A stretch of DNA of 64,000 nucleotides from Apilactobacillus waqarii. GTDB lineage: Bacteria; Bacillota; Bacilli; Lactobacillales; Lactobacillaceae. The notes beneath the pieces were generated by a model that was not told where the DNA came from, did no database searches, and saw nothing but the letters and a program-made list of their open reading frames with translations. The position numbers were made by a program, and so were the translations under genes. Below are positions 1 to 64,000 of this stretch, in pieces (positions within the stretch are counted from its first letter, which is position 1; the number at the start of each line of letters is the position of its first letter). The stretch spans positions 1-64,000 of the forward strand of contig NZ_JAHQYH010000001.1 in assembly GCF_019061205.1 (NCBI RefSeq), written 5' to 3'.

Positions 1-1
1 A

Positions 2-121
2 ATTACTCCACACATTGCTTTCTACACTGAAACAGCGGTTAGAAACATGGTTACTCTATCATTGGATGCTAACAGAGACCTTATCAATACAGGTAAATCA
101 GATAAGATTGTTAAATTGTAA
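2..121 (+). CDS. ldhD: D-lactate / D-2-hydroxyacid dehydrogenase, C-terminal end only
   Basis: The window opens inside a gene; the last 39 codons and the TAA stop are visible. The fragment starts ITPHIAFYTETAVRNMV, which matches the C-terminal TPHTAFYT-AVRNMV block of lactobacillar D-lactate dehydrogenases (NAD-dependent reduction of pyruvate to D-lactate in the cytosol). The His of TPH lies at the position of the family's catalytic histidine; that assignment is from family knowledge. A related D-2-hydroxyacid dehydrogenase such as D-hydroxyisocaproate dehydrogenase cannot be excluded from 39 residues. No clear terminator follows; a promoter-like sequence for rpsB begins within ten bases of the stop. 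Confidence 0.75.
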   Translation: MTPHIAFYTETAVRNMVTLSLDANRDLINTGKSDKIVKL

Positions 122-129
122 TATTTAGC

Positions 130-158
130 TTGATAAATATTGGAGTTTAATATACAAT
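130..158 (+). promoter_or_regulatory. Promoter for rpsB
   Basis: TTGATA and TACAAT are separated by 17 bases, a good fit to the housekeeping sigma consensus. Transcription would begin near 165, leaving a leader of about 115 nt before rpsB. Confidence 0.55.
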
Positions 159-188
159 AATATTCGGTATTTATTACCAATTCACACC

Positions 189-231
189 TGTCATGACAAC
201 TCAGATAGTGCTATCACTTGATAGTTTCTGA
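189..231 (+). promoter_or_regulatory. Leader hairpins upstream of rpsB
   Basis: Two foldable elements lie in the rpsB leader: a perfect 10-base palindrome TGTCATGACA (189-198), and a stem-loop with outer arms TCAGA (201-205) and TCTGA (227-231) around an inner CTATC/GATAG hairpin (211-224). Ribosomal protein genes are often autoregulated through such leaders, but I do not recognise this one as a named family. Confidence 0.35.
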
Positions 232-280
232 ATTGATAGATTGACGGGGAGGAAAAAACTATTTTTGGAGGGCTATTAAC

Positions 281-1027
281 ATGGCTGTTATTTCTATGAA
301 ACAATTACTAGAAGCTGGTGTCCACTTCGGTCACCAAACTCGTCGTTGGAACCCTAAGATGAAGAAATACATCTTTACCCAACGTAACGGAATCTACATC
401 ATCGACTTACAAAAGACTGTTAAGATGATCGATTCAGCATACAACTTTATGAAGGATGAAGCTGCTAAGGGCGCTACTGTACTATTTGTTGGTACTAAGA
501 AGCAAGCTCAAGACTCAATCCAAGAAGAAGCTGTACGTGCAGGTCAATTCTACGTTAACCACCGTTGGTTAGGTGGAACTTTAACTAACTGGGACACTAT
601 CCAAAGCCGTATCAAGTACCTAAAGGATCTTAAGAAGATGGCTGAAGATGGTACTTTCGAAAGACTACCTAAGAAAGAAGTTGCTCTTCTAAAGAAGAAG
701 ACTGACAAGCTTGAAAAATTCCTTGGTGGTATCGAAGACATGCCTAAGATTCCAGATGTTATGTTCATCGTTGACCCTCGTAAAGAACAAATCGCTGTTC
801 ACGAAGCTCACAAGTTAAACATTCCTATCGTTGCTATGGTTGATACTAACACTGACCCAGATGACGTTGATGTTATTATCCCATCAAACGATGACGCTAT
901 TCGTGCCGTTCGTCTAATTACTGCTAAGATGGCTGACGCTATCATTGAAGGTAACCAAGGTGAAGAAAATGTTAGCGAAAGCACATTCGAAGACACTAAA
1001 GATGAAAATGAAAGTGAAGACAAGTAA
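281..1027 (+). CDS. rpsB: 30S ribosomal protein S2
   Basis: 248 residues. The N-terminal block [22 protein letters not shown] (split here: [14 protein letters not shown], then TRRWNPKM) and the internal WLGGTLTNW and [11 protein letters not shown] blocks are hallmark S2 sequences. S2 is a late-assembling protein between head and body of the small subunit and is needed to recruit S1-type factors. The ATG is preceded by a strong TTTGGAGGG site. The last 25 or so residues are acidic (EGNQGEEN... to EDK), as in other lactobacilli. Downstream order rpsB-tsf-pyrH-frr is the classic bacterial arrangement, but here a hairpin with a T-run separates rpsB from tsf, so S2 and EF-Ts output can differ. Confidence 0.98.
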
Positions 1028-1060
1028 TATTTTTTAAATATTGATTTTGTTTGAACACTT

Positions 1061-1113
1061 AGGCTGACTCATGTTTTTGGACCGATAAGGCCTGGGATGA
1101 GTCGGCCTTTTTT
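1061..1113 (+). terminator. Terminator-like hairpin between rpsB and tsf
   Basis: AGGCTGACTCAT (1061-1072) pairs with ATGAGTCGGCCT (1097-1108) with one U-G pair, followed by six T. No obvious promoter lies between it and tsf, so it probably acts as a partial (intercistronic) terminator. Confidence 0.8.
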
Positions 1114-1140
1114 AATATAAAACTTAAGGAGGCCATAACA

Positions 1141-2016
1141 ATGGCAAAGATTACTGCTGCTCAAGTAAAAGAATTACGTGAAAAGACAAGTGTAGGTATG
1201 ATGGATGCTAAGAAAGCTTTAGTTGCTTCAGATGGTGACGAAAAGAAAGCTCTAGAATACTTACGTGAAAAGGGTATCGCAAAAGCTGAAAAGAAGAGTG
1301 ACCGTGTTGCTGCTGCTGGTTTAACTCGTGTTGTTACTCACGGTAACGATGCTGCTATCGTTGAAGTTAACGCTGAAACTGACTTCGTTTCAGGTAACGA
1401 TGACTTCAAGAACCTAATTGATTTAATCGCAGCTAAGATTGTTGAAGCTAAGCCAGCTGATGTTGAAGCTGCTTTAGCACTTGACGTTGATGGTGAAACT
1501 GTTAACGACAAGATCATCAACACTACTCAAATTACTGGTGAAAAGATCACTCTACGTCGTTTCGTTGTTTTAACTAAGAACGATGACGAAAGCTTTGGTC
1601 ACTACCTACACAACCAAGGTCTAATTGGTGCCTTAGTTCAAATTCAAGGTGTTGACGAAACTGTTGCTAAGCACGTTGCAATGCACATTGCTGCTACTAA
1701 GCCAGAATACCTAGACAGAAACGATGTTCCTCAAGACAGACTAGAAGCTGAAAGAGAAGAACTAAAGAAGGAAGCCCTACAAGAAGGCAAGCCTGAAAAC
1801 ATCGTTGAAAAGATGGTTGAAGGTCGTCTAAACAAGTTCCTTGCTGAAATTAGTTTAGCTGACCAAGAATTCGTTATGGACTCAGACAAGACTGTTGCTG
1901 AATACGTTAAGGAAAACGGCGGTCAACTAAAGGCCTTTGTTCGTTACGAAGTCGGTGAAGGTATCGAAAAAGAAGAAACTAACTTTGTTGACGAAGTTAA
2001 CTCACAAATCAAATAA
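1141..2016 (+). CDS. tsf: Elongation factor Ts
   Basis: 291 residues, normal for EF-Ts. The N-terminal UBA-like region contains [19 protein letters not shown], the family signature, followed by the core region with [13 protein letters not shown] (about 75-87), the part of the dimerisation/core domain that contacts EF-Tu. EF-Ts releases GDP from EF-Tu in the cytosol. ATG at 1141 is preceded by AAGGAGG. It lies downstream of rpsB beyond a terminator-like hairpin and is closed by its own strong terminator, so it behaves as the last gene of the rpsB-tsf unit. Codon use is strongly biased, as expected for an abundant translation protein. Confidence 0.98.
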
Positions 2017-2021
2017 TTAAT

Positions 2022-2052
2022 AAAAAAGGATGCGGATACGTATCCTTTTTTT
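2022..2052 (+). terminator. Terminator after tsf
   Basis: AAAAAAGGAT (2022-2031) pairs with ATCCTTTTTT (2042-2051). The interior also holds a perfect 12-base palindrome GGATACGTATCC (2034-2045), so two mutually exclusive hairpins are possible. Confidence 0.85.
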
Positions 2053-2106
2053 ATACATATTTATAATTAAATAATTGCAGTTATAAACTGTTTTTAAATT
2101 TCATAT

Positions 2107-2117
2107 TATGCTAAAAT
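2107..2117 (+). promoter_or_regulatory. Extended -10 promoter for pyrH-frr
   Basis: TATGCTAAAAT contains an extended TGn followed by TAAAAT (2112-2117). No good -35 is seen 17 bases upstream, which is common for extended -10 promoters. Confidence 0.45.
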
Positions 2118-2125
2118 TAAACTAA

Positions 2126-2872
<747 letters not shown>

Positions 2873-2875
2873 AGT

Positions 2876-3439
2876 ATGGCAACTCAAAATGAAATTTTAG
2901 ATACAGCAAAAGACAAGATGCAAAAGTCAATTGCATCATTAAGACAAGAATTAGCAAGTATTAGAGCAGGTCGTGCTAACGCCAGTCTATTAAACGGTGT
3001 TACTGCTGAATACTATGGTGCACCAACACCATTAAACCAAATTGCTTCAATCACTGTTCCTGAAGCTAGAGTTATTATGGTTACTCCATATGACAAATCA
3101 GCTCTAGATGATATTGAAAAGGGAATCCTTGAAGCTGATATTGGTATTAACCCAGCTAACGATGGTGATAACATTCGTTTAGTGGTTCCACAACTAACTG
3201 AAGAACGTAGAAAAGAAATTTCTAAGAAGGTTAAGGCTGCCGGTGAACAAGGTAAAGTCGCTATTAGAAATGTACGTCGTGAAGCTATGGACGCTGTAAA
3301 GAAGGGTAACAAGAACGATGACTTTACAGATGATGAAACTCACGCACTAGAAGACAAGGTTCAAAAGTTGACAGATTCACAAATCAAAGATTTAGATGAC
3401 GTTATTGCTGCCAAAGAAAAGGAAGTACTAAACGGATAA
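2876..3439 (+). CDS. frr: Ribosome recycling factor
   Basis: 187 residues, close to the usual 185. The sequence SLRQELASIRAGRANASLL near the N-terminus and the C-terminal DEKVQKLTD-type segment are characteristic of RRF, a tRNA-shaped two-domain protein that with EF-G splits post-termination ribosomes. The region LTEERRKEISKKVKAAGEQ (two short blocks, about 106-124) belongs to the long triple-helix domain. It follows pyrH almost directly and is followed at 22 bases by an unrecognised gene with its own AGGGGATG ribosome binding site. Confidence 0.97.
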   Translation: MATQNEILDTAKDKMQKSIASLRQELASIRAGRANASLLNGVTAEYYGAPTPLNQIASITVPEARVIMVTPYDKSALDDIEKGILEADIGINPANDGDNIRLVVPQLTEERRKEISKKVKAAGEQGKVAIRNVRREAMDAVKKGNKNDDFTDDETHALEDKVQKLTDSQIKDLDDVIAAKEKEVLNG

Positions 3440-3461
3440 ATTAATAAAAGGGGATGTCACC

Positions 3462-3860
3462 ATGCAAGAACAAGAAGTTACACCAGGTACAGAGGAATTC
3501 AATAAGATGGTTTTCAAACTATCTGAAAGTATGAACGATGATACCAAGCAAGCATTGTCTTACAATGGTAATCAACTTGAAGAAATTCAAGATGGAATCT
3601 ATGTTATGCCGGTATATGTTACTGACGATTTCAACATCTTTTTTGTGGTTTCACAATTAATTGAAGATGATTGGATTGTTGCGTTCACTGAAGCAACAAT
3701 TGAAAATGAAACTGAAATTACAGATTTAAGTGATCCAATTCCTACGGGTGAAGGATTAAATCTTTTAGGTGAACATAGTCCAAACGACGCTAACCAATTA
3801 TTAAAATATTTCGAAACTTTAGTAGAAGCTAAACGTGGCGAATGGAGATTAATCCAATAA
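3462..3860 (+). CDS. Acidic protein of unknown function
   Basis: 132 residues, not recognised. The protein is strongly acidic (many Asp and Glu, few Lys and Arg), has no signal peptide or membrane segment, and has a central run of hydrophobic strands (IYVMPVYV, IFFVVSQLI, WIVAFTEA) suggesting a small alpha/beta domain. ATG at 3462 follows AAAAGGGGATG. It sits 22 bases after frr and ends just before a hairpin with a T-rich tail, so it looks like the third gene of a pyrH-frr operon. Codon use resembles its neighbours, giving no sign of recent transfer. A gene at this place is not part of the standard frr-uppS arrangement. Confidence 0.75.
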   Translation: MQEQEVTPGTEEFNKMVFKLSESMNDDTKQALSYNGNQLEEIQDGIYVMPVYVTDDFNIFFVVSQLIEDDWIVAFTEATIENETEITDLSDPIPTGEGLNLLGEHSPNDANQLLKYFETLVEAKRGEWRLIQ

Positions 3861-3869
3861 AATAACTTT

Positions 3870-3909
3870 ACAAATGTGGGATGAGGATTGTTTCTCATCC
3901 TTTATTTGT
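3870..3909 (+). terminator. Hairpin between the unknown gene and uppS
   Basis: Outer arms ACAAAT (3870-3875) and ATTTGT (3904-3909) enclose inner arms GGATGAG (3879-3885) and CTCATCC (3894-3900), with TTT after the inner stem. Probably a terminator for the pyrH-frr unit. Confidence 0.6.
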
Positions 3910-3928
3910 ATTAATAGGCGAGGTATAT

Positions 3929-4687
3929 ATGTTTAAGTTTAAGAAAAAAACTACCACAGAACTTGACTACAATAATATTCCCAAACATATTGCCATTATC
4001 ATGGATGGAAATGGAAGATGGGCCCAACAAAGACATTTGCCAAGAATTGCTGGACATAAAAAGGGAATGAATGTGGTAAAGGACATTACAAAAGCAGCTA
4101 GTGATTTAGGTGTGAAGGCATTAACTTTGTACGCCTTTTCTACCGAAAACTGGAAACGTCCTGATCAAGAAGTTAACTACTTGATGGACTTACCAGAGAA
4201 ATTTTTCTCTACTTTTGTTCCTGATTTAGTAAAGAATAACGTTAAAGTTAACGTTATGGGATATGTAGATCAATTACCCGAATCTACACAAAAAGCTATC
4301 AATGATGCCATTGAGGATACCAAAGAATGCGATGGAATGATTTTGAACTTTGCTTTAAACTATGGAAGCCAAGATGAAATCGTTACTGCCGTTCAAAAGA
4401 TTGCTCAAAAGGTATCTGACGGTAGTTTAAACGTCGACGACATTAATAAGGACGTTGTTAGTGATAATCTAATGACTTCATCACTTGGTGAATTTGCTAA
4501 TCCAGATTTATTAATCAGAACAAGTGGGGAAGAAAGATTATCTAACTTCTTATTATGGCAAGTTGCATACAGTGAATTCGTATTTGATGACACTAAGTGG
4601 CCTGACTACACCAAAGAAGATTTAATGAAATGTATTGCTAAGTTCCAAGGACGTCATCGTCGTTTTGGGGGATTAAAAAACAAGTAA
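3929..4687 (+). CDS. uppS: Undecaprenyl diphosphate synthase (cis-prenyltransferase)
   Basis: 252 residues from the ATG at 3929. An upstream in-frame ATG at 3881 would add 16 residues, but it lies inside the preceding hairpin and lacks a ribosome binding site, while 3929 has GGCGAGG at the right distance. The enzyme adds eight isopentenyl units to farnesyl diphosphate to give C55-PP, the lipid carrier for peptidoglycan and teichoic acid. The motif HIAIIMDGNGRWA places the catalytic Asp at residue 26; LYAFSTENWKRP and the C-terminal RTSGEERLSNFLLWQ block are also intact. It heads uppS-cdsA-rseP-proS, a common Gram-positive order. Confidence 0.96.
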   Translation: MFKFKKKTTTELDYNNIPKHIAIIMDGNGRWAQQRHLPRIAGHKKGMNVVKDITKAASDLGVKALTLYAFSTENWKRPDQEVNYLMDLPEKFFSTFVPDLVKNNVKVNVMGYVDQLPESTQKAINDAIEDTKECDGMILNFALNYGSQDEIVTAVQKIAQKVSDGSLNVDDINKDVVSDNLMTSSLGEFANPDLLIRTSGEERLSNFLLWQVAYSEFVFDDTKWPDYTKEDLMKCIAKFQGRHRRFGGLKNK

Positions 4688-4702
4688 CATTAGGAGATTA
4701 TT

Positions 4703-5491
4703 ATGAAAACAAGAGTATTAACGGCAATTATTGCCTTATTATTATTTGTGCCAATAGTTTTATTGGGTGGCATTTTTATTCAAATTGGAGCAATTGCTTT
4801 AGGAATTGTTGCGATGTCTGAAGTACTAATCATGAAGAAAAAGTTAGTAATTTCACCAGAAGCAATCCTATCATTTATTGGTGTAACTTTATTAATTGCA
4901 CCAAGTAACTGGTTTAATGATCTACCATCATTTCTATCAGTTAACTTTTTGTTCTATTTAGTAGTAATGCTATTGATGTTAAGAAATGTTTTTACTAAGA
5001 ACATTTTTTCATTTGATGATGCCGGTGTAATCACACTAGCAATGTTATACATTGGAATGGGCTTCCATTACTTTATTGCTGCTAGACATGTTGGTATCGC
5101 GGTATTGTTCTACGCACTATTTATTGTTTGGTTAACCGACTCAGGTGCTTATATTTTCGGTAAGCAATTCGGTAAACACAAGCTAGCTCCACATGTAAGT
5201 CCTAATAAGACATGGGAAGGTTCAATCTGTGGATCATTATTAGCAACTATCATTGCTACTGCATGGATGTACTACTTCTCAGTTGGTCATACATCACTAC
5301 TTGTTGCTGTTATCGTAACTCTTGTATTATCAATTGCTGGTCAATTTGGTGATTTAGTTGAATCAGCTCTTAAGAGATACTACCAAGTTAAAGATTCTGG
5401 AAAGATTTTACCTGGTCATGGTGGAATTTTAGACAGATTTGATAGCTTACTATTTGTTTTGCCACTTCTTCACCTATTTGGCATTATTTAG
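4703..5491 (+). CDS. cdsA: Phosphatidate cytidylyltransferase (CDP-diacylglycerol synthase)
   Basis: 262 residues with about seven or eight hydrophobic membrane segments. The C-terminal signature KDSGKILPGHGGILDRFDS is the CdsA family motif that binds CTP and Mg. The enzyme converts phosphatidic acid and CTP to CDP-diacylglycerol, precursor of phosphatidylglycerol and cardiolipin, at the cytoplasmic membrane. ATG follows TTAGGAGATT, 15 bases after uppS, and rseP follows after 19 bases, consistent with one transcript for envelope lipid synthesis and membrane proteolysis. Confidence 0.95.
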   Translation: MKTRVLTAIIALLLFVPIVLLGGIFIQIGAIALGIVAMSEVLIMKKKLVISPEAILSFIGVTLLIAPSNWFNDLPSFLSVNFLFYLVVMLLMLRNVFTKNIFSFDDAGVITLAMLYIGMGFHYFIAARHVGIAVLFYALFIVWLTDSGAYIFGKQFGKHKLAPHVSPNKTWEGSICGSLLATIIATAWMYYFSVGHTSLLVAVIVTLVLSIAGQFGDLVESALKRYYQVKDSGKILPGHGGILDRFDSLLFVLPLLHLFGII

Positions 5492-5510
5492 ATGTAAAGG
5501 AGTGATTTAA

Positions 5511-8512
<3,002 letters not shown>

Positions 8513-8514
<2 letters not shown>

Positions 8515-8546
8515 AAAAGGGTCAGTTGAAGAGACTGACCTTTTTT
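8513..8546 (+). terminator. Terminator after proS
   Basis: GGTCAGT (8520-8526) and ACTGACC (8534-8540) form the core stem, flanked by an A-run and followed by TTTTTT. Confidence 0.9.
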
Positions 8547-8572
8547 AGCTGACTTAGGATGGAGGTATTAGA

Positions 8573-11500
8573 TTGTCTAACCAAGAAGAATTATTTACAA
8601 AATTATTGAATCAATTACAGTTAAAAGACCAAATTGATTCCGATAATTTTAAAGGCGGTCAGATTGAGAAGATTGATATCCACAAACGTTCCAAAATTTG
8701 GGAATTCCACCTTACACTTCCACGAATTTTAGATTACGAAGTCTTCTTGGATTTTTATAGTCGTATGCAAGCGACTTTTGATGAAATCGCTACTACTAAA
8801 ATTAATATCAAAGCAAACGACAATCAATTTGATAACAAGCAATTAGGCAATTACTGGGAATGGATTGTTAAACATGCTGATATCACTGATGCTATTAAAA
8901 ATGAACTATTAAGACGTGATGCACCAAAGATTGTTGATCACAAAATCGAACTTAGTGCTGATAACGAAATCGTTAAGAACTTTCTTGTGGATAAAGCAGT
9001 TAGTCCAATTGAAGATTTGTACGAACGTTTAGGTTTTCCACACTTTACCATCTCTGTTTTTGTTGATGAAACTGCTTCTCAAGAAAAAATCAAAGATTTT
9101 AAAGCTGAAAAGGAAAAGAAGGATGCAGAGTTAGCTCAAAAGGCGATGCAAGCAATCCAAGAATCATCTGCTAAACGTCAAAAGAACTCAAAGAATGCAG
9201 TTCCAAAGGGTAAAGTACAAATCGGTAAGAAGATTAAGGATGACCTAGAAGTTACTAAACTAGTTGATATCGTTCAAGAAGAAAAACTAGTGATTGTAAA
9301 TGGTCACATCTTTAGTAAGGAAATTCGTTCACTTAGATCAGGTCGTCAATTGATGATCCTAAAGATTACCGATTATTCATCATCAATCGAAGTTAAGAAG
9401 TTCTCTAACAACGAAAACGATGAAGCTAACTTTGCCGCATTGCAAGAAGGTGACTGGATTAAGGTTCGTGGTGGTATCCAAGAAGATAACTACAGTCATG
9501 AATTAACATTGAATGCTTATGACATTAATCCACTACACCATGAAGGTCGTCACGATGATGCAGAAGAAAAACGTGTTGAACTACATCTACACACTAAGAT
9601 GAGTCAAATGGATGCAACTAACAGTATTGAAGAATACGTCGCTAGAGCTAAAGAATGGGGTCATCCTGCATTAGCGATTACCGACCACGCTGCTGTTCAA
9701 GGTTTCCCATTTGCTTACACTGCTGCACAAAAGAATGACATTAAGATGCTATACGGTGTTGAAGCAAATGTTGTAGACGACGGTGTTCCAATTACATTTA
9801 ACGAAGATGACCGTGATTTAGCGGATGCTACTTACGTTGTTTTCGATATTGAAACAACTGGTCTTTCTGCAATTTACGATAAGGTAATCGAAGTTTCAGC
9901 CGTTAGAATGCAACACAATAACGTCTTAGACCAATTTGAAGAATTTATTGATCCCGGTTTCCACCTATCAGACTTTACAACTGAACTTACATCTATTACT
10001 GATGATATGGTTAGAGGTTCTAAGTCTGAAGAAGAAGTCTTTAAGCTATTTAGAGAATTCTGTGGCGACTCAGTTGTTGTAGGACACAACGTTACTTTTG
10101 ACGTTGGCTTTATGAACGTTGGTTACCAAAGATATGGGATGGAAGAAATCCAAAACCCAATCATTGATACATTGCCATTGGCTCGTTTCTTATATCCAAA
10201 CTACAAGAGCTATCGTTTGAATACATTGGCTAAGAAGTTTGACGTTGCTTTGGAACACCATCACCGTGCCGTGTATGATGCCGAAACAACAGGTCATTTG
10301 AATTACTTGTTCATCAAGGATGCCGAAGAACGTTACAACATTACTAAGGTAAATCAACTAAATGAACACATGTCCGATAACGACGCATACAAACATGCGC
10401 GTCCATTCCACGCCATCTTGATGGCTCAAACACAAGCTGGATTAAAGAACATGTTCAAGTTGGTATCATTATCCAATGTTGAATACTTCTACAGAGTGCC
10501 AAGAATTCCACGAAGTGTGCTTGAAAAGTACCGCGAAGGAATTCTAGTTGGTTCTGCCTGTGCAAACGGTGAAGTATTCACTGCAATGCTCCAAAAAGGT
10601 AAAGAAGAAGCCGAAAAGAAGGCTGAATTCTATGACTATCTAGAAGTCCAACCAAGTGCTGCCTATCAACCAATGATTGATTCAGAATTAATTCATGGTA
10701 AAAAGCACCTACAAGAATTAGTGCAAAACATGGTTGATATGGGTCATGAAATGAATAAACCAGTTGTTGCAACTGGGGATGTTCATTACATGGATCCACA
10801 AGACTATATTTACCGTAAGATTTTGATCCATTCACAAGGTGGGGCTAACCCATTAAATAGACAAGAATTACCTAAGGTGCCATTCTTAACCACAGACGAA
10901 ATGTTGAGTGATTTTGATTACCTAGGTGAAGATGTCAGCAAGGAAATCGTTGTTGATAATACCCAAAAGATTGCCAACATGGTTGACGATGGAATTCATC
11001 CGGTCTTAGATCGACTATACACACCTCACATGAAGGGTGCCGAAGATGAAATCAGAAACTCAACCATGGATAAGGCGCATGAACTATACGGCGATCCATT
11101 ACCTGAGTTAATTCAGGCGCGTTTGGATCGTGAGTTGAAGAGTATTATCGGGAATGGATTCTCAGTTATTTACTTAATCGCTAAGCGTCTTGTAGCAAAG
11201 AGTAACAAGGATGGATATCTGGTAGGTTCCCGTGGTTCCGTTGGTTCTAGTTTGGTAGCCACAATGGCGGGGATTACTGAAGTTAATCCATTGCCACCAC
11301 ACTATCGTTGTCCAAACTGTAAGTACTCTAAGTTCTTCACTAAGGGTGAATATGGTTCAGGATACGATTTACCACATGAAAACTGTCCAGAATGTGGAAC
11401 ATTAATGATTGGTGACGGTCATAATATTCCGTTCGAAACATTCCTTGGATTTAGTGGTAACAAGGTTCCAGATATCGATTTGAACTTCTCTGGTGACTAT

Positions 11501-12898
11501 CAACCAATCGCCCATAACTACCTAAAGGTATTGTTCGGTGAAAATAACGTATACCGTGCCGGAACTATCGGTACTGTTGCGGATAAGACCGCTTATGGAT
11601 ACGTAAAGGCATACGAAAGAGATACTCAACAAACTATTCGTTCCGCCGAAATTGATCGTCTATCAAAGGGTGATACTGGTGTAAAGAGAACGACTGGACA
11701 ACATCCGGCCGGAATTATCATTGTTCCAGACGATATGGATATCTTTGATTTCACACCAATCCAATATCCTGCAGATGATCAAAACGCAGCTTGGGAAACT
11801 ACCCACTTTGATTTCCATTCTATCCATGACAACATCTTGAAGATGGATGTGCTGGGACATGATGACCCAACTATGATCAGAATGCTTCAAGATTTATCAG
11901 GAATTGATCCTCAATCAATTCCAATGGATGACCCTGGAGTCATGGGATTATTCTCCGGTACAGATACAATCGGTGTTACTCAAGATCAAATCCAATCAAA
12001 GACAGGGACACTAGGAATTCCTGAATTTGGGACCAAGTTCGTTAGAGGGATGCTAGAACAAACTAATCCAGCAAACTTCTCACAATTACTACAAATTTCA
12101 GGTCTATCCCATGGTACCGACGTTTGGTTAGGAAACGCCGACGAATTAATCAAGGAAGGTAAAGCAACCATCGCCAACGTTATTGGTTGTCGTGATAACA
12201 TCATGACCGACTTGATTAACTGGGGACTAGATTCAGAAACATCATTCCAAATCATGGAATATGTTCGTAAGGGTCGTGGAATTAAGGACGAATGGCAAAA
12301 GAAGATGCATGAAGCCAATATTCCACAATGGTACATTGATTCATGTCTAAAGATTAAGTACATGTTCCCACGTGCCCATGCGGCAGCCTACGTTTTAATG
12401 GCGTTACGTGTGGCTTACTTTAAGGTGTACTTCCCATTGGTATACTACTGTGCATACTTCTCAGTTAGAGCCGATGACTTTGATATCGTTTCAATGTGTC
12501 ATGGTAAGGAAGCTGTTAAGGCCAAGATGAAAGAAATTAACGATCTTGGAAATGACGCATCTGCCAAGGATAAGAACCTATTAACCGTTCTTGAATTAGC
12601 CAACGAAATGATTGAAAGAGGTTTCGAATTCGAAATGGTTGATTTAAACCGTTCCGATGCTGAACAATGGTTAATTGATGGTAACAAGTTAATTGCACCA
12701 TTTAGAGCCATTCCTGGTCTTGGTTTAAACGTTGCTAAACAAATTGTTGCAGCACGTGAAGATAAAGAATTTATCTCTAAAGAAGACTTATCCAAACGTG
12801 GAAAGGTTTCTAAGAAGTTAATCGAATTTATGACAGAAAACCATATCATCGATAACTTACCTGATGAAAACCAATTAAGTTTATTTGATATGATGTAG
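8573..12898 (+). CDS. polC: DNA polymerase III alpha subunit, PolC type
   Basis: 1441 residues, the normal length of Gram-positive PolC, the main replicative polymerase. TTG at 8573 is the start; GGATGGAGG lies just upstream and no earlier start is available. In order: N-terminal domains (1-230), an OB fold (about 235-315), a PHP domain with [10 protein letters not shown] (from about 335), a DnaQ-like 3'-5' exonuclease inserted at about 420-590 with FDIETTG and the HNVTFDVGF and [10 protein letters not shown] motifs, the rest of PHP, a zinc-binding CPNC...CPEC motif (about 911-945), and the polymerase palm with PDIDLNFSG (about 965). The inserted exonuclease separates PolC from DnaE. It stands alone between a terminator and the rimP promoter. 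Confidence 0.98.
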
Positions 12899-12904
12899 TA
12901 TGTA

Positions 12905-12933
12905 TTGAACAATCTCAGATAGTATGGTATGAT
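12905..12933 (+). promoter_or_regulatory. Promoter of the rimP-nusA-infB operon, within an inverted repeat
   Basis: TTGAAC, 17 bases, then TATGAT with an extended TGG (12925-12927). An 8-base inverted repeat, CTCAGATA (12914-12921) and TATCTGAG (12947-12954), brackets the -10 element and could be an operator or a leader hairpin. Confidence 0.75.
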
Positions 12934-12960
12934 ACATTATGATTTATATCTGAGAGAAAG

Positions 12961-12987
12961 GAGTGAGCAGAAATGCTCGCTCTTTTT
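12961..12987 (+). terminator. Attenuator-like hairpin between promoter and rimP
   Basis: GAGTGAGC (12961-12968) pairs with GCTCGCTC (12975-12982) with one U-G pair, followed by TTTTT. It lies about 20 nt after the predicted transcription start, so it could terminate the operon's own transcript early. Confidence 0.65.
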
Positions 12988-13013
12988 ATTGGATTTTTTT
13001 AGGAGGCGTATCA

Positions 13014-13487
13014 TTGAGCGAAGTTACAGAAGTGGTAAAAGAAGTAGTAACTCCAATTCTAGATAGTCATGACTTTTATTTATATGACATCGAATTTGTA
13101 AAAGAAAGCAAGAATTGGTATTTAAGGGTTTATGTCGATAAGGACGGCGGTATCAATATTGAAGACTGTGCGTTAGTATCTGACGAACTAAGTGAAAAAT
13201 TAGATTCAATGGATCCAGATCCAATTCCACAAGCTTACTTTCTAGAAGTCTCATCTCCAGGAGCTGAAAGACCTCTAAAGAAACCAGAAGATTATGAAAA
13301 AGCCGTTAATGAATACATTCATGTTTCATTGTATGCACCAATTAACGGTGAAAAAGTCTATGAAGGGACTTTAAAAGAATTAAGCGAAGATGAATTAGTT
13401 TTGACTGTTAATTTAAAAGGTCGAATTAAGGATCTAACAATACCAAGAAAATCAATTGCCAAAGCAAGATTAGCAATTAAATTTTAG
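13014..13487 (+). CDS. rimP: Ribosome maturation factor RimP
   Basis: 157 residues from a TTG at 13014, which follows AGGAGG at seven bases. An in-frame GTG at 12963 would add 17 residues, but those would be encoded by the attenuator hairpin and have no ribosome binding site, so I reject it. The N-terminal domain ([25 protein letters not shown], in two blocks, about 24-48) and the [11 protein letters not shown] motif (about 80-90) are characteristic of RimP (YlxS). It assists 30S maturation in the cytosol. It opens the conserved rimP-nusA-ylxR-ylxQ-infB-rbfA operon. Confidence 0.94.
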
Positions 13488-13506
13488 CTAAGGGAGACAA
13501 TCAAAA

Positions 13507-14595
13507 ATGAGTAAAGAACTTTTAGGTGCACTAGATGCCCTAGAAAACGACAAAGGGATTTCTAAAGAAACTGTTATTGATGCTTTAGAAGCTGCATTAA
13601 CTTCAGCATACAAGAGAAACTACAACCAAGCACAAAACGTTGAAGTTGCTTTTGACGACAAGAAGGGTAACATCCATGTTTACGCTGTTAAGACTGTTGT
13701 TGAAGATGTAGTTGACCCAAGACTAGAATGCAGTCTATCAGATGCATTACAATTAAACCGTGGTTACGAATTAGGTGACGAAATTAAGTTTGAAGTTACT
13801 CCTAAGAACTTTGGTAGAATCGCTGCTCAAACTGCTAAGCAAGTTATCATGCAAAGAGTTAGAGAAGCTGAAAGAACAATTGTTTACAACAAGTACAGCA
13901 AGTACCAAGACGAACTAATCACTGGTGAAATCGAACGCCAAGACGATCGTTTTGTATATGTTGATTTAGGTAAGGTTGAAGCAGTTATGCCTAAGAACGA
14001 CCAAATGCCAAATGAAACATACAGACCACAAGACAGAATCAAGGTTTACGTTAACCGTGTTGAAGACGCTACTAAGGGTCCTCAAATCTTCGTTAGTCGT
14101 ACCGCTCCTGGTTTATTAAAACGACTATTTGAAGAAGAAGTTCCTGAAATTTATGACGGAACTGTTGAAGTCGTATCAATTGCTAGAGAAGCCGGAGACC
14201 GTGCTAAGGTAGCCGTAAGATCTAACAACGATGATATCGACCCAGTTGGTACAACTGTTGGACCAAGAGGTCAACGTGTTCAAACTATCGTTAACGAACT
14301 AGGTGGCGAAAACATGGACATCGTTCAATGGACTGAAGATCCTGCTGAATTCATTGCTAATTCATTAAACCCATCAGAAGTAGTTGATGTTATCTTTGAT
14401 GAAGAAAATGAACGTGCATGTACAGTTATCGTACCTGACTACCAACTATCATTAGCAATTGGTAAGCGTGGACAAAACGCACGTCTAGCTGCTAAGTTGA
14501 CTGGTTACAAGATTGATATCAAGTCTGAATCAGAAGCTGATGGTCTAACTGAAGACGTCCAAGAAGATAGTGACGACGCAATCGATAACGAATAA
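13507..14595 (+). CDS. nusA: Transcription termination/antitermination factor NusA
   Basis: 362 residues, the short Gram-positive form without the C-terminal acidic repeats of E. coli NusA. The N-terminal RNA polymerase-binding domain (1-130) is followed by an S1 domain (about 133-200, GEIERQDDRFVYVDLGKVEA), and two KH domains with DPVGTTVGPRGQRVQ (about 245-259) and LAIGKRGQNARLAAKLTG (about 317-334). NusA stimulates pausing and intrinsic termination. The C-terminus is an acidic tail. ATG follows AAGGGAGAC, 19 bases after rimP; ylxR follows in 26 bases. Confidence 0.97.
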   Translation: MSKELLGALDALENDKGISKETVIDALEAALTSAYKRNYNQAQNVEVAFDDKKGNIHVYAVKTVVEDVVDPRLECSLSDALQLNRGYELGDEIKFEVTPKNFGRIAAQTAKQVIMQRVREAERTIVYNKYSKYQDELITGEIERQDDRFVYVDLGKVEAVMPKNDQMPNETYRPQDRIKVYVNRVEDATKGPQIFVSRTAPGLLKRLFEEEVPEIYDGTVEVVSIAREAGDRAKVAVRSNNDDIDPVGTTVGPRGQRVQTIVNELGGENMDIVQWTEDPAEFIANSLNPSEVVDVIFDEENERACTVIVPDYQLSLAIGKRGQNARLAAKLTGYKIDIKSESEADGLTEDVQEDSDDAIDNE

Positions 14596-14621
14596 TAACA
14601 AGTTTAAGGAGTGTTAATTCA

Positions 14622-14921
14622 ATGAGAACAAGAAAAATTCCAATGAGAAAAGATATTGTTACTGGTGAAATGGCTCCCAAGAAAGATTTAGTTAGAATCG
14701 TTAAGGACAAGGAAAATAACGTTACTATCGATGAAACTGGAAAAAAATCAGGTAGAGGGGCATACGTTTCAATTGACGTAAAAGTCGCACAAAAAGCCAA
14801 GGATGAAAAGAAACTAAACGAAGTATTTTCAGTTGACTTAAGTGATGAATTTTACGATGATTTAATTGCTTACGTAGACCACAAACAAGCCAGAAAAGAA
14901 CTTTTCGAAAATGACAAATAA
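14622..14921 (+). CDS. ylxR: YlxR-family RNA-binding protein (RNase P modulator family, RnpM)
   Basis: 99 residues. The YlxR (DUF448) fold is shown by RKIPMRKDIVTGEMAPKK, LVRIV and the invariant GRGAYVS. Members bind RNA, and the B. subtilis protein has been reported to bind RNase P RNA and modulate its activity. The first conserved cysteine seen in many homologues (RKCVVTGE) is Asp here. The C-terminus is longer than in B. subtilis by a few residues and overlaps the start of ylxQ by 11 bases, implying coupled translation. ATG at 14622 follows TAAGGAGTG. Confidence 0.88.
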   Translation: MRTRKIPMRKDIVTGEMAPKKDLVRIVKDKENNVTIDETGKKSGRGAYVSIDVKVAQKAKDEKKLNEVFSVDLSDEFYDDLIAYVDHKQARKELFENDK

Positions 14922-15213
14922 AGAACAAATATTAAACTTTATTGGTTTAGCAAAGCGAGCCGGAAAGATAACTACTGGTGAAGATATATTGCTCAACGCA
15001 ATCAAGAAGAATAAAATTAAATTTCTGATTATCGCTACTGACTCTGGAAAAGCCAGCTTGAAGAAATTTACAGATAAGGCAAATTCATATAACATTCCTA
15101 CCAATCAAATGTTTACTAAAGTAGAGATAAGTGATGCAATTGGGATGCCGCGGACCATTATTGGGATCGCAGACAATGGATTTGCCAAACGTTTGAAAGA
15201 AATGACAAATTAA
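14911..15213 (+). CDS. ylxQ: L7Ae/L30e-family ribosomal protein-like YlxQ
   Basis: 100 residues. The L7Ae-type features are [20 protein letters not shown] at the N-terminus and the central [14 protein letters not shown] block. Such proteins bind kink-turns in RNA; YlxQ binds RNA, but its precise role in bacteria is not settled. The start overlaps the 3' end of ylxR by 11 bases, with the ribosome binding site inside ylxR (GAAAATGAC region), so translation is coupled. Position between ylxR and infB is standard for Firmicutes. Confidence 0.88.
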
Positions 15214-15233
15214 TTGTAAAGGAACGTGATGGT

Positions 15234-17474
15234 ATGGGTAAGAAAAGAATTTATGAGTTATCTAAAGAGATAAATGTAGCTAGTAAGACAATTATTGATG
15301 AAGCAAAGAAGAAGGGATATGACGTTAAAAATCATATGTCAGGTCTAGATGCTAACGAAGAAAAGGCTATCAGAGACCACTTTGCTCCAAAGAAAAAGCC
15401 GGTTAATGCAACCAAACCAGCTAACAATAATTCTAAGAAACCTGCCGAAAAGCCACACAAGACTTTAAACAAAAATTCTAACAATAAGGCAAAGCAATCT
15501 ATGAACAATAACAACAGTAATAACAGCAACAACACAAACAAACCAAACAACAATGGTTCTTCAAACTTCAAAAAGGGTGGTAAGAAGAACAAGAAGAAAT
15601 TCAACAAGAAAAACAACCGTGGTAACAACAAGTTTGCTGGTATGTACACTAAGAACCAACGTATCAGACAAAACCACAAGAACAACAAAGCACCAGAAAG
15701 AAAAGAACGTCCATTGCCAGAAACACTGGTATACACAGTTGGTATGAATGCTCAAGAAATCGGTAAGATTATCCATAGAGAACCAGCTGAAATCGTTAAG
15801 AAGTTATTCCTATTAGGAGTAATGGTTAACCAAAACGTTTCATTGGATAAGGATACAATCGAACTTCTAGCTGCTGACTACGGTATTAAGGCTGAAGAAA
15901 AGGTTGAAGTAAACGTTTCTGATATCGATAAGATCTTCGAAGAAGAAGCAGAAAACACTGACTACCTAGAAGACCGTGCACCAGTTGTTACTATCATGGG
16001 ACACGTTGACCATGGTAAGACAACATTATTGGATTACTTGAGAAACTCACACATTACTGCTGGTGAAGCTGGTGGAATTACTCAAGCAATCGGTGCCTAC
16101 CAACTTGAAAGAAACGGTAAGGTTATCACATTCTTGGATACTCCAGGACATGCTGCCTTTACTGCTATGCGTGCTCGTGGTGCTGATATCACTGATATCA
16201 CAATCCTAGTAGTTGCCGCAGATGATGGTGTTATGCCACAAACAATTGAAGCTATCGACCATGCTAAGGCCGCTAAGACTCCAATTATCGTTGCAATTAA
16301 CAAGATTGATAAACCAGGTGCAAACCCTAACCACGTTATCGAACAACTAGCAAGTTACGAATTAATCCCAGAAGACTGGGGTGGTGACACTATCTTCGTT
16401 GAACTATCAGCTAAGATGGGTACTAACGTTGATGAATTACTAGACATGATTCTTCTACAATCAGACGTGATGGAATTAAAGGCTAACCCTAAGCAACATG
16501 CTGCCGGTTCAGTTATTGAAGCTCGTCTAGATCGTGGTAGAGGTCCAGTTGCAACATTACTTGTTCAACAAGGTACTATGCATGTCGGTGACCCAATCGT
16601 AGTTGGTGACACATTTGGTCGTGTTAGAACTATGACTAACGAAAAGGGTAAGGACTTAGATGGTGCTAAACCATCAACTCCTATCGAAATTACTGGTTTA
16701 AACGATGTTCCAGAAGCTGGGGACCGTTTCGTAGTATTCGATGATGAAAAGACTGCCCGTGCTGCCGGTGAAGAAAGAGCTAAAGAAGCTCAAATGGAAG
16801 AACGTAAGAAGAACAACAGTGTTACTTTGGATAACTTATTCGAATCTCTAAAAGAAGGAGAAATGAAGGAAGTTGCCGTAATTATTAAGGCTGACGTTCA
16901 AGGCTCTGTTGAAGCACTTGCATCAAGTCTACAAAAGATTGATGTTGAAGGTGTTAAGGTTAACATCGTCCACAGTTCTGTAGGTGCAATTAACGAAAGT
17001 GATATAGCATTGGCTGAAGCAAGTAACGCTATCATCGTTGGATTTAACGTTCGTGCTACTCCACAAGCTAAGGCTCAAGCTGAAACTGATAACGTTGACA
17101 TTCGTCTACACCAAGTTATCTACGATGCTATTGATGAAGTAGAATCAGCTATGAAGGGTATGCTAGCACCTAAGTACAAAGAAGAAGTTACTGGTGAAGT
17201 TGAAGTAAGACAACTTTACAAAGCTTCTAAGATTGGTACAATTGCAGGTGGAATGGTTACCGATGGTGTAATTAAACGTGACAGTAAGATTCGTTTAATT
17301 CGTGATAACGTTGTTATCTACAACGGTGAACTAAATAGTTTGAAGCGCTTCAAAGATGATGCTAAGGAAGTTAAGCAAGGATTTGAATGTGGACTTACTA
17401 TTGAAAACTACAACGACATCAAGGAAGGTGACGTTGTAGAAGCCTACGAAATGAAAGAAGTTCCTGCTAAGTAA
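15234..17474 (+). CDS. infB: Translation initiation factor IF-2
   Basis: 746 residues, short for IF-2 because the N-terminal region is compact. An IF2-N domain ([19 protein letters not shown], residues 3-21) is followed by a low-complexity linker rich in Asn and Lys (about 57-170, many AAC/AAT/AAG codons), a second IF2-N-like segment (about 165-215), then the G domain with GHVDHGKT (about 256-263), DTPGHAAF and NKID motifs, and the C-terminal domains that hold fMet-tRNA. It positions initiator tRNA on the 30S subunit and hydrolyses GTP on subunit joining. A weak GGAACGTGATGG site precedes the ATG; the gene is 20 bases after ylxQ. Confidence 0.98.
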
Positions 17475-17488
17475 AGGAGTGAATTGAT

Positions 17489-17842
17489 ATGGCTCAATAC
17501 AGAGTTGGAAGACTAGAACAAGAAATTCAAAAAGAAGTTAATGACATCTTATTAAAGCGTGTGAGAGATCCACGAGTTCAAGGTGTAACCATTACAGGTG
17601 TTGACGTAACTGGTGACTTACAACAAGCTACTATTTACTACAGCATCTTATCTGATAACGATAATGATGAAGAAACTACCCAAAAAGGTTTGGATAAGGC
17701 AACATCATTAATCAGAGGTGAATTAGGTTCTCGTTTGAGTATCTACCGTACACCTGAATTAACATTCAAATTGGATGAATCAATTCAATATGGAAGTAAG
17801 ATTGATCAATTAATCAACAAGTTAAAACGAGAAGATCGTTAA
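17489..17842 (+). CDS. rbfA: Ribosome-binding factor A
   Basis: 117 residues, a single KH-like domain. The opening YRVGRLEQEIQKEVNDIL and the VRDPRVQGVTITGVDVTGDL segment are typical RbfA sequences. It binds the immature 30S subunit near helix 1 of 16S rRNA and is needed for late maturation and cold adaptation. It starts 14 bases after infB with AAAGGAGTG and ends the rimP operon, followed at once by a strong terminator. Confidence 0.96.
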   Translation: MAQYRVGRLEQEIQKEVNDILLKRVRDPRVQGVTITGVDVTGDLQQATIYYSILSDNDNDEETTQKGLDKATSLIRGELGSRLSIYRTPELTFKLDESIQYGSKIDQLINKLKREDR

Positions 17843-17844
17843 TA

Positions 17845-17880
17845 AAAAAGAACCCGTAACTGATGTTATGGGTTCTTTTT
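17845..17880 (+). terminator. Terminator of the rimP-rbfA operon
   Basis: A long stem of about 16 pairs: AAAAAGAACCC then GTAAC on the left, GTTAT then GGGTTCTTTTT on the right, with a TGAT loop and a terminal T-run. Confidence 0.92.
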
Positions 17881-17910
17881 GTTTGCTCTGATTTAGTGAA
17901 AAAAGGCGTC

Positions 17911-17921
17911 TATGATATAAT
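17911..17921 (+). promoter_or_regulatory. Extended -10 promoter for truB-ribF
   Basis: TATGATATAAT contains TGA directly before a perfect TATAAT (17916-17921). The -35 position (TTAGTG, 17893-17898) is weak. Confidence 0.6.
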
Positions 17922-17956
17922 TTAAGATATAAATAACATCTGAGGAGTCGTGTAAT

Positions 17957-18868
17957 ATGGACGGAATTATCCCATTATATAAAGAAAAGGGTATGACCAG
18001 TTTTGCCTGCGTTAGTCAATTACGAGGCATTTTAAAAATGAAGCGAATTGGTCACAGTGGAACACTAGATCCAAACGTAGAAGGAGTTTTACCAATTTGT
18101 TTAGGGAAGGGTACCAAACTAGTGGAATACCTAATGAACTCAGGAAAGGTATACCAAGGCAGCATTACCTTAGGTTTTGATACCACTACCGAAGATTTAG
18201 ACGGTGAAGTGGTCAGTACTAAACCACTAGAAAAGCCACTAACAGATGATGAAATTGATGAACTACTTAACAGTTTTGTTTCTGAAGATTTAATTCAAAT
18301 CCCACCAATGTATTCAGCCGTGAAGGTCAATGGAAAAAGACTTTATGAATACGCCAGAAATGGTGAGGAAGTCGAACGTCCAGAAAGACACGTTCAAATT
18401 CATTACTTTAAACAAATTAAAGACAGCATTTATGATGAAGACAAAAAACAACAAACTATCTTCTTTGAAGTAGGTTGTGGTAAGGGAACCTATGTAAGAA
18501 CACTTGCTGTTGACTTTGGTAAAAAGATTGATATGCCAGCCGTGATGTCTAGTTTAACTAGAATTAAGAGTGGTGGTTTTACAATTGAAGATACTTTTAA
18601 GATTAGCGACGTAAAATCAGCCGTAGAAAATGGCACTATCGATGACATCGTTAAATCAATTGATTACGCATTGACCGACTTTAAGCACGTTGGATTAAAC
18701 GAAAGCCAATGGAAAATCGTCCAAAATGGTGGTTTCTTGGATTCAGGTGCTTTAGGTATAAATGACAATAAATGTGTGTTAACGTTTAACAACGAAGTTA
18801 AGGCTTTGTACTTCTTTGATCAAAACAAACAAATTTACAAACCAGAAAAAATGTTTAGTAATCAATAA
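17957..18868 (+). CDS. truB: tRNA pseudouridine(55) synthase
   Basis: 303 residues. The catalytic motif HSGTLDPNVEGVLP places the essential Asp at residue 38; GITLGFDTTTEDLDG-type and CGKGTYVRTLAVDFG blocks complete the TruB signature, and the C-terminal PUA-like region is present. It converts U55 of the T-loop in all elongator tRNAs to pseudouridine and can act as a tRNA chaperone. ATG follows TGAGGAGTCG. It has its own promoter and is 17 bases upstream of ribF; truB-ribF pairing is general in Firmicutes. Confidence 0.95.
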   Translation: MDGIIPLYKEKGMTSFACVSQLRGILKMKRIGHSGTLDPNVEGVLPICLGKGTKLVEYLMNSGKVYQGSITLGFDTTTEDLDGEVVSTKPLEKPLTDDEIDELLNSFVSEDLIQIPPMYSAVKVNGKRLYEYARNGEEVERPERHVQIHYFKQIKDSIYDEDKKQQTIFFEVGCGKGTYVRTLAVDFGKKIDMPAVMSSLTRIKSGGFTIEDTFKISDVKSAVENGTIDDIVKSIDYALTDFKHVGLNESQWKIVQNGGFLDSGALGINDNKCVLTFNNEVKALYFFDQNKQIYKPEKMFSNQ

Positions 18869-18885
18869 TCGAAAGGCATGAAATT

Positions 18886-19824
18886 ATGGAAATAATCAAA
18901 TTACATCATCCATTGAGTTCTGATTTTCATCAATCAGAAAAGCTAGTTTTAGCAATGGGCTACTTCGATGGAATTCATTTAGGCCATCAAAAGGTATTGG
19001 AAAAAGCGCGCGAAATTGCCATGCAAAAGAACCTACCTTTGGCAGTATTAACTTATGACCATAAACCTGCTGTAGTATATAAACAACTATCACCACATGA
19101 TAGAAGAAACATCATTATGCCAGACAGCAAAAATGAAATGTTTGAATCATTGGGTGTTAATAAGGTCTTCGTGGTTAACTATAGTTTTAGTTTTCAAAAC
19201 CAAACACCACAAGAATTTGTTGATAACTACCTAGTTAGATTTAATGCCGACACCGTAGTTGCCGGAACAGATCATACCTATGGTGCCAAGGACGCAACAA
19301 TGGACTTACTACCCAATTATGCGAAAAATCGATTTGACGTAGTTGCCGTTGACTTGGCAGATTACCAATTGGAAAAGATCAGTTCAACTCGAATTAGAAA
19401 GAACCTAGACGAAGGTCACATTCAAACAGTGAACCATTTGATGGGTAGACCATTTCAAACTGGTGGCACCGTTGTCCATGGCTTTGCCCGTGGTCGTGAA
19501 TTAGGGTACCCAACCGCCAACATCGAACACGATGAACTACAATGGCTACCAACCATTGGTGTATACGTAGTTGATGTGTTTATTGGTGAAAAAAAGTATC
19601 ATGGGATGGCATCGATTGGGCGAAACGTTACCTTTGGAGATAAGAACCCAATCACAGTTGAAATTAATATTTTAGACTTTAATGACAATATATATGGTGA
19701 AGTATTAAAGGTAGATTGGCTATACCGTATTCGTGGTGAAGTGAAGTTTGAAGGGATTGATAAGCTAATTAAGCAACTTCAATCTGACGAAGATTTTACC
19801 CGTCAATATTTCGAAAATAACTAG
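18886..19824 (+). CDS. ribF: Bifunctional riboflavin kinase / FAD synthetase
   Basis: 312 residues. N-terminal nucleotidyltransferase domain with AMGYFDGIHLGHQKVL (about 24-39) and the ISSTRIRKNL motif (about 165-175) makes FAD from FMN and ATP; C-terminal flavokinase domain with the GxxxxGFARGRELGYPTANI block (about 196-217) makes FMN from riboflavin. Both active regions look intact. ATG follows GAAAGGC. It is the second gene of the truB-ribF unit. No clear terminator follows before the hrcA promoter at 19833, so some read-through into the heat-shock operon is possible. Confidence 0.95.
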   Translation: MEIIKLHHPLSSDFHQSEKLVLAMGYFDGIHLGHQKVLEKAREIAMQKNLPLAVLTYDHKPAVVYKQLSPHDRRNIIMPDSKNEMFESLGVNKVFVVNYSFSFQNQTPQEFVDNYLVRFNADTVVAGTDHTYGAKDATMDLLPNYAKNRFDVVAVDLADYQLEKISSTRIRKNLDEGHIQTVNHLMGRPFQTGGTVVHGFARGRELGYPTANIEHDELQWLPTIGVYVVDVFIGEKKYHGMASIGRNVTFGDKNPITVEINILDFNDNIYGEVLKVDWLYRIRGEVKFEGIDKLIKQLQSDEDFTRQYFENN

Positions 19825-19832
19825 TCTTTTTC

Positions 19833-19861
19833 TTGACTTATATAGATGGCTTTGGTAAATT
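19833..19861 (+). promoter_or_regulatory. Promoter of the hrcA-grpE-dnaK heat-shock operon
   Basis: TTGACT, 17 bases, TAAATT, with an extended TGG just before the -10. It starts nine bases after the ribF stop and directly precedes the CIRCE operator. Confidence 0.7.
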
Positions 19862-19872
19862 AATAATTGTGG

Positions 19873-19908
19873 TTAGCACTTAACACAGATGACTGCTAAA
19901 GGTGCTAA
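19873..19908 (+). promoter_or_regulatory. CIRCE operator (HrcA binding site) with an extra half-site
   Basis: TTAGCACTT, nine bases, GACTGCTAA (19873-19899) matches the CIRCE consensus TTAGCACTC-N9-GAGTGCTAA with one change per arm. A third half-site, GTGCTAA (19902-19908), follows three bases later. HrcA bound here would block transcription just after the start. Confidence 0.9.
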
Positions 19909-19928
19909 TCGATAAGGAGTGATCGGGT

Positions 19929-20969
19929 ATGCTTACTGAAAGAGAAAAAATGATTTTGAAAATCATCGTTAATGATTACACAAAATCAGGTGTTCCTGTT
20001 GGTTCAAAGGCATTATCCAGTCAATTACCAATACATGTCAGTTCAGCAACCGTCAGAAATGAAATGGCATTTCTAGAAGAAATTGGTTTAATTACCAAGA
20101 ATCATTCTTCATCGGGACGTGTTCCATCAATCGAAGGTTATCGCTACTATGTTGATAACTTGTTGAATCCAAATCCAATTGATAACAGTGATATGATGAT
20201 TATTCAAAATTCACTATCAGGCAGATTTAGACAAATTGATGAAATCGTTCAACAATCAGCTGACATTCTATCTAACTTAACAAATTACACTGCATTGACT
20301 TTAAAGCCGGAACAAGAAACAACTCCCATTTTGGGGAGCTTTCGTTTAGTTCCACTTGGCAATCATAAGGTGATGGCAATTCTAATCACTGATAATGATG
20401 AAGTTGTTAACCAGGTTTTCCATATTGATGGTGACTTGGGCGGTGACAAGTTAGATGCCGTTGTCAGAATGATCAATGACAAGTTAGCAGGGAAGCCTTT
20501 AGACGAAGTTATCACTAAGTTGAAGACAGAAATCGTACCTGAAATTCTCAAGTACGTTAAGAACCCTGATAGCTTAGTTCAAACTCTTGATGATGTTTTG
20601 ATGCAAGCTTCTACTAATCAGTTTTATATCGGTGGTGAATTGAATCTATTGAGTTTTACTGATAATAATGACATCAGTTATCTAAAGCCAATTTACTCAT
20701 TGTTAAATGATACTGATGATGCTGCGAAGTTCATCAAGAGTTCTGATAATTCGATTTCCGTTCAAATTGGACCGGAATTAAGCAATGATCTATTAAAGGA
20801 TTACAGTATTATTACTGGTTCCTATGATGTTGGACCATATGGAAAGGGTGTTATCGCCGTTCTAGGTCCAACTAGGATGCCATATTCGAGAGTAATTGGA
20901 ATCGTTGATGGATTTAGAAATGAATTATCAAAGAAACTGAGAAATTATTATGATAAATATAATCAGTAA
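19929..20969 (+). CDS. hrcA: Heat-inducible transcription repressor HrcA
   Basis: 346 residues. The N-terminal winged helix-turn-helix (LTEREKMILKIIVNDY, then SSATVRNEMAFLEEIGLI and SGRVPSIEGYRYYVD) binds CIRCE; the rest forms the GAF-like and dimerisation domains. HrcA represses class I heat-shock genes and needs GroEL for activity; stress titrates GroEL away. It is autoregulated through the CIRCE element in its own leader. ATG follows TAAGGAGTGATC. First gene of hrcA-grpE-dnaK, 14 bases before grpE. Confidence 0.97.
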   Translation: MLTEREKMILKIIVNDYTKSGVPVGSKALSSQLPIHVSSATVRNEMAFLEEIGLITKNHSSSGRVPSIEGYRYYVDNLLNPNPIDNSDMMIIQNSLSGRFRQIDEIVQQSADILSNLTNYTALTLKPEQETTPILGSFRLVPLGNHKVMAILITDNDEVVNQVFHIDGDLGGDKLDAVVRMINDKLAGKPLDEVITKLKTEIVPEILKYVKNPDSLVQTLDDVLMQASTNQFYIGGELNLLSFTDNNDISYLKPIYSLLNDTDDAAKFIKSSDNSISVQIGPELSNDLLKDYSIITGSYDVGPYGKGVIAVLGPTRMPYSRVIGIVDGFRNELSKKLRNYYDKYNQ

Positions 20970-20983
20970 AAGGAGGCATTCAT

Positions 20984-21556
20984 TTGGCTAGCAAGAAGGA
21001 TGATGAAAAAGACCTAGAAAAAGCAACTTCAAAGAAAGAAGCTGCTAAGGACAAAGGCGCCGACAAAAAGAAGGACGCTAAGAAAGATAAAAAGGATTCA
21101 TTAGAAAAGCAAGTTGAAGAACTTCAACAACAAGTTGAAGATTTCTCTGACAAGTATCTTCGTGCTGAAGCAGAAATGCAAAACATGCAAACACGATTCA
21201 AGCGTGAACGTGCAGATATCTACAAGTATGATGGTCAAAAACTAGCAACTAGTATCTTACCTGCAATGGATAACTTGGAACGTGCTTTGGGTGTTGAAGT
21301 TTCAGATGATAGTGGAAAGCAATTAAAACAAGGTGTTGAACTTGTTTTAAAGCATTTCAACAAAGCGTTATCTGAAAATGGCATTGAAGAAATTGATGTC
21401 TTAAACAAACCATTTGACCCAAGCGAGTGTCAAGCGGTTCAAACAGTTCCTGCAGATGATGATCATCCAGCAGATACTGTTGTAGAAATTTTACAAAAAG
21501 GCTACAAACTAGCTGATCGTGTTATTCGACCATGCATGGTTGTAGTTGCTCAATAA
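20984..21556 (+). CDS. grpE: Nucleotide exchange factor GrpE
   Basis: 190 residues from a TTG start placed 7 bases after AAAGGAGGC. The N-terminal third is an unusually charged Lys/Asp/Glu stretch (residues 2-45), likely disordered; next comes the long coiled coil (VEELQQQVEDFSDKYLRAEAEMQN, about 45-68), and the C-terminal beta domain with the conserved PFDPSECQAVQTV and GYKLADRVIRPCMV blocks that docks on DnaK. It releases ADP from DnaK and acts as a thermosensor in related systems. Cotranscribed with hrcA and dnaK. Confidence 0.96.
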   Translation: MASKKDDEKDLEKATSKKEAAKDKGADKKKDAKKDKKDSLEKQVEELQQQVEDFSDKYLRAEAEMQNMQTRFKRERADIYKYDGQKLATSILPAMDNLERALGVEVSDDSGKQLKQGVELVLKHFNKALSENGIEEIDVLNKPFDPSECQAVQTVPADDDHPADTVVEILQKGYKLADRVIRPCMVVVAQ

Positions 21557-21582
21557 AAAAATAATCAAGGAGATAATAAATT

Positions 21583-23442
21583 ATGGCAAGTAATAAAATT
21601 ATCGGTATCGATTTAGGTACTACTAACTCAGCTGTTGCTGTTCTTGAAGGTAAAGAACCAAAAATCATTACTAACCCAGAAGGTTCACGTACAACTCCAT
21701 CTGTTGTTGCATTTAAAGATGGCGAACCACAAGTTGGTGAAGTTGCTAAGCGTCAAATGATTACTAACCCAAACACCATTGCTTCAATTAAGAGTCACAT
21801 GGGTGAAGAAGGTTACACTGTAGATGTTGATGGTAAGAAGTACACTCCACAACAAATCTCAGCAATGATCCTACAATACATCAAGGGATTCGCTGAAGAC
21901 TACCTAGGTGACACTGTTAGCGAAGCTGTTATCACTGTTCCTGCATACTTCAATGACTCACAAAGACAAGCAACTAAGGATGCTGGTAAGATTGCTGGTT
22001 TAGATGTAAAACGTATCATCAACGAACCAACTGCTGCATCATTAGCTTACGGTCTAGACAAGCAAGACAAAGACGAAAAAGTTCTTGTATATGACCTTGG
22101 TGGTGGTACTTTTGATGTTTCTGTTCTTGAATTAGGTGACGGTGTATTCCAAGTACTATCAACTAATGGTGATACTCACCTAGGTGGGGATGACTTTGAT
22201 AAGAGAGTTATGGACTACCTAGTAGAACAATTTAAGAACGAAAATGGCATCGACTTATCACAAGACAAGATGGCATTACAAAGACTAAAGGATGCTGCTG
22301 AAAAGGCTAAGAAGGATCTATCAGGTGTTTCTGAAACTGAAATCAGTCTTCCATTCATCTCATCAGGTGAAAATGGTCCACTTCACTTACAAACTACACT
22401 ATCACGTGCTAAGTTTAACGAATTAACTTCTGACTTAGTTGACAAGACTAAGGTTGCTTTTGACAACGCTCTAAAGGATGCTGGTCTAAGCACTTCAGAT
22501 ATTGATGAAGTTATCCTAAATGGTGGTTCAACTCGTATCCCAGCCGTTCAAGAAGCTGTTAAGAGCTGGACTGGTAAGGAACCAAACCACTCAATCAACC
22601 CTGACGAAGCCGTTGCTTTAGGTGCCGCTGTTCAAGGTGGTGTTCTAACTGGTGATGTTAAGGACGTTGTATTACTTGATGTTACTCCACTATCATTAGG
22701 TATCGAAACTATGGGTGGTGTATTCACTAAGTTAATCGATAGAAACACAACTATCCCAACTTCTAAGTCACAAGTATTCTCAACTGCCGCTGATAACCAA
22801 CCAGCCGTAGATATTCACGTACTACAAGGTGAACGTCCAATGGCAGCTGACAACAAGACTTTAGGTCAATTCCAATTAACTGACATTCCTGCTGCACCTC
22901 GTGGTGTTCCTCAAATCGAAGTTAAGTTTGATATCGATAAGAATGGTATCGTAAACGTTTCTGCTAAGGACAAAGGTACTGGTAAGGAACAAAAGATTAC
23001 CATCAAGGATTCAAACGGTCTATCAGATGATGAAATCAACCGTATGATGGATGAAGCTAAGAAGAACGAAGAACAAGACAAGAAGCGTAAAGAAGAAGTT
23101 GATTTGAAGAACGAAGTAGATCAATTAATCTTCCAAACTGACAAAACTCTAAAGGATGTTGAAGGTAAGGTTTCTGAAGATGAAATCAAGAAGGCTAAAG
23201 AAGCTGAAGATGCATTGAAGAAGGCTAAAGAAGACAACAACTTAGACGAAATGAAGGCTAAGAAGGATGATTTGAGTCAACAAGTTCAAGCACTTGCTGT
23301 TAAGTTATACCAACAACAACAAGAACAAGGTTCAGATCAACAAGGTAACGCAAACGATTCATCAGACAACAAGGGTAAAGACGACAACACTGTTGACGGC
23401 GATTTCCATGAAGTTCATGATGATGACAAAAACAATAAGTAA
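21583..23442 (+). CDS. dnaK: Chaperone DnaK (Hsp70)
   Basis: 619 residues. The ATPase domain is shown by [15 protein letters not shown] (5-19), the [14 protein letters not shown] block and [18 protein letters not shown]; the hydrophobic interdomain linker [16 protein letters not shown] and the substrate-binding beta domain follow; the C-terminal lid ends in an acidic, Asn/Asp-rich tail. As in other Gram-positive DnaK, the ATPase domain lacks the roughly 24-residue insertion of proteobacterial Hsp70. Strong codon bias points to high expression. ATG follows CAAGGAGAT; a terminator separates it from dnaJ, which reduces DnaJ relative to DnaK. Confidence 0.98.
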
Positions 23443-23460
23443 TTAGATTACTTTAAAAAG

Positions 23461-23497
23461 GGTCAAAGTCTGACTTGTTGGGCTTTGGCCTTTTATT
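23461..23497 (+). terminator. Terminator between dnaK and dnaJ
   Basis: GGTCAAAG (23461-23468) pairs with CTTTGGCC (23483-23490) with one U-G pair, then TTTTATTT. Imperfect tail suggests partial read-through into dnaJ. Confidence 0.75.
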
Positions 23498-23524
23498 TCA
23501 AAATGAAGGTTATGGGGGATAAAA

Positions 23525-24682
23525 ATGGCAGATAAGGATTACTATTCAATTCTGGGAATATCAAAAGACGCCAGTCAAGATGACATTAAGCACGCTTACC
23601 GTAAAATGTCTAAGAAGTATCATCCTGATATCAACAAAGAACCCGGTGCTGAAAAGAAGTTTAAGGAAATTAACGAAGCTTACGAAGTACTAAGTGATGA
23701 ACAAAAACGTCGTAATTACGACCAATTTGGTTCAGCTGATGGCCCAGCCGGTGGATTCGGCGGAGGTGCCGGAGGTTTCGGTGGCGGAGCTGGAGGATTC
23801 TCTGGCTTCGGTGGCGGCGGCTTCGACGACATCTTCAGCCAATTCTTTGGTGGTGGAGCAAGAGGTGCTCAAAGAGACCCAAATGCTCCGGTTAAGGGTA
23901 GAGATCTTCAATACCAAATGACAATCAATTTTGAAGATGCCGTTTTCGGTAAGAAGACTACTATCAGATACGATCGTGAAGCTAAGTGTGATACCTGTGA
24001 TGGTTCAGGTGCAAAACCAGGAACTCATCCAGAAACTTGTCACCAATGTAACGGTAGTGGTTACGTAACATCAGTTCAAAATACACCATTAGGTCAAATG
24101 CAAACTCAACATCCATGTCCTACTTGTGGTGGAACTGGTAAAGAAATTAAGGACAAGTGTCCTAAGTGTGGTGGCTCAGGTCACATGCACGAAAGTCACA
24201 AGGTAGAAGTAAACATTCCTGCCGGTGTTGATGATGGACAACAAATGAGATTACAAGGTCAAGGTGAAGCCGGTGAAAACGGTGGACCTTACGGTGACTT
24301 ATTCATCGTATTTAGAGTAAAACCTAGTCGTGACTTTGAACGTGATGGCTCTGATTTACATTACTCACAAAACATCTCATTTACTCAAGCTACTCTAGGT
24401 AGCACCATCAAGGTTAAGACCGTATATGGTGATGTTGAAATGAAGGTTCCAGCTGGAACTCAATCAAACACTACCTTCAGACTAAGAGGTAAGGGAATGC
24501 CTAAGATTAACAGCAGTTCAAAAGGTGATGAACTAGTTACTGTTAAGATTGTCACTCCTAAGAGTTTAAACAAACAACAAAAACAAGCTCTAAAAGCTTT
24601 TGCTGAAGCATCTGGTGAAGAAGAATACAAGAATGGTGGATTCTTCGAAAAGATGAAAGATGCTATGAACGGCAAGAAATAA
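23525..24682 (+). CDS. dnaJ: Chaperone DnaJ (Hsp40)
   Basis: 385 residues, type I DnaJ with all parts: J domain with HPD at 33-35, a Gly/Phe-rich linker (about 75-115) with repeated GGFGGGAGG units, four zinc motifs [24 protein letters not shown] and CPKCGGSG (about 150-220), then the C-terminal beta domains that bind clients. It delivers unfolded proteins to DnaK and triggers its ATPase. ATG follows ATGGGGGAT, 82 bases after dnaK beyond a partial terminator; no promoter is evident in between. A terminator follows. Confidence 0.98.
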
Positions 24683-24687
24683 ATTAA

Positions 24688-24711
24688 GGGTCGCTTATGC
24701 GACTCTTTTTT
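24688..24711 (+). terminator. Terminator after dnaJ
   Basis: GGGTCGC (24688-24694), TTAT loop, GCGACTC (24699-24705), then TTTTTT. Confidence 0.88.
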
Positions 24712-24745
24712 GTTGCTGAAAAGAATTCTGATAGCATGATTTAGT

Positions 24746-24774
24746 TTGTGCATTGTCTTTTTGGTTGTTATAAT
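24746..24774 (+). promoter_or_regulatory. Promoter for lepA
   Basis: TTGTGC, 17 bases, TATAAT, with an extended TGT. The predicted start lies about 25 bases before the lepA ATG. Confidence 0.75.
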
Positions 24775-24809
24775 TGTATTAATACATTACGTTGAAAGTA
24801 GGAATAAAC

Positions 24810-26648
24810 ATGGACATAGCAAAAATGAAGGAACATCAAAAATACATTCGTAACTTTTCGATTGTTGCTCATATTGATCATGGTAAATCTACTTTAGCCG
24901 ATCGAATTTTAGAAATGACAGATACTGTCGCAAAAAGAGATATGCAAAACCAATTATTGGATGACATGGAACTAGAAAGAGAACGTGGAATCACAATTAA
25001 GTTGAATGCAGTTGAGCTAAAGTACCATTCTAAGGATGGTCATGACTATGAATTTCATCTTATCGATACACCGGGACATGTCGATTTCTCATACGAAGTA
25101 TCAAGAAGTTTGGCTGCCTGTGAAGGTGCCGTTTTAGTTGTCGATGCTGCTCAAGGTGTTGAAGCCCAAACGCTAGCCAATGTTTACTTGGCAATCGATG
25201 ATGACTTGGAAATTGTTCCTGTAATTAATAAGATTGATTTACCTTCTGCCCAACCAGACATGGTTAAAAAAGAAGTTGAAGATATCATTGGTATCGATGC
25301 CGAAAACGCTGTTTTAGCTAGTGCTAAAAAGGGAATCGGAATCGAGGACTTATTGGAAAGAATCGTGGAAGAAGTACCTGCACCTCAAGGTGATTTAGAT
25401 GCACCACTAAAGGCGCTTGTCTTTGACTCTGTTTACGATGATTATCGTGGAGTTGTTTTGAGTGTTCGTTTACGTGATGGTGTTGTTAAACCAGGGGATA
25501 AGATTCGCTTAATGAACAGTGGTAGTGAATACGAAGTTACCGAAGTTGGTGTGAACTCACCACATCCTGTTCAAAGAGAATACCTAATGGCAGGAGACGT
25601 TGGATACATCACTGCAAGTATTAAGGATATCAACCAAACTCGTGTTGGGGATACTGTTACTAATGCTGATCATCCAGCCGATGAACCATTACCAGGTTAC
25701 CGTGAAATGGAACCAATGGTATATTCTGGTTTATACCCAACCGACAATGCTAAGTTTGGTGACTTAAGAGAATCACTTGAAAAACTTAAGCTAAACGATG
25801 CTGCCTTGGAATTCGAACCTGAATCATCACAAGCACTTGGATTCGGTTTTAGATGTGGATTCTTAGGAATGCTACACATGGATGTTGTGCAAGAACGTCT
25901 AGAAAGAGAATTCAATCTAGATTTAATTACCACTGCACCATCCGTTACTTACCACGTCTTTACTACCGATGGTCAAAGAAAAGATGTGGAAAACCCATCT
26001 GAAATGCCAGATGCTTCAGAAATCAAAGCGGTTGAAGAACCATACGTAAAAGCAACTGTAATGGTGCCTAACGATTACGTTGGTGCCGTGATGGAACTTT
26101 GCCAATCACGTCGTGGTCAATTCGAAACAATGGAATATATTGATGATTACCGTGTTAACATTATGTACTCAATTCCATTGTCAGAAATCATCTTTGACTT
26201 CTTCGATAAGTTGAAGTCAACCACTAGAGGATATGCATCACTTGATTACGAATTAGGGGACTACAAGCCTTCTGATCTAGTTAAGATTGATATCCTATTG
26301 AACGGTGAAAAGGTCGATGCATTAAGTTTCATTTCTCACCGTCAATTCTCTGCTAGTCGTGCCCGAGTAATCGTTGAAAAACTTAAGAAGATTATTCCAC
26401 GTCAAAACTTCGAAATTCCTGTCCAAGCTGCAATTGGTGCTAAGGTTATTGCTAGAACTAACATCAAGGCATACCGTAAGGATGTTACCGCTCACCTATA
26501 CGGTGGTGACAGAACCAGAAGAATGAAGCTATTAGAAAAGCAAAAAGCTGGTAAGAAACGTATGAAAGCCGTTGGTAAGGTGGAAATTCCACAAGCCGCA
26601 TTCATGGCTGTTCTACAAACTGATGAAGAAGAAAGCGATAAAAAGTAA
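24810..26648 (+). CDS. lepA: Elongation factor 4 (LepA)
   Basis: 612 residues from ATG 24810, which has AGTAGGA at a good distance; a TTG at 24792 would add six residues without a ribosome binding site and is not preferred. G-domain motifs are [19 protein letters not shown] and NKIDLP; domains II, III and V follow, and the C-terminal LepA-specific domain ([23 protein letters not shown], two blocks, about 565-590) is intact. LepA is a ribosomal GTPase linked to back-translocation and 30S biogenesis. It is monocistronic in practice: the pyrP promoter begins in the first bases after its stop. Confidence 0.96.
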
Positions 26649-26677
26649 TTGACTTCATAAGAAATTATCAGTATGAT
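26649..26677 (+). promoter_or_regulatory. Promoter for pyrP
   Basis: TTGACT, 17 bases, TATGAT. It starts at the base after the lepA stop codon. Confidence 0.8.
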
Positions 26678-26694
26678 ATATTAAAAATATAGAG

Positions 26695-26786
26695 TCTTTA
26701 ATTTAGTCCCGTGAGGCTGATAAGATTAGCGAATTTAATAAAAATTTGTGAAGGTCTATTCGTCTAGGGATGAATGGACCTTTTTT
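26695..26786 (+). promoter_or_regulatory. PyrR-dependent attenuator upstream of pyrP
   Basis: AGTC (26705-26708), hexaloop CCGTGA and GGCT (26715-26718), framed by TCTT/AAGA pairing, reproduce the PyrR-binding hairpin consensus. Downstream, GGTCTATTC (26753-26761) pairs with GAATGGACC (26772-26780) before TTTTTT as the terminator. In the known mechanism PyrR with UMP/UTP stabilises the first hairpin, freeing the terminator and shutting off the permease when pyrimidines are plentiful. Confidence 0.9.
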
Positions 26787-26825
26787 GCTAGATTAAAGCT
26801 CTGAAATCATTTAGGGGGATTGGTT

Positions 26826-28076
26826 ATGAATAAAAATTCAGACACCATTTTAGATGTTAACGATAAACCAGGATTCTGGCTTTGGGTCGGTTTATCATTA
26901 CAACACATGTTTTCAATGTTTGGAAGTACAGTAATCGTACCGCTATTGGTAGGATTGAGCCCAAGCATCGCTTTATTTACTTCAGGAGTGGGGACTTTAA
27001 TTCACATTCTAGTAACACAAAAGAAGATTCCGGCTTACATGGGATCTAGTTTCGCATTCATCGTACCTATGAAGTACTTGATGCAAGTGACTGGCTATCC
27101 GGGAATTGCCCAAGGAGTCATCGCGGTTGGTGTAATTTATTTAATTGTTGCACTAGTCGTTGCCATGATTGGTTCGGAATGGATTGATAAGTTGCTACCA
27201 GCAGTCGTGGTTGGACCGGTTGTAATCGTAATTGGATTATCACTAGCATCAAGTGCTGCCAACGATGCAATGCTAAACAACGGAAACTATGACTACAAGT
27301 ACGTGTTTGTCGCATTGGTGACCTTATTATTAGCAATCTTCTTTAACATGTACCTAAAGGGTTTTCTAGGCTTTATGCCAATTCTATTAGCCATCGTTTG
27401 TGGATATGTTTTATCAATTGCGATGGGATTAGTTAACCTAAGTACAATCGCAAATGCACCATGGTTCTCAATGCCTAAGTTTGAAATTCCATTCGTTTCA
27501 TACAATGTGAAATTTGAATGGGGTGCAATTATCGCCATCGCGCCAATTGCCTTCGTTACCATTACTGAACATTTAGGTCACTTGATGGTTCTAGATGAAT
27601 TAACAGGCAGAAACTACTTTAAGGATCCTGGTTTAAACAGAACCCTAACAGGTGACGGATTAGCTTCAATGTTTGCCGGATTAGTCGGTGGACCAGCCAT
27701 AACTAGTTATGGTGAAAACATCGGAGTGATGGCAATTACTAAGATTCACAGTGTCTATGTATTGATTGGTGCCGCAGTATTTGCCATTTTATTCTCATTT
27801 GTGAACAAGTTAAATGTGTTAATTATGCAAATGCCACTACCTGTAATCGGTGGTATCAGTTTCCTATTGTTTGGAACAATTGCTTCTAGCGGGATTAAAA
27901 TCATGATTGAAAATCAAATTGATTTAGCAAATAAGCGTAATTTGATGATTGTTTCCACCATTTTGGTAATTGGAGTCGGTGGTTTCATGATCAAAATCGG
28001 AACATTGCCTTTAAATGGACTAGCTGTATCCGTAATCCTAGGAATTTTATTGAATATTGTATTACCTAAAAATTAG
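26826..28076 (+). CDS. pyrP: Uracil permease (NCS2/UraA family)
   Basis: 416 residues with about 12-14 hydrophobic segments. NCS2 signatures include LQHMFSMFGSTVIVP near the N-terminus (quinone of UraA-type first helices), the AFVTITEHLGHL segment with the conserved substrate-binding Glu, and GDGLASMFAGLVGGPAITSYGEN (two blocks). It imports uracil with protons. The PyrR attenuator directly upstream supports a pyrimidine rather than purine substrate. ATG at 26826 follows TTAGGGGGAT; a TTG two codons earlier is too close to the ribosome binding site. Followed by a long inverted repeat that probably terminates the transcript. Confidence 0.93.
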   Translation: MNKNSDTILDVNDKPGFWLWVGLSLQHMFSMFGSTVIVPLLVGLSPSIALFTSGVGTLIHILVTQKKIPAYMGSSFAFIVPMKYLMQVTGYPGIAQGVIAVGVIYLIVALVVAMIGSEWIDKLLPAVVVGPVVIVIGLSLASSAANDAMLNNGNYDYKYVFVALVTLLLAIFFNMYLKGFLGFMPILLAIVCGYVLSIAMGLVNLSTIANAPWFSMPKFEIPFVSYNVKFEWGAIIAIAPIAFVTITEHLGHLMVLDELTGRNYFKDPGLNRTLTGDGLASMFAGLVGGPAITSYGENIGVMAITKIHSVYVLIGAAVFAILFSFVNKLNVLIMQMPLPVIGGISFLLFGTIASSGIKIMIENQIDLANKRNLMIVSTILVIGVGGFMIKIGTLPLNGLAVSVILGILLNIVLPKN

Positions 28077-28087
28077 TAAAGATTAAT

Positions 28088-28195
28088 AAATACCAATTAA
28101 AAACAGTGCTTTTAGTGATATAATGCAGATAGGTAAATTAGAGAGAGTTTGCCGCATTATTAGACTGATATGCCAAGTTTTAATTGGTATTTTTT
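28088..28195 (+). terminator. Long-range inverted repeat ending the pyrP transcript
   Basis: A 17-base arm (28088-28104, AAATACCAATT then AAAAAC) pairs with 28177-28192 (GTTTTAATTGG then TATTT) with one bulge, followed by TTTTT. The 72-base interior holds the next gene's promoter, so only transcripts coming from pyrP can form the stem; transcripts starting inside carry just the right arm. Confidence 0.55.
28116..28124 (+). promoter_or_regulatory. Extended -10 promoter for the GT2-TagF-TagF gene
   Basis: TGATATAAT: TGA directly before a perfect TATAAT (28119-28124). The -35 is weak (ATTAAA). The leader to the gene is about 97 nt. Confidence 0.6.
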
Positions 28196-28227
28196 ATTGG
28201 AAAATATTATGAGAGAGGCACTTAAAT

Positions 28228-31200
28228 ATGAATGAACCATATCTATCCGTGATAGTGGCCTGCTATAACGTACAAGATTACATTGAAAAATGTTTGTCAT
28301 CCATTGCTAATACTAATTTCCCTATGGAAAGCCTTGAAGTATTGATGATTGATGACGGATCAACTGATAATACAAGCAAAATTATTGATGAATTTGCAAA
28401 TAAATATAATAGTTTTAGAGCACTACATAAAGAAAACGGTGGTTTAAGTAACACCAGAAATTATGGGATGAAGCACGCAAGAGGAAAGTACATTGCATTC
28501 GTTGATGGTGATGACATTGTTCCTGCTAACGCTTATCCTTCAATGGCGTTTAAAGCTCGTCAAAACGACTCAGACTTAGTTGTAGGTTTTGTTAAACGAT
28601 TTGATAAGGATCGTTATGAAAACTCATACCTACATTCTTTTGCTGTGCACGATGATTACGATAATACGCACATTACAACCAACCATGACTTGATTTATGA
28701 CACAACCAGTTGGAATAAACTATACAAGCGTTCCTTCCTACTTGATAACAGCATCAAGTTTGTGGAAGGCATCATCTACGAAGATATTCCTTTCTCAATG
28801 GAAGCCCACTTGAAGTCACATAAGACCTCAGTTGTAGAAGATGATGTTTATGAATGGAGATGGCGTGAAAGTGCTGATTCCATCACACAAACCAGAAGTG
28901 CGCTTTCTAACTTTGAAAGTCGATTAAGTTCACTTAGAAGAACTCTACAAATCATTTTGAATAATGGCTTTAGTGAAGAAGATTCATTTGTTCAAGACTT
29001 TAAATATAAGGCGTTGTTCCTAGATCTATTTATCTTTACCCAAAGCCTAGGTGATAATAGCAGTGACTATATTTACCAAGCTCAAGAAATGGTTTACAAG
29101 TTCCTAAGAGATTGGCACTTGTGGGATTCAGAAATCTTCTATCGCTTGCCAGTCAAGCAACAAATCCTATATTCAGCAATTAGATATAACGATGTCGATG
29201 TCATTAACGACATTTCTTATAAAAAGCAAATTGGTGAATTTAAACATTCAATTGGTGGATCAAACTACCGACTAATTGCACCTGAACTAGGTGATAAGAA
29301 GCAACTAGTTGATAATGTTAATTTAAACGATAACAACAGTCGTTTTAACCAAAAGATTAGAGACGTTGAATTTACCAATGTTGATAACGGTGATATTAGA
29401 ATCGATGGAGCATTCAAGATTACTAAGCTTCACCTTGTTAAACAAACATTTGGTGACGGAAACAAGAACGAATCATTACAAGCCAGCTTGATTAACGTTA
29501 AAAATCAAAAGACCATTAAAGTTCAAATTAAGAGGGTAGAAAGTCCTTTTGTTAGAAGAACTTTAAAGCCAAATGCTAAGTACAACAACGCTGATTACGA
29601 AGTTAAGTTTAATATTAAACAAGCTATCGACACTTTAGGTGTTGGAACTTGGAAGGTACAAATCAAAAACACCGTGGATAACCACATTATGGTAAAGGAT
29701 TTTGCTACTGATCCAATTGAAAAGCTAACTCAAAAAGCCATTTTACCGTTTGAATACAATGGGGTAAAAGTGATTACTAGATTTAACAGTGTCGGTTCAC
29801 TAGTCTTTGAAGTAATCGATTTAAACTCAGATTCTGACAGAAGACCGGTGGTTAGCTATCCAACTGTTAGCGACGATAAGCAAGAACTAAGTTTTAACGT
29901 TGATAACATGGACGTATCTGGTTACAATGCCGTTTTAATGGCTGCAAATGGTACTGCCATTCATTCAATTGACCAAAATGAAAACAGTTTTGCGTTTAAC
30001 GTTAAGGAAATTAACGATAAAGCTCGTAACCAAGAACTTAAGTTAATTATCTTGGATAACTTTACTCATGCTGAAATGAACTACTCATTCTCTTCAAACA
30101 AGATTAATCAACAAATTAATCTAGACGATGGGGATGCCATTTCATTGTTCTATGGTGATATCAAAAACATGCAACTAATGATCGAAGAAGCCCCATTTGT
30201 GGCTAAGAATGTCACTGTGGATGCCAACAACGTCCTACATGTTTCTGCCAAAATGAACAAAGCAGTCGACCCAAGCAGCGTCTTGGTATCACAAGCCCAC
30301 GTTGAATTAATTAGTGCAGATAAGGCAACTAGAAAGGTGTTAGATCCAGTATCTAACCATTTCCAAATTAATGGTGATAGCTTCGACTTTGACTTTGCAC
30401 TAACTTCAAACAACAATGAACAACTAGACTTACTTGAAGGTGATTATCAATTTAAGATTTATCTTCAAGTTGATGGTAAGGCGCATACTTACCGCATCAA
30501 GTACGCCAAGAAGTGTCGTATTAAGACTACTGAATTGCCTTTCAATGGAAAATCTCAAATTTTCTACGCTGTAAAGAAGGATAAGAGCATGAATCTTATC
30601 TTCAAGGTAGATCAACCATTCTTTGGTGCAATGGATGCTAAGAAGGGCTTACGTGCCATTTCTTACTCTGTTTTATATCCATTGATGAGATTATTACCAC
30701 TTAGAAATGTGATGGTCTTTGACTCTTATTGGTCAAGTAAGTTTGATAGTAACGAAAAGTTGATGTATCAATATGTTGAAGAAAATCATCCTGAAATCAA
30801 ACCAGTATGGATTTTCAACAACATCGAAACCAAGATTACTGGAGACGGTGAAAAGGTTCGAGTAAACACATTTAAGTACTGGTACTATTTGGCTGTTGCA
30901 AGATACATTATTCAAAACACCAACATGCCTAACCGTTACGCTAAGCGTAAGGGACAAATCGAAGTAGAAACACTTCACGGAACATTCTTAAAGCACATGG
31001 GATTTGATGAACCTCACTTTAAGTTTGGTACCAACAAGTTACAAAATCGTTTTGCGATGAGAAACCGTCGTTGGGACTACTTGGTTGTACCTTCTGATTA
31101 CATGGAAAAGACTGCTAAGCACGCATTTAACTACAGTCAAAAGATTATTAAGTCAGGTTTCCCTAGAAATGATGAGCTATACACTCACAACAATACCGAT

Positions 31201-33267
31201 TACATTAATTCCATTAAGAACAAACTTGGTATTCCGCTAAATAAGCGTGTGATTTTATATGCACCAACATTTAGAGCAGATGGTGGTTTTGATTTCAAAC
31301 TTGATTTAGACAAGTTACAAGAAAAATTATCAGACGGTTACGTGCTACTTGTTCGTTTGCATTACTTTGTAGCTCACTCAAATAGTTTCTACAACAATCC
31401 TGGATTCGTATACGATGTTAGTGACTACGACAACATTAATGATTTATACCTAATCAGTGATGCGATGATCACCGATTACTCATCAGTAATGTTTGACTAC
31501 GCACATCTAAAACGTCCAATGATTTTCTACGCATACGATGCTGACTGGTACTTAGACGAAGCTAATCGTGGGGTTTACCTAGATTACTACAAGCAAATGC
31601 CTGGACCAATTGTTAAGACTGAAGACGAATTGATTGATCGCATCAGACATATCGATTCAGTCGCAGACAATTATGCAGACCAAATGGAAACATTCTGTGA
31701 TGAGTTTGCTCAATATGGTCGTAATGGGGATGCCACTCAACAAGTTGTTGAAACAGTATTGAACACCCAAAGAGAAGATTTAGACCAAGAACCAGCCAAG
31801 AGTCTGCTATTTAAGAAGATTGGTCATTTCTGGGATACTAACTTCTTCCAAGCTAAGTTGTTAAATGAACTATCAAAACGCCTTGCTAAGAAGGATATCG
31901 TAATCTTCGATAGTTTCTTCGGAACTCAATATTCAGACAATCCTAAGGCGATTTATGAATACATGAAGGCCAACAATCCTGGTTTCAAACTATACTGGAA
32001 CGTAAACAAGGAAGATCGTGAATTCTTTGAATTAAACCAAATTCCTTATGTAACTAGATTTGGTTTCAAGGGAATCTTAAAACAAGCTAGAGCTAAGTAC
32101 TGGGTAACCAATTCACGTCGTCCATTCAGATGGCACCCAAGTAAGGACACTGTTGTATTACAAACTTGGCATGGTACACCACTAAAGACCATTGGTGCCG
32201 ACGTTATGAAGGTAACAATGCCTGGTGTAAACGTTGCTAAGTATCACGAAGAAGTCTTTAAGGATAACAGAAGATGGACTAGATTGATTGCACCTAACAT
32301 GTATTCAGCAGAAATCATGCAACGCTGCTTTAGAATGCAAGCCAGTCAAATTCAATTGGATGGATACCCAAGAAATGATATCTTAGTAAACCATACTTCT
32401 AACGATATCAGAGAAATCAAGGAAGACTTGGGCATTGAAGATAACAAGAAGGTTATCTTATATGCTCCAACTTGGCGTGATAATGAATACATTAAAAACG
32501 ATGAATTTACCGCCAAGCTACACCTTGATTTACAAAAGCTACGCGAACGTTATGAAGGCAAAGCATACGTATTAGTTAGAACTCATTACTTAATATCTAA
32601 CAATCTAGACTTAAGTGATTACGAAGGTTTTGCACTAAACGTAAGCAACTACCCAGATATTGCTGAATTGTATCTAATCAGTGATGTCTTGATTACCGAC
32701 TACTCATCAGTAATGTTTGATTACGCAACATTAAAACGTCCAATGATCTTCTTTACCTATGACTTAGAAGATTATGCGAATGCTATTCGTGGATTCTACT
32801 TTGACTTCATTAAGGAAGCTCCAGGTCCAATCGTTAAGACTAATGATGAAGTAATCGAAAGTCTTGATGATATATTCAACAACGGATGGACTCCAGATGA
32901 TAAGTATGAAGCATTCTACAAGAAGTATTCAGCTTGGATGGATGGTAATGCATCTAAACGTTCTGTTGAAAAGATGCTAAGTGATCACAGTCTTGAAACA
33001 TTCTATAGTGATGATTTATCAATACAAGGATTAAGTGATCAAATGATTGCCAAAGACTGTGCAACCCTTTGGGCAAAAGATAAGGACTTCGCTAACTATC
33101 GTGATAATCATTTTGTTAAGTATCTAGATGGTGATAGAGAAGTGAAAGTAATTAAGACAGCTCAATTATGTGATAGAGAATTCAAAGAATTCTTAGGTGC
33201 TAAGTACGCATTAGTAAGTTTAGACAATCATAATTACTGGATTAATACAGAAGAATTAAGCAAATAA
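28228..33267 (+). CDS. Trimodular GT2 glycosyltransferase plus two CDP-glycerol glycerophosphotransferase modules
   Basis: 1679 residues. Residues 1 to about 330 are a family 2 glycosyltransferase: VIVACYNVQDYIEKCL, DDGS at 42-45 and DGDD (metal-binding) at 93-96. Residues about 370-820 are a beta-rich region of repeated strand segments without motifs I recognise. Two TagF-type (Glyphos_transf) modules follow: module A (about 826-1130) with LHGTFLK, FPRNDELY, RLHYF and [10 protein letters not shown]; module B (about 1223-1551) with WHGTPLK, YPRNDIL, RTHYL and [10 protein letters not shown]. Each keeps both catalytic histidine motifs. A C-terminal tail of about 125 residues ends the protein. 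There is no signal peptide; such enzymes work on the inner membrane face. It likely builds a teichoic-acid-like or glycerol-phosphate-containing surface polymer. Own promoter and terminator: monocistronic. Confidence 0.85.
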   Translation: MNEPYLSVIVACYNVQDYIEKCLSSIANTNFPMESLEVLMIDDGSTDNTSKIIDEFANKYNSFRALHKENGGLSNTRNYGMKHARGKYIAFVDGDDIVPANAYPSMAFKARQNDSDLVVGFVKRFDKDRYENSYLHSFAVHDDYDNTHITTNHDLIYDTTSWNKLYKRSFLLDNSIKFVEGIIYEDIPFSMEAHLKSHKTSVVEDDVYEWRWRESADSITQTRSALSNFESRLSSLRRTLQIILNNGFSEEDSFVQDFKYKALFLDLFIFTQSLGDNSSDYIYQAQEMVYKFLRDWHLWDSEIFYRLPVKQQILYSAIRYNDVDVINDISYKKQIGEFKHSIGGSNYRLIAPELGDKKQLVDNVNLNDNNSRFNQKIRDVEFTNVDNGDIRIDGAFKITKLHLVKQTFGDGNKNESLQASLINVKNQKTIKVQIKRVESPFVRRTLKPNAKYNNADYEVKFNIKQAIDTLGVGTWKVQIKNTVDNHIMVKDFATDPIEKLTQKAILPFEYNGVKVITRFNSVGSLVFEVIDLNSDSDRRPVVSYPTVSDDKQELSFNVDNMDVSGYNAVLMAANGTAIHSIDQNENSFAFNVKEINDKARNQELKLIILDNFTHAEMNYSFSSNKINQQINLDDGDAISLFYGDIKNMQLMIEEAPFVAKNVTVDANNVLHVSAKMNKAVDPSSVLVSQAHVELISADKATRKVLDPVSNHFQINGDSFDFDFALTSNNNEQLDLLEGDYQFKIYLQVDGKAHTYRIKYAKKCRIKTTELPFNGKSQIFYAVKKDKSMNLIFKVDQPFFGAMDAKKGLRAISYSVLYPLMRLLPLRNVMVFDSYWSSKFDSNEKLMYQYVEENHPEIKPVWIFNNIETKITGDGEKVRVNTFKYWYYLAVARYIIQNTNMPNRYAKRKGQIEVETLHGTFLKHMGFDEPHFKFGTNKLQNRFAMRNRRWDYLVVPSDYMEKTAKHAFNYSQKIIKSGFPRNDELYTHNNTDYINSIKNKLGIPLNKRVILYAPTFRADGGFDFKLDLDKLQEKLSDGYVLLVRLHYFVAHSNSFYNNPGFVYDVSDYDNINDLYLISDAMITDYSSVMFDYAHLKRPMIFYAYDADWYLDEANRGVYLDYYKQMPGPIVKTEDELIDRIRHIDSVADNYADQMETFCDEFAQYGRNGDATQQVVETVLNTQREDLDQEPAKSLLFKKIGHFWDTNFFQAKLLNELSKRLAKKDIVIFDSFFGTQYSDNPKAIYEYMKANNPGFKLYWNVNKEDREFFELNQIPYVTRFGFKGILKQARAKYWVTNSRRPFRWHPSKDTVVLQTWHGTPLKTIGADVMKVTMPGVNVAKYHEEVFKDNRRWTRLIAPNMYSAEIMQRCFRMQASQIQLDGYPRNDILVNHTSNDIREIKEDLGIEDNKKVILYAPTWRDNEYIKNDEFTAKLHLDLQKLRERYEGKAYVLVRTHYLISNNLDLSDYEGFALNVSNYPDIAELYLISDVLITDYSSVMFDYATLKRPMIFFTYDLEDYANAIRGFYFDFIKEAPGPIVKTNDEVIESLDDIFNNGWTPDDKYEAFYKKYSAWMDGNASKRSVEKMLSDHSLETFYSDDLSIQGLSDQMIAKDCATLWAKDKDFANYRDNHFVKYLDGDREVKVIKTAQLCDREFKEFLGAKYALVSLDNHNYWINTEELSK

Positions 33268-33271
33268 GATT

Positions 33272-33307
33272 GAAGCATCAACGGTTTATCGTTGATGCTT
33301 CTTTTTT
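33272..33307 (+). terminator. Terminator after the trimodular polymerase gene
   Basis: Perfect 12-base stem GAAGCATCAACG (33272-33283) with CGTTGATGCTTC (33290-33301), loop GTTTAT, then TTTTTT. Confidence 0.95.
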
Positions 33308-33364
33308 GTTGAAAAAAAATTGAGCTTTTTTATGAAAGGGGTTTATTTTATTTTTAAAATGGTT

Positions 33365-33370
33365 TATAAT
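33365..33370 (+). promoter_or_regulatory. Possible promoter upstream of the structured leader
   Basis: A perfect TATAAT, with only a weak TTTATT at the -35 position (33342-33347). If used, transcription starts near 33377 and includes the structured element. Confidence 0.4.
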
Positions 33371-33401
33371 TTATTTTGTTATAAAGTTCACAAGCAAAAA
33401 A

Positions 33402-33473
33402 CAAGTGATGATTATTACAAAAATCATTTGCGAAGACATATCAAACTAATTGATATGCGAGGCAATTAACTTG
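33402..33473 (+). promoter_or_regulatory. Candidate structured leader RNA (three-way junction)
   Basis: Closing stem CAAGT (33402-33406) with ACTTG (33469-33473); second stem ATGATT (33408-33413) with AATCAT (33422-33427); third stem CATATCAA (33437-33444) with TTGATATG (33450-33457), extended below by TTGC (33428-33431) with GCAA (33462-33465) across a purine-rich internal loop GAAGA / CGAG. I do not recognise it as a known riboswitch class. Folding by eye only. Confidence 0.4.
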
Positions 33474-33537
33474 ATTTTATAATATTTCATGTTATTATTT
33501 ATTTGTTAATTAAGTTTGTGCTTTATTGCACTAAGTC

Positions 33538-33561
33538 TTTGATAGCTTGTTAGCTTTCAAA
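33538..33561 (+). promoter_or_regulatory. Hairpin in the leader of the membrane protein gene
   Basis: TTTGA-T-AGCT (33538-33547) pairs with AGCT-T-TCAAA (33552-33561), one mismatch, TGTT loop. Lies about 65 bases before the start codon; no T-run follows, so not a terminator. Confidence 0.4.
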
Positions 33562-33626
33562 TGCTAGATAAATTTTTCACAATTAAAAAATAATATTAAA
33601 ATTTACAGGTAAGGGGTATTTCTATC

Positions 33627-34367
33627 ATGCAAATTAGTGCAAGTGCTACTAAGTCAAAAAGAACCATTTCTTGGACAAGCTCTATTATTTACTTTTTAAT
33701 CTCACTAGTTATTAACTCATTGGGGAATGTTTTAACACTAGTAACTAGTGCCAAAATTCATCCATCATTTCTAGGATCAGCATACTGGACAGCTGCTGAA
33801 AACAACCTAGGATACGCCGTTTTAGGTGATGGTAAATGGGTTTTATTCTGGGCATTCTTTGGACTAGGAATGTTAATTACAGTTCTTAACTCAATTCTAG
33901 TTGGAAAATGGAGCTGGAGCAGAGTTATTGGTAACGCTGCTTTCTTAGGACCATTCTCATTATTGATTAACTATTTCAACGGTGTTGTAAGTAACTGGTT
34001 ACCAGAAGCACACGGAATTGGAATGACATTAGCATACGTATTACTTAACTTCGTTGGTGTTTCATTTATTGCAATCGCAATTTCAATTTACCAAAGAGTT
34101 AACATTGCGCTACATCCTGCTGATGATTTAATGCAAATTTTAAGATTTAAATACTGTGATGGAAATGCCTCAAAGGCAATGTGGTTCTCATACATTCCAC
34201 CAACTATCATGGCAATTATCGCTATTGTAATTACTCACCAATTCAATAACTTTGGATTAGGAACCTTGTTCGCATTCTTCTTCCAAGGAGGAATCACAGG
34301 GATCGCTGATAAGCATGTCTTTACCAAGCTAAAGCATCAAGCTCTTGATGTTGGAGAAGTAAAATAA
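33627..34367 (+). CDS. Integral membrane protein, YczE/YitT-like (function unknown)
   Basis: 246 residues with about six hydrophobic segments (approximately 18-40, 70-90, 103-118, 133-155, 188-205, 212-228). The overall pattern, including GMLITVLNSILVGKWSWSRVIGN and an ending cytosolic tail, resembles the YczE/YyaS group of small membrane proteins often annotated as hypothetical or DUF6198; this is a weak resemblance and the substrate is unknown. ATG at 33627 follows GGTAAGGGGTATT. It stands alone between terminators and has an unusually long structured 5' region, which suggests regulation at the RNA level, perhaps by a ligand it transports. Confidence 0.6.
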   Translation: MQISASATKSKRTISWTSSIIYFLISLVINSLGNVLTLVTSAKIHPSFLGSAYWTAAENNLGYAVLGDGKWVLFWAFFGLGMLITVLNSILVGKWSWSRVIGNAAFLGPFSLLINYFNGVVSNWLPEAHGIGMTLAYVLLNFVGVSFIAIAISIYQRVNIALHPADDLMQILRFKYCDGNASKAMWFSYIPPTIMAIIAIVITHQFNNFGLGTLFAFFFQGGITGIADKHVFTKLKHQALDVGEVK

Positions 34368-34375
34368 TAAATCTT

Positions 34376-34418
34376 AAACGCCTAATTTCTGTGTAAACAA
34401 CAGACATTTGGCGTTTTT
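34376..34418 (+). terminator. Terminator after the membrane protein gene
   Basis: Outer stem AAACGCC (34376-34382) with GGCGTTT (34410-34416), inner stem TCTGT with ACAGA (34388-34404), then TTT. Confidence 0.8.
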
Positions 34419-34436
34419 ATTTATGTCTAATATAGG

Positions 34437-34465
34437 TAGACAATTTAGCAAACTTAATATAAAAT
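34437..34465 (+). promoter_or_regulatory. Promoter for the small basic protein gene
   Basis: TAGACA, 17 bases, TAAAAT. Confidence 0.5.
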
Positions 34466-34544
34466 TTATATAGAATGATTTATGGACAGATTATGCTTTA
34501 TTAAAAAGCAATTGCAAAATATTAAAAATGGAGGTGTACAAACA

Positions 34545-34874
34545 ATGCTTAATCGAACTAAAAAGTTTTTAAGAGATAATGGATACTACTACAAAAAGAC
34601 TTACATTAGACCATTGCTTACTCCAGATAACGTTTACGTGTTTAGATTCGGAAAGAAACATTTAGATAACCGTTTGATCATCAGATACGGTCACAAATGG
34701 ACAGGTAGACAAAAAATTAATGAAATTGATTTAAGACTTCATAAACAAAAACATCCACGAATTTTTAAGGATGAAAATTCATTGATGCTTTATTTGGAAT
34801 CTCACTTGCAACAACATGAGGAAAAACTTAAGCAGCTAAAGATTCAAGAAAAAGAAAAGACAGAATCTAAATAG
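34545..34874 (+). CDS. Small basic protein of unknown function
   Basis: 109 residues from ATG 34545, which follows TGGAGGTG at eight bases; an in-frame ATG at 34482 would add 21 residues but has no ribosome binding site and overlaps the predicted start of transcription. The protein is Lys/Arg/Tyr-rich in its N-terminal half (NRTKKFLRDNGYYYKKTYIR), has a central strand-rich part (NVYVFRFGK, NRLIIRYGH), and ends in a charged probable coiled coil (SHLQQHEEKLKQLKIQEKEK). No membrane segment or signal. Such a composition would suit nucleic-acid or ribosome binding, but that is speculation. Monocistronic, between its own promoter and terminator. Confidence 0.7.
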   Translation: MLNRTKKFLRDNGYYYKKTYIRPLLTPDNVYVFRFGKKHLDNRLIIRYGHKWTGRQKINEIDLRLHKQKHPRIFKDENSLMLYLESHLQQHEEKLKQLKIQEKEKTESK

Positions 34875-34892
34875 TACGCTAAATTAATCGGG

Positions 34893-34926
34893 GGTGTGTC
34901 CTATAAGAGGGATGCACCTTTTTTGT
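34893..34926 (+). terminator. Terminator before prmA
   Basis: GGTGTGTCC (34893-34901) pairs with GGATGCACC (34110+800: bases 34910-34918) through two wobble pairs, followed by six T. Confidence 0.75.
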
Positions 34927-34949
34927 AAAAGTTAACAGGGGTGTTTGAA

Positions 34950-35834
34950 ATGGAATGGACTGAAATATCAGTATTAACAAATGATGAATCTCAAGATGCA
35001 GTTATTAATATCTTGATGGAATTTGGATCTCTAGGTGTGGAATTAGATTCAAGAGACGACGGAGTATTGAGAATTAACTCATATTTTCCAGAAGACTTTG
35101 ACATTAAATCAAAGGTGCCAGCAATCCAAGAAAGAGTGGATCAATTAAAGAGTTTTGGACTAAATCCAGGAATGGGTAAGGTTGTTACCAAGGACTTAAA
35201 TGATGACAAGTGGAACACTGAATGGGAAAAGTACTACCATGCAAAACGTATTACCAAGTTCTTAACAATCTCGCCAGTATGGGAAGATTATAAGAAAGAA
35301 TCAGATGATGAATTGGTAATTAAACTAGATCCAAAGAAGGCTTTTGGTACTGGGGTACATCCAACCACTGTTTTATGTCTTCAAGCAATTGAAAACATCA
35401 TTAGAGAAGGTCAAAGCATTCTAGATATTGGAACTGGTTCTGGGGTCTTAAGTATTGGTGCCAAACTATTAGGTGCTTCCGATATTGAAGCCTATGACTA
35501 TGATGACGATGCCGTTACATCTGCCAAACAAAACGTTGCCTTAAATGGCTTTGCTGACGATATTAAGGTTGGTAAGAACAGTTTGCTAGATGGCATTACT
35601 AAAAAGGTAGATATCATTTTTGCGAACATGCTTCCAGAAGCGGTATTACCATTAATTCCACAAGCAGTTAATAATCTAAATCCTGGCGGACAAATTATCA
35701 TTTCCGGTATTATTAAGGAAAAACTAGATATTACCAATCAAACACTTAAGGACAACGATTTCGTAATTGATCAAGTATCAATGTTAGGTGATTGGTGCGG
35801 GATTACAGCTCATTTAAGAAGGGATGATGAATAG
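34950..35834 (+). CDS. prmA: Ribosomal protein L11 methyltransferase
   Basis: 294 residues from ATG 34950; a GTG three codons earlier overlaps the ribosome binding site (CAGGGGTG) and is less likely. The opening MEWTEISVLT is the typical PrmA start. An N-terminal L11-binding domain is followed by the SAM-dependent methyltransferase domain, with AFGTGVHPTTVLCLQ (about 132-146) and motif I ILDIGTGSGVLSIGA (about 161-175); the NMLPEAVLPLIP block resembles the NIL.EVL catalytic region. It trimethylates L11. Its stop directly abuts the rsmE start, as usual in Firmicutes. No promoter is obvious beyond the terminator of the preceding gene, so transcription may rely on read-through. Confidence 0.93.
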   Translation: MEWTEISVLTNDESQDAVINILMEFGSLGVELDSRDDGVLRINSYFPEDFDIKSKVPAIQERVDQLKSFGLNPGMGKVVTKDLNDDKWNTEWEKYYHAKRITKFLTISPVWEDYKKESDDELVIKLDPKKAFGTGVHPTTVLCLQAIENIIREGQSILDIGTGSGVLSIGAKLLGASDIEAYDYDDDAVTSAKQNVALNGFADDIKVGKNSLLDGITKKVDIIFANMLPEAVLPLIPQAVNNLNPGGQIIISGIIKEKLDITNQTLKDNDFVIDQVSMLGDWCGITAHLRRDDE

Positions 35835-36578
35835 ATGCAACACTACTTTACAGACCAAATATTGAGTAATGATACTGAATTTGAGGTTAGTGCTGATATC
35901 GCTCATCACTTTATGGGTGTTTTACGTTCCACAGAGGGAAATCGTTTCGAAATCGTTGATGGAAATCACCAACTTTTTGTTGCCGAATTAACCGACAATG
36001 AAAATAATCTAGCTAAAGTTGTGGAAGCATCTGATAAGGATGTTGAACTACCGGCTGATGCTGTTATCATTTGCGGTTTGCCAAAGAAGGAAAAGGCCGA
36101 ATTAGTGGTCCAAAAAGCCACCGAGTTAGGGGTAAAAAAGATTATCTTTACCCCAACAGATTGGGCCATTGCTAAATGGAACAATAAAGCAGAAAAGAAG
36201 TTACAACGTTTTAGAAAAATCGCTAGAAGTGCTGCTGAACAATCACACCGAAATGTGATTCCAGAAGTTGAATATATTAATTCAATCAAGGAATTAGCTA
36301 ACTATGATTTTGATCATCGTTTAATTGCTTACGAAGAATCAGCTAAGCATGGTGAAAAATCTGATTTAATTAAGACACTAGATCAGACCAAACCGGGTGA
36401 AAGTGTCGCAATGTTCTTTGGACCTGAAGGAGGCATATCTCCTAAGGAAGTTGAAACTTTACAATCAATGGGATATTTGACTTGTGGATTAGGTCCTAGA
36501 ATTTTAAGAACTGAAACAGCACCATTTTACTTTTTATCAGCTTTATCAGTTCATATGGAATTAAACTCATTAAATTAA
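35835..36578 (+). CDS. rsmE: 16S rRNA (uracil(1498)-N3)-methyltransferase
   Basis: 247 residues. An N-terminal PUA-like domain (HHFMGVLRSTEGNRFEIVDG) is followed by a SPOUT methyltransferase domain whose knot contains FFGPEGGISPKEVE (about 194-207) and the C-terminal GLGPRILRTETAPFY motif, both diagnostic. It methylates U1498 of 16S rRNA in the decoding region. ATG begins at the base after the prmA stop, with GGGATGATGAA as ribosome binding site inside prmA, so translation is coupled. Confidence 0.95.
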   Translation: MQHYFTDQILSNDTEFEVSADIAHHFMGVLRSTEGNRFEIVDGNHQLFVAELTDNENNLAKVVEASDKDVELPADAVIICGLPKKEKAELVVQKATELGVKKIIFTPTDWAIAKWNNKAEKKLQRFRKIARSAAEQSHRNVIPEVEYINSIKELANYDFDHRLIAYEESAKHGEKSDLIKTLDQTKPGESVAMFFGPEGGISPKEVETLQSMGYLTCGLGPRILRTETAPFYFLSALSVHMELNSLN

Positions 36579-36587
36579 TGATAGAAT
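36579..36587 (+). promoter_or_regulatory. Possible extended -10 promoter for rel
   Basis: TGATAGAAT: TGA directly before TAGAAT (36582-36587), with TTAAAC about 15 bases further upstream. Moderate match only. Confidence 0.35.
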
Positions 36588-36621
36588 ATAGAAAATAAAT
36601 GATTGGAAGAAGGTTTTGGAA

Positions 36622-38850
36622 ATGTCTGAACATAAGATTTGGTCTAAAGAAGACTTATTTAAAGAAATTTCCAGTTACATGAATGAACAACATGTAGGAA
36701 TTGTTAAAAAAGCATACGAATTTGCGTCAATTTGTCATAAAGACCAATTTAGACAATCCGGAGAACCTTATATTGTTCATCCAATTCAAGTAGCTAGTAT
36801 TTTAGCAACATTAAAAATGGACCCAGAAACCGTTAGTGCGGGCCTATTGCACGATGTTGTTGAAGATACCGGAGCAGAATTATCTGATATCGCTGAACTA
36901 TTCGGAAACGATATCGAACTAATCGTAGACGGTGTTACCAAGCTTGGTAAGATTAAGTACAAGTCTAACCAAGAACAATTGGCCGAAAACCACCGTAAGC
37001 TATTGTTAGCAATGTGTAAGGATATTCGTGTCATGATTGTTAAATTGGCTGACCGTTTGCATAACATGCGTACCCTAAAGCATTTAAAACCAGAAAAGCA
37101 ACGTCGTATTTCTAATGAAACATTGGAAATCTACGCACCACTTGCTGATCGTTTGGGGATTGGGACAATTAAGTGGGAATTAGAAGATATCTCACTTAGA
37201 TACCTTAACCCACAACAATACTACCGCATTGTTCACTTAATGAACTCTAAGCGAGACGAACGTGTTTCATACATTAACGAAGCCGTTAAAGAGGTTAACC
37301 AACAGGTTAAACAAATGGGACTTAAGAATGTGGAAGTCTACGGTAGACCAAAGCACTTATATTCCGTTTACCACAAGATGGTCATTAAAAAGAAGCAATT
37401 CGAACAAATCTATGACCTCTTGGCCGTTAGATGTATTGTTGATTCCATTAAGGACTGTTATGCAGTTTTAGGTGCTATTCATACCAAGTGGTCACCAATG
37501 CCCGGTCGTTTTAAGGACTACATTGCAATGCCTAAGGCTAATATGTACCAATCCTTGCATACGACTGTTGTTGGACCTGGTGGACGTCCATTGGAAGTTC
37601 AAATCAGAACTAAGGAAATGCATCAAATCGCTGAGTATGGGGTTGCTGCTCACTGGGCTTACAAAGAAGGAGCTACAGATGAAGTTAAGGAATCTTCAGA
37701 CAATAACCGTTTGAACTGGTTTAAGCGCATTATTGAACTACAAGAAGATACCGATAGCGCCTCTGACTTTATGGACGGCGTAAAAGGTGACCTATTCGGG
37801 GACCACGTATATGCATTCACTCCTCAAGGAGATGTGTTGGAATTACCAAAGGGTGCCGGACCACTTGATATGGCATACCTAATTCATACCGATATTGGTA
37901 ATCATACCGTTGGGTCTCGTGTTAACAGTAAAATCGAACCATTGGATTACCAAATCCAAACCGGTGACATTGTTGAAATCATGACATCTTCTAGCTCTGC
38001 TGGTCCTAGCCAAGACTGGATTAGTCTTGTATCAACAAGCCGTGCTAAACACAAGATTCGTCAATATTTCAAGACACGTGATCGTGAAAAGAACGTTAAC
38101 GCCGGAAGAGAAATCTTGACCAAGGCCGTTAAGGATGCCGGTTATGATGTTAATGAAATCATGACCAAAGAACATCTTGAAGATGCAATCAAGGGCACAT
38201 ATTACAATCAAGTTAACGATATGTTTGCTGAAATCGGTTTTGGTAATAAACAACCAAACGGAATTGTTAACATCCTAACCGCCAGCATCAGAGATGAAGC
38301 TGAAAAGAAGAGAATTGAACAACAACAAAAAGATATTTTGGAAAACCACCAAACAATCGAAAAGACAACCGATGAAGTTAACAAGACTAATAAGAATAAG
38401 AAACCTTCAGATGGAATTGTAATCGAAGGAGTCGACAACCTATTAGTTCGTTTGAGTCACTGTTGTTCACCTGTTCCAGGCGATGAAGTGGTCGGATACA
38501 TCACCAAAGGACGTGGGGTATCTGTTCACCGTAAGGACTGTCCAAACATTAACGATAATGACGAACGTTTGGTAAGTGTTACTTGGAACATTGCTTCAGA
38601 TAATCACGCTTCATTCAGTGCAAACATCGAAGTACAAGGATACAACCGCAATAACTTGTTGAACGATGTTATCAAGAAGGTCAGCACCATTTGCAAACAA
38701 ATCAATTCAATTGAAGGAAAAGTAGATCACGATAAGACTGCCGTTATTTCATTGAAGGTAGGGGTTCGTAATCTAGAACAATTGGATATGATTATTGACC
38801 ACTTGAAGAATATTCCTGATGTTTACGTAGTAAAAAGACCATTTATGTAA
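36622..38850 (+). CDS. rel: Bifunctional (p)ppGpp synthetase/hydrolase, RelA/SpoT homologue
   Basis: 742 residues from ATG 36622, with GGAAGAAGG upstream; a TTG two codons earlier is not preferred. HD hydrolase domain (about 30-200) with HP at 53-54 and HD at 77-78; synthetase domain (about 230-370) with [10 protein letters not shown] and [16 protein letters not shown] domain (about 395-455); zinc-finger/RIS region with [22 protein letters not shown] (two blocks, about 610-632); C-terminal ACT domain (about 665-742). Both catalytic halves look intact, so it should both make and degrade the alarmone in response to uncharged tRNA on ribosomes. Ten bases before dtd, the usual Firmicutes pair. 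Confidence 0.97.
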
Positions 38851-38860
38851 GGAGCTAATT

Positions 38861-39307
38861 ATGCGAGTTGTACTTCAAAGAGTCAGTCATGCGAGTGTAA
38901 CAATTGATAACGAACGAGTTGGTAAAATTAACCAAGGTTACTTGCTATTAGTTGGTATTAAAGATGGCGACACCAAAGACGATATTGATTACTTAGTGCG
39001 AAAGATTAGTAACTTACGCATTTTCGCTGACGAAGATGGTAAGACTAACTTGAGTTTACAATCAATTAATGGTGAAATCTTATCAGTATCACAATTTACT
39101 TTGTATGCTGATACCAAGAAGGGAAACCGTCCTTCATTCACCAAGGCGGGAAAACCTGATTTTGCATCAGATATGTATGACCAGTTTAATCAAGCATTAA
39201 GGGATGCTGGTAATCACGTTGAAACTGGACGTTTTGGCGCAGACATGCAAGTAGATTTGCAAAATGATGGTCCGTTTACAATTATTTTTGATACAGAAAA
39301 CAAATAA
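38861..39307 (+). CDS. dtd: D-aminoacyl-tRNA deacylase
   Basis: 148 residues. The opening [16 protein letters not shown], the active-site [10 protein letters not shown] (about 75-84), [11 protein letters not shown] and the C-terminal DGPFTI, containing the conserved Gly-Pro pair, all match DTD. It hydrolyses D-amino acids (and glycine) mischarged on tRNA, which suits a D-lactate and D-amino-acid-rich cell. ATG follows TAAGGAGC, ten bases after rel, so the two are cotranscribed; a short strong terminator closes the unit. Confidence 0.96.
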
Positions 39308-39332
39308 AAAGAGCTTGTGAAAGCTCTTTTTT
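39306..39332 (+). terminator. Terminator after dtd
   Basis: AAAAAGAGCTT (39306-39316), GTGA loop, AAGCTC followed by TTTTTT. Confidence 0.92.
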
Positions 39333-39349
39333 AATTAGGGGAGAAAGAC

Positions 39350-39979
39350 ATGGATTTAATTTGGGATTTTGATGGAACGATTATGGATACATATCCAATT
39401 ATGGTTGATGCGTTTATTGATGCCTTAGTTGATATGAGAATTGATGAGTTTGAGATTGATGATTATGAAATCAATCAGGTGATGCGTCGCCACTCGTTAG
39501 CAACATGCGTGCAAAAGTACGCTGCTCATTTCAATATTGATGCCGACACAATTAATGATAAGTATCGCCAATACGAAAAACAAAATGTCAAAGATGCCAA
39601 CATATTTATGAATGTAGATAAGGTATTAGCGCAAAATGTCGACGATGGCGGGAGAAACTTTTTACTAACTCACCGTGATGATGACGCCATTGCAATGTTG
39701 GAAGATGCCGGTTTAAAAGATTACTTCACCGAAATGGTAACAAAAAATCAGGCTTTCAAGAGAAAACCTGATCCAGAAGCTGTTAATTATTTAATTAAAA
39801 ATAATGATATTAATCGTGACGATTGCATGTTCATGGGTGACAGAAAGCTAGATGTTGATGCCGCTCATAATGCCGGAATCAAAGCCTGCTTATTTGATCC
39901 AGATGGAATGATTAATTCCACTGGAAACCCTGAAATGACAATCAACAACTATTATGATTTCTTACATCGTAATGACTAG
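39350..39979 (+). CDS. HAD-family hydrolase (phosphoglycolate-phosphatase-like)
   Basis: 209 residues. Motif I is DFDGT at 6-10 with the nucleophile Asp6 and Asp8; motif II is LLTHRDD; the Lys is in FKRKPDPEA; motif IV is MGDRKLDVDAAHNAG. The helical cap between motifs I and II places it in HAD subfamily IA, with phosphoglycolate phosphatase or beta-phosphoglucomutase-like enzymes; the substrate cannot be told from sequence. ATG follows GGGGAGAAAG. It faces the kinase gene on the other strand, and both genes end on the same CTAG, with no terminator between them. Confidence 0.9.
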   Translation: MDLIWDFDGTIMDTYPIMVDAFIDALVDMRIDEFEIDDYEINQVMRRHSLATCVQKYAAHFNIDADTINDKYRQYEKQNVKDANIFMNVDKVLAQNVDDGGRNFLLTHRDDDAIAMLEDAGLKDYFTEMVTKNQAFKRKPDPEAVNYLIKNNDINRDDCMFMGDRKLDVDAAHNAGIKACLFDPDGMINSTGNPEMTINNYYDFLHRND

Positions 39980-40824
39980 TATTGACTAAGAATACTCTTT
40001 ACTTCTAGTCCATAGCCGCCACCAAACATGACGTAGTGGGCAAGTAGATAGAAGAATTGATAGTATTGAATTCTTCTCTTCCATCCGGTGTCTAGTGGAT
40101 AGGTGTCATTGTATCCTTCGTAGAAGTCGGCATTGAAACCACCAAATACGGTAGTCACACCAATGTCGAATTCACGGTCACCGTAGTAGACATCCGGGTC
40201 AATCAAGATTGGCTTGCCGTCTTCTAGAAATGAGAAGTTCCCACTCCATAGGTCACCGTGAAGAAGGGATGCATCGCTATGATGGCTATCCATATCCTTT
40301 TTGAAGGCTTCCTTTAGGTTATCGAAGTGGGTTAAATCATCTTTGGAAATTTCACGTTTTTTAACCGCCATATCCATTAAAGGATTCAAACGTTGTTTGA
40401 TAAAGAAGTCAGTCCAATTATCTTGCCAAGTATTTATCTTTGGCACACGACCTAACTTAAAGTCCTTGTCTAGACCAAAACGGTCATTGTGGTGCTTGTG
40501 AACGTTGGCTAACATTTGTCCTAATTGATATTGATTACCAAATGGTGATAGGTTCATCCATTTTTGAATTAGAAAGCCATCGCCATCAATTTCACCATAG
40601 TCAATAATGGTTGGTACGGTTGCGTATTGACCAATAAGTTTGATTCCTTCGACTTCGTGTTCGAAGAATTTCTTTCCTTTATTGGGTTGGACTTTCATAA
40701 AGTATTTTTGATTATCAGCAATGATTTCATATGAATCATTGATATCACCACCTGAAACAGGGGTCAGTTTAGTTACATTTTTAATTGGTAATTGTTCAAG
40801 CCATTCTTGTGTTAATTGCTTCAT
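39976..40824 (-). CDS. Fructosamine kinase family protein
   Basis: 282 residues from the ATG at 40824, which follows AGAGGTG at about seven bases; a GTG three codons upstream overlaps that site. The Brenner-like motif LLHGDLWSGNFSF (about 193-205) and IDPDVYYGDREFDI (metal-binding Asp) are typical of the fructosamine/ketosamine-3-kinase family in the aminoglycoside-phosphotransferase fold, and VSGGDINDSYEI forms the nucleotide loop. Family members phosphorylate sugar-protein adducts for repair; bacterial substrates are less certain. One of two genes on the - strand. Its 3' end overlaps the HAD gene by four bases, and its promoter region is back to back with that of hisS. Confidence 0.88.
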   Translation of the reverse strand: MKQLTQEWLEQLPIKNVTKLTPVSGGDINDSYEIIADNQKYFMKVQPNKGKKFFEHEVEGIKLIGQYATVPTIIDYGEIDGDGFLIQKWMNLSPFGNQYQLGQMLANVHKHHNDRFGLDKDFKLGRVPKINTWQDNWTDFFIKQRLNPLMDMAVKKREISKDDLTHFDNLKEAFKKDMDSHHSDASLLHGDLWSGNFSFLEDGKPILIDPDVYYGDREFDIGVTTVFGGFNADFYEGYNDTYPLDTGWKRRIQYYQFFYLLAHYVMFGGGYGLEVKSILSQY

Positions 40825-40842
40825 ATATATCACCTCTATTCC

Positions 40843-40870
40843 ATTTTACAATGGATTTAGAATGAAGCAA
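40843..40870 (-). promoter_or_regulatory. Possible promoter for the fructosamine-kinase-like gene
   Basis: On the - strand TTGCTT (complement of 40865-40870), 16 bases, TAAAAT (complement of 40843-40848). Confidence 0.45.
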
Positions 40871-40883
40871 AACATGTGAGTTC

Positions 40884-40912
40884 TTGACTTTTTAAGTAAA
40901 TTACATTAATCT
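40884..40912 (+). promoter_or_regulatory. Promoter for the hisS-aspS T-box transcript
   Basis: TTGACT, 17 bases, TAATCT. Start predicted near 40919, immediately before the T-box leader. Confidence 0.65.
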
Positions 40913-40919
40913 AAAACAT

Positions 40920-41140
40920 GAATAGAATACTCGCTGATGAAAAAAGAAGAGTACGGAATTTTCTTAGGTATAAGAGAGCGTTAGTTTGGTGAAATAACGA
41001 CGAAAGAAATCCTGGAAAGACACTTTTGAGGCTAATGGCTAAGCCATTCGTAATTATACGTTACATAAGAGTTAAAAAAAGGTGGTACCGTGCTTTTGCG
41101 CCCTTGTCTAAATGATTTTATTTAGACAGGGGCTTTTTTT
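40920..41140 (+). promoter_or_regulatory. T-box leader of hisS-aspS, Asp specifier overlapping a His codon
   Basis: The conserved T-box AAGGTGGTACCGTG is at 41079-41092. The terminator pairs GCCCTTGTCTAAAT (41100-41113) with 41120-41133, then seven T; the T-box AAGG can pair instead with the start of that stem as antiterminator. Stem I contains AGAGAG and a CGTTA/TAACG distal helix. The specifier position, by comparison with the glyQS leader in this window (codon followed by ACTTTT-GA), is GAC at 41019-41021 (Asp); CAC (His) overlaps at 41021-41023. Uncharged cognate tRNA should promote read-through. Confidence 0.93.
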
Positions 41141-41172
41141 ATTCAGTTATTAAAGTTTGCGGAGGGATTATC

Positions 41173-42462
41173 ATGCGATATCAACGTCCAAAAGGAACCG
41201 CAGATATTTTGCCAGGAACTTCAGAAAAATGGCAATTTGTTGAAGAAACAGCTAGAAAGTTGTTTGCGGCTTATCGTTATCAAGAAATAAGAACACCAAT
41301 GTTTGAAAGCTTCGATGTTTTCTCAAGAACATCAGGAGAAACTTCAGATATTGTTACAAAAGAAATGTACGACTTTCACGATAAGGGAGATCGTCATATT
41401 ACATTAAGACCAGAAGGAACTGCTGGGGTAGTTAGAGCGTTTGTTGAAAATAAACTATACGGTCCAGACACACCTAAGCCAGTTAAGATGTACTACATGG
41501 GACCTATGTTTAGATACGAACGTCCTCAATCTGGTCGTCAACGTCAATTCCACCAAATCGGTGTTGAAGCATTCGGTAGTGAATCACCAGAATTAGATGT
41601 TGAAGTTATTTCAATGGCCGTTAACTACTTACAAAATCTAGGAATTGATGACTTGAGAGTGGCCATTAACACTTTAGGTGATAAGCAAACTCGTGCTGAT
41701 TACCGTCAAGCATTGATTGACTACTTGGAACCACACTTTGAAGAACTAAGTGATGATTCAAAGGAACGTCTACACAAGAACCCACTTCGTGTGCTAGATA
41801 GTAAAGCACCAGAAGACCAACTAATTGTAGATGGTGCTCCTTCAATTCTAGATTACCTAACAGATGATGCTCAAAAGCATTTCGATAAGGTAACTAGACT
41901 ATTGGATGACTTAGGCATCAAGTATGATGTTGATCACACTATGGTTCGTGGATTGGACTACTACAACCACACAATCTTTGAAATCATGGCTAACGCTAAG
42001 GAATTAGGTGAAGGCTACACTACAATTTGTGCCGGTGGTAGATACGATGGCTTAGTTGAAGAACTAGGTGGTCCTCAAATGCCAGGTGTTGGATTTGGTC
42101 TAGGGGTAGAAAGATTACTTCTACTTATGGATTCAAAGAAATTCCAATTCCCAGATACATTTGGTTTAGACGCTTATGTAGTTGGAATTGGTGATGATGC
42201 TAGTGTTGAAGCACTTAAGGTTGTTCAAGCACTAAGAAAGCAAGACTTTAAGGCTGATAAAGATTACCTAGCACGTAAACCAAAGGCACAATTCAAGAGT
42301 GCCGATAAGCTAGATGCTAAGTTCACCTTAACTCTAGGTGACAAAGAACTAGAATCAAACACCATTCATGTTAAGAACATGGCTGATGGAAACGAAGTTA
42401 CTGTAGATATTAATGAAGTAAAAGATAACTTTGCAGAATTAATTTCAAAGAACTTTAAATAG
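41173..42462 (+). CDS. hisS: Histidyl-tRNA synthetase
   Basis: 429 residues. Class II motifs are visible: [13 protein letters not shown] at the N-terminus, motif 2 [23 protein letters not shown] (two blocks, about 112-135), the HisRS-specific [14 protein letters not shown] (about 257-270) and motif 3 [12 protein letters not shown] (about 306-317), followed by the anticodon-binding domain. ATG follows GCGGAGGGA. It is the first gene under the T-box leader and is 23 bases from aspS; the hisS-aspS pair is standard in Firmicutes. Confidence 0.98.
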
Positions 42463-42485
42463 AAAATAAGATTAGGAGAGATATT

Positions 42486-44267
42486 ATGAACCGAACAACT
42501 TATTGTGGTTTAGTAGACGAAAGCTACTTAAACCAAGAAGTATGCTTAGACGGATGGGTTGCCAAACGTCGTGACTTAGGTAAATTAATCTTTGTAGACT
42601 TAAGAGACCGTAAGGGAATTGTCCAACTAGTATTTAGTGACAAGAACAGTGCTGATGCATTGTCAATCGCTGATCAATTAAGAAATGAATATGTAATCGA
42701 AGTAAAGGGAACTGTAGTTGCCAGAAGTGAAAAGGAAGTTAACCCAGACATTAACACTGGTAAGATTGAAATTGCTGTTTCTGAAGTAAAAATCTTAAAC
42801 AAGTCTGAAAACCCTCCATTTGATATTAAGGACAACATCACAGCTTCAGAAGAAACTAAGTTGAAGTACAGATACTTAGACTTAAGACGTCCAGAAGTAC
42901 AACGTGGAATTATCTTAAGAAGTAAGATTACTCAAGCAGTTCACGAATACTTCAACAACAATGGTTTTGTAGACATTGAAACTCCTAACTTAACAGTTTC
43001 AACTCCAGAAGGTGCTCGTGATTATCTTGTTCCTTCAAGACTTTACCATGGTTCATTCTATGCACTACCACAATCACCACAACTATTTAAGCAATTATTG
43101 ATGGGTTCAGGCTTTGACCGTTACTACCAAATTGCTCGTTGCTTCCGTGATGAAGACTTACGTGGTGACAGACAACCAGAATTTACCCAAATCGATATGG
43201 AAACTTCATTCTTAAATGCTGAAGATATCCAAGACCTAACTGAAGGTTTAATCGTTAAGGTAATGAAGGATACTTTAAACATCGATATCAAGGCTCCATT
43301 CAAGCGCATTACTTGGCAAGAATCAATGGATCGTTTTGGTACCGACCAACCAGATGTTAGATTTGGTATGGAACTAAAGGATCTATCAGACATCGTTAAA
43401 GATGTTAACTTCAAGGTATTTAGTGGCGCAATTGAAAACGGTGGTAAGGTAAAAGCAATCGCCGTTCCTGGTGGTGCTGACAAGTACTCAAGAAAAGACA
43501 TCGACAAGTATGCCGAATACGTAGAAAGATTCGGTGCCAAGGGTCTTGCTTGGATGAAGGTTACCGACGAAGGTTTAACTGGTCCAATTGCTAAGTTCTT
43601 TGATGACGAAAGTGTTGTTGATCAAATGCTTGCAGCTACTGAAGCTAAGGCAGGGGACTTATTACTATTCGCTGCCGACAGAGACAAGGTTGTTGCTGAC
43701 ACATTAGGTTACCTAAGATGTGCAATCGCTAAGGAACAAGATATGATTCCTTCAGACGTCTTTGACTTCCTATGGGTTGTTGACTGGCCATTATTCGACT
43801 ACGACGAAGGTATCGACAGATGGGTTCCAGCTCATCATCCATTTACAATGCCTAATGAAGGTGATGAACATTACCTAAACGACGGTGAAGATCCTCACAA
43901 GGCTCACGCTCAAAGTTACGACATTATCTTGAATGGTCTAGAACTTGGTGGTGGATCAATCCGTATCCATACTAAGGAACTACAATTAAAGATGCTAAAA
44001 GCCTTAGGTTTCACTAGAGAAAGTGCCCAAGAACAATTTGGTTACTTCTTAGACGCCTTAGACTACGGTTTCCCACCTCATGGTGGTTTAGCTATTGGTT
44101 TAGACCGTTTTGCTAGATTATTAGCACAAACAGAAAACATTAGAGATGTTATTGCATTCCCTAAGAATTCAAAGGCTACTGAACCAATGACTAACGCTCC
44201 ATCACCTGTTTCTAAGAAACAATTAGATGACTTAGGACTAGAAGCTGAAGACGAACCAGAAGCTTAA
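42486..44267 (+). CDS. aspS: Aspartyl-tRNA synthetase
   Basis: 593 residues. N-terminal OB anticodon-binding domain ([24 protein letters not shown]), class II core with motif 1/2 ([18 protein letters not shown], about 217-234), the bacterial GAD insertion domain (about 290-420), and motif 3 [13 protein letters not shown] (about 535-547). The C-terminal [14 protein letters not shown] block is typical of AspRS. Lactobacilli with a GatCAB pathway may use a non-discriminating form that also charges tRNAAsn; sequence inspection alone does not decide. ATG follows TTAGGAGAG. Cotranscribed with hisS and closed by a terminator. Confidence 0.98.
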
Positions 44268-44275
44268 TAATAAAG

Positions 44276-44304
44276 AAAGACTTCCATTAGGGAAGTCTTT
44301 TTTT
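44276..44304 (+). terminator. Terminator after aspS
   Basis: AAAGACTTCC (44276-44285) pairs with GGAAGTCTTT (44291-44300), followed by four more T. Confidence 0.93.
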
Positions 44305-44316
44305 AATCCTTATTTA

Positions 44317-44325
44317 TGTTATACT
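44317..44325 (+). promoter_or_regulatory. Extended -10 promoter for the YitT-like gene
   Basis: TGTTATACT: TGT directly before TATACT (44320-44325). No strong -35. Confidence 0.5.
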
Positions 44326-44348
44326 ATTTTCATATTAAATGAGAGGTT

Positions 44349-45236
44349 ATGAAACTTATGGACGATGTTCAAAGGATTTTAAGACGACATCAATACTTAG
44401 CGAAAGCATCAACTGCTTTTATGTACGGAATCATGGTATCAATTGCCATGAATTTTTTCTGGACACCAGGTAAAATCTACTCATCTGGATTTACTGGTTT
44501 ATCACAGTTGATTAATACTTTATCAGGGAGATTTTTACCATTCTCCATTTCTCCTTCGATTGGTTTATTTGTATTAAATATTCCATTTTTTATACTGGCC
44601 TGGAAACAAATTGGTCATCAATTTACTTGTTTTACCATCTTAACTGTCTTTCTAGCCAGTTTTATGATTAAGGCATTGCATCCGGTGTATTTAACCAATG
44701 ACCCAATGATTTGTGCCATCTTCGGTGGTGTGGTTAATGGTTTTGGAACGGGGATGAGTTTAAAAAACGAGATTTCTACAGGTGGATTGGACATTTTAGG
44801 AATCGTTATCAGAAGAAAGACGGGGAGGAGTATTGGAACGATTAATATCGCTTTTAATATCTTCATTATTACCGCAGCTGGATTTACGTATGGATGGCCA
44901 TATGCATTCTACTCAGCAATTGGTATCGTGGTAAACGCTAAGGCAATCGACTTTGCCTACACCCGTCAACAAAGAATGCAGGTATTGGTTGTAACCGATC
45001 ATCCAAAGACGGTGATTGATAGTATTCAAAACCACATTCCACGCGGAATTACCATCATTCATGGTGCTGAGGGTGCATATAAGCATGATGAAAAAACAAT
45101 TCTATTTACGACCATTTCAAGATATGAACTATCCGAGTTACAGGAAGCTTTAGATGAATCAGATGAACATGCATTTGCAAGTGTGACTGAAGCATCTACT
45201 ATTATGGGGCATTTCTATGAACACAAGGTTGAATAG
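44349..45236 (+). CDS. YitT family membrane protein with C-terminal DUF2179 domain
   Basis: 295 residues. The N-terminal 200 residues contain five or six hydrophobic segments with the typical YitT pattern NFFWTPGKIYSSGFTGLSQLI and GTGMSLKNEISTGGLDILG; the C-terminal part (QQRMQVLVVTDHPKTVIDSIQ, then GITIIHGAEGAY and TTISRYELSELQEALDE) is the soluble DUF2179 domain. The family is widespread and of unsettled function. Two start codons are possible: ATG 44349 is very close to GAGAGG, while ATG 44358 (three codons later) is at about 11 bases; I keep the first but cannot decide. Monocistronic by position. Confidence 0.9.
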   Translation: MKLMDDVQRILRRHQYLAKASTAFMYGIMVSIAMNFFWTPGKIYSSGFTGLSQLINTLSGRFLPFSISPSIGLFVLNIPFFILAWKQIGHQFTCFTILTVFLASFMIKALHPVYLTNDPMICAIFGGVVNGFGTGMSLKNEISTGGLDILGIVIRRKTGRSIGTINIAFNIFIITAAGFTYGWPYAFYSAIGIVVNAKAIDFAYTRQQRMQVLVVTDHPKTVIDSIQNHIPRGITIIHGAEGAYKHDEKTILFTTISRYELSELQEALDESDEHAFASVTEASTIMGHFYEHKVE

Positions 45237-45266
45237 TTAAATGTAATAATTTTTATACATTAAGTG

Positions 45267-45275
45267 TGATATAAT
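45267..45275 (+). promoter_or_regulatory. Extended -10 promoter for the teichoic acid gene cluster
   Basis: TGATATAAT: TGA directly before a perfect TATAAT (45270-45275). It is the same nine bases as at the trimodular polymerase promoter (28116-28124). Confidence 0.6.
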
Positions 45276-45316
45276 ACTGGATTGTGTGATAGTTTTTAAA
45301 TATGGTGGGATCTGTT

Positions 45317-46468
45317 TTGAAGGTTATGTATATATTTTTAATTAAGATAGTATCTTTACTATTTTATTTCAGAAAAAAAGAGAATGTAATTTACATAATG
45401 AGCTTTGATAATAATCTTGGATTAATTAAATCGATGGCTCGTCGATTACCAAAAAATAAAAGGCTATATGTATATTATGAATCATCAAGCGAAGCAGCTG
45501 CGACTGATTTAGCTGCTTATGGAATTAAGACTGTCTTATTTAAGGACGGCTTCAAACTAATATTTGATTTAATTCCAAAGATAATGGCAAGTAATGTTAT
45601 CTTTTGTGATAATTACTTTCCGTTCATGGGTGGCATTGCCCATCCTAAGGATTTAAAAGTTGTTCAATTATGGCATGCCAACGGGGCAATTAAGAAGTTC
45701 GGTTGGGAAGATGCTTCTACTAAAGATAGAAGTGCCTCTGACAAACGTCGTTTTCAAAAGGTTTATAACAGCTTTGATGAATACGTGGTTGCTTCCGAAA
45801 CAATGGGACATGTATTTGAGAACAGTTATCATGTTTCCTTTGATAAAATGAAGATGATTGGTTATCCAAGATCTGATAGATTATTTAAGGAAAAATGGCA
45901 AAAGATTGCGAGAAGACGTGTTTATAGTTTTGCTCCCCAATTGAAGGGTAAACGAGTAATTTTATACGCACCAACATATCGTGATGAGGGAAGGTCATTT
46001 AATCCACCTAAGGGTGTTATTAAGGCTTTATCAAATGATCCTAATGCGATGGTAGTTGTAAAACTACATCCACTTCTAAAGGACTTAGAAGAAAAATTGC
46101 AAAAGGAATCAAAGAGTCCAAACGTGATGTTTTCAAATCAATTATCAACCACAGATTTGTTGGCTGTAACTGATACCTTGGTAACTGACTATTCATCAGT
46201 TGCTTTTGATTATTCACTATTGCCTAATGCGCATTCTCTATTGTTCTTTATGTTTGATTTAGACCAATATAAACAAAATCCAGGGATTCAAGATGATTTA
46301 TTGAATTGGTTGCCTACAAACCCAATTACATCCTTGGATGATTTAAGAAAAGCAATTAGTGAAGATAAACAAACAGATTTTACCAATTTCAATCACCATT
46401 GGAACAAGTACAATGATGGTTTTGCAACAAGTCGAGTAATCGACAGATATATTAAAACTTTAAAGTAA
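45317..46468 (+). CDS. TagB-like CDP-glycerol:glycerophosphate glycerophosphotransferase
   Basis: 383 residues from TTG 45317, which has GGTGGGA at seven bases; the ATG at 45302 would add five residues but lacks a ribosome binding site. A hydrophobic N-terminal segment (YIFLIKIVSLLFYF) probably anchors it to the membrane. The Glyphos_transf motifs are LWHANGAIKKFG (about 118-129), GYPRSDRLF, LYAPTYRDEG, VKLHPLL (about 248-254) and VTDYSSVAFDYS (about 288-299). The Ala-Asn in HAN, where polymerases have HGT, and the single small module suggest a primase (TagB-type, first glycerol phosphate) rather than a polymerase; this is inference. First of three genes with tagG and tagF. Confidence 0.82.
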   Translation: MKVMYIFLIKIVSLLFYFRKKENVIYIMSFDNNLGLIKSMARRLPKNKRLYVYYESSSEAAATDLAAYGIKTVLFKDGFKLIFDLIPKIMASNVIFCDNYFPFMGGIAHPKDLKVVQLWHANGAIKKFGWEDASTKDRSASDKRRFQKVYNSFDEYVVASETMGHVFENSYHVSFDKMKMIGYPRSDRLFKEKWQKIARRRVYSFAPQLKGKRVILYAPTYRDEGRSFNPPKGVIKALSNDPNAMVVVKLHPLLKDLEEKLQKESKSPNVMFSNQLSTTDLLAVTDTLVTDYSSVAFDYSLLPNAHSLLFFMFDLDQYKQNPGIQDDLLNWLPTNPITSLDDLRKAISEDKQTDFTNFNHHWNKYNDGFATSRVIDRYIKTLK

Positions 46469-46484
46469 AGGAAGTGTGATCGAC

Positions 46485-47294
46485 TTGAAGGAAGTCATTA
46501 CATTAATCAAAGAGCAAATTCAAAATTTACCAATAATGTTTAGAGTCTCAAAGTACCAAGATAAGTCAGACTATCAAAGTCATTATCTAGGTATTGTTTG
46601 GGCATACCTATACCCAATTATTCAAATCTTAATTTACTGGTTAGTATTCGGTGTTGGTTTGAAGAAGGGTACATCTGGAAGTGTTGATTACCTAACTTGG
46701 ATGGTTATCGGTATTACACCATGGTTCTACATGAACAGTGTTACTTTAGATGCTTCAAAGAGTATCTACCAACAAGTTGGCATGGTTTCAAAAATGAAGT
46801 TCCCAGTTAGTGTTCTACCATCAATCAAGATTCTAACTAACTTAAGTTCATTCTGGGCTATGCTAGCATGTTCAATTATCTTAGGTTACCTAAAGGGTGG
46901 AGTACTACCTAACCTATACTGGATTCAATGGCTATACTACTTCTTTGCAATGATTTGCTGGCTATTAGCATTCGGTATCTTCAACTCAACTGTTACAATT
47001 CTTGTTCGTGATTATCGTATCTTCTTACAATCAATCATGAGAGTACTGTTCTACATGTCTGGAGTTCTATTTAACTTTGAAACAAATGCTTTCCCAGCAT
47101 TCTTTGTAAGATTCTTACAATTGAACCCATTCTTCTACATTGTTTCTGGATTTAGAGAGTCAATGTTAGGTGAAGATTGGTTCTGGCAAAAACCAATGTT
47201 GATGTTAATCTTCTGGCTAACAGTACTATTCTTCCTATTGGTTGGATCACATCTACACTACAAGTTCAGAGCTCGTTTCGTGGATTACATTTAG
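46485..47294 (+). CDS. tagG: Wall teichoic acid ABC transporter permease, TagG type
   Basis: 269 residues from TTG 46485, six bases after an AAGGAAGTG site; a GTG at 46476 lies inside that site. The ABC-2 permease fold has about six membrane segments, and the opening FRVSKYQDKSDYQSHYLGIVWAYLYP-type block (in two parts, about 22-46) is typical of TagG/RfbA permeases for lipid-linked polymer export. In known systems TagG needs the ATPase TagH; no ATPase gene lies beside it or in this window, so TagH must be encoded elsewhere. Seventeen bases after the TagB-like gene and 29 before tagF, implying one operon. Confidence 0.88.
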   Translation: MKEVITLIKEQIQNLPIMFRVSKYQDKSDYQSHYLGIVWAYLYPIIQILIYWLVFGVGLKKGTSGSVDYLTWMVIGITPWFYMNSVTLDASKSIYQQVGMVSKMKFPVSVLPSIKILTNLSSFWAMLACSIILGYLKGGVLPNLYWIQWLYYFFAMICWLLAFGIFNSTVTILVRDYRIFLQSIMRVLFYMSGVLFNFETNAFPAFFVRFLQLNPFFYIVSGFRESMLGEDWFWQKPMLMLIFWLTVLFFLLVGSHLHYKFRARFVDYI

Positions 47295-47323
47295 TTAAAA
47301 GTTAAAAGGATTGAAATTGTCGT

Positions 47324-48547
47324 ATGATGAAATTGAAGAAAAAAGTAATTAGATTTATTAAGAAGTCGATTCGTCGAGTATTGATCTTGATTAATAATGT
47401 TTTGATTACTTTGCCAGTAAAGAAGAATTTAGTTGTTTTTGAAAGTTTCCAGGGTAAGGATATCAATGATAATCCGGCAGCTATCTATGAAAAATGGATT
47501 GAAAAGTATCCAGAAGATAAGACAAAAGCATACTTTACTGTCAGAAAAGCTCAATATAAGACTTTCAAGGAATTATATCCTGATATTAAGATGGTCAGAA
47601 AGTTCATGCCTAAATGGGTATGGGTAATGGCCAGAGCTAACTTCTGGGTATTTAATTCTAGAACACCAAAATGGTGGAACAAGAATAAGGGGACTGTATA
47701 CATGCAAACATGGCATGGGACTCCTTTGAAAAAGCTAGGTACTGATATCGAAAATGTTATGATGCCTGGTACTAATACTGAAAAGTACAAGCAAAACTTT
47801 ACTAATGAAGCCCATCGTTGGGATTACTTGATTGCACCAAATCAATACTCTAAGGATATCTTTGCTAGAGCATTTGATTTTAACAACCATTTCTTAGATA
47901 TCGGATACCCAAGAAATGACGTCTTATACTATGGTGACAACCAAGATAACATTAGTAGACTTAAGAAAAAATACCTTGGTAGAGATGATTTAAACGTAAT
48001 CACCTACGCACCAACTTGGCGTGATGATAATTACAAACGTAAGGGTGTTTACAACTTTGAATTGCCATTTAGTTTAAAGATTTTCTTTGAACAAGTTGAT
48101 GACAACACTGTATTAATTATCAGACCACATTACCTTGTAAAAGATTTCATTGATATTAGGGGCTTTGAAGACCGTGTTTACATCATGGTTGAAGAAGACA
48201 TCAGTGATTTATACCTAATGTCAGATTTATTAATCACAGACTACTCATCAGTAATGTTTGACTATGCTAACTTGAAACGACCAATGTTGTTCTATGCATA
48301 TGATTTAAAACATTATGAAGACGATATTCGTGGTTTCTACTTTGACTACAGAACAGAATTACCTGGACCTGTTGTTGAAGATGAAGACGACTTTTACAAG
48401 CAAATTGATGCATTTAACAAGGAAAAGAAGTATTCTGATTACGACAAGAAGTATGAAGAATTCTATGAAAAGTATTGTGGATGGGAATCTGCAGACTCTT
48501 CAGAAAAATTTGTTGATGAAATGAGGATGATTAGTAATGACAAGTAA
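47324..48547 (+). CDS. tagF: CDP-glycerol:poly(glycerophosphate) glycerophosphotransferase, TagF type
   Basis: 407 residues: a basic, hydrophobic N-terminal segment ([20 protein letters not shown]) likely to lie at the membrane, then one Glyphos_transf module with [30 protein letters not shown] (about 128-138), [24 protein letters not shown] and [10 protein letters not shown]. Closest in motif details to module B of the 1679-residue protein, with which it shares an identical 20-base stretch (48242-48261). It should extend a poly(glycerol phosphate) or similar chain from CDP-glycerol at the cytosolic membrane face. A second ATG one codon later is equally possible. Overlaps the start of nfo by 11 bases. 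Confidence 0.87.
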
Positions 48548-49442
48548 GTTTTTAATCGGATCTCACGTTAGCATGAATGGCTCAACCATGTTTTTGGGTT
48601 CTGCTAAAGAAGCTGACAGCTATGGTGAAAATGCATTTATGGTTTACACTGGTGCTCCTCAAAACACCAGAAGAAAGCCAATTGATGAATTAAGAGCCGA
48701 AGACGGCAAGCAATACATGAAGGAACATGGTATTTTGGAAACCGTTGTTCATGCTCCATACATCATTAATTTAGGAAATATTACCAAGCCACAAAACTTT
48801 AAGTTTGGCGTTGATTTCTTACACGAAGAAGTTAAACGTGCTGAAGCCATTGGTGCAACACAAATTGTGTTACATCCTGGTTCTCATGTTGGTGAAGGTG
48901 CAGATAAAGCAATTGCTCAAATTGCCAAAGGTTTAAACGAAGTCATTGAACCGGATCAAAAGGTTCAAATCGCTTTGGAAACCATGGCAGGTAAGGGAAC
49001 AGAAGTTGGACGTACCTTTGAAGAAATTGCTCAAATCATTGATGGTGTTAAGGATAACGATAAAGTATCCGTTACTTTCGACACTTGTCATACTAATGAT
49101 GCAGGTTACAACGTTAAAGAAGACTTTGATGGCGTCCTAAATGAATTCGACCACGTAATTGGTTTAGATCGATTAAAGGTTGTTCATTTAAATGATTCTA
49201 AGAATGATTTCGGTAGTCACAAAGATAGACACGAAATTATTGGTTTGGGAACAATCGGGTTCGATGCTTTGAACTACATTGCTCACCACGAATCATTAGT
49301 TGATGTTCCAAAGATTATGGAAACACCGGCTGTTGCTGTTGAAGGAACTAAGAAGAAGTTGTCTCCACATTACTTCGAAGTTAAAATGTTAAAAGAACAA
49401 CAATTCAATAACAATTTGATGGATGATATTTTAAACCAATAA
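48537..49442 (+). CDS. nfo: Deoxyribonuclease IV (AP endonuclease, Nfo family)
   Basis: 301 residues. TIM-barrel zinc enzyme with GSHVSMNG at the N-terminus, [12 protein letters not shown], the [12 protein letters not shown] zinc-site block, [41 protein letters not shown] and the final IMETPA, giving the expected His/Glu/Asp ligands. It cuts DNA 5' to abasic sites in base-excision repair. The ATG lies inside the end of tagF (11-base overlap), with GAGGATGAT as ribosome binding site, so this repair gene is translationally coupled to the teichoic acid operon, an odd partnership. Followed by a two-way terminator. Confidence 0.95.
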
Positions 49443-49468
49443 AAAAAGAGCTGTTAAGCTCTTTTTTT
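49441..49468. terminator. Bidirectional terminator between nfo and the DUF299 gene
   Basis: AAAAAAAGAGCT (49441-49452), GTTA loop, AGCTCTTTTTTT (49457-49468). T-runs exist on both strands, and the converging genes end at 49442 and 49467. Confidence 0.93.
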
Positions 49469-50279
49469 ATTGGTATGAATCTAAATCAAGACTTTCCATA
49501 ATTACGGTGGCAGTTTCTTCGATTGATTTATCATGGACGTCAATAATTAAACAACCAAGTTTATGGTATAAGTTGTTAGCATATTCTAATTCCTCATCAA
49601 TATTCTTCGAGTTTGAATATGGTGTATCTTCATCGATACCATATGATTCCATTCTGGCTTTTCTAATTTTTTGAATATCTTTAGTTACGCTGGTAAGACC
49701 AATAATCTTTTTTGGATCAACGTCAAAGATTTCTTTAGGTAATTGGATGGTAGGACCAATTGGCACGTTTGAAACCTTCACTTGCTTGTTTGCAAGGTAT
49801 AGTGATAGCGGGGTCTTGGATGTTCTAGAAATTCCTAGGATCACGACATCTGCTTTTGTTAGGTTTTGTGGGTTGCTTCCATCATCATTTTCAACGGAAA
49901 ATTCCATCGCTTCAATGCGCTTGAAGTAGTCGTCATTTAAGTCATGAACAAGACCGCTAACACGTTCAGGGTTAAAACCTAATTGGCTACTAATTGCCTT
50001 CATAGGTTTTTGAACACAGTCAACGCTTTGTAAATTATTGGCCATTGCAAAATCTTCGATTAGTTTACTTAAATCAGCGTTAACTAGGGTATGAAAAATG
50101 ACGGCTTCTTTTTGTTTAGCAATTTTTAAGATACCACTTAACATTGATTCGGTAGTGATAAATGGGTATCTTTCGTATGAAATATCAGCACTTTCAAATT
50201 GTGCACCAGCGGTTTTAGCTACTTGCATCGCTGTTTCACCACTAGAATCTGAGATGGCAAAGATATTAATATGTTTCAT
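49467..50279 (-). CDS. Pyruvate, phosphate dikinase / PEP synthase regulatory protein (DUF299)
   Basis: 270 residues from the ATG at 50279, which follows AAAGGAGTG; a GTG three codons upstream is inside that site. The opening INIFAISDSSGETA and the P-loop-like GISRTSKTPLSLYLA (about 150-164) are the family signatures. Characterised members are ADP-dependent kinases and Pi-dependent phosphorylases that inactivate and reactivate pyruvate phosphate dikinase or PEP synthase. No such dikinase is in the window. Sits between nfo and the rpsU cluster, on the - strand; -10-like TATAAT on the - strand at 50307-50312. The B. subtilis counterpart is YqfL, also near the glyQS-dnaG region. Confidence 0.92.
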   Translation of the reverse strand: MKHINIFAISDSSGETAMQVAKTAGAQFESADISYERYPFITTESMLSGILKIAKQKEAVIFHTLVNADLSKLIEDFAMANNLQSVDCVQKPMKAISSQLGFNPERVSGLVHDLNDDYFKRIEAMEFSVENDDGSNPQNLTKADVVILGISRTSKTPLSLYLANKQVKVSNVPIGPTIQLPKEIFDVDPKKIIGLTSVTKDIQKIRKARMESYGIDEDTPYSNSKNIDEELEYANNLYHKLGCLIIDVHDKSIEETATVIMESLDLDSYQ

Positions 50280-50356
50280 CAAAATCACTCCTTTTTTTAC
50301 GACTTTATTATATCTAAAAAACTGTCATAAAAGTAGTTTTAAATTCAAATGTAATA

Positions 50357-50385
50357 TTGACGTTATAAATATTGTTTTGTATAAT
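50357..50385 (+). promoter_or_regulatory. Promoter for rpsU
   Basis: TTGACG, 17 bases, perfect TATAAT. An AACAGTT/AACTGTT inverted repeat (50393-50422) follows in the leader. Confidence 0.85.
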
Positions 50386-50454
50386 TATTAAGAACAGTTT
50401 TAATAAATAAAAAGTAACTGTTGTATTTCGAGCTCGGAGGGAGGGAATTTTCAT

Positions 50455-50649
50455 ATGTCAAAAACAGTCGTTCGTAAAAACGAATCTCTTGATGATGCTC
50501 TTCGTCGTTTCAAACGTACAGTTTCCAAGAACGGTACTTTACGTGAATACCGTAAACGAGAATTCTACGAAAAACCAAGTGTTAAACGTAAATTAAAATC
50601 TGAAGCAGCAAGAAAGCGCAACAACAAGAAAAAAAGCCGTCGCTTTTAA
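50455..50649 (+). CDS. rpsU: 30S ribosomal protein S21
   Basis: 64 residues, very basic. [20 protein letters not shown] and the [13 protein letters not shown] block match S21, a small platform protein that helps mRNA base-pair with 16S rRNA. The C-terminus is a run of Lys and Arg. ATG follows a very strong GGAGGGAGGG site. A terminator directly after the gene separates it from yqeY, letting S21 be made in excess over the rest of the cluster. Confidence 0.96.
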
Positions 50650-50655
50650 TTACTA

Positions 50656-50689
50656 AAAACGTTCCTGTTATTTCAGGGACGTTTTTTTT
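50656..50689 (+). terminator. Terminator after rpsU
   Basis: AAAACGTTCCTG (50656-50667) pairs with CAGGGACGTTTT (50674-50685) with one U-G pair, followed by more T. Confidence 0.92.
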
Positions 50690-50729
50690 GCCAAAACTAA
50701 GCTGAATATTTTGAAAGAGGGAAACTATA

Positions 50730-51173
50730 ATGAGTATCGCTACAAGTCTTAATGAAGATCTTAAAAATGCAATGAAGGAACACAACAAAACTGCTTTGAA
50801 CGTTATTCGTTCTCTAAAATCAGCCCTAACTAACGAAAAAGTTGCTTTAGGTCATGATTTAAGTGATGACGAAGAACTAACTGTTATCAGTCGTGAAGTT
50901 AAGCAAGTTAAGGAATCTATTGCTGAATTCAAAGATGGTGGTAGAGATGATTTAGTTGCCGAACAAGAAGAACAATTAGCTGTGCTAAGCAAGTACGCTC
51001 CAAAACAAATGTCAAAAGAAGAAATTGACAAGGTAGTTGAAGAAACTATCAGTGAAGTTGGCGCTTCAGCAATGTCTGATTTTGGTAAAGTAATGGGTGC
51101 TATCATGCCAAAGGTTAAGGGTAAAGCTGACGGAAACGAAGTTAACCAATCTGTAAAAGCTCACTTAAGCTAA
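50730..51173 (+). CDS. yqeY: GatB/YqeY domain-containing protein
   Basis: 147 residues. LKNAMKEHNKTALNVIRSLKSAL at the N-terminus (shown as two joined helices) and the C-terminal DFGKVMGAIMPKVKGKADG motif are the YqeY signature, the same tail domain that in GatB binds tRNA. Its exact role as a stand-alone protein is not established. ATG follows AAAGAGGGAAAC. It lies downstream of the rpsU terminator, so either read-through or a weak promoter drives it. Adjacent to rpsU as in most Firmicutes. Confidence 0.92.
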   Translation: MSIATSLNEDLKNAMKEHNKTALNVIRSLKSALTNEKVALGHDLSDDEELTVISREVKQVKESIAEFKDGGRDDLVAEQEEQLAVLSKYAPKQMSKEEIDKVVEETISEVGASAMSDFGKVMGAIMPKVKGKADGNEVNQSVKAHLS

Positions 51174-51293
51174 TTATTTATAAAGTATGGTTGTGCTATT
51201 CCACAAGCATGCTTTGTTAGTACATATTAATAACTTTTTTAAAGTCAAAATCTGTGCTAATATTTGATTATCAATAAAAAAGGGGTCGCTATA

Positions 51294-52262
51294 TTGACAG
51301 AACAAACTGAAGTAACCAAAGAATTTATTATTCATAATTTAGATTTTGAACCTAAGTTATTAGGGGCACAAAATAAATACGTTACAATTCTTGAAGAGGG
51401 TATGGAAGTATCAATTAATGCTTTTGGAACCAATGTAAAGGTATCCGGAAGTGAAGATAATGTTAATAAAGTTATTTCAATTTTTAAAAACTTAATGGAC
51501 TTAATTCAAAACGGTGTCACATTGAATAGCAGTGACTTTGTTTCTGCTATGAATATGGCCAAAAATGATACGTTAAGTTATTTTAAAGAGCTATACAATC
51601 AAATATTAATCAAAGACTTTAAGGGTAAGCCAGTCCGTGTTAAGAACTTTGGCCAACGCCAATACGTGCAATCTGTAAAACGTAATGATATTACTTTCGG
51701 AATTGGACCAGCCGGTACTGGTAAAACATACTTAGCTGTGGTTATGGCAATCGCAGCATTAAAGCACGGTGATGTCGAAAAGATTATTTTAACAAGACCT
51801 GCCGTTGAAGCTGGTGAAAGCCTAGGTTTTCTACCAGGTGATTTAAAAGAAAAAGTTGATCCATACTTAAGACCAATTTACGATGCACTTCATTCAATTC
51901 TAGGTCGTGAACACACTGCTAGATTGATGGAAAGAGGAGTTATTGAAATTGCTCCATTAGCCTATATGCGTGGTAGAACATTGGACTCTGCCTTCGTTAT
52001 CTTAGACGAAGCCCAAAACACCACAACTGCTCAAATGAAAATGTTTTTAACTCGTCTTGGCTTTGGTTCCAAGATGATTGTTAACGGTGATATATCTCAA
52101 ATTGATTTGCCTAAACATGCAAGTAGCGGTCTAGTTCAAGCCCAATCAATCTTACAAAATGTTGAAAAAATTCGTTTTGTTAAGTTTGATTCTAAGGATG
52201 TTGTTAGACATCCAGTTGTTGCTAGAATTATCGATGCCTACGAAGAATATCAACAAAAATAG
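51294..52262 (+). CDS. phoH: PhoH-family ATPase
   Basis: 322 residues from TTG 51294, nine bases after AAGGGG; a start at 51264 would add ten residues with no ribosome binding site. An N-terminal KH-like segment is followed by the P-loop ATPase with GIGPAGTGKTYLA (about 136-148), ILTRPAVEAGESLGFLPGD and the Walker B FVILDEAQNTT. PhoH-like proteins (YlaK/YqfG neighbours, PhoL type) are linked to RNA metabolism with YbeY. An extended -10-like TGCTAATAT (51255-51263) lies 31 bases upstream of the TTG. It is 24 bases before ybeY, a strongly conserved pair. Confidence 0.94.
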   Translation: MTEQTEVTKEFIIHNLDFEPKLLGAQNKYVTILEEGMEVSINAFGTNVKVSGSEDNVNKVISIFKNLMDLIQNGVTLNSSDFVSAMNMAKNDTLSYFKELYNQILIKDFKGKPVRVKNFGQRQYVQSVKRNDITFGIGPAGTGKTYLAVVMAIAALKHGDVEKIILTRPAVEAGESLGFLPGDLKEKVDPYLRPIYDALHSILGREHTARLMERGVIEIAPLAYMRGRTLDSAFVILDEAQNTTTAQMKMFLTRLGFGSKMIVNGDISQIDLPKHASSGLVQAQSILQNVEKIRFVKFDSKDVVRHPVVARIIDAYEEYQQK

Positions 52263-52286
52263 AAATTTTATAACAGGAGTACCAGA

Positions 52287-52766
52287 ATGGATTTAGAAAT
52301 TTACGATAAGACAAAAGACGGTGTAGACCAAAAACACATCGATTTAGTGGAAGATGTATTACAATTTGCTAGCAAGTCATTAGACCTTAAGGATAATACT
52401 GAAATGTCAGTAACATTCGTTAATAATGATGAAATTAAGGAAATTAACAGTAAGTATCGTGGTGTTGACCGCGCAACTGATGTTATTAGTTTTGCGATTG
52501 AAGACGGTGATGACGATTTTCCATTAATTATGGATGATGAAATGGCCGCAGAAATCCCAGAGAACATTGGTGACATCTTTGTTTCAATCGATAAGGTTGC
52601 TGAACAAGCAGAATTTTTAGACCACTCATACGAACGTGAATTAGGTTTCCTTGTTGTTCATGGATTCCTACACTTAAACGGTTATGATCACATGAAGCAA
52701 GAAGATGAAGACGTTATGTTCCCATTGCAAAGAAAGATAATGGACGACTATGGGCTTAAAAGATAA
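52287..52766 (+). CDS. ybeY: Endoribonuclease YbeY (rRNA maturation factor)
   Basis: 159 residues. The zinc motif HGFLHLNGYDH (about 125-135) and the preceding RGVDRATDVISFA block are diagnostic. YbeY is a single-strand endonuclease involved in 16S rRNA 3'-end maturation and ribosome quality control. ATG follows CAGGAGTACC. Its last 17 bases overlap dgkA, so the two are translationally coupled; the order phoH-ybeY-dgkA-era is conserved in Firmicutes, though a cdd gene often found before era is missing here. Confidence 0.95.
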   Translation: MDLEIYDKTKDGVDQKHIDLVEDVLQFASKSLDLKDNTEMSVTFVNNDEIKEINSKYRGVDRATDVISFAIEDGDDDFPLIMDDEMAAEIPENIGDIFVSIDKVAEQAEFLDHSYERELGFLVVHGFLHLNGYDHMKQEDEDVMFPLQRKIMDDYGLKR

Positions 52767-53139
52767 AAAAGAAGTCAGAAAAAATCGTAGTTTCGCCGAA
52801 TCATTTAAGCACGCTTTTGATGGTTTAGTGATATTATGCAAGACAGAACGTAACTTTAGATTTCATCTAATTGCATCTTTAATCGTAGTGATTATTTCGT
52901 TTATTCTTAAGATTGATTTGAGCCAATGGGTTTGGATTTTGTTAGCAATATTTATTGTCTTAATCGCTGAAGTTGTAAATACGTTATGTGAATCAATTGT
53001 TAATTTAATTGTTGGTAATAAATATGATGAGATTGCCAAGAAGGCCAAAGATGTAGCGGCCGCAGGTGTGGTTATTGCGTCAATCTTTGCAGCAATTATC
53101 GGATTATTGGTATATGTTCCAATCATATTTGGACTTTAA
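52750..53139 (+). CDS. dgkA: Diacylglycerol kinase / undecaprenol kinase family protein
   Basis: 129 residues with an amphipathic N-terminal helix (SFAESFKHAFDGLVILCKTERNFRFH in two parts) and three membrane helices. The motif AEVVNTLCESIVNLI corresponds to the family's catalytic E-x-x-N-T-x-x-E-x-x-V-D; Asn replaces the usual Asp after Val. In Gram-positives this family phosphorylates undecaprenol, recycling the carrier used for wall and teichoic acid synthesis, which fits the teichoic acid genes nearby. Start ATG at 52750 overlaps the end of ybeY by 17 bases. Confidence 0.92.
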   Translation: MGLKDKKEVRKNRSFAESFKHAFDGLVILCKTERNFRFHLIASLIVVIISFILKIDLSQWVWILLAIFIVLIAEVVNTLCESIVNLIVGNKYDEIAKKAKDVAAAGVVIASIFAAIIGLLVYVPIIFGL

Positions 53140-53157
53140 CAGCACGGAGGAATTATT

Positions 53158-54066
53158 ATGGAATTTGATTCAAACTTTCATTCAGGATTTGTAGCTATCG
53201 TTGGTAGACCAAACGTTGGTAAGTCAACATTCTTAAACCGTATTATCGGTCAAAAGATTGCGATTATGAGTGATAAAGCACAAACAACTAGAAACAAGAT
53301 TCAAGGTGTTTACACCGATGATGAATCACAAATTGTCTTCTTGGATACCCCAGGAATTCACAAACCAAATAACAAGTTAGATGATTTTATGGAAAAATCA
53401 GCTTTCTCAGCTTTAAAAGAAGTTGATGCTGTTTTATTCATGGTAAGTGCCACTGAAACAAGAGGTGCTGGAGATAACTTTATCATTAACCGCTTAAAGG
53501 ATATTGATAAACCAGTCTACTTAATCATCAACAAGATTGATGAAATCAATCCAAACAAACTTCTAAGTATCATGGACATTTACAAGAAGGCGCTTGATTG
53601 GAAAGAAGTTTTCCCAATCTCTGCACTACAAGGTAACAATGTCGATGAATTGATGGACAACTTAAAGCAATTATTACCAGCTGGTCCACAATACTACCCA
53701 GAAGATGAAGTAACTGATCACCCAGAACGTTTTATCGTTGCTGAACTAATCAGAGAAAAAATATTAATGTTAGCAAGAGATGAAATTCCTTACTCAATTG
53801 CGATTGATATCTTAAGCATGAAGACCAAGGAAAATGGGAACGTAGATATTCAAGCTGATATCTTAGTAGACCGTCCTGGTCAAAAGGGAATCTTGATCGG
53901 TAAGCAAGGATCAATGTTAAAGAAGATTGGTACTCTAGCTCGACAAGATATCGAAGACCTATTAGGAAGCAAGGTTTATCTAAAACTTTGGGTTAAGGTT
54001 CATCCTGGATGGCGTAATGAATCATCTGTTCTTAAGTCATTAGGATACAAGAAGGATAATTACTAA
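53158..54066 (+). CDS. era: GTPase Era
   Basis: 302 residues. G-domain motifs are GRPNVGKS (16-23), switch [12 protein letters not shown], and NKID; the C-terminal KH domain contains [15 protein letters not shown] (about 240-254). Era binds the 3' end of 16S rRNA and helps 30S assembly, together with YbeY encoded just upstream. ATG follows CACGGAGGAA. It is 18 bases after dgkA and 27 before recO. Confidence 0.97.
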
Positions 54067-54093
54067 AATTTTAAAAATGGTCGGTGAATAAAA

Positions 54094-54855
54094 ATGGATT
54101 CACAAACATATATGAATTTTCACGGTATTTTACTATACCGAAAGAACTTCAAAGAAAATGATATGTTAGTTAAGTTTTTAACGGCCGAGGCAGGCAAGAA
54201 GATGTTTTTCATTCGAGGAGCTCGAAAAAGGGGCTTTAAGATGATGGCGGATATCTTGCCTTTTACCTATGGTACGTATTCTGGAAAGATAAATGCTGAA
54301 AACTTATCTTATATTTATAGTGGATTAGATACTGACCATTATGAAAACATTAGCGAGGATATTTTCTTAAATGCCTACGCCACTTACATTATGTCATTAG
54401 TCGACGTTGCGTTTCCTGATTCAACACCAATTCCGCATTGGTTCAATCAGCTATTTGCAGCGTTACGATTGATCGATAACGGTGTCGACCCTGAGGTAAT
54501 TACCAACATCTGTGAAATCCAACTTCTAGGTGAGTTTGGGGTGCAACCTGAACTAAGGGGATGTGCCATTTGTGGTCGTAATGATTTGAACTTTGACTAT
54601 TCCGAAGCCTATGGTGGCTTGATTTGCCAAAATCATTTTCATTTAGATGCCAACCGTTTGCACCTTGATCAAAAGACTATATATTATTTACGTCGTTTCT
54701 CAATTATTGATTTAAATAAATTGGGTAACGTGAATGTAAATGACAATACAAAACAACATTTAAGGATGCTTCTCGATAAAATTTACTCGGATTCTGTAGG
54801 AATTCATCTAAAGAGTAAAAGTTTCTTAGATCAAATGAATGACCTAAGATTATAG
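54094..54855 (+). CDS. recO: DNA repair protein RecO
   Basis: 253 residues. N-terminal OB fold (FHGILLYRKNFKENDMLVKFLT), helical domain, and a zinc-binding part with CAICGRNDLNFDYSEAYGG and a following CQNHFH (about 152-185), one His replacing a Cys of the usual CxxC pair. RecO with RecR loads RecA onto SSB-coated single-stranded DNA. Start ATG has only a weak GGTCGGTG ribosome binding site. Last gene of the yqeY-to-recO cluster; the glyQS promoter starts three bases after its stop. Confidence 0.94.
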   Translation: MDSQTYMNFHGILLYRKNFKENDMLVKFLTAEAGKKMFFIRGARKRGFKMMADILPFTYGTYSGKINAENLSYIYSGLDTDHYENISEDIFLNAYATYIMSLVDVAFPDSTPIPHWFNQLFAALRLIDNGVDPEVITNICEIQLLGEFGVQPELRGCAICGRNDLNFDYSEAYGGLICQNHFHLDANRLHLDQKTIYYLRRFSIIDLNKLGNVNVNDNTKQHLRMLLDKIYSDSVGIHLKSKSFLDQMNDLRL

Positions 54856-54857
54856 AA

Positions 54858-54886
54858 TTGATTTTTTTGCAATTGTAAACTATAAT
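54858..54886 (+). promoter_or_regulatory. Promoter for the glyQS T-box transcript
   Basis: TTGATT, 17 bases, perfect TATAAT. Confidence 0.85.
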
Positions 54887-54892
54887 TGAAAT

Positions 54893-55108
54893 AAATAAAT
54901 ACGAATGGTAATGACAAAAGAGGGTCATTGAATAAAATGGATATTCAGCGATAGTAGGACAGTGTGAGCTACTTGCATTTTTCAATGATTGGCACTTTTT
55001 GAACCAAAGAAATCAAGCTGCTGACGAAACTCAGAAGTAGGGTGGAACCGCGAATAATCGTCCCTATGTAAACTGTATTTAAGTATACTTTTTGCATAGG
55101 TTTTTTTT
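54893..55108 (+). promoter_or_regulatory. Glycine T-box leader of glyQS
   Basis: T-box sequence AGGGTGGAACCGCG at 55039-55052. The specifier GGC (glycine) is at 54991-54993, followed by ACTTTTTGA. The terminator uses CCTATG (55063-55068) with CATAGG (55095-55100), with inner pairing, then eight T; AGGG of the T-box can pair instead with TCCCT (55061-55065) as antiterminator. Stem I is the shorter glyQS type. Uncharged tRNAGly should allow read-through. Confidence 0.95.
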
Positions 55109-55137
55109 ATGCCATTCGTTTATTAGGAGGAAGTAAC

Positions 55138-56070
55138 ATGACAGAAAAGTTGTCAATGCAAGACATCATTTTAAAATTACAACAATACTGGTCATCACAA
55201 GGTTGTATGTTAATGCAAGCATACGATACTGAAAAAGGTGCCGGAACTATGAGTCCATACACATTCTTACGTGCAATTGGACCTGAACCTTGGAACGCAG
55301 CATACGTTGAACCTTCTAGAAGACCTGCTGATGGTAGATATGGTGAAAACCCTAACCGTTTATACCAACATCACCAATTCCAAGTAATCATGAAACCATC
55401 TCCTGAAAACATCCAAGAACTATACTTGGATAGTTTAAAAGAACTTGGCATTAACCCAGAAGAACACGATATTCGTTTCGTTGAAGATAACTGGGAAAAC
55501 CCATCAATGGGTTGTGCCGGTGTTGGTTGGGAAATCTGGCTAGACGGAATGGAAGTTACTCAATTTACTTACTTCCAAATCGTTGGTGGTCAAGAAATGA
55601 ACCCAGTTGCTTCAGAAATCACTTATGGTCTAGAAAGACTTGCTTCATACGTTCAAGACGTTAACAATGTTTTTGAACTAGAATGGAGCGATGGTGTTAA
55701 GTACGGTGATATCTTCAAGGAACCAGAATACGAACACTCAAAATACAGTTTCGAAGAAAGTAATCAAGAAATGTTACTAAAGATGTTTGATGACTTCGAA
55801 ACAGAAGCTAAAAAACAAATCGCAAACGGCTTAGTTCACCCTGCATACGACTATGTTCTAAAATGTAGCCACACATTTAACTTATTAGATGCTAGAGGTG
55901 CCGTTTCAGTTACTGAACGTGCCGGATACCTTTCAAGAATCCGAAGAATGGCCAGAGAAATTGCTAAGGCCTTCATTGCTGAAAGAAAGAAACGTGGTTT
56001 CCCACTTATCAAAGATGAAAAATTAAGACAATCTCTTCTAAAAGATGATGAAAACAAGGAGGAAAAATAA
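55138..56070 (+). CDS. glyQ: Glycyl-tRNA synthetase alpha subunit
   Basis: 310 residues. [16 protein letters not shown] near the N-terminus, [38 protein letters not shown] and the [17 protein letters not shown]-type block are the GlyQ signature. It is the catalytic class II core of the alpha2beta2 GlyRS found in most bacteria. ATG follows TTAGGAGGAAG. Its TAA overlaps the glyS ATG by one base, so the two subunits are made in a coupled way. Controlled by the glycine T-box. Confidence 0.98.
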
Positions 56071-58148
56071 TGGCTCACACATTTTTACTTGAAATTGGAC
56101 TAGAAGAAATGCCAGCTCATGTGGTAACTCCTAGTATCAAACAATTAGTTAAGAAGACTGAAGATTACTTAAAAGATCAAAGAATTGATTTTGATGCTGT
56201 TAAGCCATTCTCAACTCCTCGTCGTTTAACTATCCAAATTGAAGGTTTAGCTGATAAACAACCTGACGTAAACGAAACTGTAAAGGGTCCTGCTAAGAAG
56301 ATTGCTTTAGATGACGAAGGCAACTGGTCAAAAGCAGCCATCGGTTTCACTAAGGGACAAGGCCTAAGCACCGACGATATTACCTTTAAAGAAGTTAAGG
56401 GTACTGAATATGTTTTTGTTGAAAAACATATTGCCGGAAAGCCTGTTAAAGAAGTCCTAATGGGATTAAATGATGTTATCACAAGCATGACATTTCCAAC
56501 ACTAATGAAGTGGAACGTTTACCGTTTGGACTTCATTCGTCCAATTAGATGGATGGTAGCTTTGTTAGATGACGAAGTATTACCAATTCAAATCCTAGAC
56601 GTTACTGCTTCAAACGTAAGTCGTGGCCACAGATTCTTAGGTCAAGACACAACTATCAACTCAGCTGATGAATACGAAGAAAAGCTAAAAGAACAATTCG
56701 TAATTGTTGATGCTCAAAAACGTAAGGACTTAATCGTTAAACAAATCAAAGAAATCCAAGATGAAAACAACTGGGTAATTAACATTAACCAAGGTTTACT
56801 TGAAGAAGTTAACAACTTAGTCGAATGGCCAACTGCATTCTTTGGTAAGTTCGATGAAAAATACCTACAATTACCTTCAGAAGTTCTAATTACTTCAATG
56901 AAGGACAACCAAAGATTCTTCTACGTTAACGATCAAAATGGTAACATCTTACCATTCTTTATCTCAGTTAGAAACGGTAACAGCGAATACATTGAAAACG
57001 TGATTGCAGGTAACGAAAAAGTACTTACTGCGCGTCTAGAAGATGCAATGTTCTTCTACCAAGAAGATCAAGCAAAGGATATCGACTTCTACGTAAACAA
57101 GCTAAAGAAGGTAAGTTTCCACGACAAGATTTCAACTATGTTTGAAAAAATGCAACGTGTTGAAAAGATTGCCGAAGTAATTGGTCAACATGCTAAACTA
57201 AGCGACCAAGAACTAAAAGATGTTAAACGTGCTGCTCAAATTTACAAGTTTGATTTAGTTACCGGTATGGTTGGTGAATTCTCAGAACTACAAGGTGTAA
57301 TGGGTGAAAAGTATGCTCTATTAAAGGGTGAAAATGAAGCCGTTGCTACTGCTATTCGTGAACACTACATGCCAATTTCAGCAACTGGTGAACTACCAGC
57401 AACTAAGGTTGGTTCAGTTCTTTCTCTAGCTGATAAATTTGACAGTATCCTAACTTTCTTTGCCGCTGGTATGATTCCAAGTGGTTCAAATGACCCATAT
57501 GCATTGAGAAGACAAGCTAACGGTATCGTTAGAATTGTTAAGAACGAAGAACTAAACTTCAACTTAACTGAAATGATGGAAGCATTCATCAATGCTGAAA
57601 AGGATGCTAACGTTGCTCCTGACTTGGATCAAAACAAGGAAATTAGCGAAATCGTTTCATTCATCAAGGATAGAATTGTTAAGCAACTAAAGGCCGACAA
57701 GATTAGACATGATATTATCGATGCTGCAGGTAACTCAAACAATGATAATATCGAATTTATCTTTAACGTTGCCGACATTCTAGACGAACACAAGGAAGAT
57801 GATAACTTCAAGGAATCAGTTGAAGCATTAACTCGTGTTCTAAGAATTTCAGAAAAACAAGACTTTGCTTCAGACGACTTAAATGTTGATGAATCATTGT
57901 TTGAAAACGATTCTGAAAAGAACCTTCATTCAAACGTTGAAGCAATCTCTGGTGACTTCTTCTCACTAAGTGCAAACGACGAATACAACAAGTTATTCGA
58001 CTTGAAGGATTCAATTAACGACTACTTTGACCAAACAATGGTTATGGCTAAAGACGAAAACGTTAAGAACAATCACTTACGTGAACTAACTAAGTTATCA
58101 AACATGATTAACTGGTTTGCTGATTTAAACCAACTAATCGTAAAATAG
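56070..58148 (+). CDS. glyS: Glycyl-tRNA synthetase beta subunit
   Basis: 692 residues. LLEIGLEEMPAHVVTPS at the N-terminus, FSTPRRLT, the KWNVYRLDFIRPIRWMVAL block and the HD-domain-like C-terminal part are typical of GlyS. This subunit recognises tRNAGly and is needed with GlyQ for activity. Start overlaps the glyQ stop (TAATG), with AAGGAGGAA just upstream inside glyQ. It ends the T-box operon; the hairpin at 58213-58243 may be its terminator. Confidence 0.97.
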   Translation: MAHTFLLEIGLEEMPAHVVTPSIKQLVKKTEDYLKDQRIDFDAVKPFSTPRRLTIQIEGLADKQPDVNETVKGPAKKIALDDEGNWSKAAIGFTKGQGLSTDDITFKEVKGTEYVFVEKHIAGKPVKEVLMGLNDVITSMTFPTLMKWNVYRLDFIRPIRWMVALLDDEVLPIQILDVTASNVSRGHRFLGQDTTINSADEYEEKLKEQFVIVDAQKRKDLIVKQIKEIQDENNWVININQGLLEEVNNLVEWPTAFFGKFDEKYLQLPSEVLITSMKDNQRFFYVNDQNGNILPFFISVRNGNSEYIENVIAGNEKVLTARLEDAMFFYQEDQAKDIDFYVNKLKKVSFHDKISTMFEKMQRVEKIAEVIGQHAKLSDQELKDVKRAAQIYKFDLVTGMVGEFSELQGVMGEKYALLKGENEAVATAIREHYMPISATGELPATKVGSVLSLADKFDSILTFFAAGMIPSGSNDPYALRRQANGIVRIVKNEELNFNLTEMMEAFINAEKDANVAPDLDQNKEISEIVSFIKDRIVKQLKADKIRHDIIDAAGNSNNDNIEFIFNVADILDEHKEDDNFKESVEALTRVLRISEKQDFASDDLNVDESLFENDSEKNLHSNVEAISGDFFSLSANDEYNKLFDLKDSINDYFDQTMVMAKDENVKNNHLRELTKLSNMINWFADLNQLIVK

Positions 58149-58187
58149 AATTGATAGACAAACCTATGATGGGTTGATAAAATACTG

Positions 58188-58193
58188 TATAAT
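58188..58193 (+). promoter_or_regulatory. Possible promoter for dnaG-rpoD
   Basis: Perfect TATAAT at 58188-58193, with no good -35 at 17 bases (TATGAT at 58165-58170). Predicted start near 58200, upstream of the hairpin at 58213. Confidence 0.4.
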
Positions 58194-58212
58194 ATTTATT
58201 CGTATTTTTAAC

Positions 58213-58243
58213 AAAAGTCGCACTAAAAATCGGTGCGACTTTT
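58213..58243 (+). terminator. Hairpin before dnaG (glyS terminator or dnaG attenuator)
   Basis: Perfect 11-base arms AAAAGTCGCAC (58213-58223) and GTGCGACTTTT (58233-58243), nine-base loop. The T tract lies within the stem. Its place between the candidate promoter and dnaG parallels the rimP leader. Confidence 0.75.
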
Positions 58244-58268
58244 ATCAGTGAAAGGAGATATGCTGACA

Positions 58269-60101
58269 ATGATTCCTGAAGAAGTAATTGATCAGATTAG
58301 AAATGAAACCAACATTGCCGATGTTGTTGGTCAATTTGTTTCATTGAAAAAATCTGGTAGTAATCTATTTGGTATATGTCCATTTCATAATGAAAACACT
58401 GCATCATTTTCTGTTAATGAACAAAAACAAATCTTTCACTGCTTCAGTTGTGGAAGAGGTGGAAATGTCTTTAAGTTCATGATGGAATTGGAAAATCTTT
58501 CATATCCGGAAGCGGTAATGAGAGTTGCTGATATGCAAGGAATTGAAATTCCAGACCAATATAGGCATTCCAATAAAGCTAAATCAAACATCAATCCGGT
58601 TGAGAAAAAATTAATCTATATGCATGAGTTAGCCACTGAATTGTACAGTCATATTTTGATGAATACTGAAGTGGGGCAACCAGCATTAGATTACTTGCAC
58701 GAACGAGGATTGACCGATGAGACCATCAAGTTCTACCGTTTGGGATTTGCACCTAAGGAACAAATCTTAAATAAGTTTTTGGAAAACAAGAAAGTTCAAT
58801 ATGATGACATGAGAAAATCTGGTCTATTTATTGAAACTGACGATGGTAAACTTCGTGATCGTTTCTTTGACCGTATCATGTTCCCAATTAAAAACGAGTT
58901 TGGCAATCTGATTGGTTTCTCAGGACGTGTAATGGATAAAAATGCCTCAACGGCAAAATACCTAAACAGTCCTGAAACTGACATTTTCAACAAACGAAAA
59001 GTCTTATTCAACCTATCTGACGCTAAGACAACCATTCAAAAGCAAAAGAATGTTATCTTGTTTGAAGGATTCATGGATGTTATATCTGCTTATCAATCAG
59101 GTGTAACCAACGGAATTGCTTCAATGGGAACTAGTCTTACCACCGAACAAATCGCTACGATTAAACGTTTAACACCAAGCGTTAGTGTTTGTTATGATGG
59201 TGATGCACCGGGACAAAATGCGATTAATCGAGCATTGTCATTACTAGGTAATACAGATTTATCTCTAGGTGTTATTCAAATGCCTGAGGGAATTGATCCC
59301 GATGAATATCGTAAACAATATGGTGAGGAAAAGTTTGCTAGTTATATGCATTCTGCCTATGAATCGCCACTTTCGTTTAAGATGCGATACTTCAAGTTGA
59401 ACCGTAACTTGGATAACGAAACTGACCAGATTAGCTATATTAACGATGTCTTACAGGAAGTTGCTAAGATTTCCGATCCATTGGAAAGAGACATTTATGT
59501 TAACCAATTATCTGATCAATTTAACTTGAACAAGTTAGATTTGACTAATCGAATGAATACCTATATTCAAAAGAATAATGTTAACAAGTCGATTCAAAAA
59601 TCAAGGGATGAACCACAACAAGGTCATCCAGTCATCCAACCAATTGATAACGTCAGATCACACAGCAAGGTTGAATTGGCGGAATTATATCTATTTAATC
59701 GCATTTTGATGTCACGTGAAATGTGGCAACATTTGATGAGTAAAGATGGTTTTTCATTTGTGGATGATGATTTTCAACTTCTATACACATTGGCACAAGG
59801 CTATATGGCAACACATGACGAATATAAATCAGCAGAGTTTCAAGACTTCATTAAAGAAGAAAAGTTACAAAACATGTTGATTAATATCGAAATGTTACCG
59901 TTAAGCGATGCGCCAAATAAAGAAGAGGTTGACGATTATGTTAATATAATAATGAATGAGGCGCCGATCGATGTTCAGCTTAAGAACAAACAGGCTGAAT
60001 TGAATGATGCCAAGAAGCTAGGGGATGTTGATAAGCAAACCGAACTAGCGATGGAAATCATCAAGTTACAAAGACAAAAACAGTTGAACGACAGATCGTA
60101 A
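58269..60101 (+). CDS. dnaG: DNA primase
   Basis: 610 residues from ATG 58269, about 11 bases after AAAGGAG; an ATG at 58260 is too close to it, and earlier in-frame starts run through the hairpin. The CHC2 zinc motif has Cys37, His40, Cys58 and Cys61 (CPFH...CFSC). The TOPRIM catalytic core shows [16 protein letters not shown] and [11 protein letters not shown]; the C-terminal helicase-binding domain follows. It makes RNA primers for lagging-strand synthesis, working with the PolC replicase. Sixteen bases before rpoD, the Gram-positive macromolecular-synthesis operon without rpsU, which here lies 8 kb upstream. Confidence 0.96.
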
Positions 60102-60117
60102 TTTAGGAGGCACTTTA

Positions 60118-61230
60118 ATGGCTGAAAAGAAGTTAAACAAGAAAGAACTAAAAGAATCAACCAACGCTTTAATTAAGAAGCAAAAGAAAGTTGGACACGT
60201 TACTTATGACGATGTTAATGACACAATTGCTGTGCCATTCAAGCTAACTAAGACTGAAATGTATGAATTACTAGAAAAAATCGAAGACGCTGGTATCAGT
60301 GTTGTTGATAAAAATGGTGATCCAGATCCACGTGCCCTAGAAGCAGCTAAGAAGGTTACCCAAGCTGAATTGAAGAACTCAGCTTCAGCTCCTACTGGTG
60401 TTAAAATTAACGACCCAGTTAGAATGTACCTAAAAGAAATTGGACGTGTTCCACTTCTAACTGCTGACCAAGAAGTTGACTTGGCTCTTCGTATCGAAGA
60501 AGGCGATGAAGAAGCTAAACAGGAACTAGCTGAAGCTAACCTTCGTTTGGTTGTTTCAATTGCTAAGCGTTACGTTGGTCGTGGTATGCAATTCTTGGAT
60601 TTAATTCAAGAAGGTAACATGGGTCTAATGAAGGCCGTAGAAAAGTTTGATTACAGAAAAGGTTTCAAGTTCTCAACTTACGCTACTTGGTGGATTAGAC
60701 AAGCTATTACACGTGCGATTGCTGACCAAGCTAGAACCATCAGAATTCCAGTTCACATGGTTGAAACAATCAACAAATTAATCCGTATTCAAAGACAATT
60801 ACTTCAAGATTTAGGTCGTGAACCTACACCTGAAGAAATTGGTGCTGAAATGGATATGCCAACTCAAAAGGTTAGAAGCATTCTAAAGATTTCTCAAGAA
60901 CCAGTTTCTCTAGAAACACCAATTGGTGAAGAAGATGACTCTCACTTAGGTGACTTTATCGAAGACCAAGATGCAACTAGTCCAGCCGACCACGCTGCAT
61001 ACGAATTACTAAAGGAACAACTTGAAGGTGTCTTAGATACTCTAACTGACCGTGAAGAAAACGTACTAAGATTACGTTTCGGTCTAGACGATGGTCGTAC
61101 TAGAACCCTTGAAGAAGTTGGTAAGGTATTTGGTGTTACTCGTGAAAGAATTAGACAAATTGAAGCTAAGGCTTTGAGAAAGTTACGCCACCCATCCAGA
61201 AGTAAACAACTAAAGGATTTCCTTGAATAA
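60118..61230 (+). CDS. rpoD: Primary RNA polymerase sigma factor (sigma A)
   Basis: 370 residues, the usual Firmicutes size without the long non-conserved insert of E. coli sigma 70. Region 1.2 starts at [16 protein letters not shown], region 2 has [17 protein letters not shown] and [17 protein letters not shown] (-10 recognition), region 3 follows, and region 4.2 has [25 protein letters not shown] for -35 recognition (in one helix-turn-helix). The promoters in this window match its expected TTGACA/TATAAT preference. ATG follows TTAGGAGGCAC. Ends the dnaG-rpoD operon at a strong terminator. Confidence 0.98.
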
Positions 61231-61235
61231 TAATT

Positions 61236-61265
61236 AAAACAGATAGCATTTGCTATCTGTTTTTT
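61236..61265 (+). terminator. Terminator after rpoD
   Basis: Perfect 12-base stem AAAACAGATAGC (61236-61247) with GCTATCTGTTTT (61252-61263), ATTT loop, then TT. Confidence 0.93.
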
Positions 61266-61280
61266 ATTTTCTATAGCGGT

Positions 61281-61286
61281 TATAAT
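61281..61286 (+). promoter_or_regulatory. Possible promoter for trmK-nif3-pepT
   Basis: Perfect TATAAT; the -35 position falls in the rpoD terminator (TGTTTT, 61258-61263) and is weak. Confidence 0.5.
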
Positions 61287-61318
61287 ATAAATAATAACAA
61301 AGTAGAAAAGGTGTTTTT

Positions 61319-62014
61319 ATGGACGCAAATAAGTTATCTCAAAGATTGAAAGTAGTTGCAGATTTTGTTCCGCAAAATAGTCGAGTAGCAGACATCGGAT
61401 CAGACCATGCATACTTGCCAGTTTATTTGATGAAACAAAAACAAATTGAATTTGGAATTGCTAGTGAGGTTGCTAAGGGACCCCTAGACAACGCAATTCA
61501 AGAAATTAAAGCTGAAGGTCTAAGTGATCGAATCGACACTAGATTAGCTGATGGATTATTATCAGTACAACCAGAGGACAAAATTGATTGTGTTACCATT
61601 GCTGGAATGGGTGGAACTTTAATCAAGAATATCCTAGAGAACGGTAAGTCACACTTATCAGGCGACGAATTATTGATACTTCAACCAAACGTTGGAGAAG
61701 ATCGATTAAGAACTTGGCTAACGAATAACCAATATGAAATTAGTGATGAAACCATCTTAAGAGAAGATGGTCATACCTATGAAATTATCGTTGCGAAAAA
61801 GACTGACAAATCATTTGAATACACAGAACAAGAAATTAAGTTTGGTCCATTTTTACTAAAACAACACTCAGATGTTTTCGTTGAAAAGTGGGAAAACGAA
61901 ATTGAAAGAATTGAAATGGTAATTGACCAAATGAACTTGGCTAAGCATGACAAACCAGTTGATAAGATTAATTCAATGAAGAAAGAAATTGAGGAAATTA
62001 AAGAGGTGTTATAA
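61319..62014 (+). CDS. trmK: tRNA (adenine(22)-N1)-methyltransferase TrmK
   Basis: 231 residues. SAM-binding motif I VADIGSDHAYLPVYL (about 23-37), CVTIAGMGGTLI (about 91-102) and LQPNVGEDRLRTWL (about 121-134) are TrmK hallmarks; a C-terminal coiled-coil segment follows. It methylates A22 of tRNAs in Gram-positives. ATG follows AAAAGGTG. It abuts the Nif3-family gene, with no bases between stop and start, a pairing found throughout Firmicutes. Confidence 0.95.
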   Translation: MDANKLSQRLKVVADFVPQNSRVADIGSDHAYLPVYLMKQKQIEFGIASEVAKGPLDNAIQEIKAEGLSDRIDTRLADGLLSVQPEDKIDCVTIAGMGGTLIKNILENGKSHLSGDELLILQPNVGEDRLRTWLTNNQYEISDETILREDGHTYEIIVAKKTDKSFEYTEQEIKFGPFLLKQHSDVFVEKWENEIERIEMVIDQMNLAKHDKPVDKINSMKKEIEEIKEVL

Positions 62015-62818
62015 ATGAAAGCATTCGACTTAATTAACCAGTTTGAAAAATTTGCACCAAAGGAGATTGCGGTTGAACACGACCCAATCGGTTTGCAAAT
62101 CGGATCGATTAATCAAGAAATTCATAAGGTATTAGTAACCTTAGACGTTAGACCAGAAGTGGTTGAAGAAGCGATTGAAAACGACTGTGATATGATTTTT
62201 TCTCATCATCCAGCGATGTTTAGACCCGTTAAGAACATGGATTTAGATGTCCCACAAAACAAGATGTATGCCGATATCATTAAGCACAACATCGTTGTTT
62301 ATTCTGCCCACACCAATTTAGATAATGCCGATGGCGGTATGAACGATTGGTTAGCTGAAGCAATGGACTTAAGAAACGTGGAAGGACTAGTAAGTCAAGG
62401 AGACTATAAGGGCGTTGAATACTTCATGGGTCGCATTGGTGAACTAAAGGAAACCACAACAGTCGAACAATTTGCGCATAATTGTAAGGAATACTTTAAC
62501 GTTTCCGGCCTTCGATTAATTAGTCATGAATTGAATAAACCAGTTAAAAAAGTCGCGGTTTTAGGTGGCGATGGTGGTAAGTTCTATAATATTGCTAAGG
62601 ATAAAGGTGCAGACGTTTATGTTACCGGGGATGTTTATTATCATGTCGGTCATGATATGATTGCTGACCATATGTCAGTTGTCGATCCTGGCCACCATAT
62701 TGAAAGTATTTGTAAGCCATATTTGGCAGAAATGTTCAAAGAGTGGGCAAAAGATTATGATTGGCCAATAGATGTGATAGAATCTTCTATAAACACTGAT
62801 CCATATCAATTTATTTAG
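62015..62818 (+). CDS. Nif3-like dinuclear metal protein (YqfO family, GTP cyclohydrolase 1 type 2 homologue)
   Basis: 267 residues. Metal-site motifs are VEHDPIGLQIGS, FSHHPAMFRP (two His ligands), YSAHTNLDNADGGMNDW (His and Asp) and, near the C-terminus, VTGDVYYHVGHDM and VDPGHHIES. This is the short form without the central PII-like insertion of some homologues. Biochemical function is uncertain; the GTP cyclohydrolase name comes from one reported homologue. ATG begins at the base after the trmK stop with GAGGTG inside trmK. Pairing with trmK is conserved, suggesting a link with tRNA modification or cofactor chemistry. Confidence 0.92.
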   Translation: MKAFDLINQFEKFAPKEIAVEHDPIGLQIGSINQEIHKVLVTLDVRPEVVEEAIENDCDMIFSHHPAMFRPVKNMDLDVPQNKMYADIIKHNIVVYSAHTNLDNADGGMNDWLAEAMDLRNVEGLVSQGDYKGVEYFMGRIGELKETTTVEQFAHNCKEYFNVSGLRLISHELNKPVKKVAVLGGDGGKFYNIAKDKGADVYVTGDVYYHVGHDMIADHMSVVDPGHHIESICKPYLAEMFKEWAKDYDWPIDVIESSINTDPYQFI

Positions 62819-62829
62819 GGGGAAACACC

Positions 62830-64000
62830 ATGAGTAAGTATGAAGACTTAGTACCTCGTTTTTTGAGATACGTTAAGATTAACACGCGTTCTGATGAAAG
62901 CAGCACTGCTATTCCATCAGCAAACCGTGAAACAGTATTTTTGAACCAATTAAAGGAAGAACTAAAAGAAATTGGATTATCTAACGTAAGAACAAATGAA
63001 GAAAGTGCATATGTATTTGCGACTCTACCTTCAAACATCGACAAAGATGTGAAGAAAATTGGTTTCATTTCACATATTGATACTGCTGATTTTAATTCAG
63101 AAAATGTGAACCCACAATTTGTAGAAAACTATGATGGAAAATCAAACATCAAATTAGGTGACGGTGAATACAACTTAGATCCAAACGTATTTGAAAGTCT
63201 ACATAAGTATTCTGGTGATACTCTTATCACAACTGATGGAACCACTTTATTAGGAGCTGACGACAAGTCAGGAGTTTCCGAAATCATTTCATCCATGAAG
63301 TACTTAATTGACCATCCTGAAATTAAGCACGGTGAAATCGAAGTTGGGTTTGGTCCGGACGAAGAAATCGGAACCGGTTCATTGAAGTTTGATGTTGAAG
63401 ATTTTGGTGCTGATATGGCTTACACCGTTGATGGTGGAGCTAAGGGTCAATTACAATATGAAACATTTAACGCTGCTGGTGCAACCGTTGAAATTAAAGG
63501 AACCGATGTCCATCCTGGTGAAGCCAAAGATGTTATGGTCAATGCAGCTCTATTAGCAATGGAATTCAATTCTAAACTACCTGCATACGAAAGACCTGAA
63601 TACACTGATGGTAAGGAAGGATTCTACTTCTTACTTGAAATCAACGGTACTCCAGACAACACTAAGATGTCATACATCATCAGAGATCATGACAGAAATC
63701 GTTTTGAAGAAAGAAAACAATACTTCAAAAAGATTGCTGATGAAATGAACAAACAATTTGACTATGACCGTGTTCATGTTGAAGTTAAAGATCAATACTA
63801 CAACATGGCCGAAGTAATCGAAAAGAACATGGAAGTCGTTGACTTAGCCAAAGAAGCAATGAACAACGTTGATGTTAAACCAGACATTTTCCCAGTTCGT
63901 GGAGGGACTGATGGTTCAACAATCTCATTCAAGGGATTACCAACACCAAACTTGTTTGCCGGTGGTGAAAACATGCACGGTCGTTTTGAATACGTATCTG
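62830..64000 (+). CDS. pepT: Peptidase T (tripeptide aminopeptidase), 5' part
   Basis: The first 390 codons are present; the gene runs off the right edge (PepT is usually about 410 residues). The start MSKYEDLVPRFLRYVKINTRSDE is typical. Metal ligands are visible in GFISHIDTAD (about 78-87), LLGADDKSG (about 137-145, bridging Asp) and GFGPDEEIGTGS (about 175-186, general base Glu). It releases the N-terminal residue from tripeptides in the cytosol, part of the peptide utilisation set of lactic acid bacteria. ATG at 62830 follows TAGGGGGAAAC, 12 bases after the Nif3-family gene, so probably cotranscribed. Confidence 0.95.
   Translation, partial: MSKYEDLVPRFLRYVKINTRSDESSTAIPSANRETVFLNQLKEELKEIGLSNVRTNEESAYVFATLPSNIDKDVKKIGFISHIDTADFNSENVNPQFVENYDGKSNIKLGDGEYNLDPNVFESLHKYSGDTLITTDGTTLLGADDKSGVSEIISSMKYLIDHPEIKHGEIEVGFGPDEEIGTGSLKFDVEDFGADMAYTVDGGAKGQLQYETFNAAGATVEIKGTDVHPGEAKDVMVNAALLAMEFNSKLPAYERPEYTDGKEGFYFLLEINGTPDNTKMSYIIRDHDRNRFEERKQYFKKIADEMNKQFDYDRVHVEVKDQYYNMAEVIEKNMEVVDLAKEAMNNVDVKPDIFPVRGGTDGSTISFKGLPTPNLFAGGENMHGRFEYVS

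Follow-up and report, generated by a model that had tools for sequence, protein, structure and literature searches.

The window analyzed here, a 64,000-nucleotide stretch of the Apilactobacillus waqarii genome, contains a single open reading frame (ORF) that joins a GT2 glycosyltransferase domain to two TagF-like modules (M1 and M2), which raises the question of what such a chain would synthesize and how its modules would share the work. Single GT2-TagF proteins and multidomain TagF-like polymerases are already known, and the literature on TagF-like polymerases describes type II wall teichoic acid synthesis as little known and asks whether TagF-like homologues have a part in it (PMC5974469). 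Our best explanation, to which we assign a probability of about 0.5, is that the protein is a one-chain polymerase in which GT2 and M1 would act as one unit and M2 as a separate one.

A preliminary description of this DNA had proposed a GT2 domain followed by two complete TagF-type modules, and every motif that it listed was recovered in a single frame. The GT2 domain matches PF00535 at residues 7-170 (114.4 bits, Pfam) and has its DxD/ED catalytic motifs, with DDGS at residues 42-45 and DGDD at 93-96. PF04464 matches two stretches of the ORF, with 724 bits together in Pfam and, in a profile search of the organism's own genome, 362.6 bits at 30691-31761 and 377.5 bits at 31879-32973 (cutoff, 22.1). 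The whole protein reaches 681.7 bits against the TarF equivalog NCBIfam NF041712 (threshold, 550), a score that is summed over two stretches. M1 and M2 each carry HGT (917-919 and 1315-1317), PRND (979-982 and 1381-1384), RxHY (RLHY at 1043-1046 and RTHY at 1451-1454), and TDYSS (1082-1086 and 1490-1494), and alignment to TagF matched both catalytic histidines in each module, so that neither lacks a histidine motif (Table 1). The two sets of motifs are thus all present but not identical, since M1 reads ETLHGTFLK and M2 reads QTWHGTPLK, with WHGTP being the canonical form. The beta-rich linker is the least conserved part of the whole protein in the alignment. The C-terminal beta domain, modeled with a pLDDT of about 92, evolves fast, has no Pfam match in a search of the protein, and finds no match in the Sporolactobacillus homologues.

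Table 1. Positions of the tandem gene, its domains, and associated features, numbered from the start of the window unless a locus is named
Feature	Position	Strand	Basis
Promoter-like site, extended -10 (TTAAAA-16-TATAAT, TG before -10)	28097..28124	+	Consensus scan
Whole ORF, GT2-linker-M1-M2-C-terminal domain, 1679 aa	28228..33267	+	ATG start, single open frame
GT2 (GT-A) catalytic domain, residues 1-240	28228..28947	+	Pfam PF00535; DDGS, DGDD, ED, and WRWRE retained
Helical region after GT2, residues 241-345, as in TarS/TarP/RmlT	28948..29262	+	Predicted structure
Beta-rich linker, residues 346-790	29263..30597	+	Predicted structure; partial overlap with RmlT/TarS beta domains
M1, TagF-like module 1, residues 800-1180	30625..31767	+	LHGTF, H917 and H1045 retained
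M2, TagF-like module 2, residues 1195-1585	31810..32982	+	WHGTP, H1315 and H1453 retained
C-terminal small beta domain, residues 1590-1679 (~90 residues)	32995..33264	+	Predicted structure
Terminator-like hairpin, 13 pairs, then T run	33272..33301	+	Sequence scan
TarB-like glycerophosphotransferase with WHA motif; probably primes the linkage unit in the same pathway	45302..46468	+	Profile search
TagG-like ABC-2 permease of wall teichoic acid exporter	46476..47294	+	Relative adjoins tandem gene in Pediococcus
Separate TarF-like glycerophosphotransferase, 407 aa	47324..48547	+	Profile and identity to modules
Separate GT2-TagF gene upstream of tandem gene in relatives	L062 4870-7173; L065 4912-7152; L068 4861-7170		

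The ORF is flanked by a uracil permease gene and a membrane protein gene. It has its own promoter-like site, in a region where such sites as a whole are not above chance in the consensus scan, and its own terminator-like hairpin, and the tandem gene in this genome is therefore probably transcribed alone as a monocistronic unit. We note that a PyrR-binding RNA element (RF00515, 57.1 bits, 26691-26789) precedes the uracil permease gene (26820-28076). The downstream membrane protein (246 aa, 33627-34367) is a neighbor conserved in Apilactobacillus and Philodulcilactobacillus and has only a sub-cutoff match to DUF6198.

The same order of modules recurs widely among relatives. Near-identical copies (96-98%) are found in Apilactobacillus kunkeei, which puts the source organism, a lactic acid bacterium associated with honeybees, in or very near that species. 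The gene is present in 16/16 Apilactobacillus genomes searched and uninterrupted in 15 of them; of the 151 genomes sampled across the family, nine outside Apilactobacillus have a long uninterrupted frame of the tandem kind. Named records extend the carriers to six Pediococcus species (damnosus, parvulus, cellicola, argentinicus, pentosaceus, and acidilactici), two of Lentilactobacillus (senioris and kribbianus), Philodulcilactobacillus, Lactiplantibacillus modestisalitolerans, Enterococcus canis, and five Sporolactobacillus. The full-length homologues in this order share 30-98% identity and come from independent assemblies, which also rules out a frame that arose by chance. An assembly or sequencing error that fused two genes would fit the split copies seen in A. 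micheneri and Leuconostoc fallax, yet roughly 30 genomes assembled independently have one unbroken frame in which a short linker separates the modules, which rules out an assembly join and leaves an artefact vanishingly improbable. The three-module order proposed at the outset withstood the check for an artefact. The architecture is not rare among relatives. A phage origin was rejected, as phage records gave only partial matches, none of which covered 80%.

Some copies are irregular. In A. micheneri Hlig3 (L071 6001-11033) the gene forms two overlapping frames split inside M2, where it is one base shorter than in A. timberlakei and A. quenuiae, a deletion that marks either a pseudogene or a sequence error. 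The L. fallax copy (L099 6001-10870, also L051) is fragmented into at least three frames. A tandem-gene relative on the P. damnosus beer plasmid NZ_CP012272.1 (L141 5998-10677) lies downstream of an IS256 transposase, and its annotated CDS covers only the first part. Immediately upstream of the tandem gene, A. ozensis, A. xinyiensis, Philodulcilactobacillus, and Lentilactobacillus carry a further, separate GT2-TagF gene (744-769 aa), which is absent from that position in A. kunkeei.

Gene neighborhoods place the enzyme in a pathway. The tandem gene adjoins tagG and tagH in Pediococcus and comes after TarB-like, TagA, and TarF-like genes in E. canis, and from this genomic context it therefore almost certainly encodes a wall teichoic acid polymerase. 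Single GT2-M1 genes at two other loci (L050 and L133) also adjoin a TagG-like permease gene. The A. waqarii genome itself encodes a TagO candidate (PF00953), TagA, TagD, TarB-like and TarF-like proteins, TagG, and a TagH homologue (62% identity), an apparently complete wall teichoic acid pathway whose genes are unlinked to the tandem gene. TagD was above the cutoff in 16/16 tandem genomes checked, including this one, and a TarI-size IspD-family gene was present in only 3 of the 15 others. No TarI was found in the A. waqarii genome, where the only match to PF01128 is below the cutoff and lies inside a 467-aa frame of GlmU size. Because this genome has TagD and lacks TarI, CDP-glycerol is favored over CDP-ribitol; by gene content it is likely the donor for at least one module and probably for both, and the CDP-ribitol option raised in the preliminary description is not supported in the source organism.

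We performed a phylogenetic analysis of 84 TagF-like domains, using a quick method with SH-aLRT support only and a root placed, with uncertainty, on the long TarB branch. The 22 tandem M1 modules form one group (support, 94) and the 22 tandem M2 modules another (support, 99). The sister group of M1 (support, 84) consists of M1-like modules from single GT2-TagF proteins 1144-1203 aa long, which speaks for the pairing of GT2 with M1, and M2 is placed among TarF and GT2-TarF proteins. Recent internal duplication was rejected, since M1 and M2 are only 37% identical, M2 is closer to the separate TarF-like protein (42%; 35% for M1), and each has its own group in the tree. These data are most simply read as a single fusion of a TarF-like module to a GT2-TagF polymerase, after which the two descended as one gene.

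The most telling of the new results is the loss of modules in opposite combinations. Within Apilactobacillus, comparisons in the A. kunkeei group gave dN/dS values of 0.02-0.04 for GT2, 0.03-0.04 for M1, and 0.04-0.06 for M2, all indicative of strong purifying selection, and because motifs are retained and all values fall within 0.02-0.06, all three are probably active here. The initial suggestion that both TagF modules may be active is thereby strengthened, and a dead module in the source organism is ruled out by the same motifs and dN/dS values, although motif-less modules do occur elsewhere. In two strains of L. senioris and in L. kribbianus, the motif table shows damage to the GT2 motifs (DDGS, DGDD, and the ED region) and to those of M1 (HGT to RGT/RNS and RLHY to LDKY/LDSQ), and M2 is intact; P. 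acidilactici and P. argentinicus have GNG/GQG as the first histidine motif of M2, and GT2 and M1 are intact. Catalytic loss is judged here from motifs only, and each of the opposite losses is a single event. Pairwise identities show that lost modules change faster than intact ones: a Lentilactobacillus pair (L068/L070) shares 64% in GT2, 64% in M1, and 87% in M2, and a Pediococcus pair (L076/L082) shares 71%, 63%, and 42%, respectively, with 77%, 79%, and 75% in the intact pair P. damnosus/P. cellicola. The agreement between opposite losses and identity patterns suggests that GT2 and M1 form one sugar/glycerol-phosphate unit and that M2 is a separate glycerol-phosphate transferase, in line with the early suggestion of a functional difference between the modules. 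We also observed that the GT2-M1 part of the Lentilactobacillus proteins (L068, L070, and L080) is full length with its catalytic motifs gone. The damaged M1 still has a dN/dS of 0.05 between the two senioris strains, indicating purifying selection, and therefore modules may have noncatalytic roles, with this M1 perhaps retained as a scaffold.

The architecture, its conservation, the retained residues, the pathway genes, and the module phylogeny are read directly in the sequences; from them we infer the donors, acceptors, and order of addition as follows. TagO, TagA, and the TarB-like primase would make a lipid-linked linkage unit and TagD would provide CDP-glycerol, after which the tandem enzyme, as one cytoplasmic chain, would extend the polymer ahead of export by TagGH. 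GT2 would place a hexose or N-acetylhexosamine on a glycerol-phosphate end, in a reaction predicted to be inverting and hence to give a beta linkage, and M1 would then place glycerol-phosphate on that sugar, so that GT2 and M1 would work as a single catalytic unit. M2, as a separate TarF/TagF-type activity, would add glycerol-phosphate onto a glycerol-phosphate end. The predicted product is a sugar-containing glycerol-phosphate chain with two kinds of glycerol-phosphate linkage. We regard this division of labor between the modules as an even bet. Alternating sugar and glycerol-phosphate addition, which the preliminary description had offered as one option, is plausible and finds indirect backing in the fact that Lentilactobacillus lost its GT2 motifs along with those of M1 and in the existence of single GT2-M1 polymerases. 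That the three active sites of one chain produce an ordered repeat that carries sugar within its backbone and has two distinct types of glycerol-phosphate linkage (e.g., sugar-GroP-GroP) is a more tentative proposal that we consider possible but doubtful.

The position of M2 among TarF enzymes also fits a scheme in which M2 would add the first glycerol-phosphates as a transition transferase and GT2-M1 would elongate a sugar/glycerol-phosphate copolymer. Transition transferases that start a chain ahead of the polymerase are known (PMC11666461), and single GT2-M1 proteins do occur without M2. This genome, however, already has separate TarB-like and TarF-like proteins, and in Lentilactobacillus M2 is the sole intact module, so that little activity would be left if it only primed; the latter objection fails if the adjacent GT2-TagF gene (765-769 aa) elongates. 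We consider priming by M2 distinctly unlikely.

Structures were predicted in two overlapping parts with a mean pLDDT of 86 in both halves. The M1 model superimposes on TagF with a Z score of 44 and an rmsd of 2.6 over 377 residues, TagF being the closest solved enzyme to M1 (1.1e-67), and the second-half model aligns with TagF at a TM-score of 0.84 by target length. The GT2 model matches TarP (Z, 31) and TarS residues 1-349 (Z, 31.5), and residues 1-530 align collinearly with RmlT and TarS, beta domains included (Z of about 30-32). These similarities tell against a backbone role for GT2, since TarS, TarP, and RmlT are side-chain decorators and not backbone builders. They define the main rival, in which M1 and/or M2 would make plain poly(glycerol-phosphate), as the match of both modules to the poly(glycerol-phosphate) polymerase TagF would allow, and GT2 with its beta domains would glycosylate side hydroxyls of the growing chain. 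Decoration by itself leaves unexplained why Lentilactobacillus lost GT2 along with M1 and why two different TagF modules are retained, and the acceptor position cannot be read from a shared fold; we judge it unlikely.

The donor of M1 is less certain, as its LHGTF departs from the WHGTP of known glycerol-phosphate transferases. M1 could instead move another phosphate group, such as hexose-1-phosphate from a UDP-sugar, like the TagF-like domain of Cps1B, with which it shares the order of GT-A followed by TagF (PMC5974469). A WHG motif is quoted for glycerol-phosphate transferases and a QHG variant for hexose-phosphate transferases (PMC11666461); M1 differs from the former but also lacks the latter, and its nearest solved enzyme is TagF, which makes a hexose-phosphate donor quite improbable.

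We found no published account of a chain with two TagF modules in the literature searched, in which few subscription journals were covered, and a term check of two A. kunkeei papers gave no mention of the tandem architecture; the literature search likewise found no direct structure paper for Pediococcus wall teichoic acid. A conserved GT2-TagF-TagF enzyme encoded beside tagGH, in lactic acid bacteria of food and bees, provides a concrete candidate for type II wall teichoic acid synthesis. If our best reading, with GT2-M1 as one unit and M2 as another, is true, the wall polymers of L. senioris, P. acidilactici, and A. kunkeei should differ predictably. The polymer might likewise have a bearing on phage adsorption and on the association with bees.

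Among known systems, M1 and M2 share their fold and both histidine motifs with TagF of Staphylococcus epidermidis (PDB 3L7I to 3L7M), a poly(glycerol-phosphate) polymerase whose own N-terminal part is weakly GT2-like, but that enzyme has one TagF module, no second, and no TarS-like beta linker. The N-terminal half has the GT-A domain and helical region of TarS and TarP of S. aureus and RmlT of Listeria, together with the beta domains that follow in TarS and RmlT only; all three are separate decorating wall teichoic acid glycosyltransferases without TagF modules. TarF and TarL of S. aureus and TagF1 (402 aa) and TagF2 (941 aa) of L. plantarum (PMC3511166) belong to the same pathway, and M2 groups with TarF-like proteins, yet these are separate proteins, unlike the fused modules here. 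The GT-A/TagF-like capsule polymerases Cps1B, Cps7D, and HS1.09 likewise carry a sugar transferase together with a TagF-like phosphate transferase in one chain, and their alternating synthesis has been demonstrated experimentally (PMC5974469, PMC8262930, PMC11924219), with mutants and trans-complementation used to show alternation of glycosyl and phosphate transfer (PMC5974469). They are Gram-negative enzymes of the group 2 capsule locus with one TagF-like module, whereas the tandem enzyme has two, is Gram-positive, and is found in wall teichoic acid loci, which places it outside that family. By analogy it may nevertheless work as they do, and if the ordered-repeat proposal is true, it would be a Gram-positive counterpart of the capsule multienzyme machines and a candidate for the biosynthesis of wall teichoic acid with sugar in the backbone (type II).
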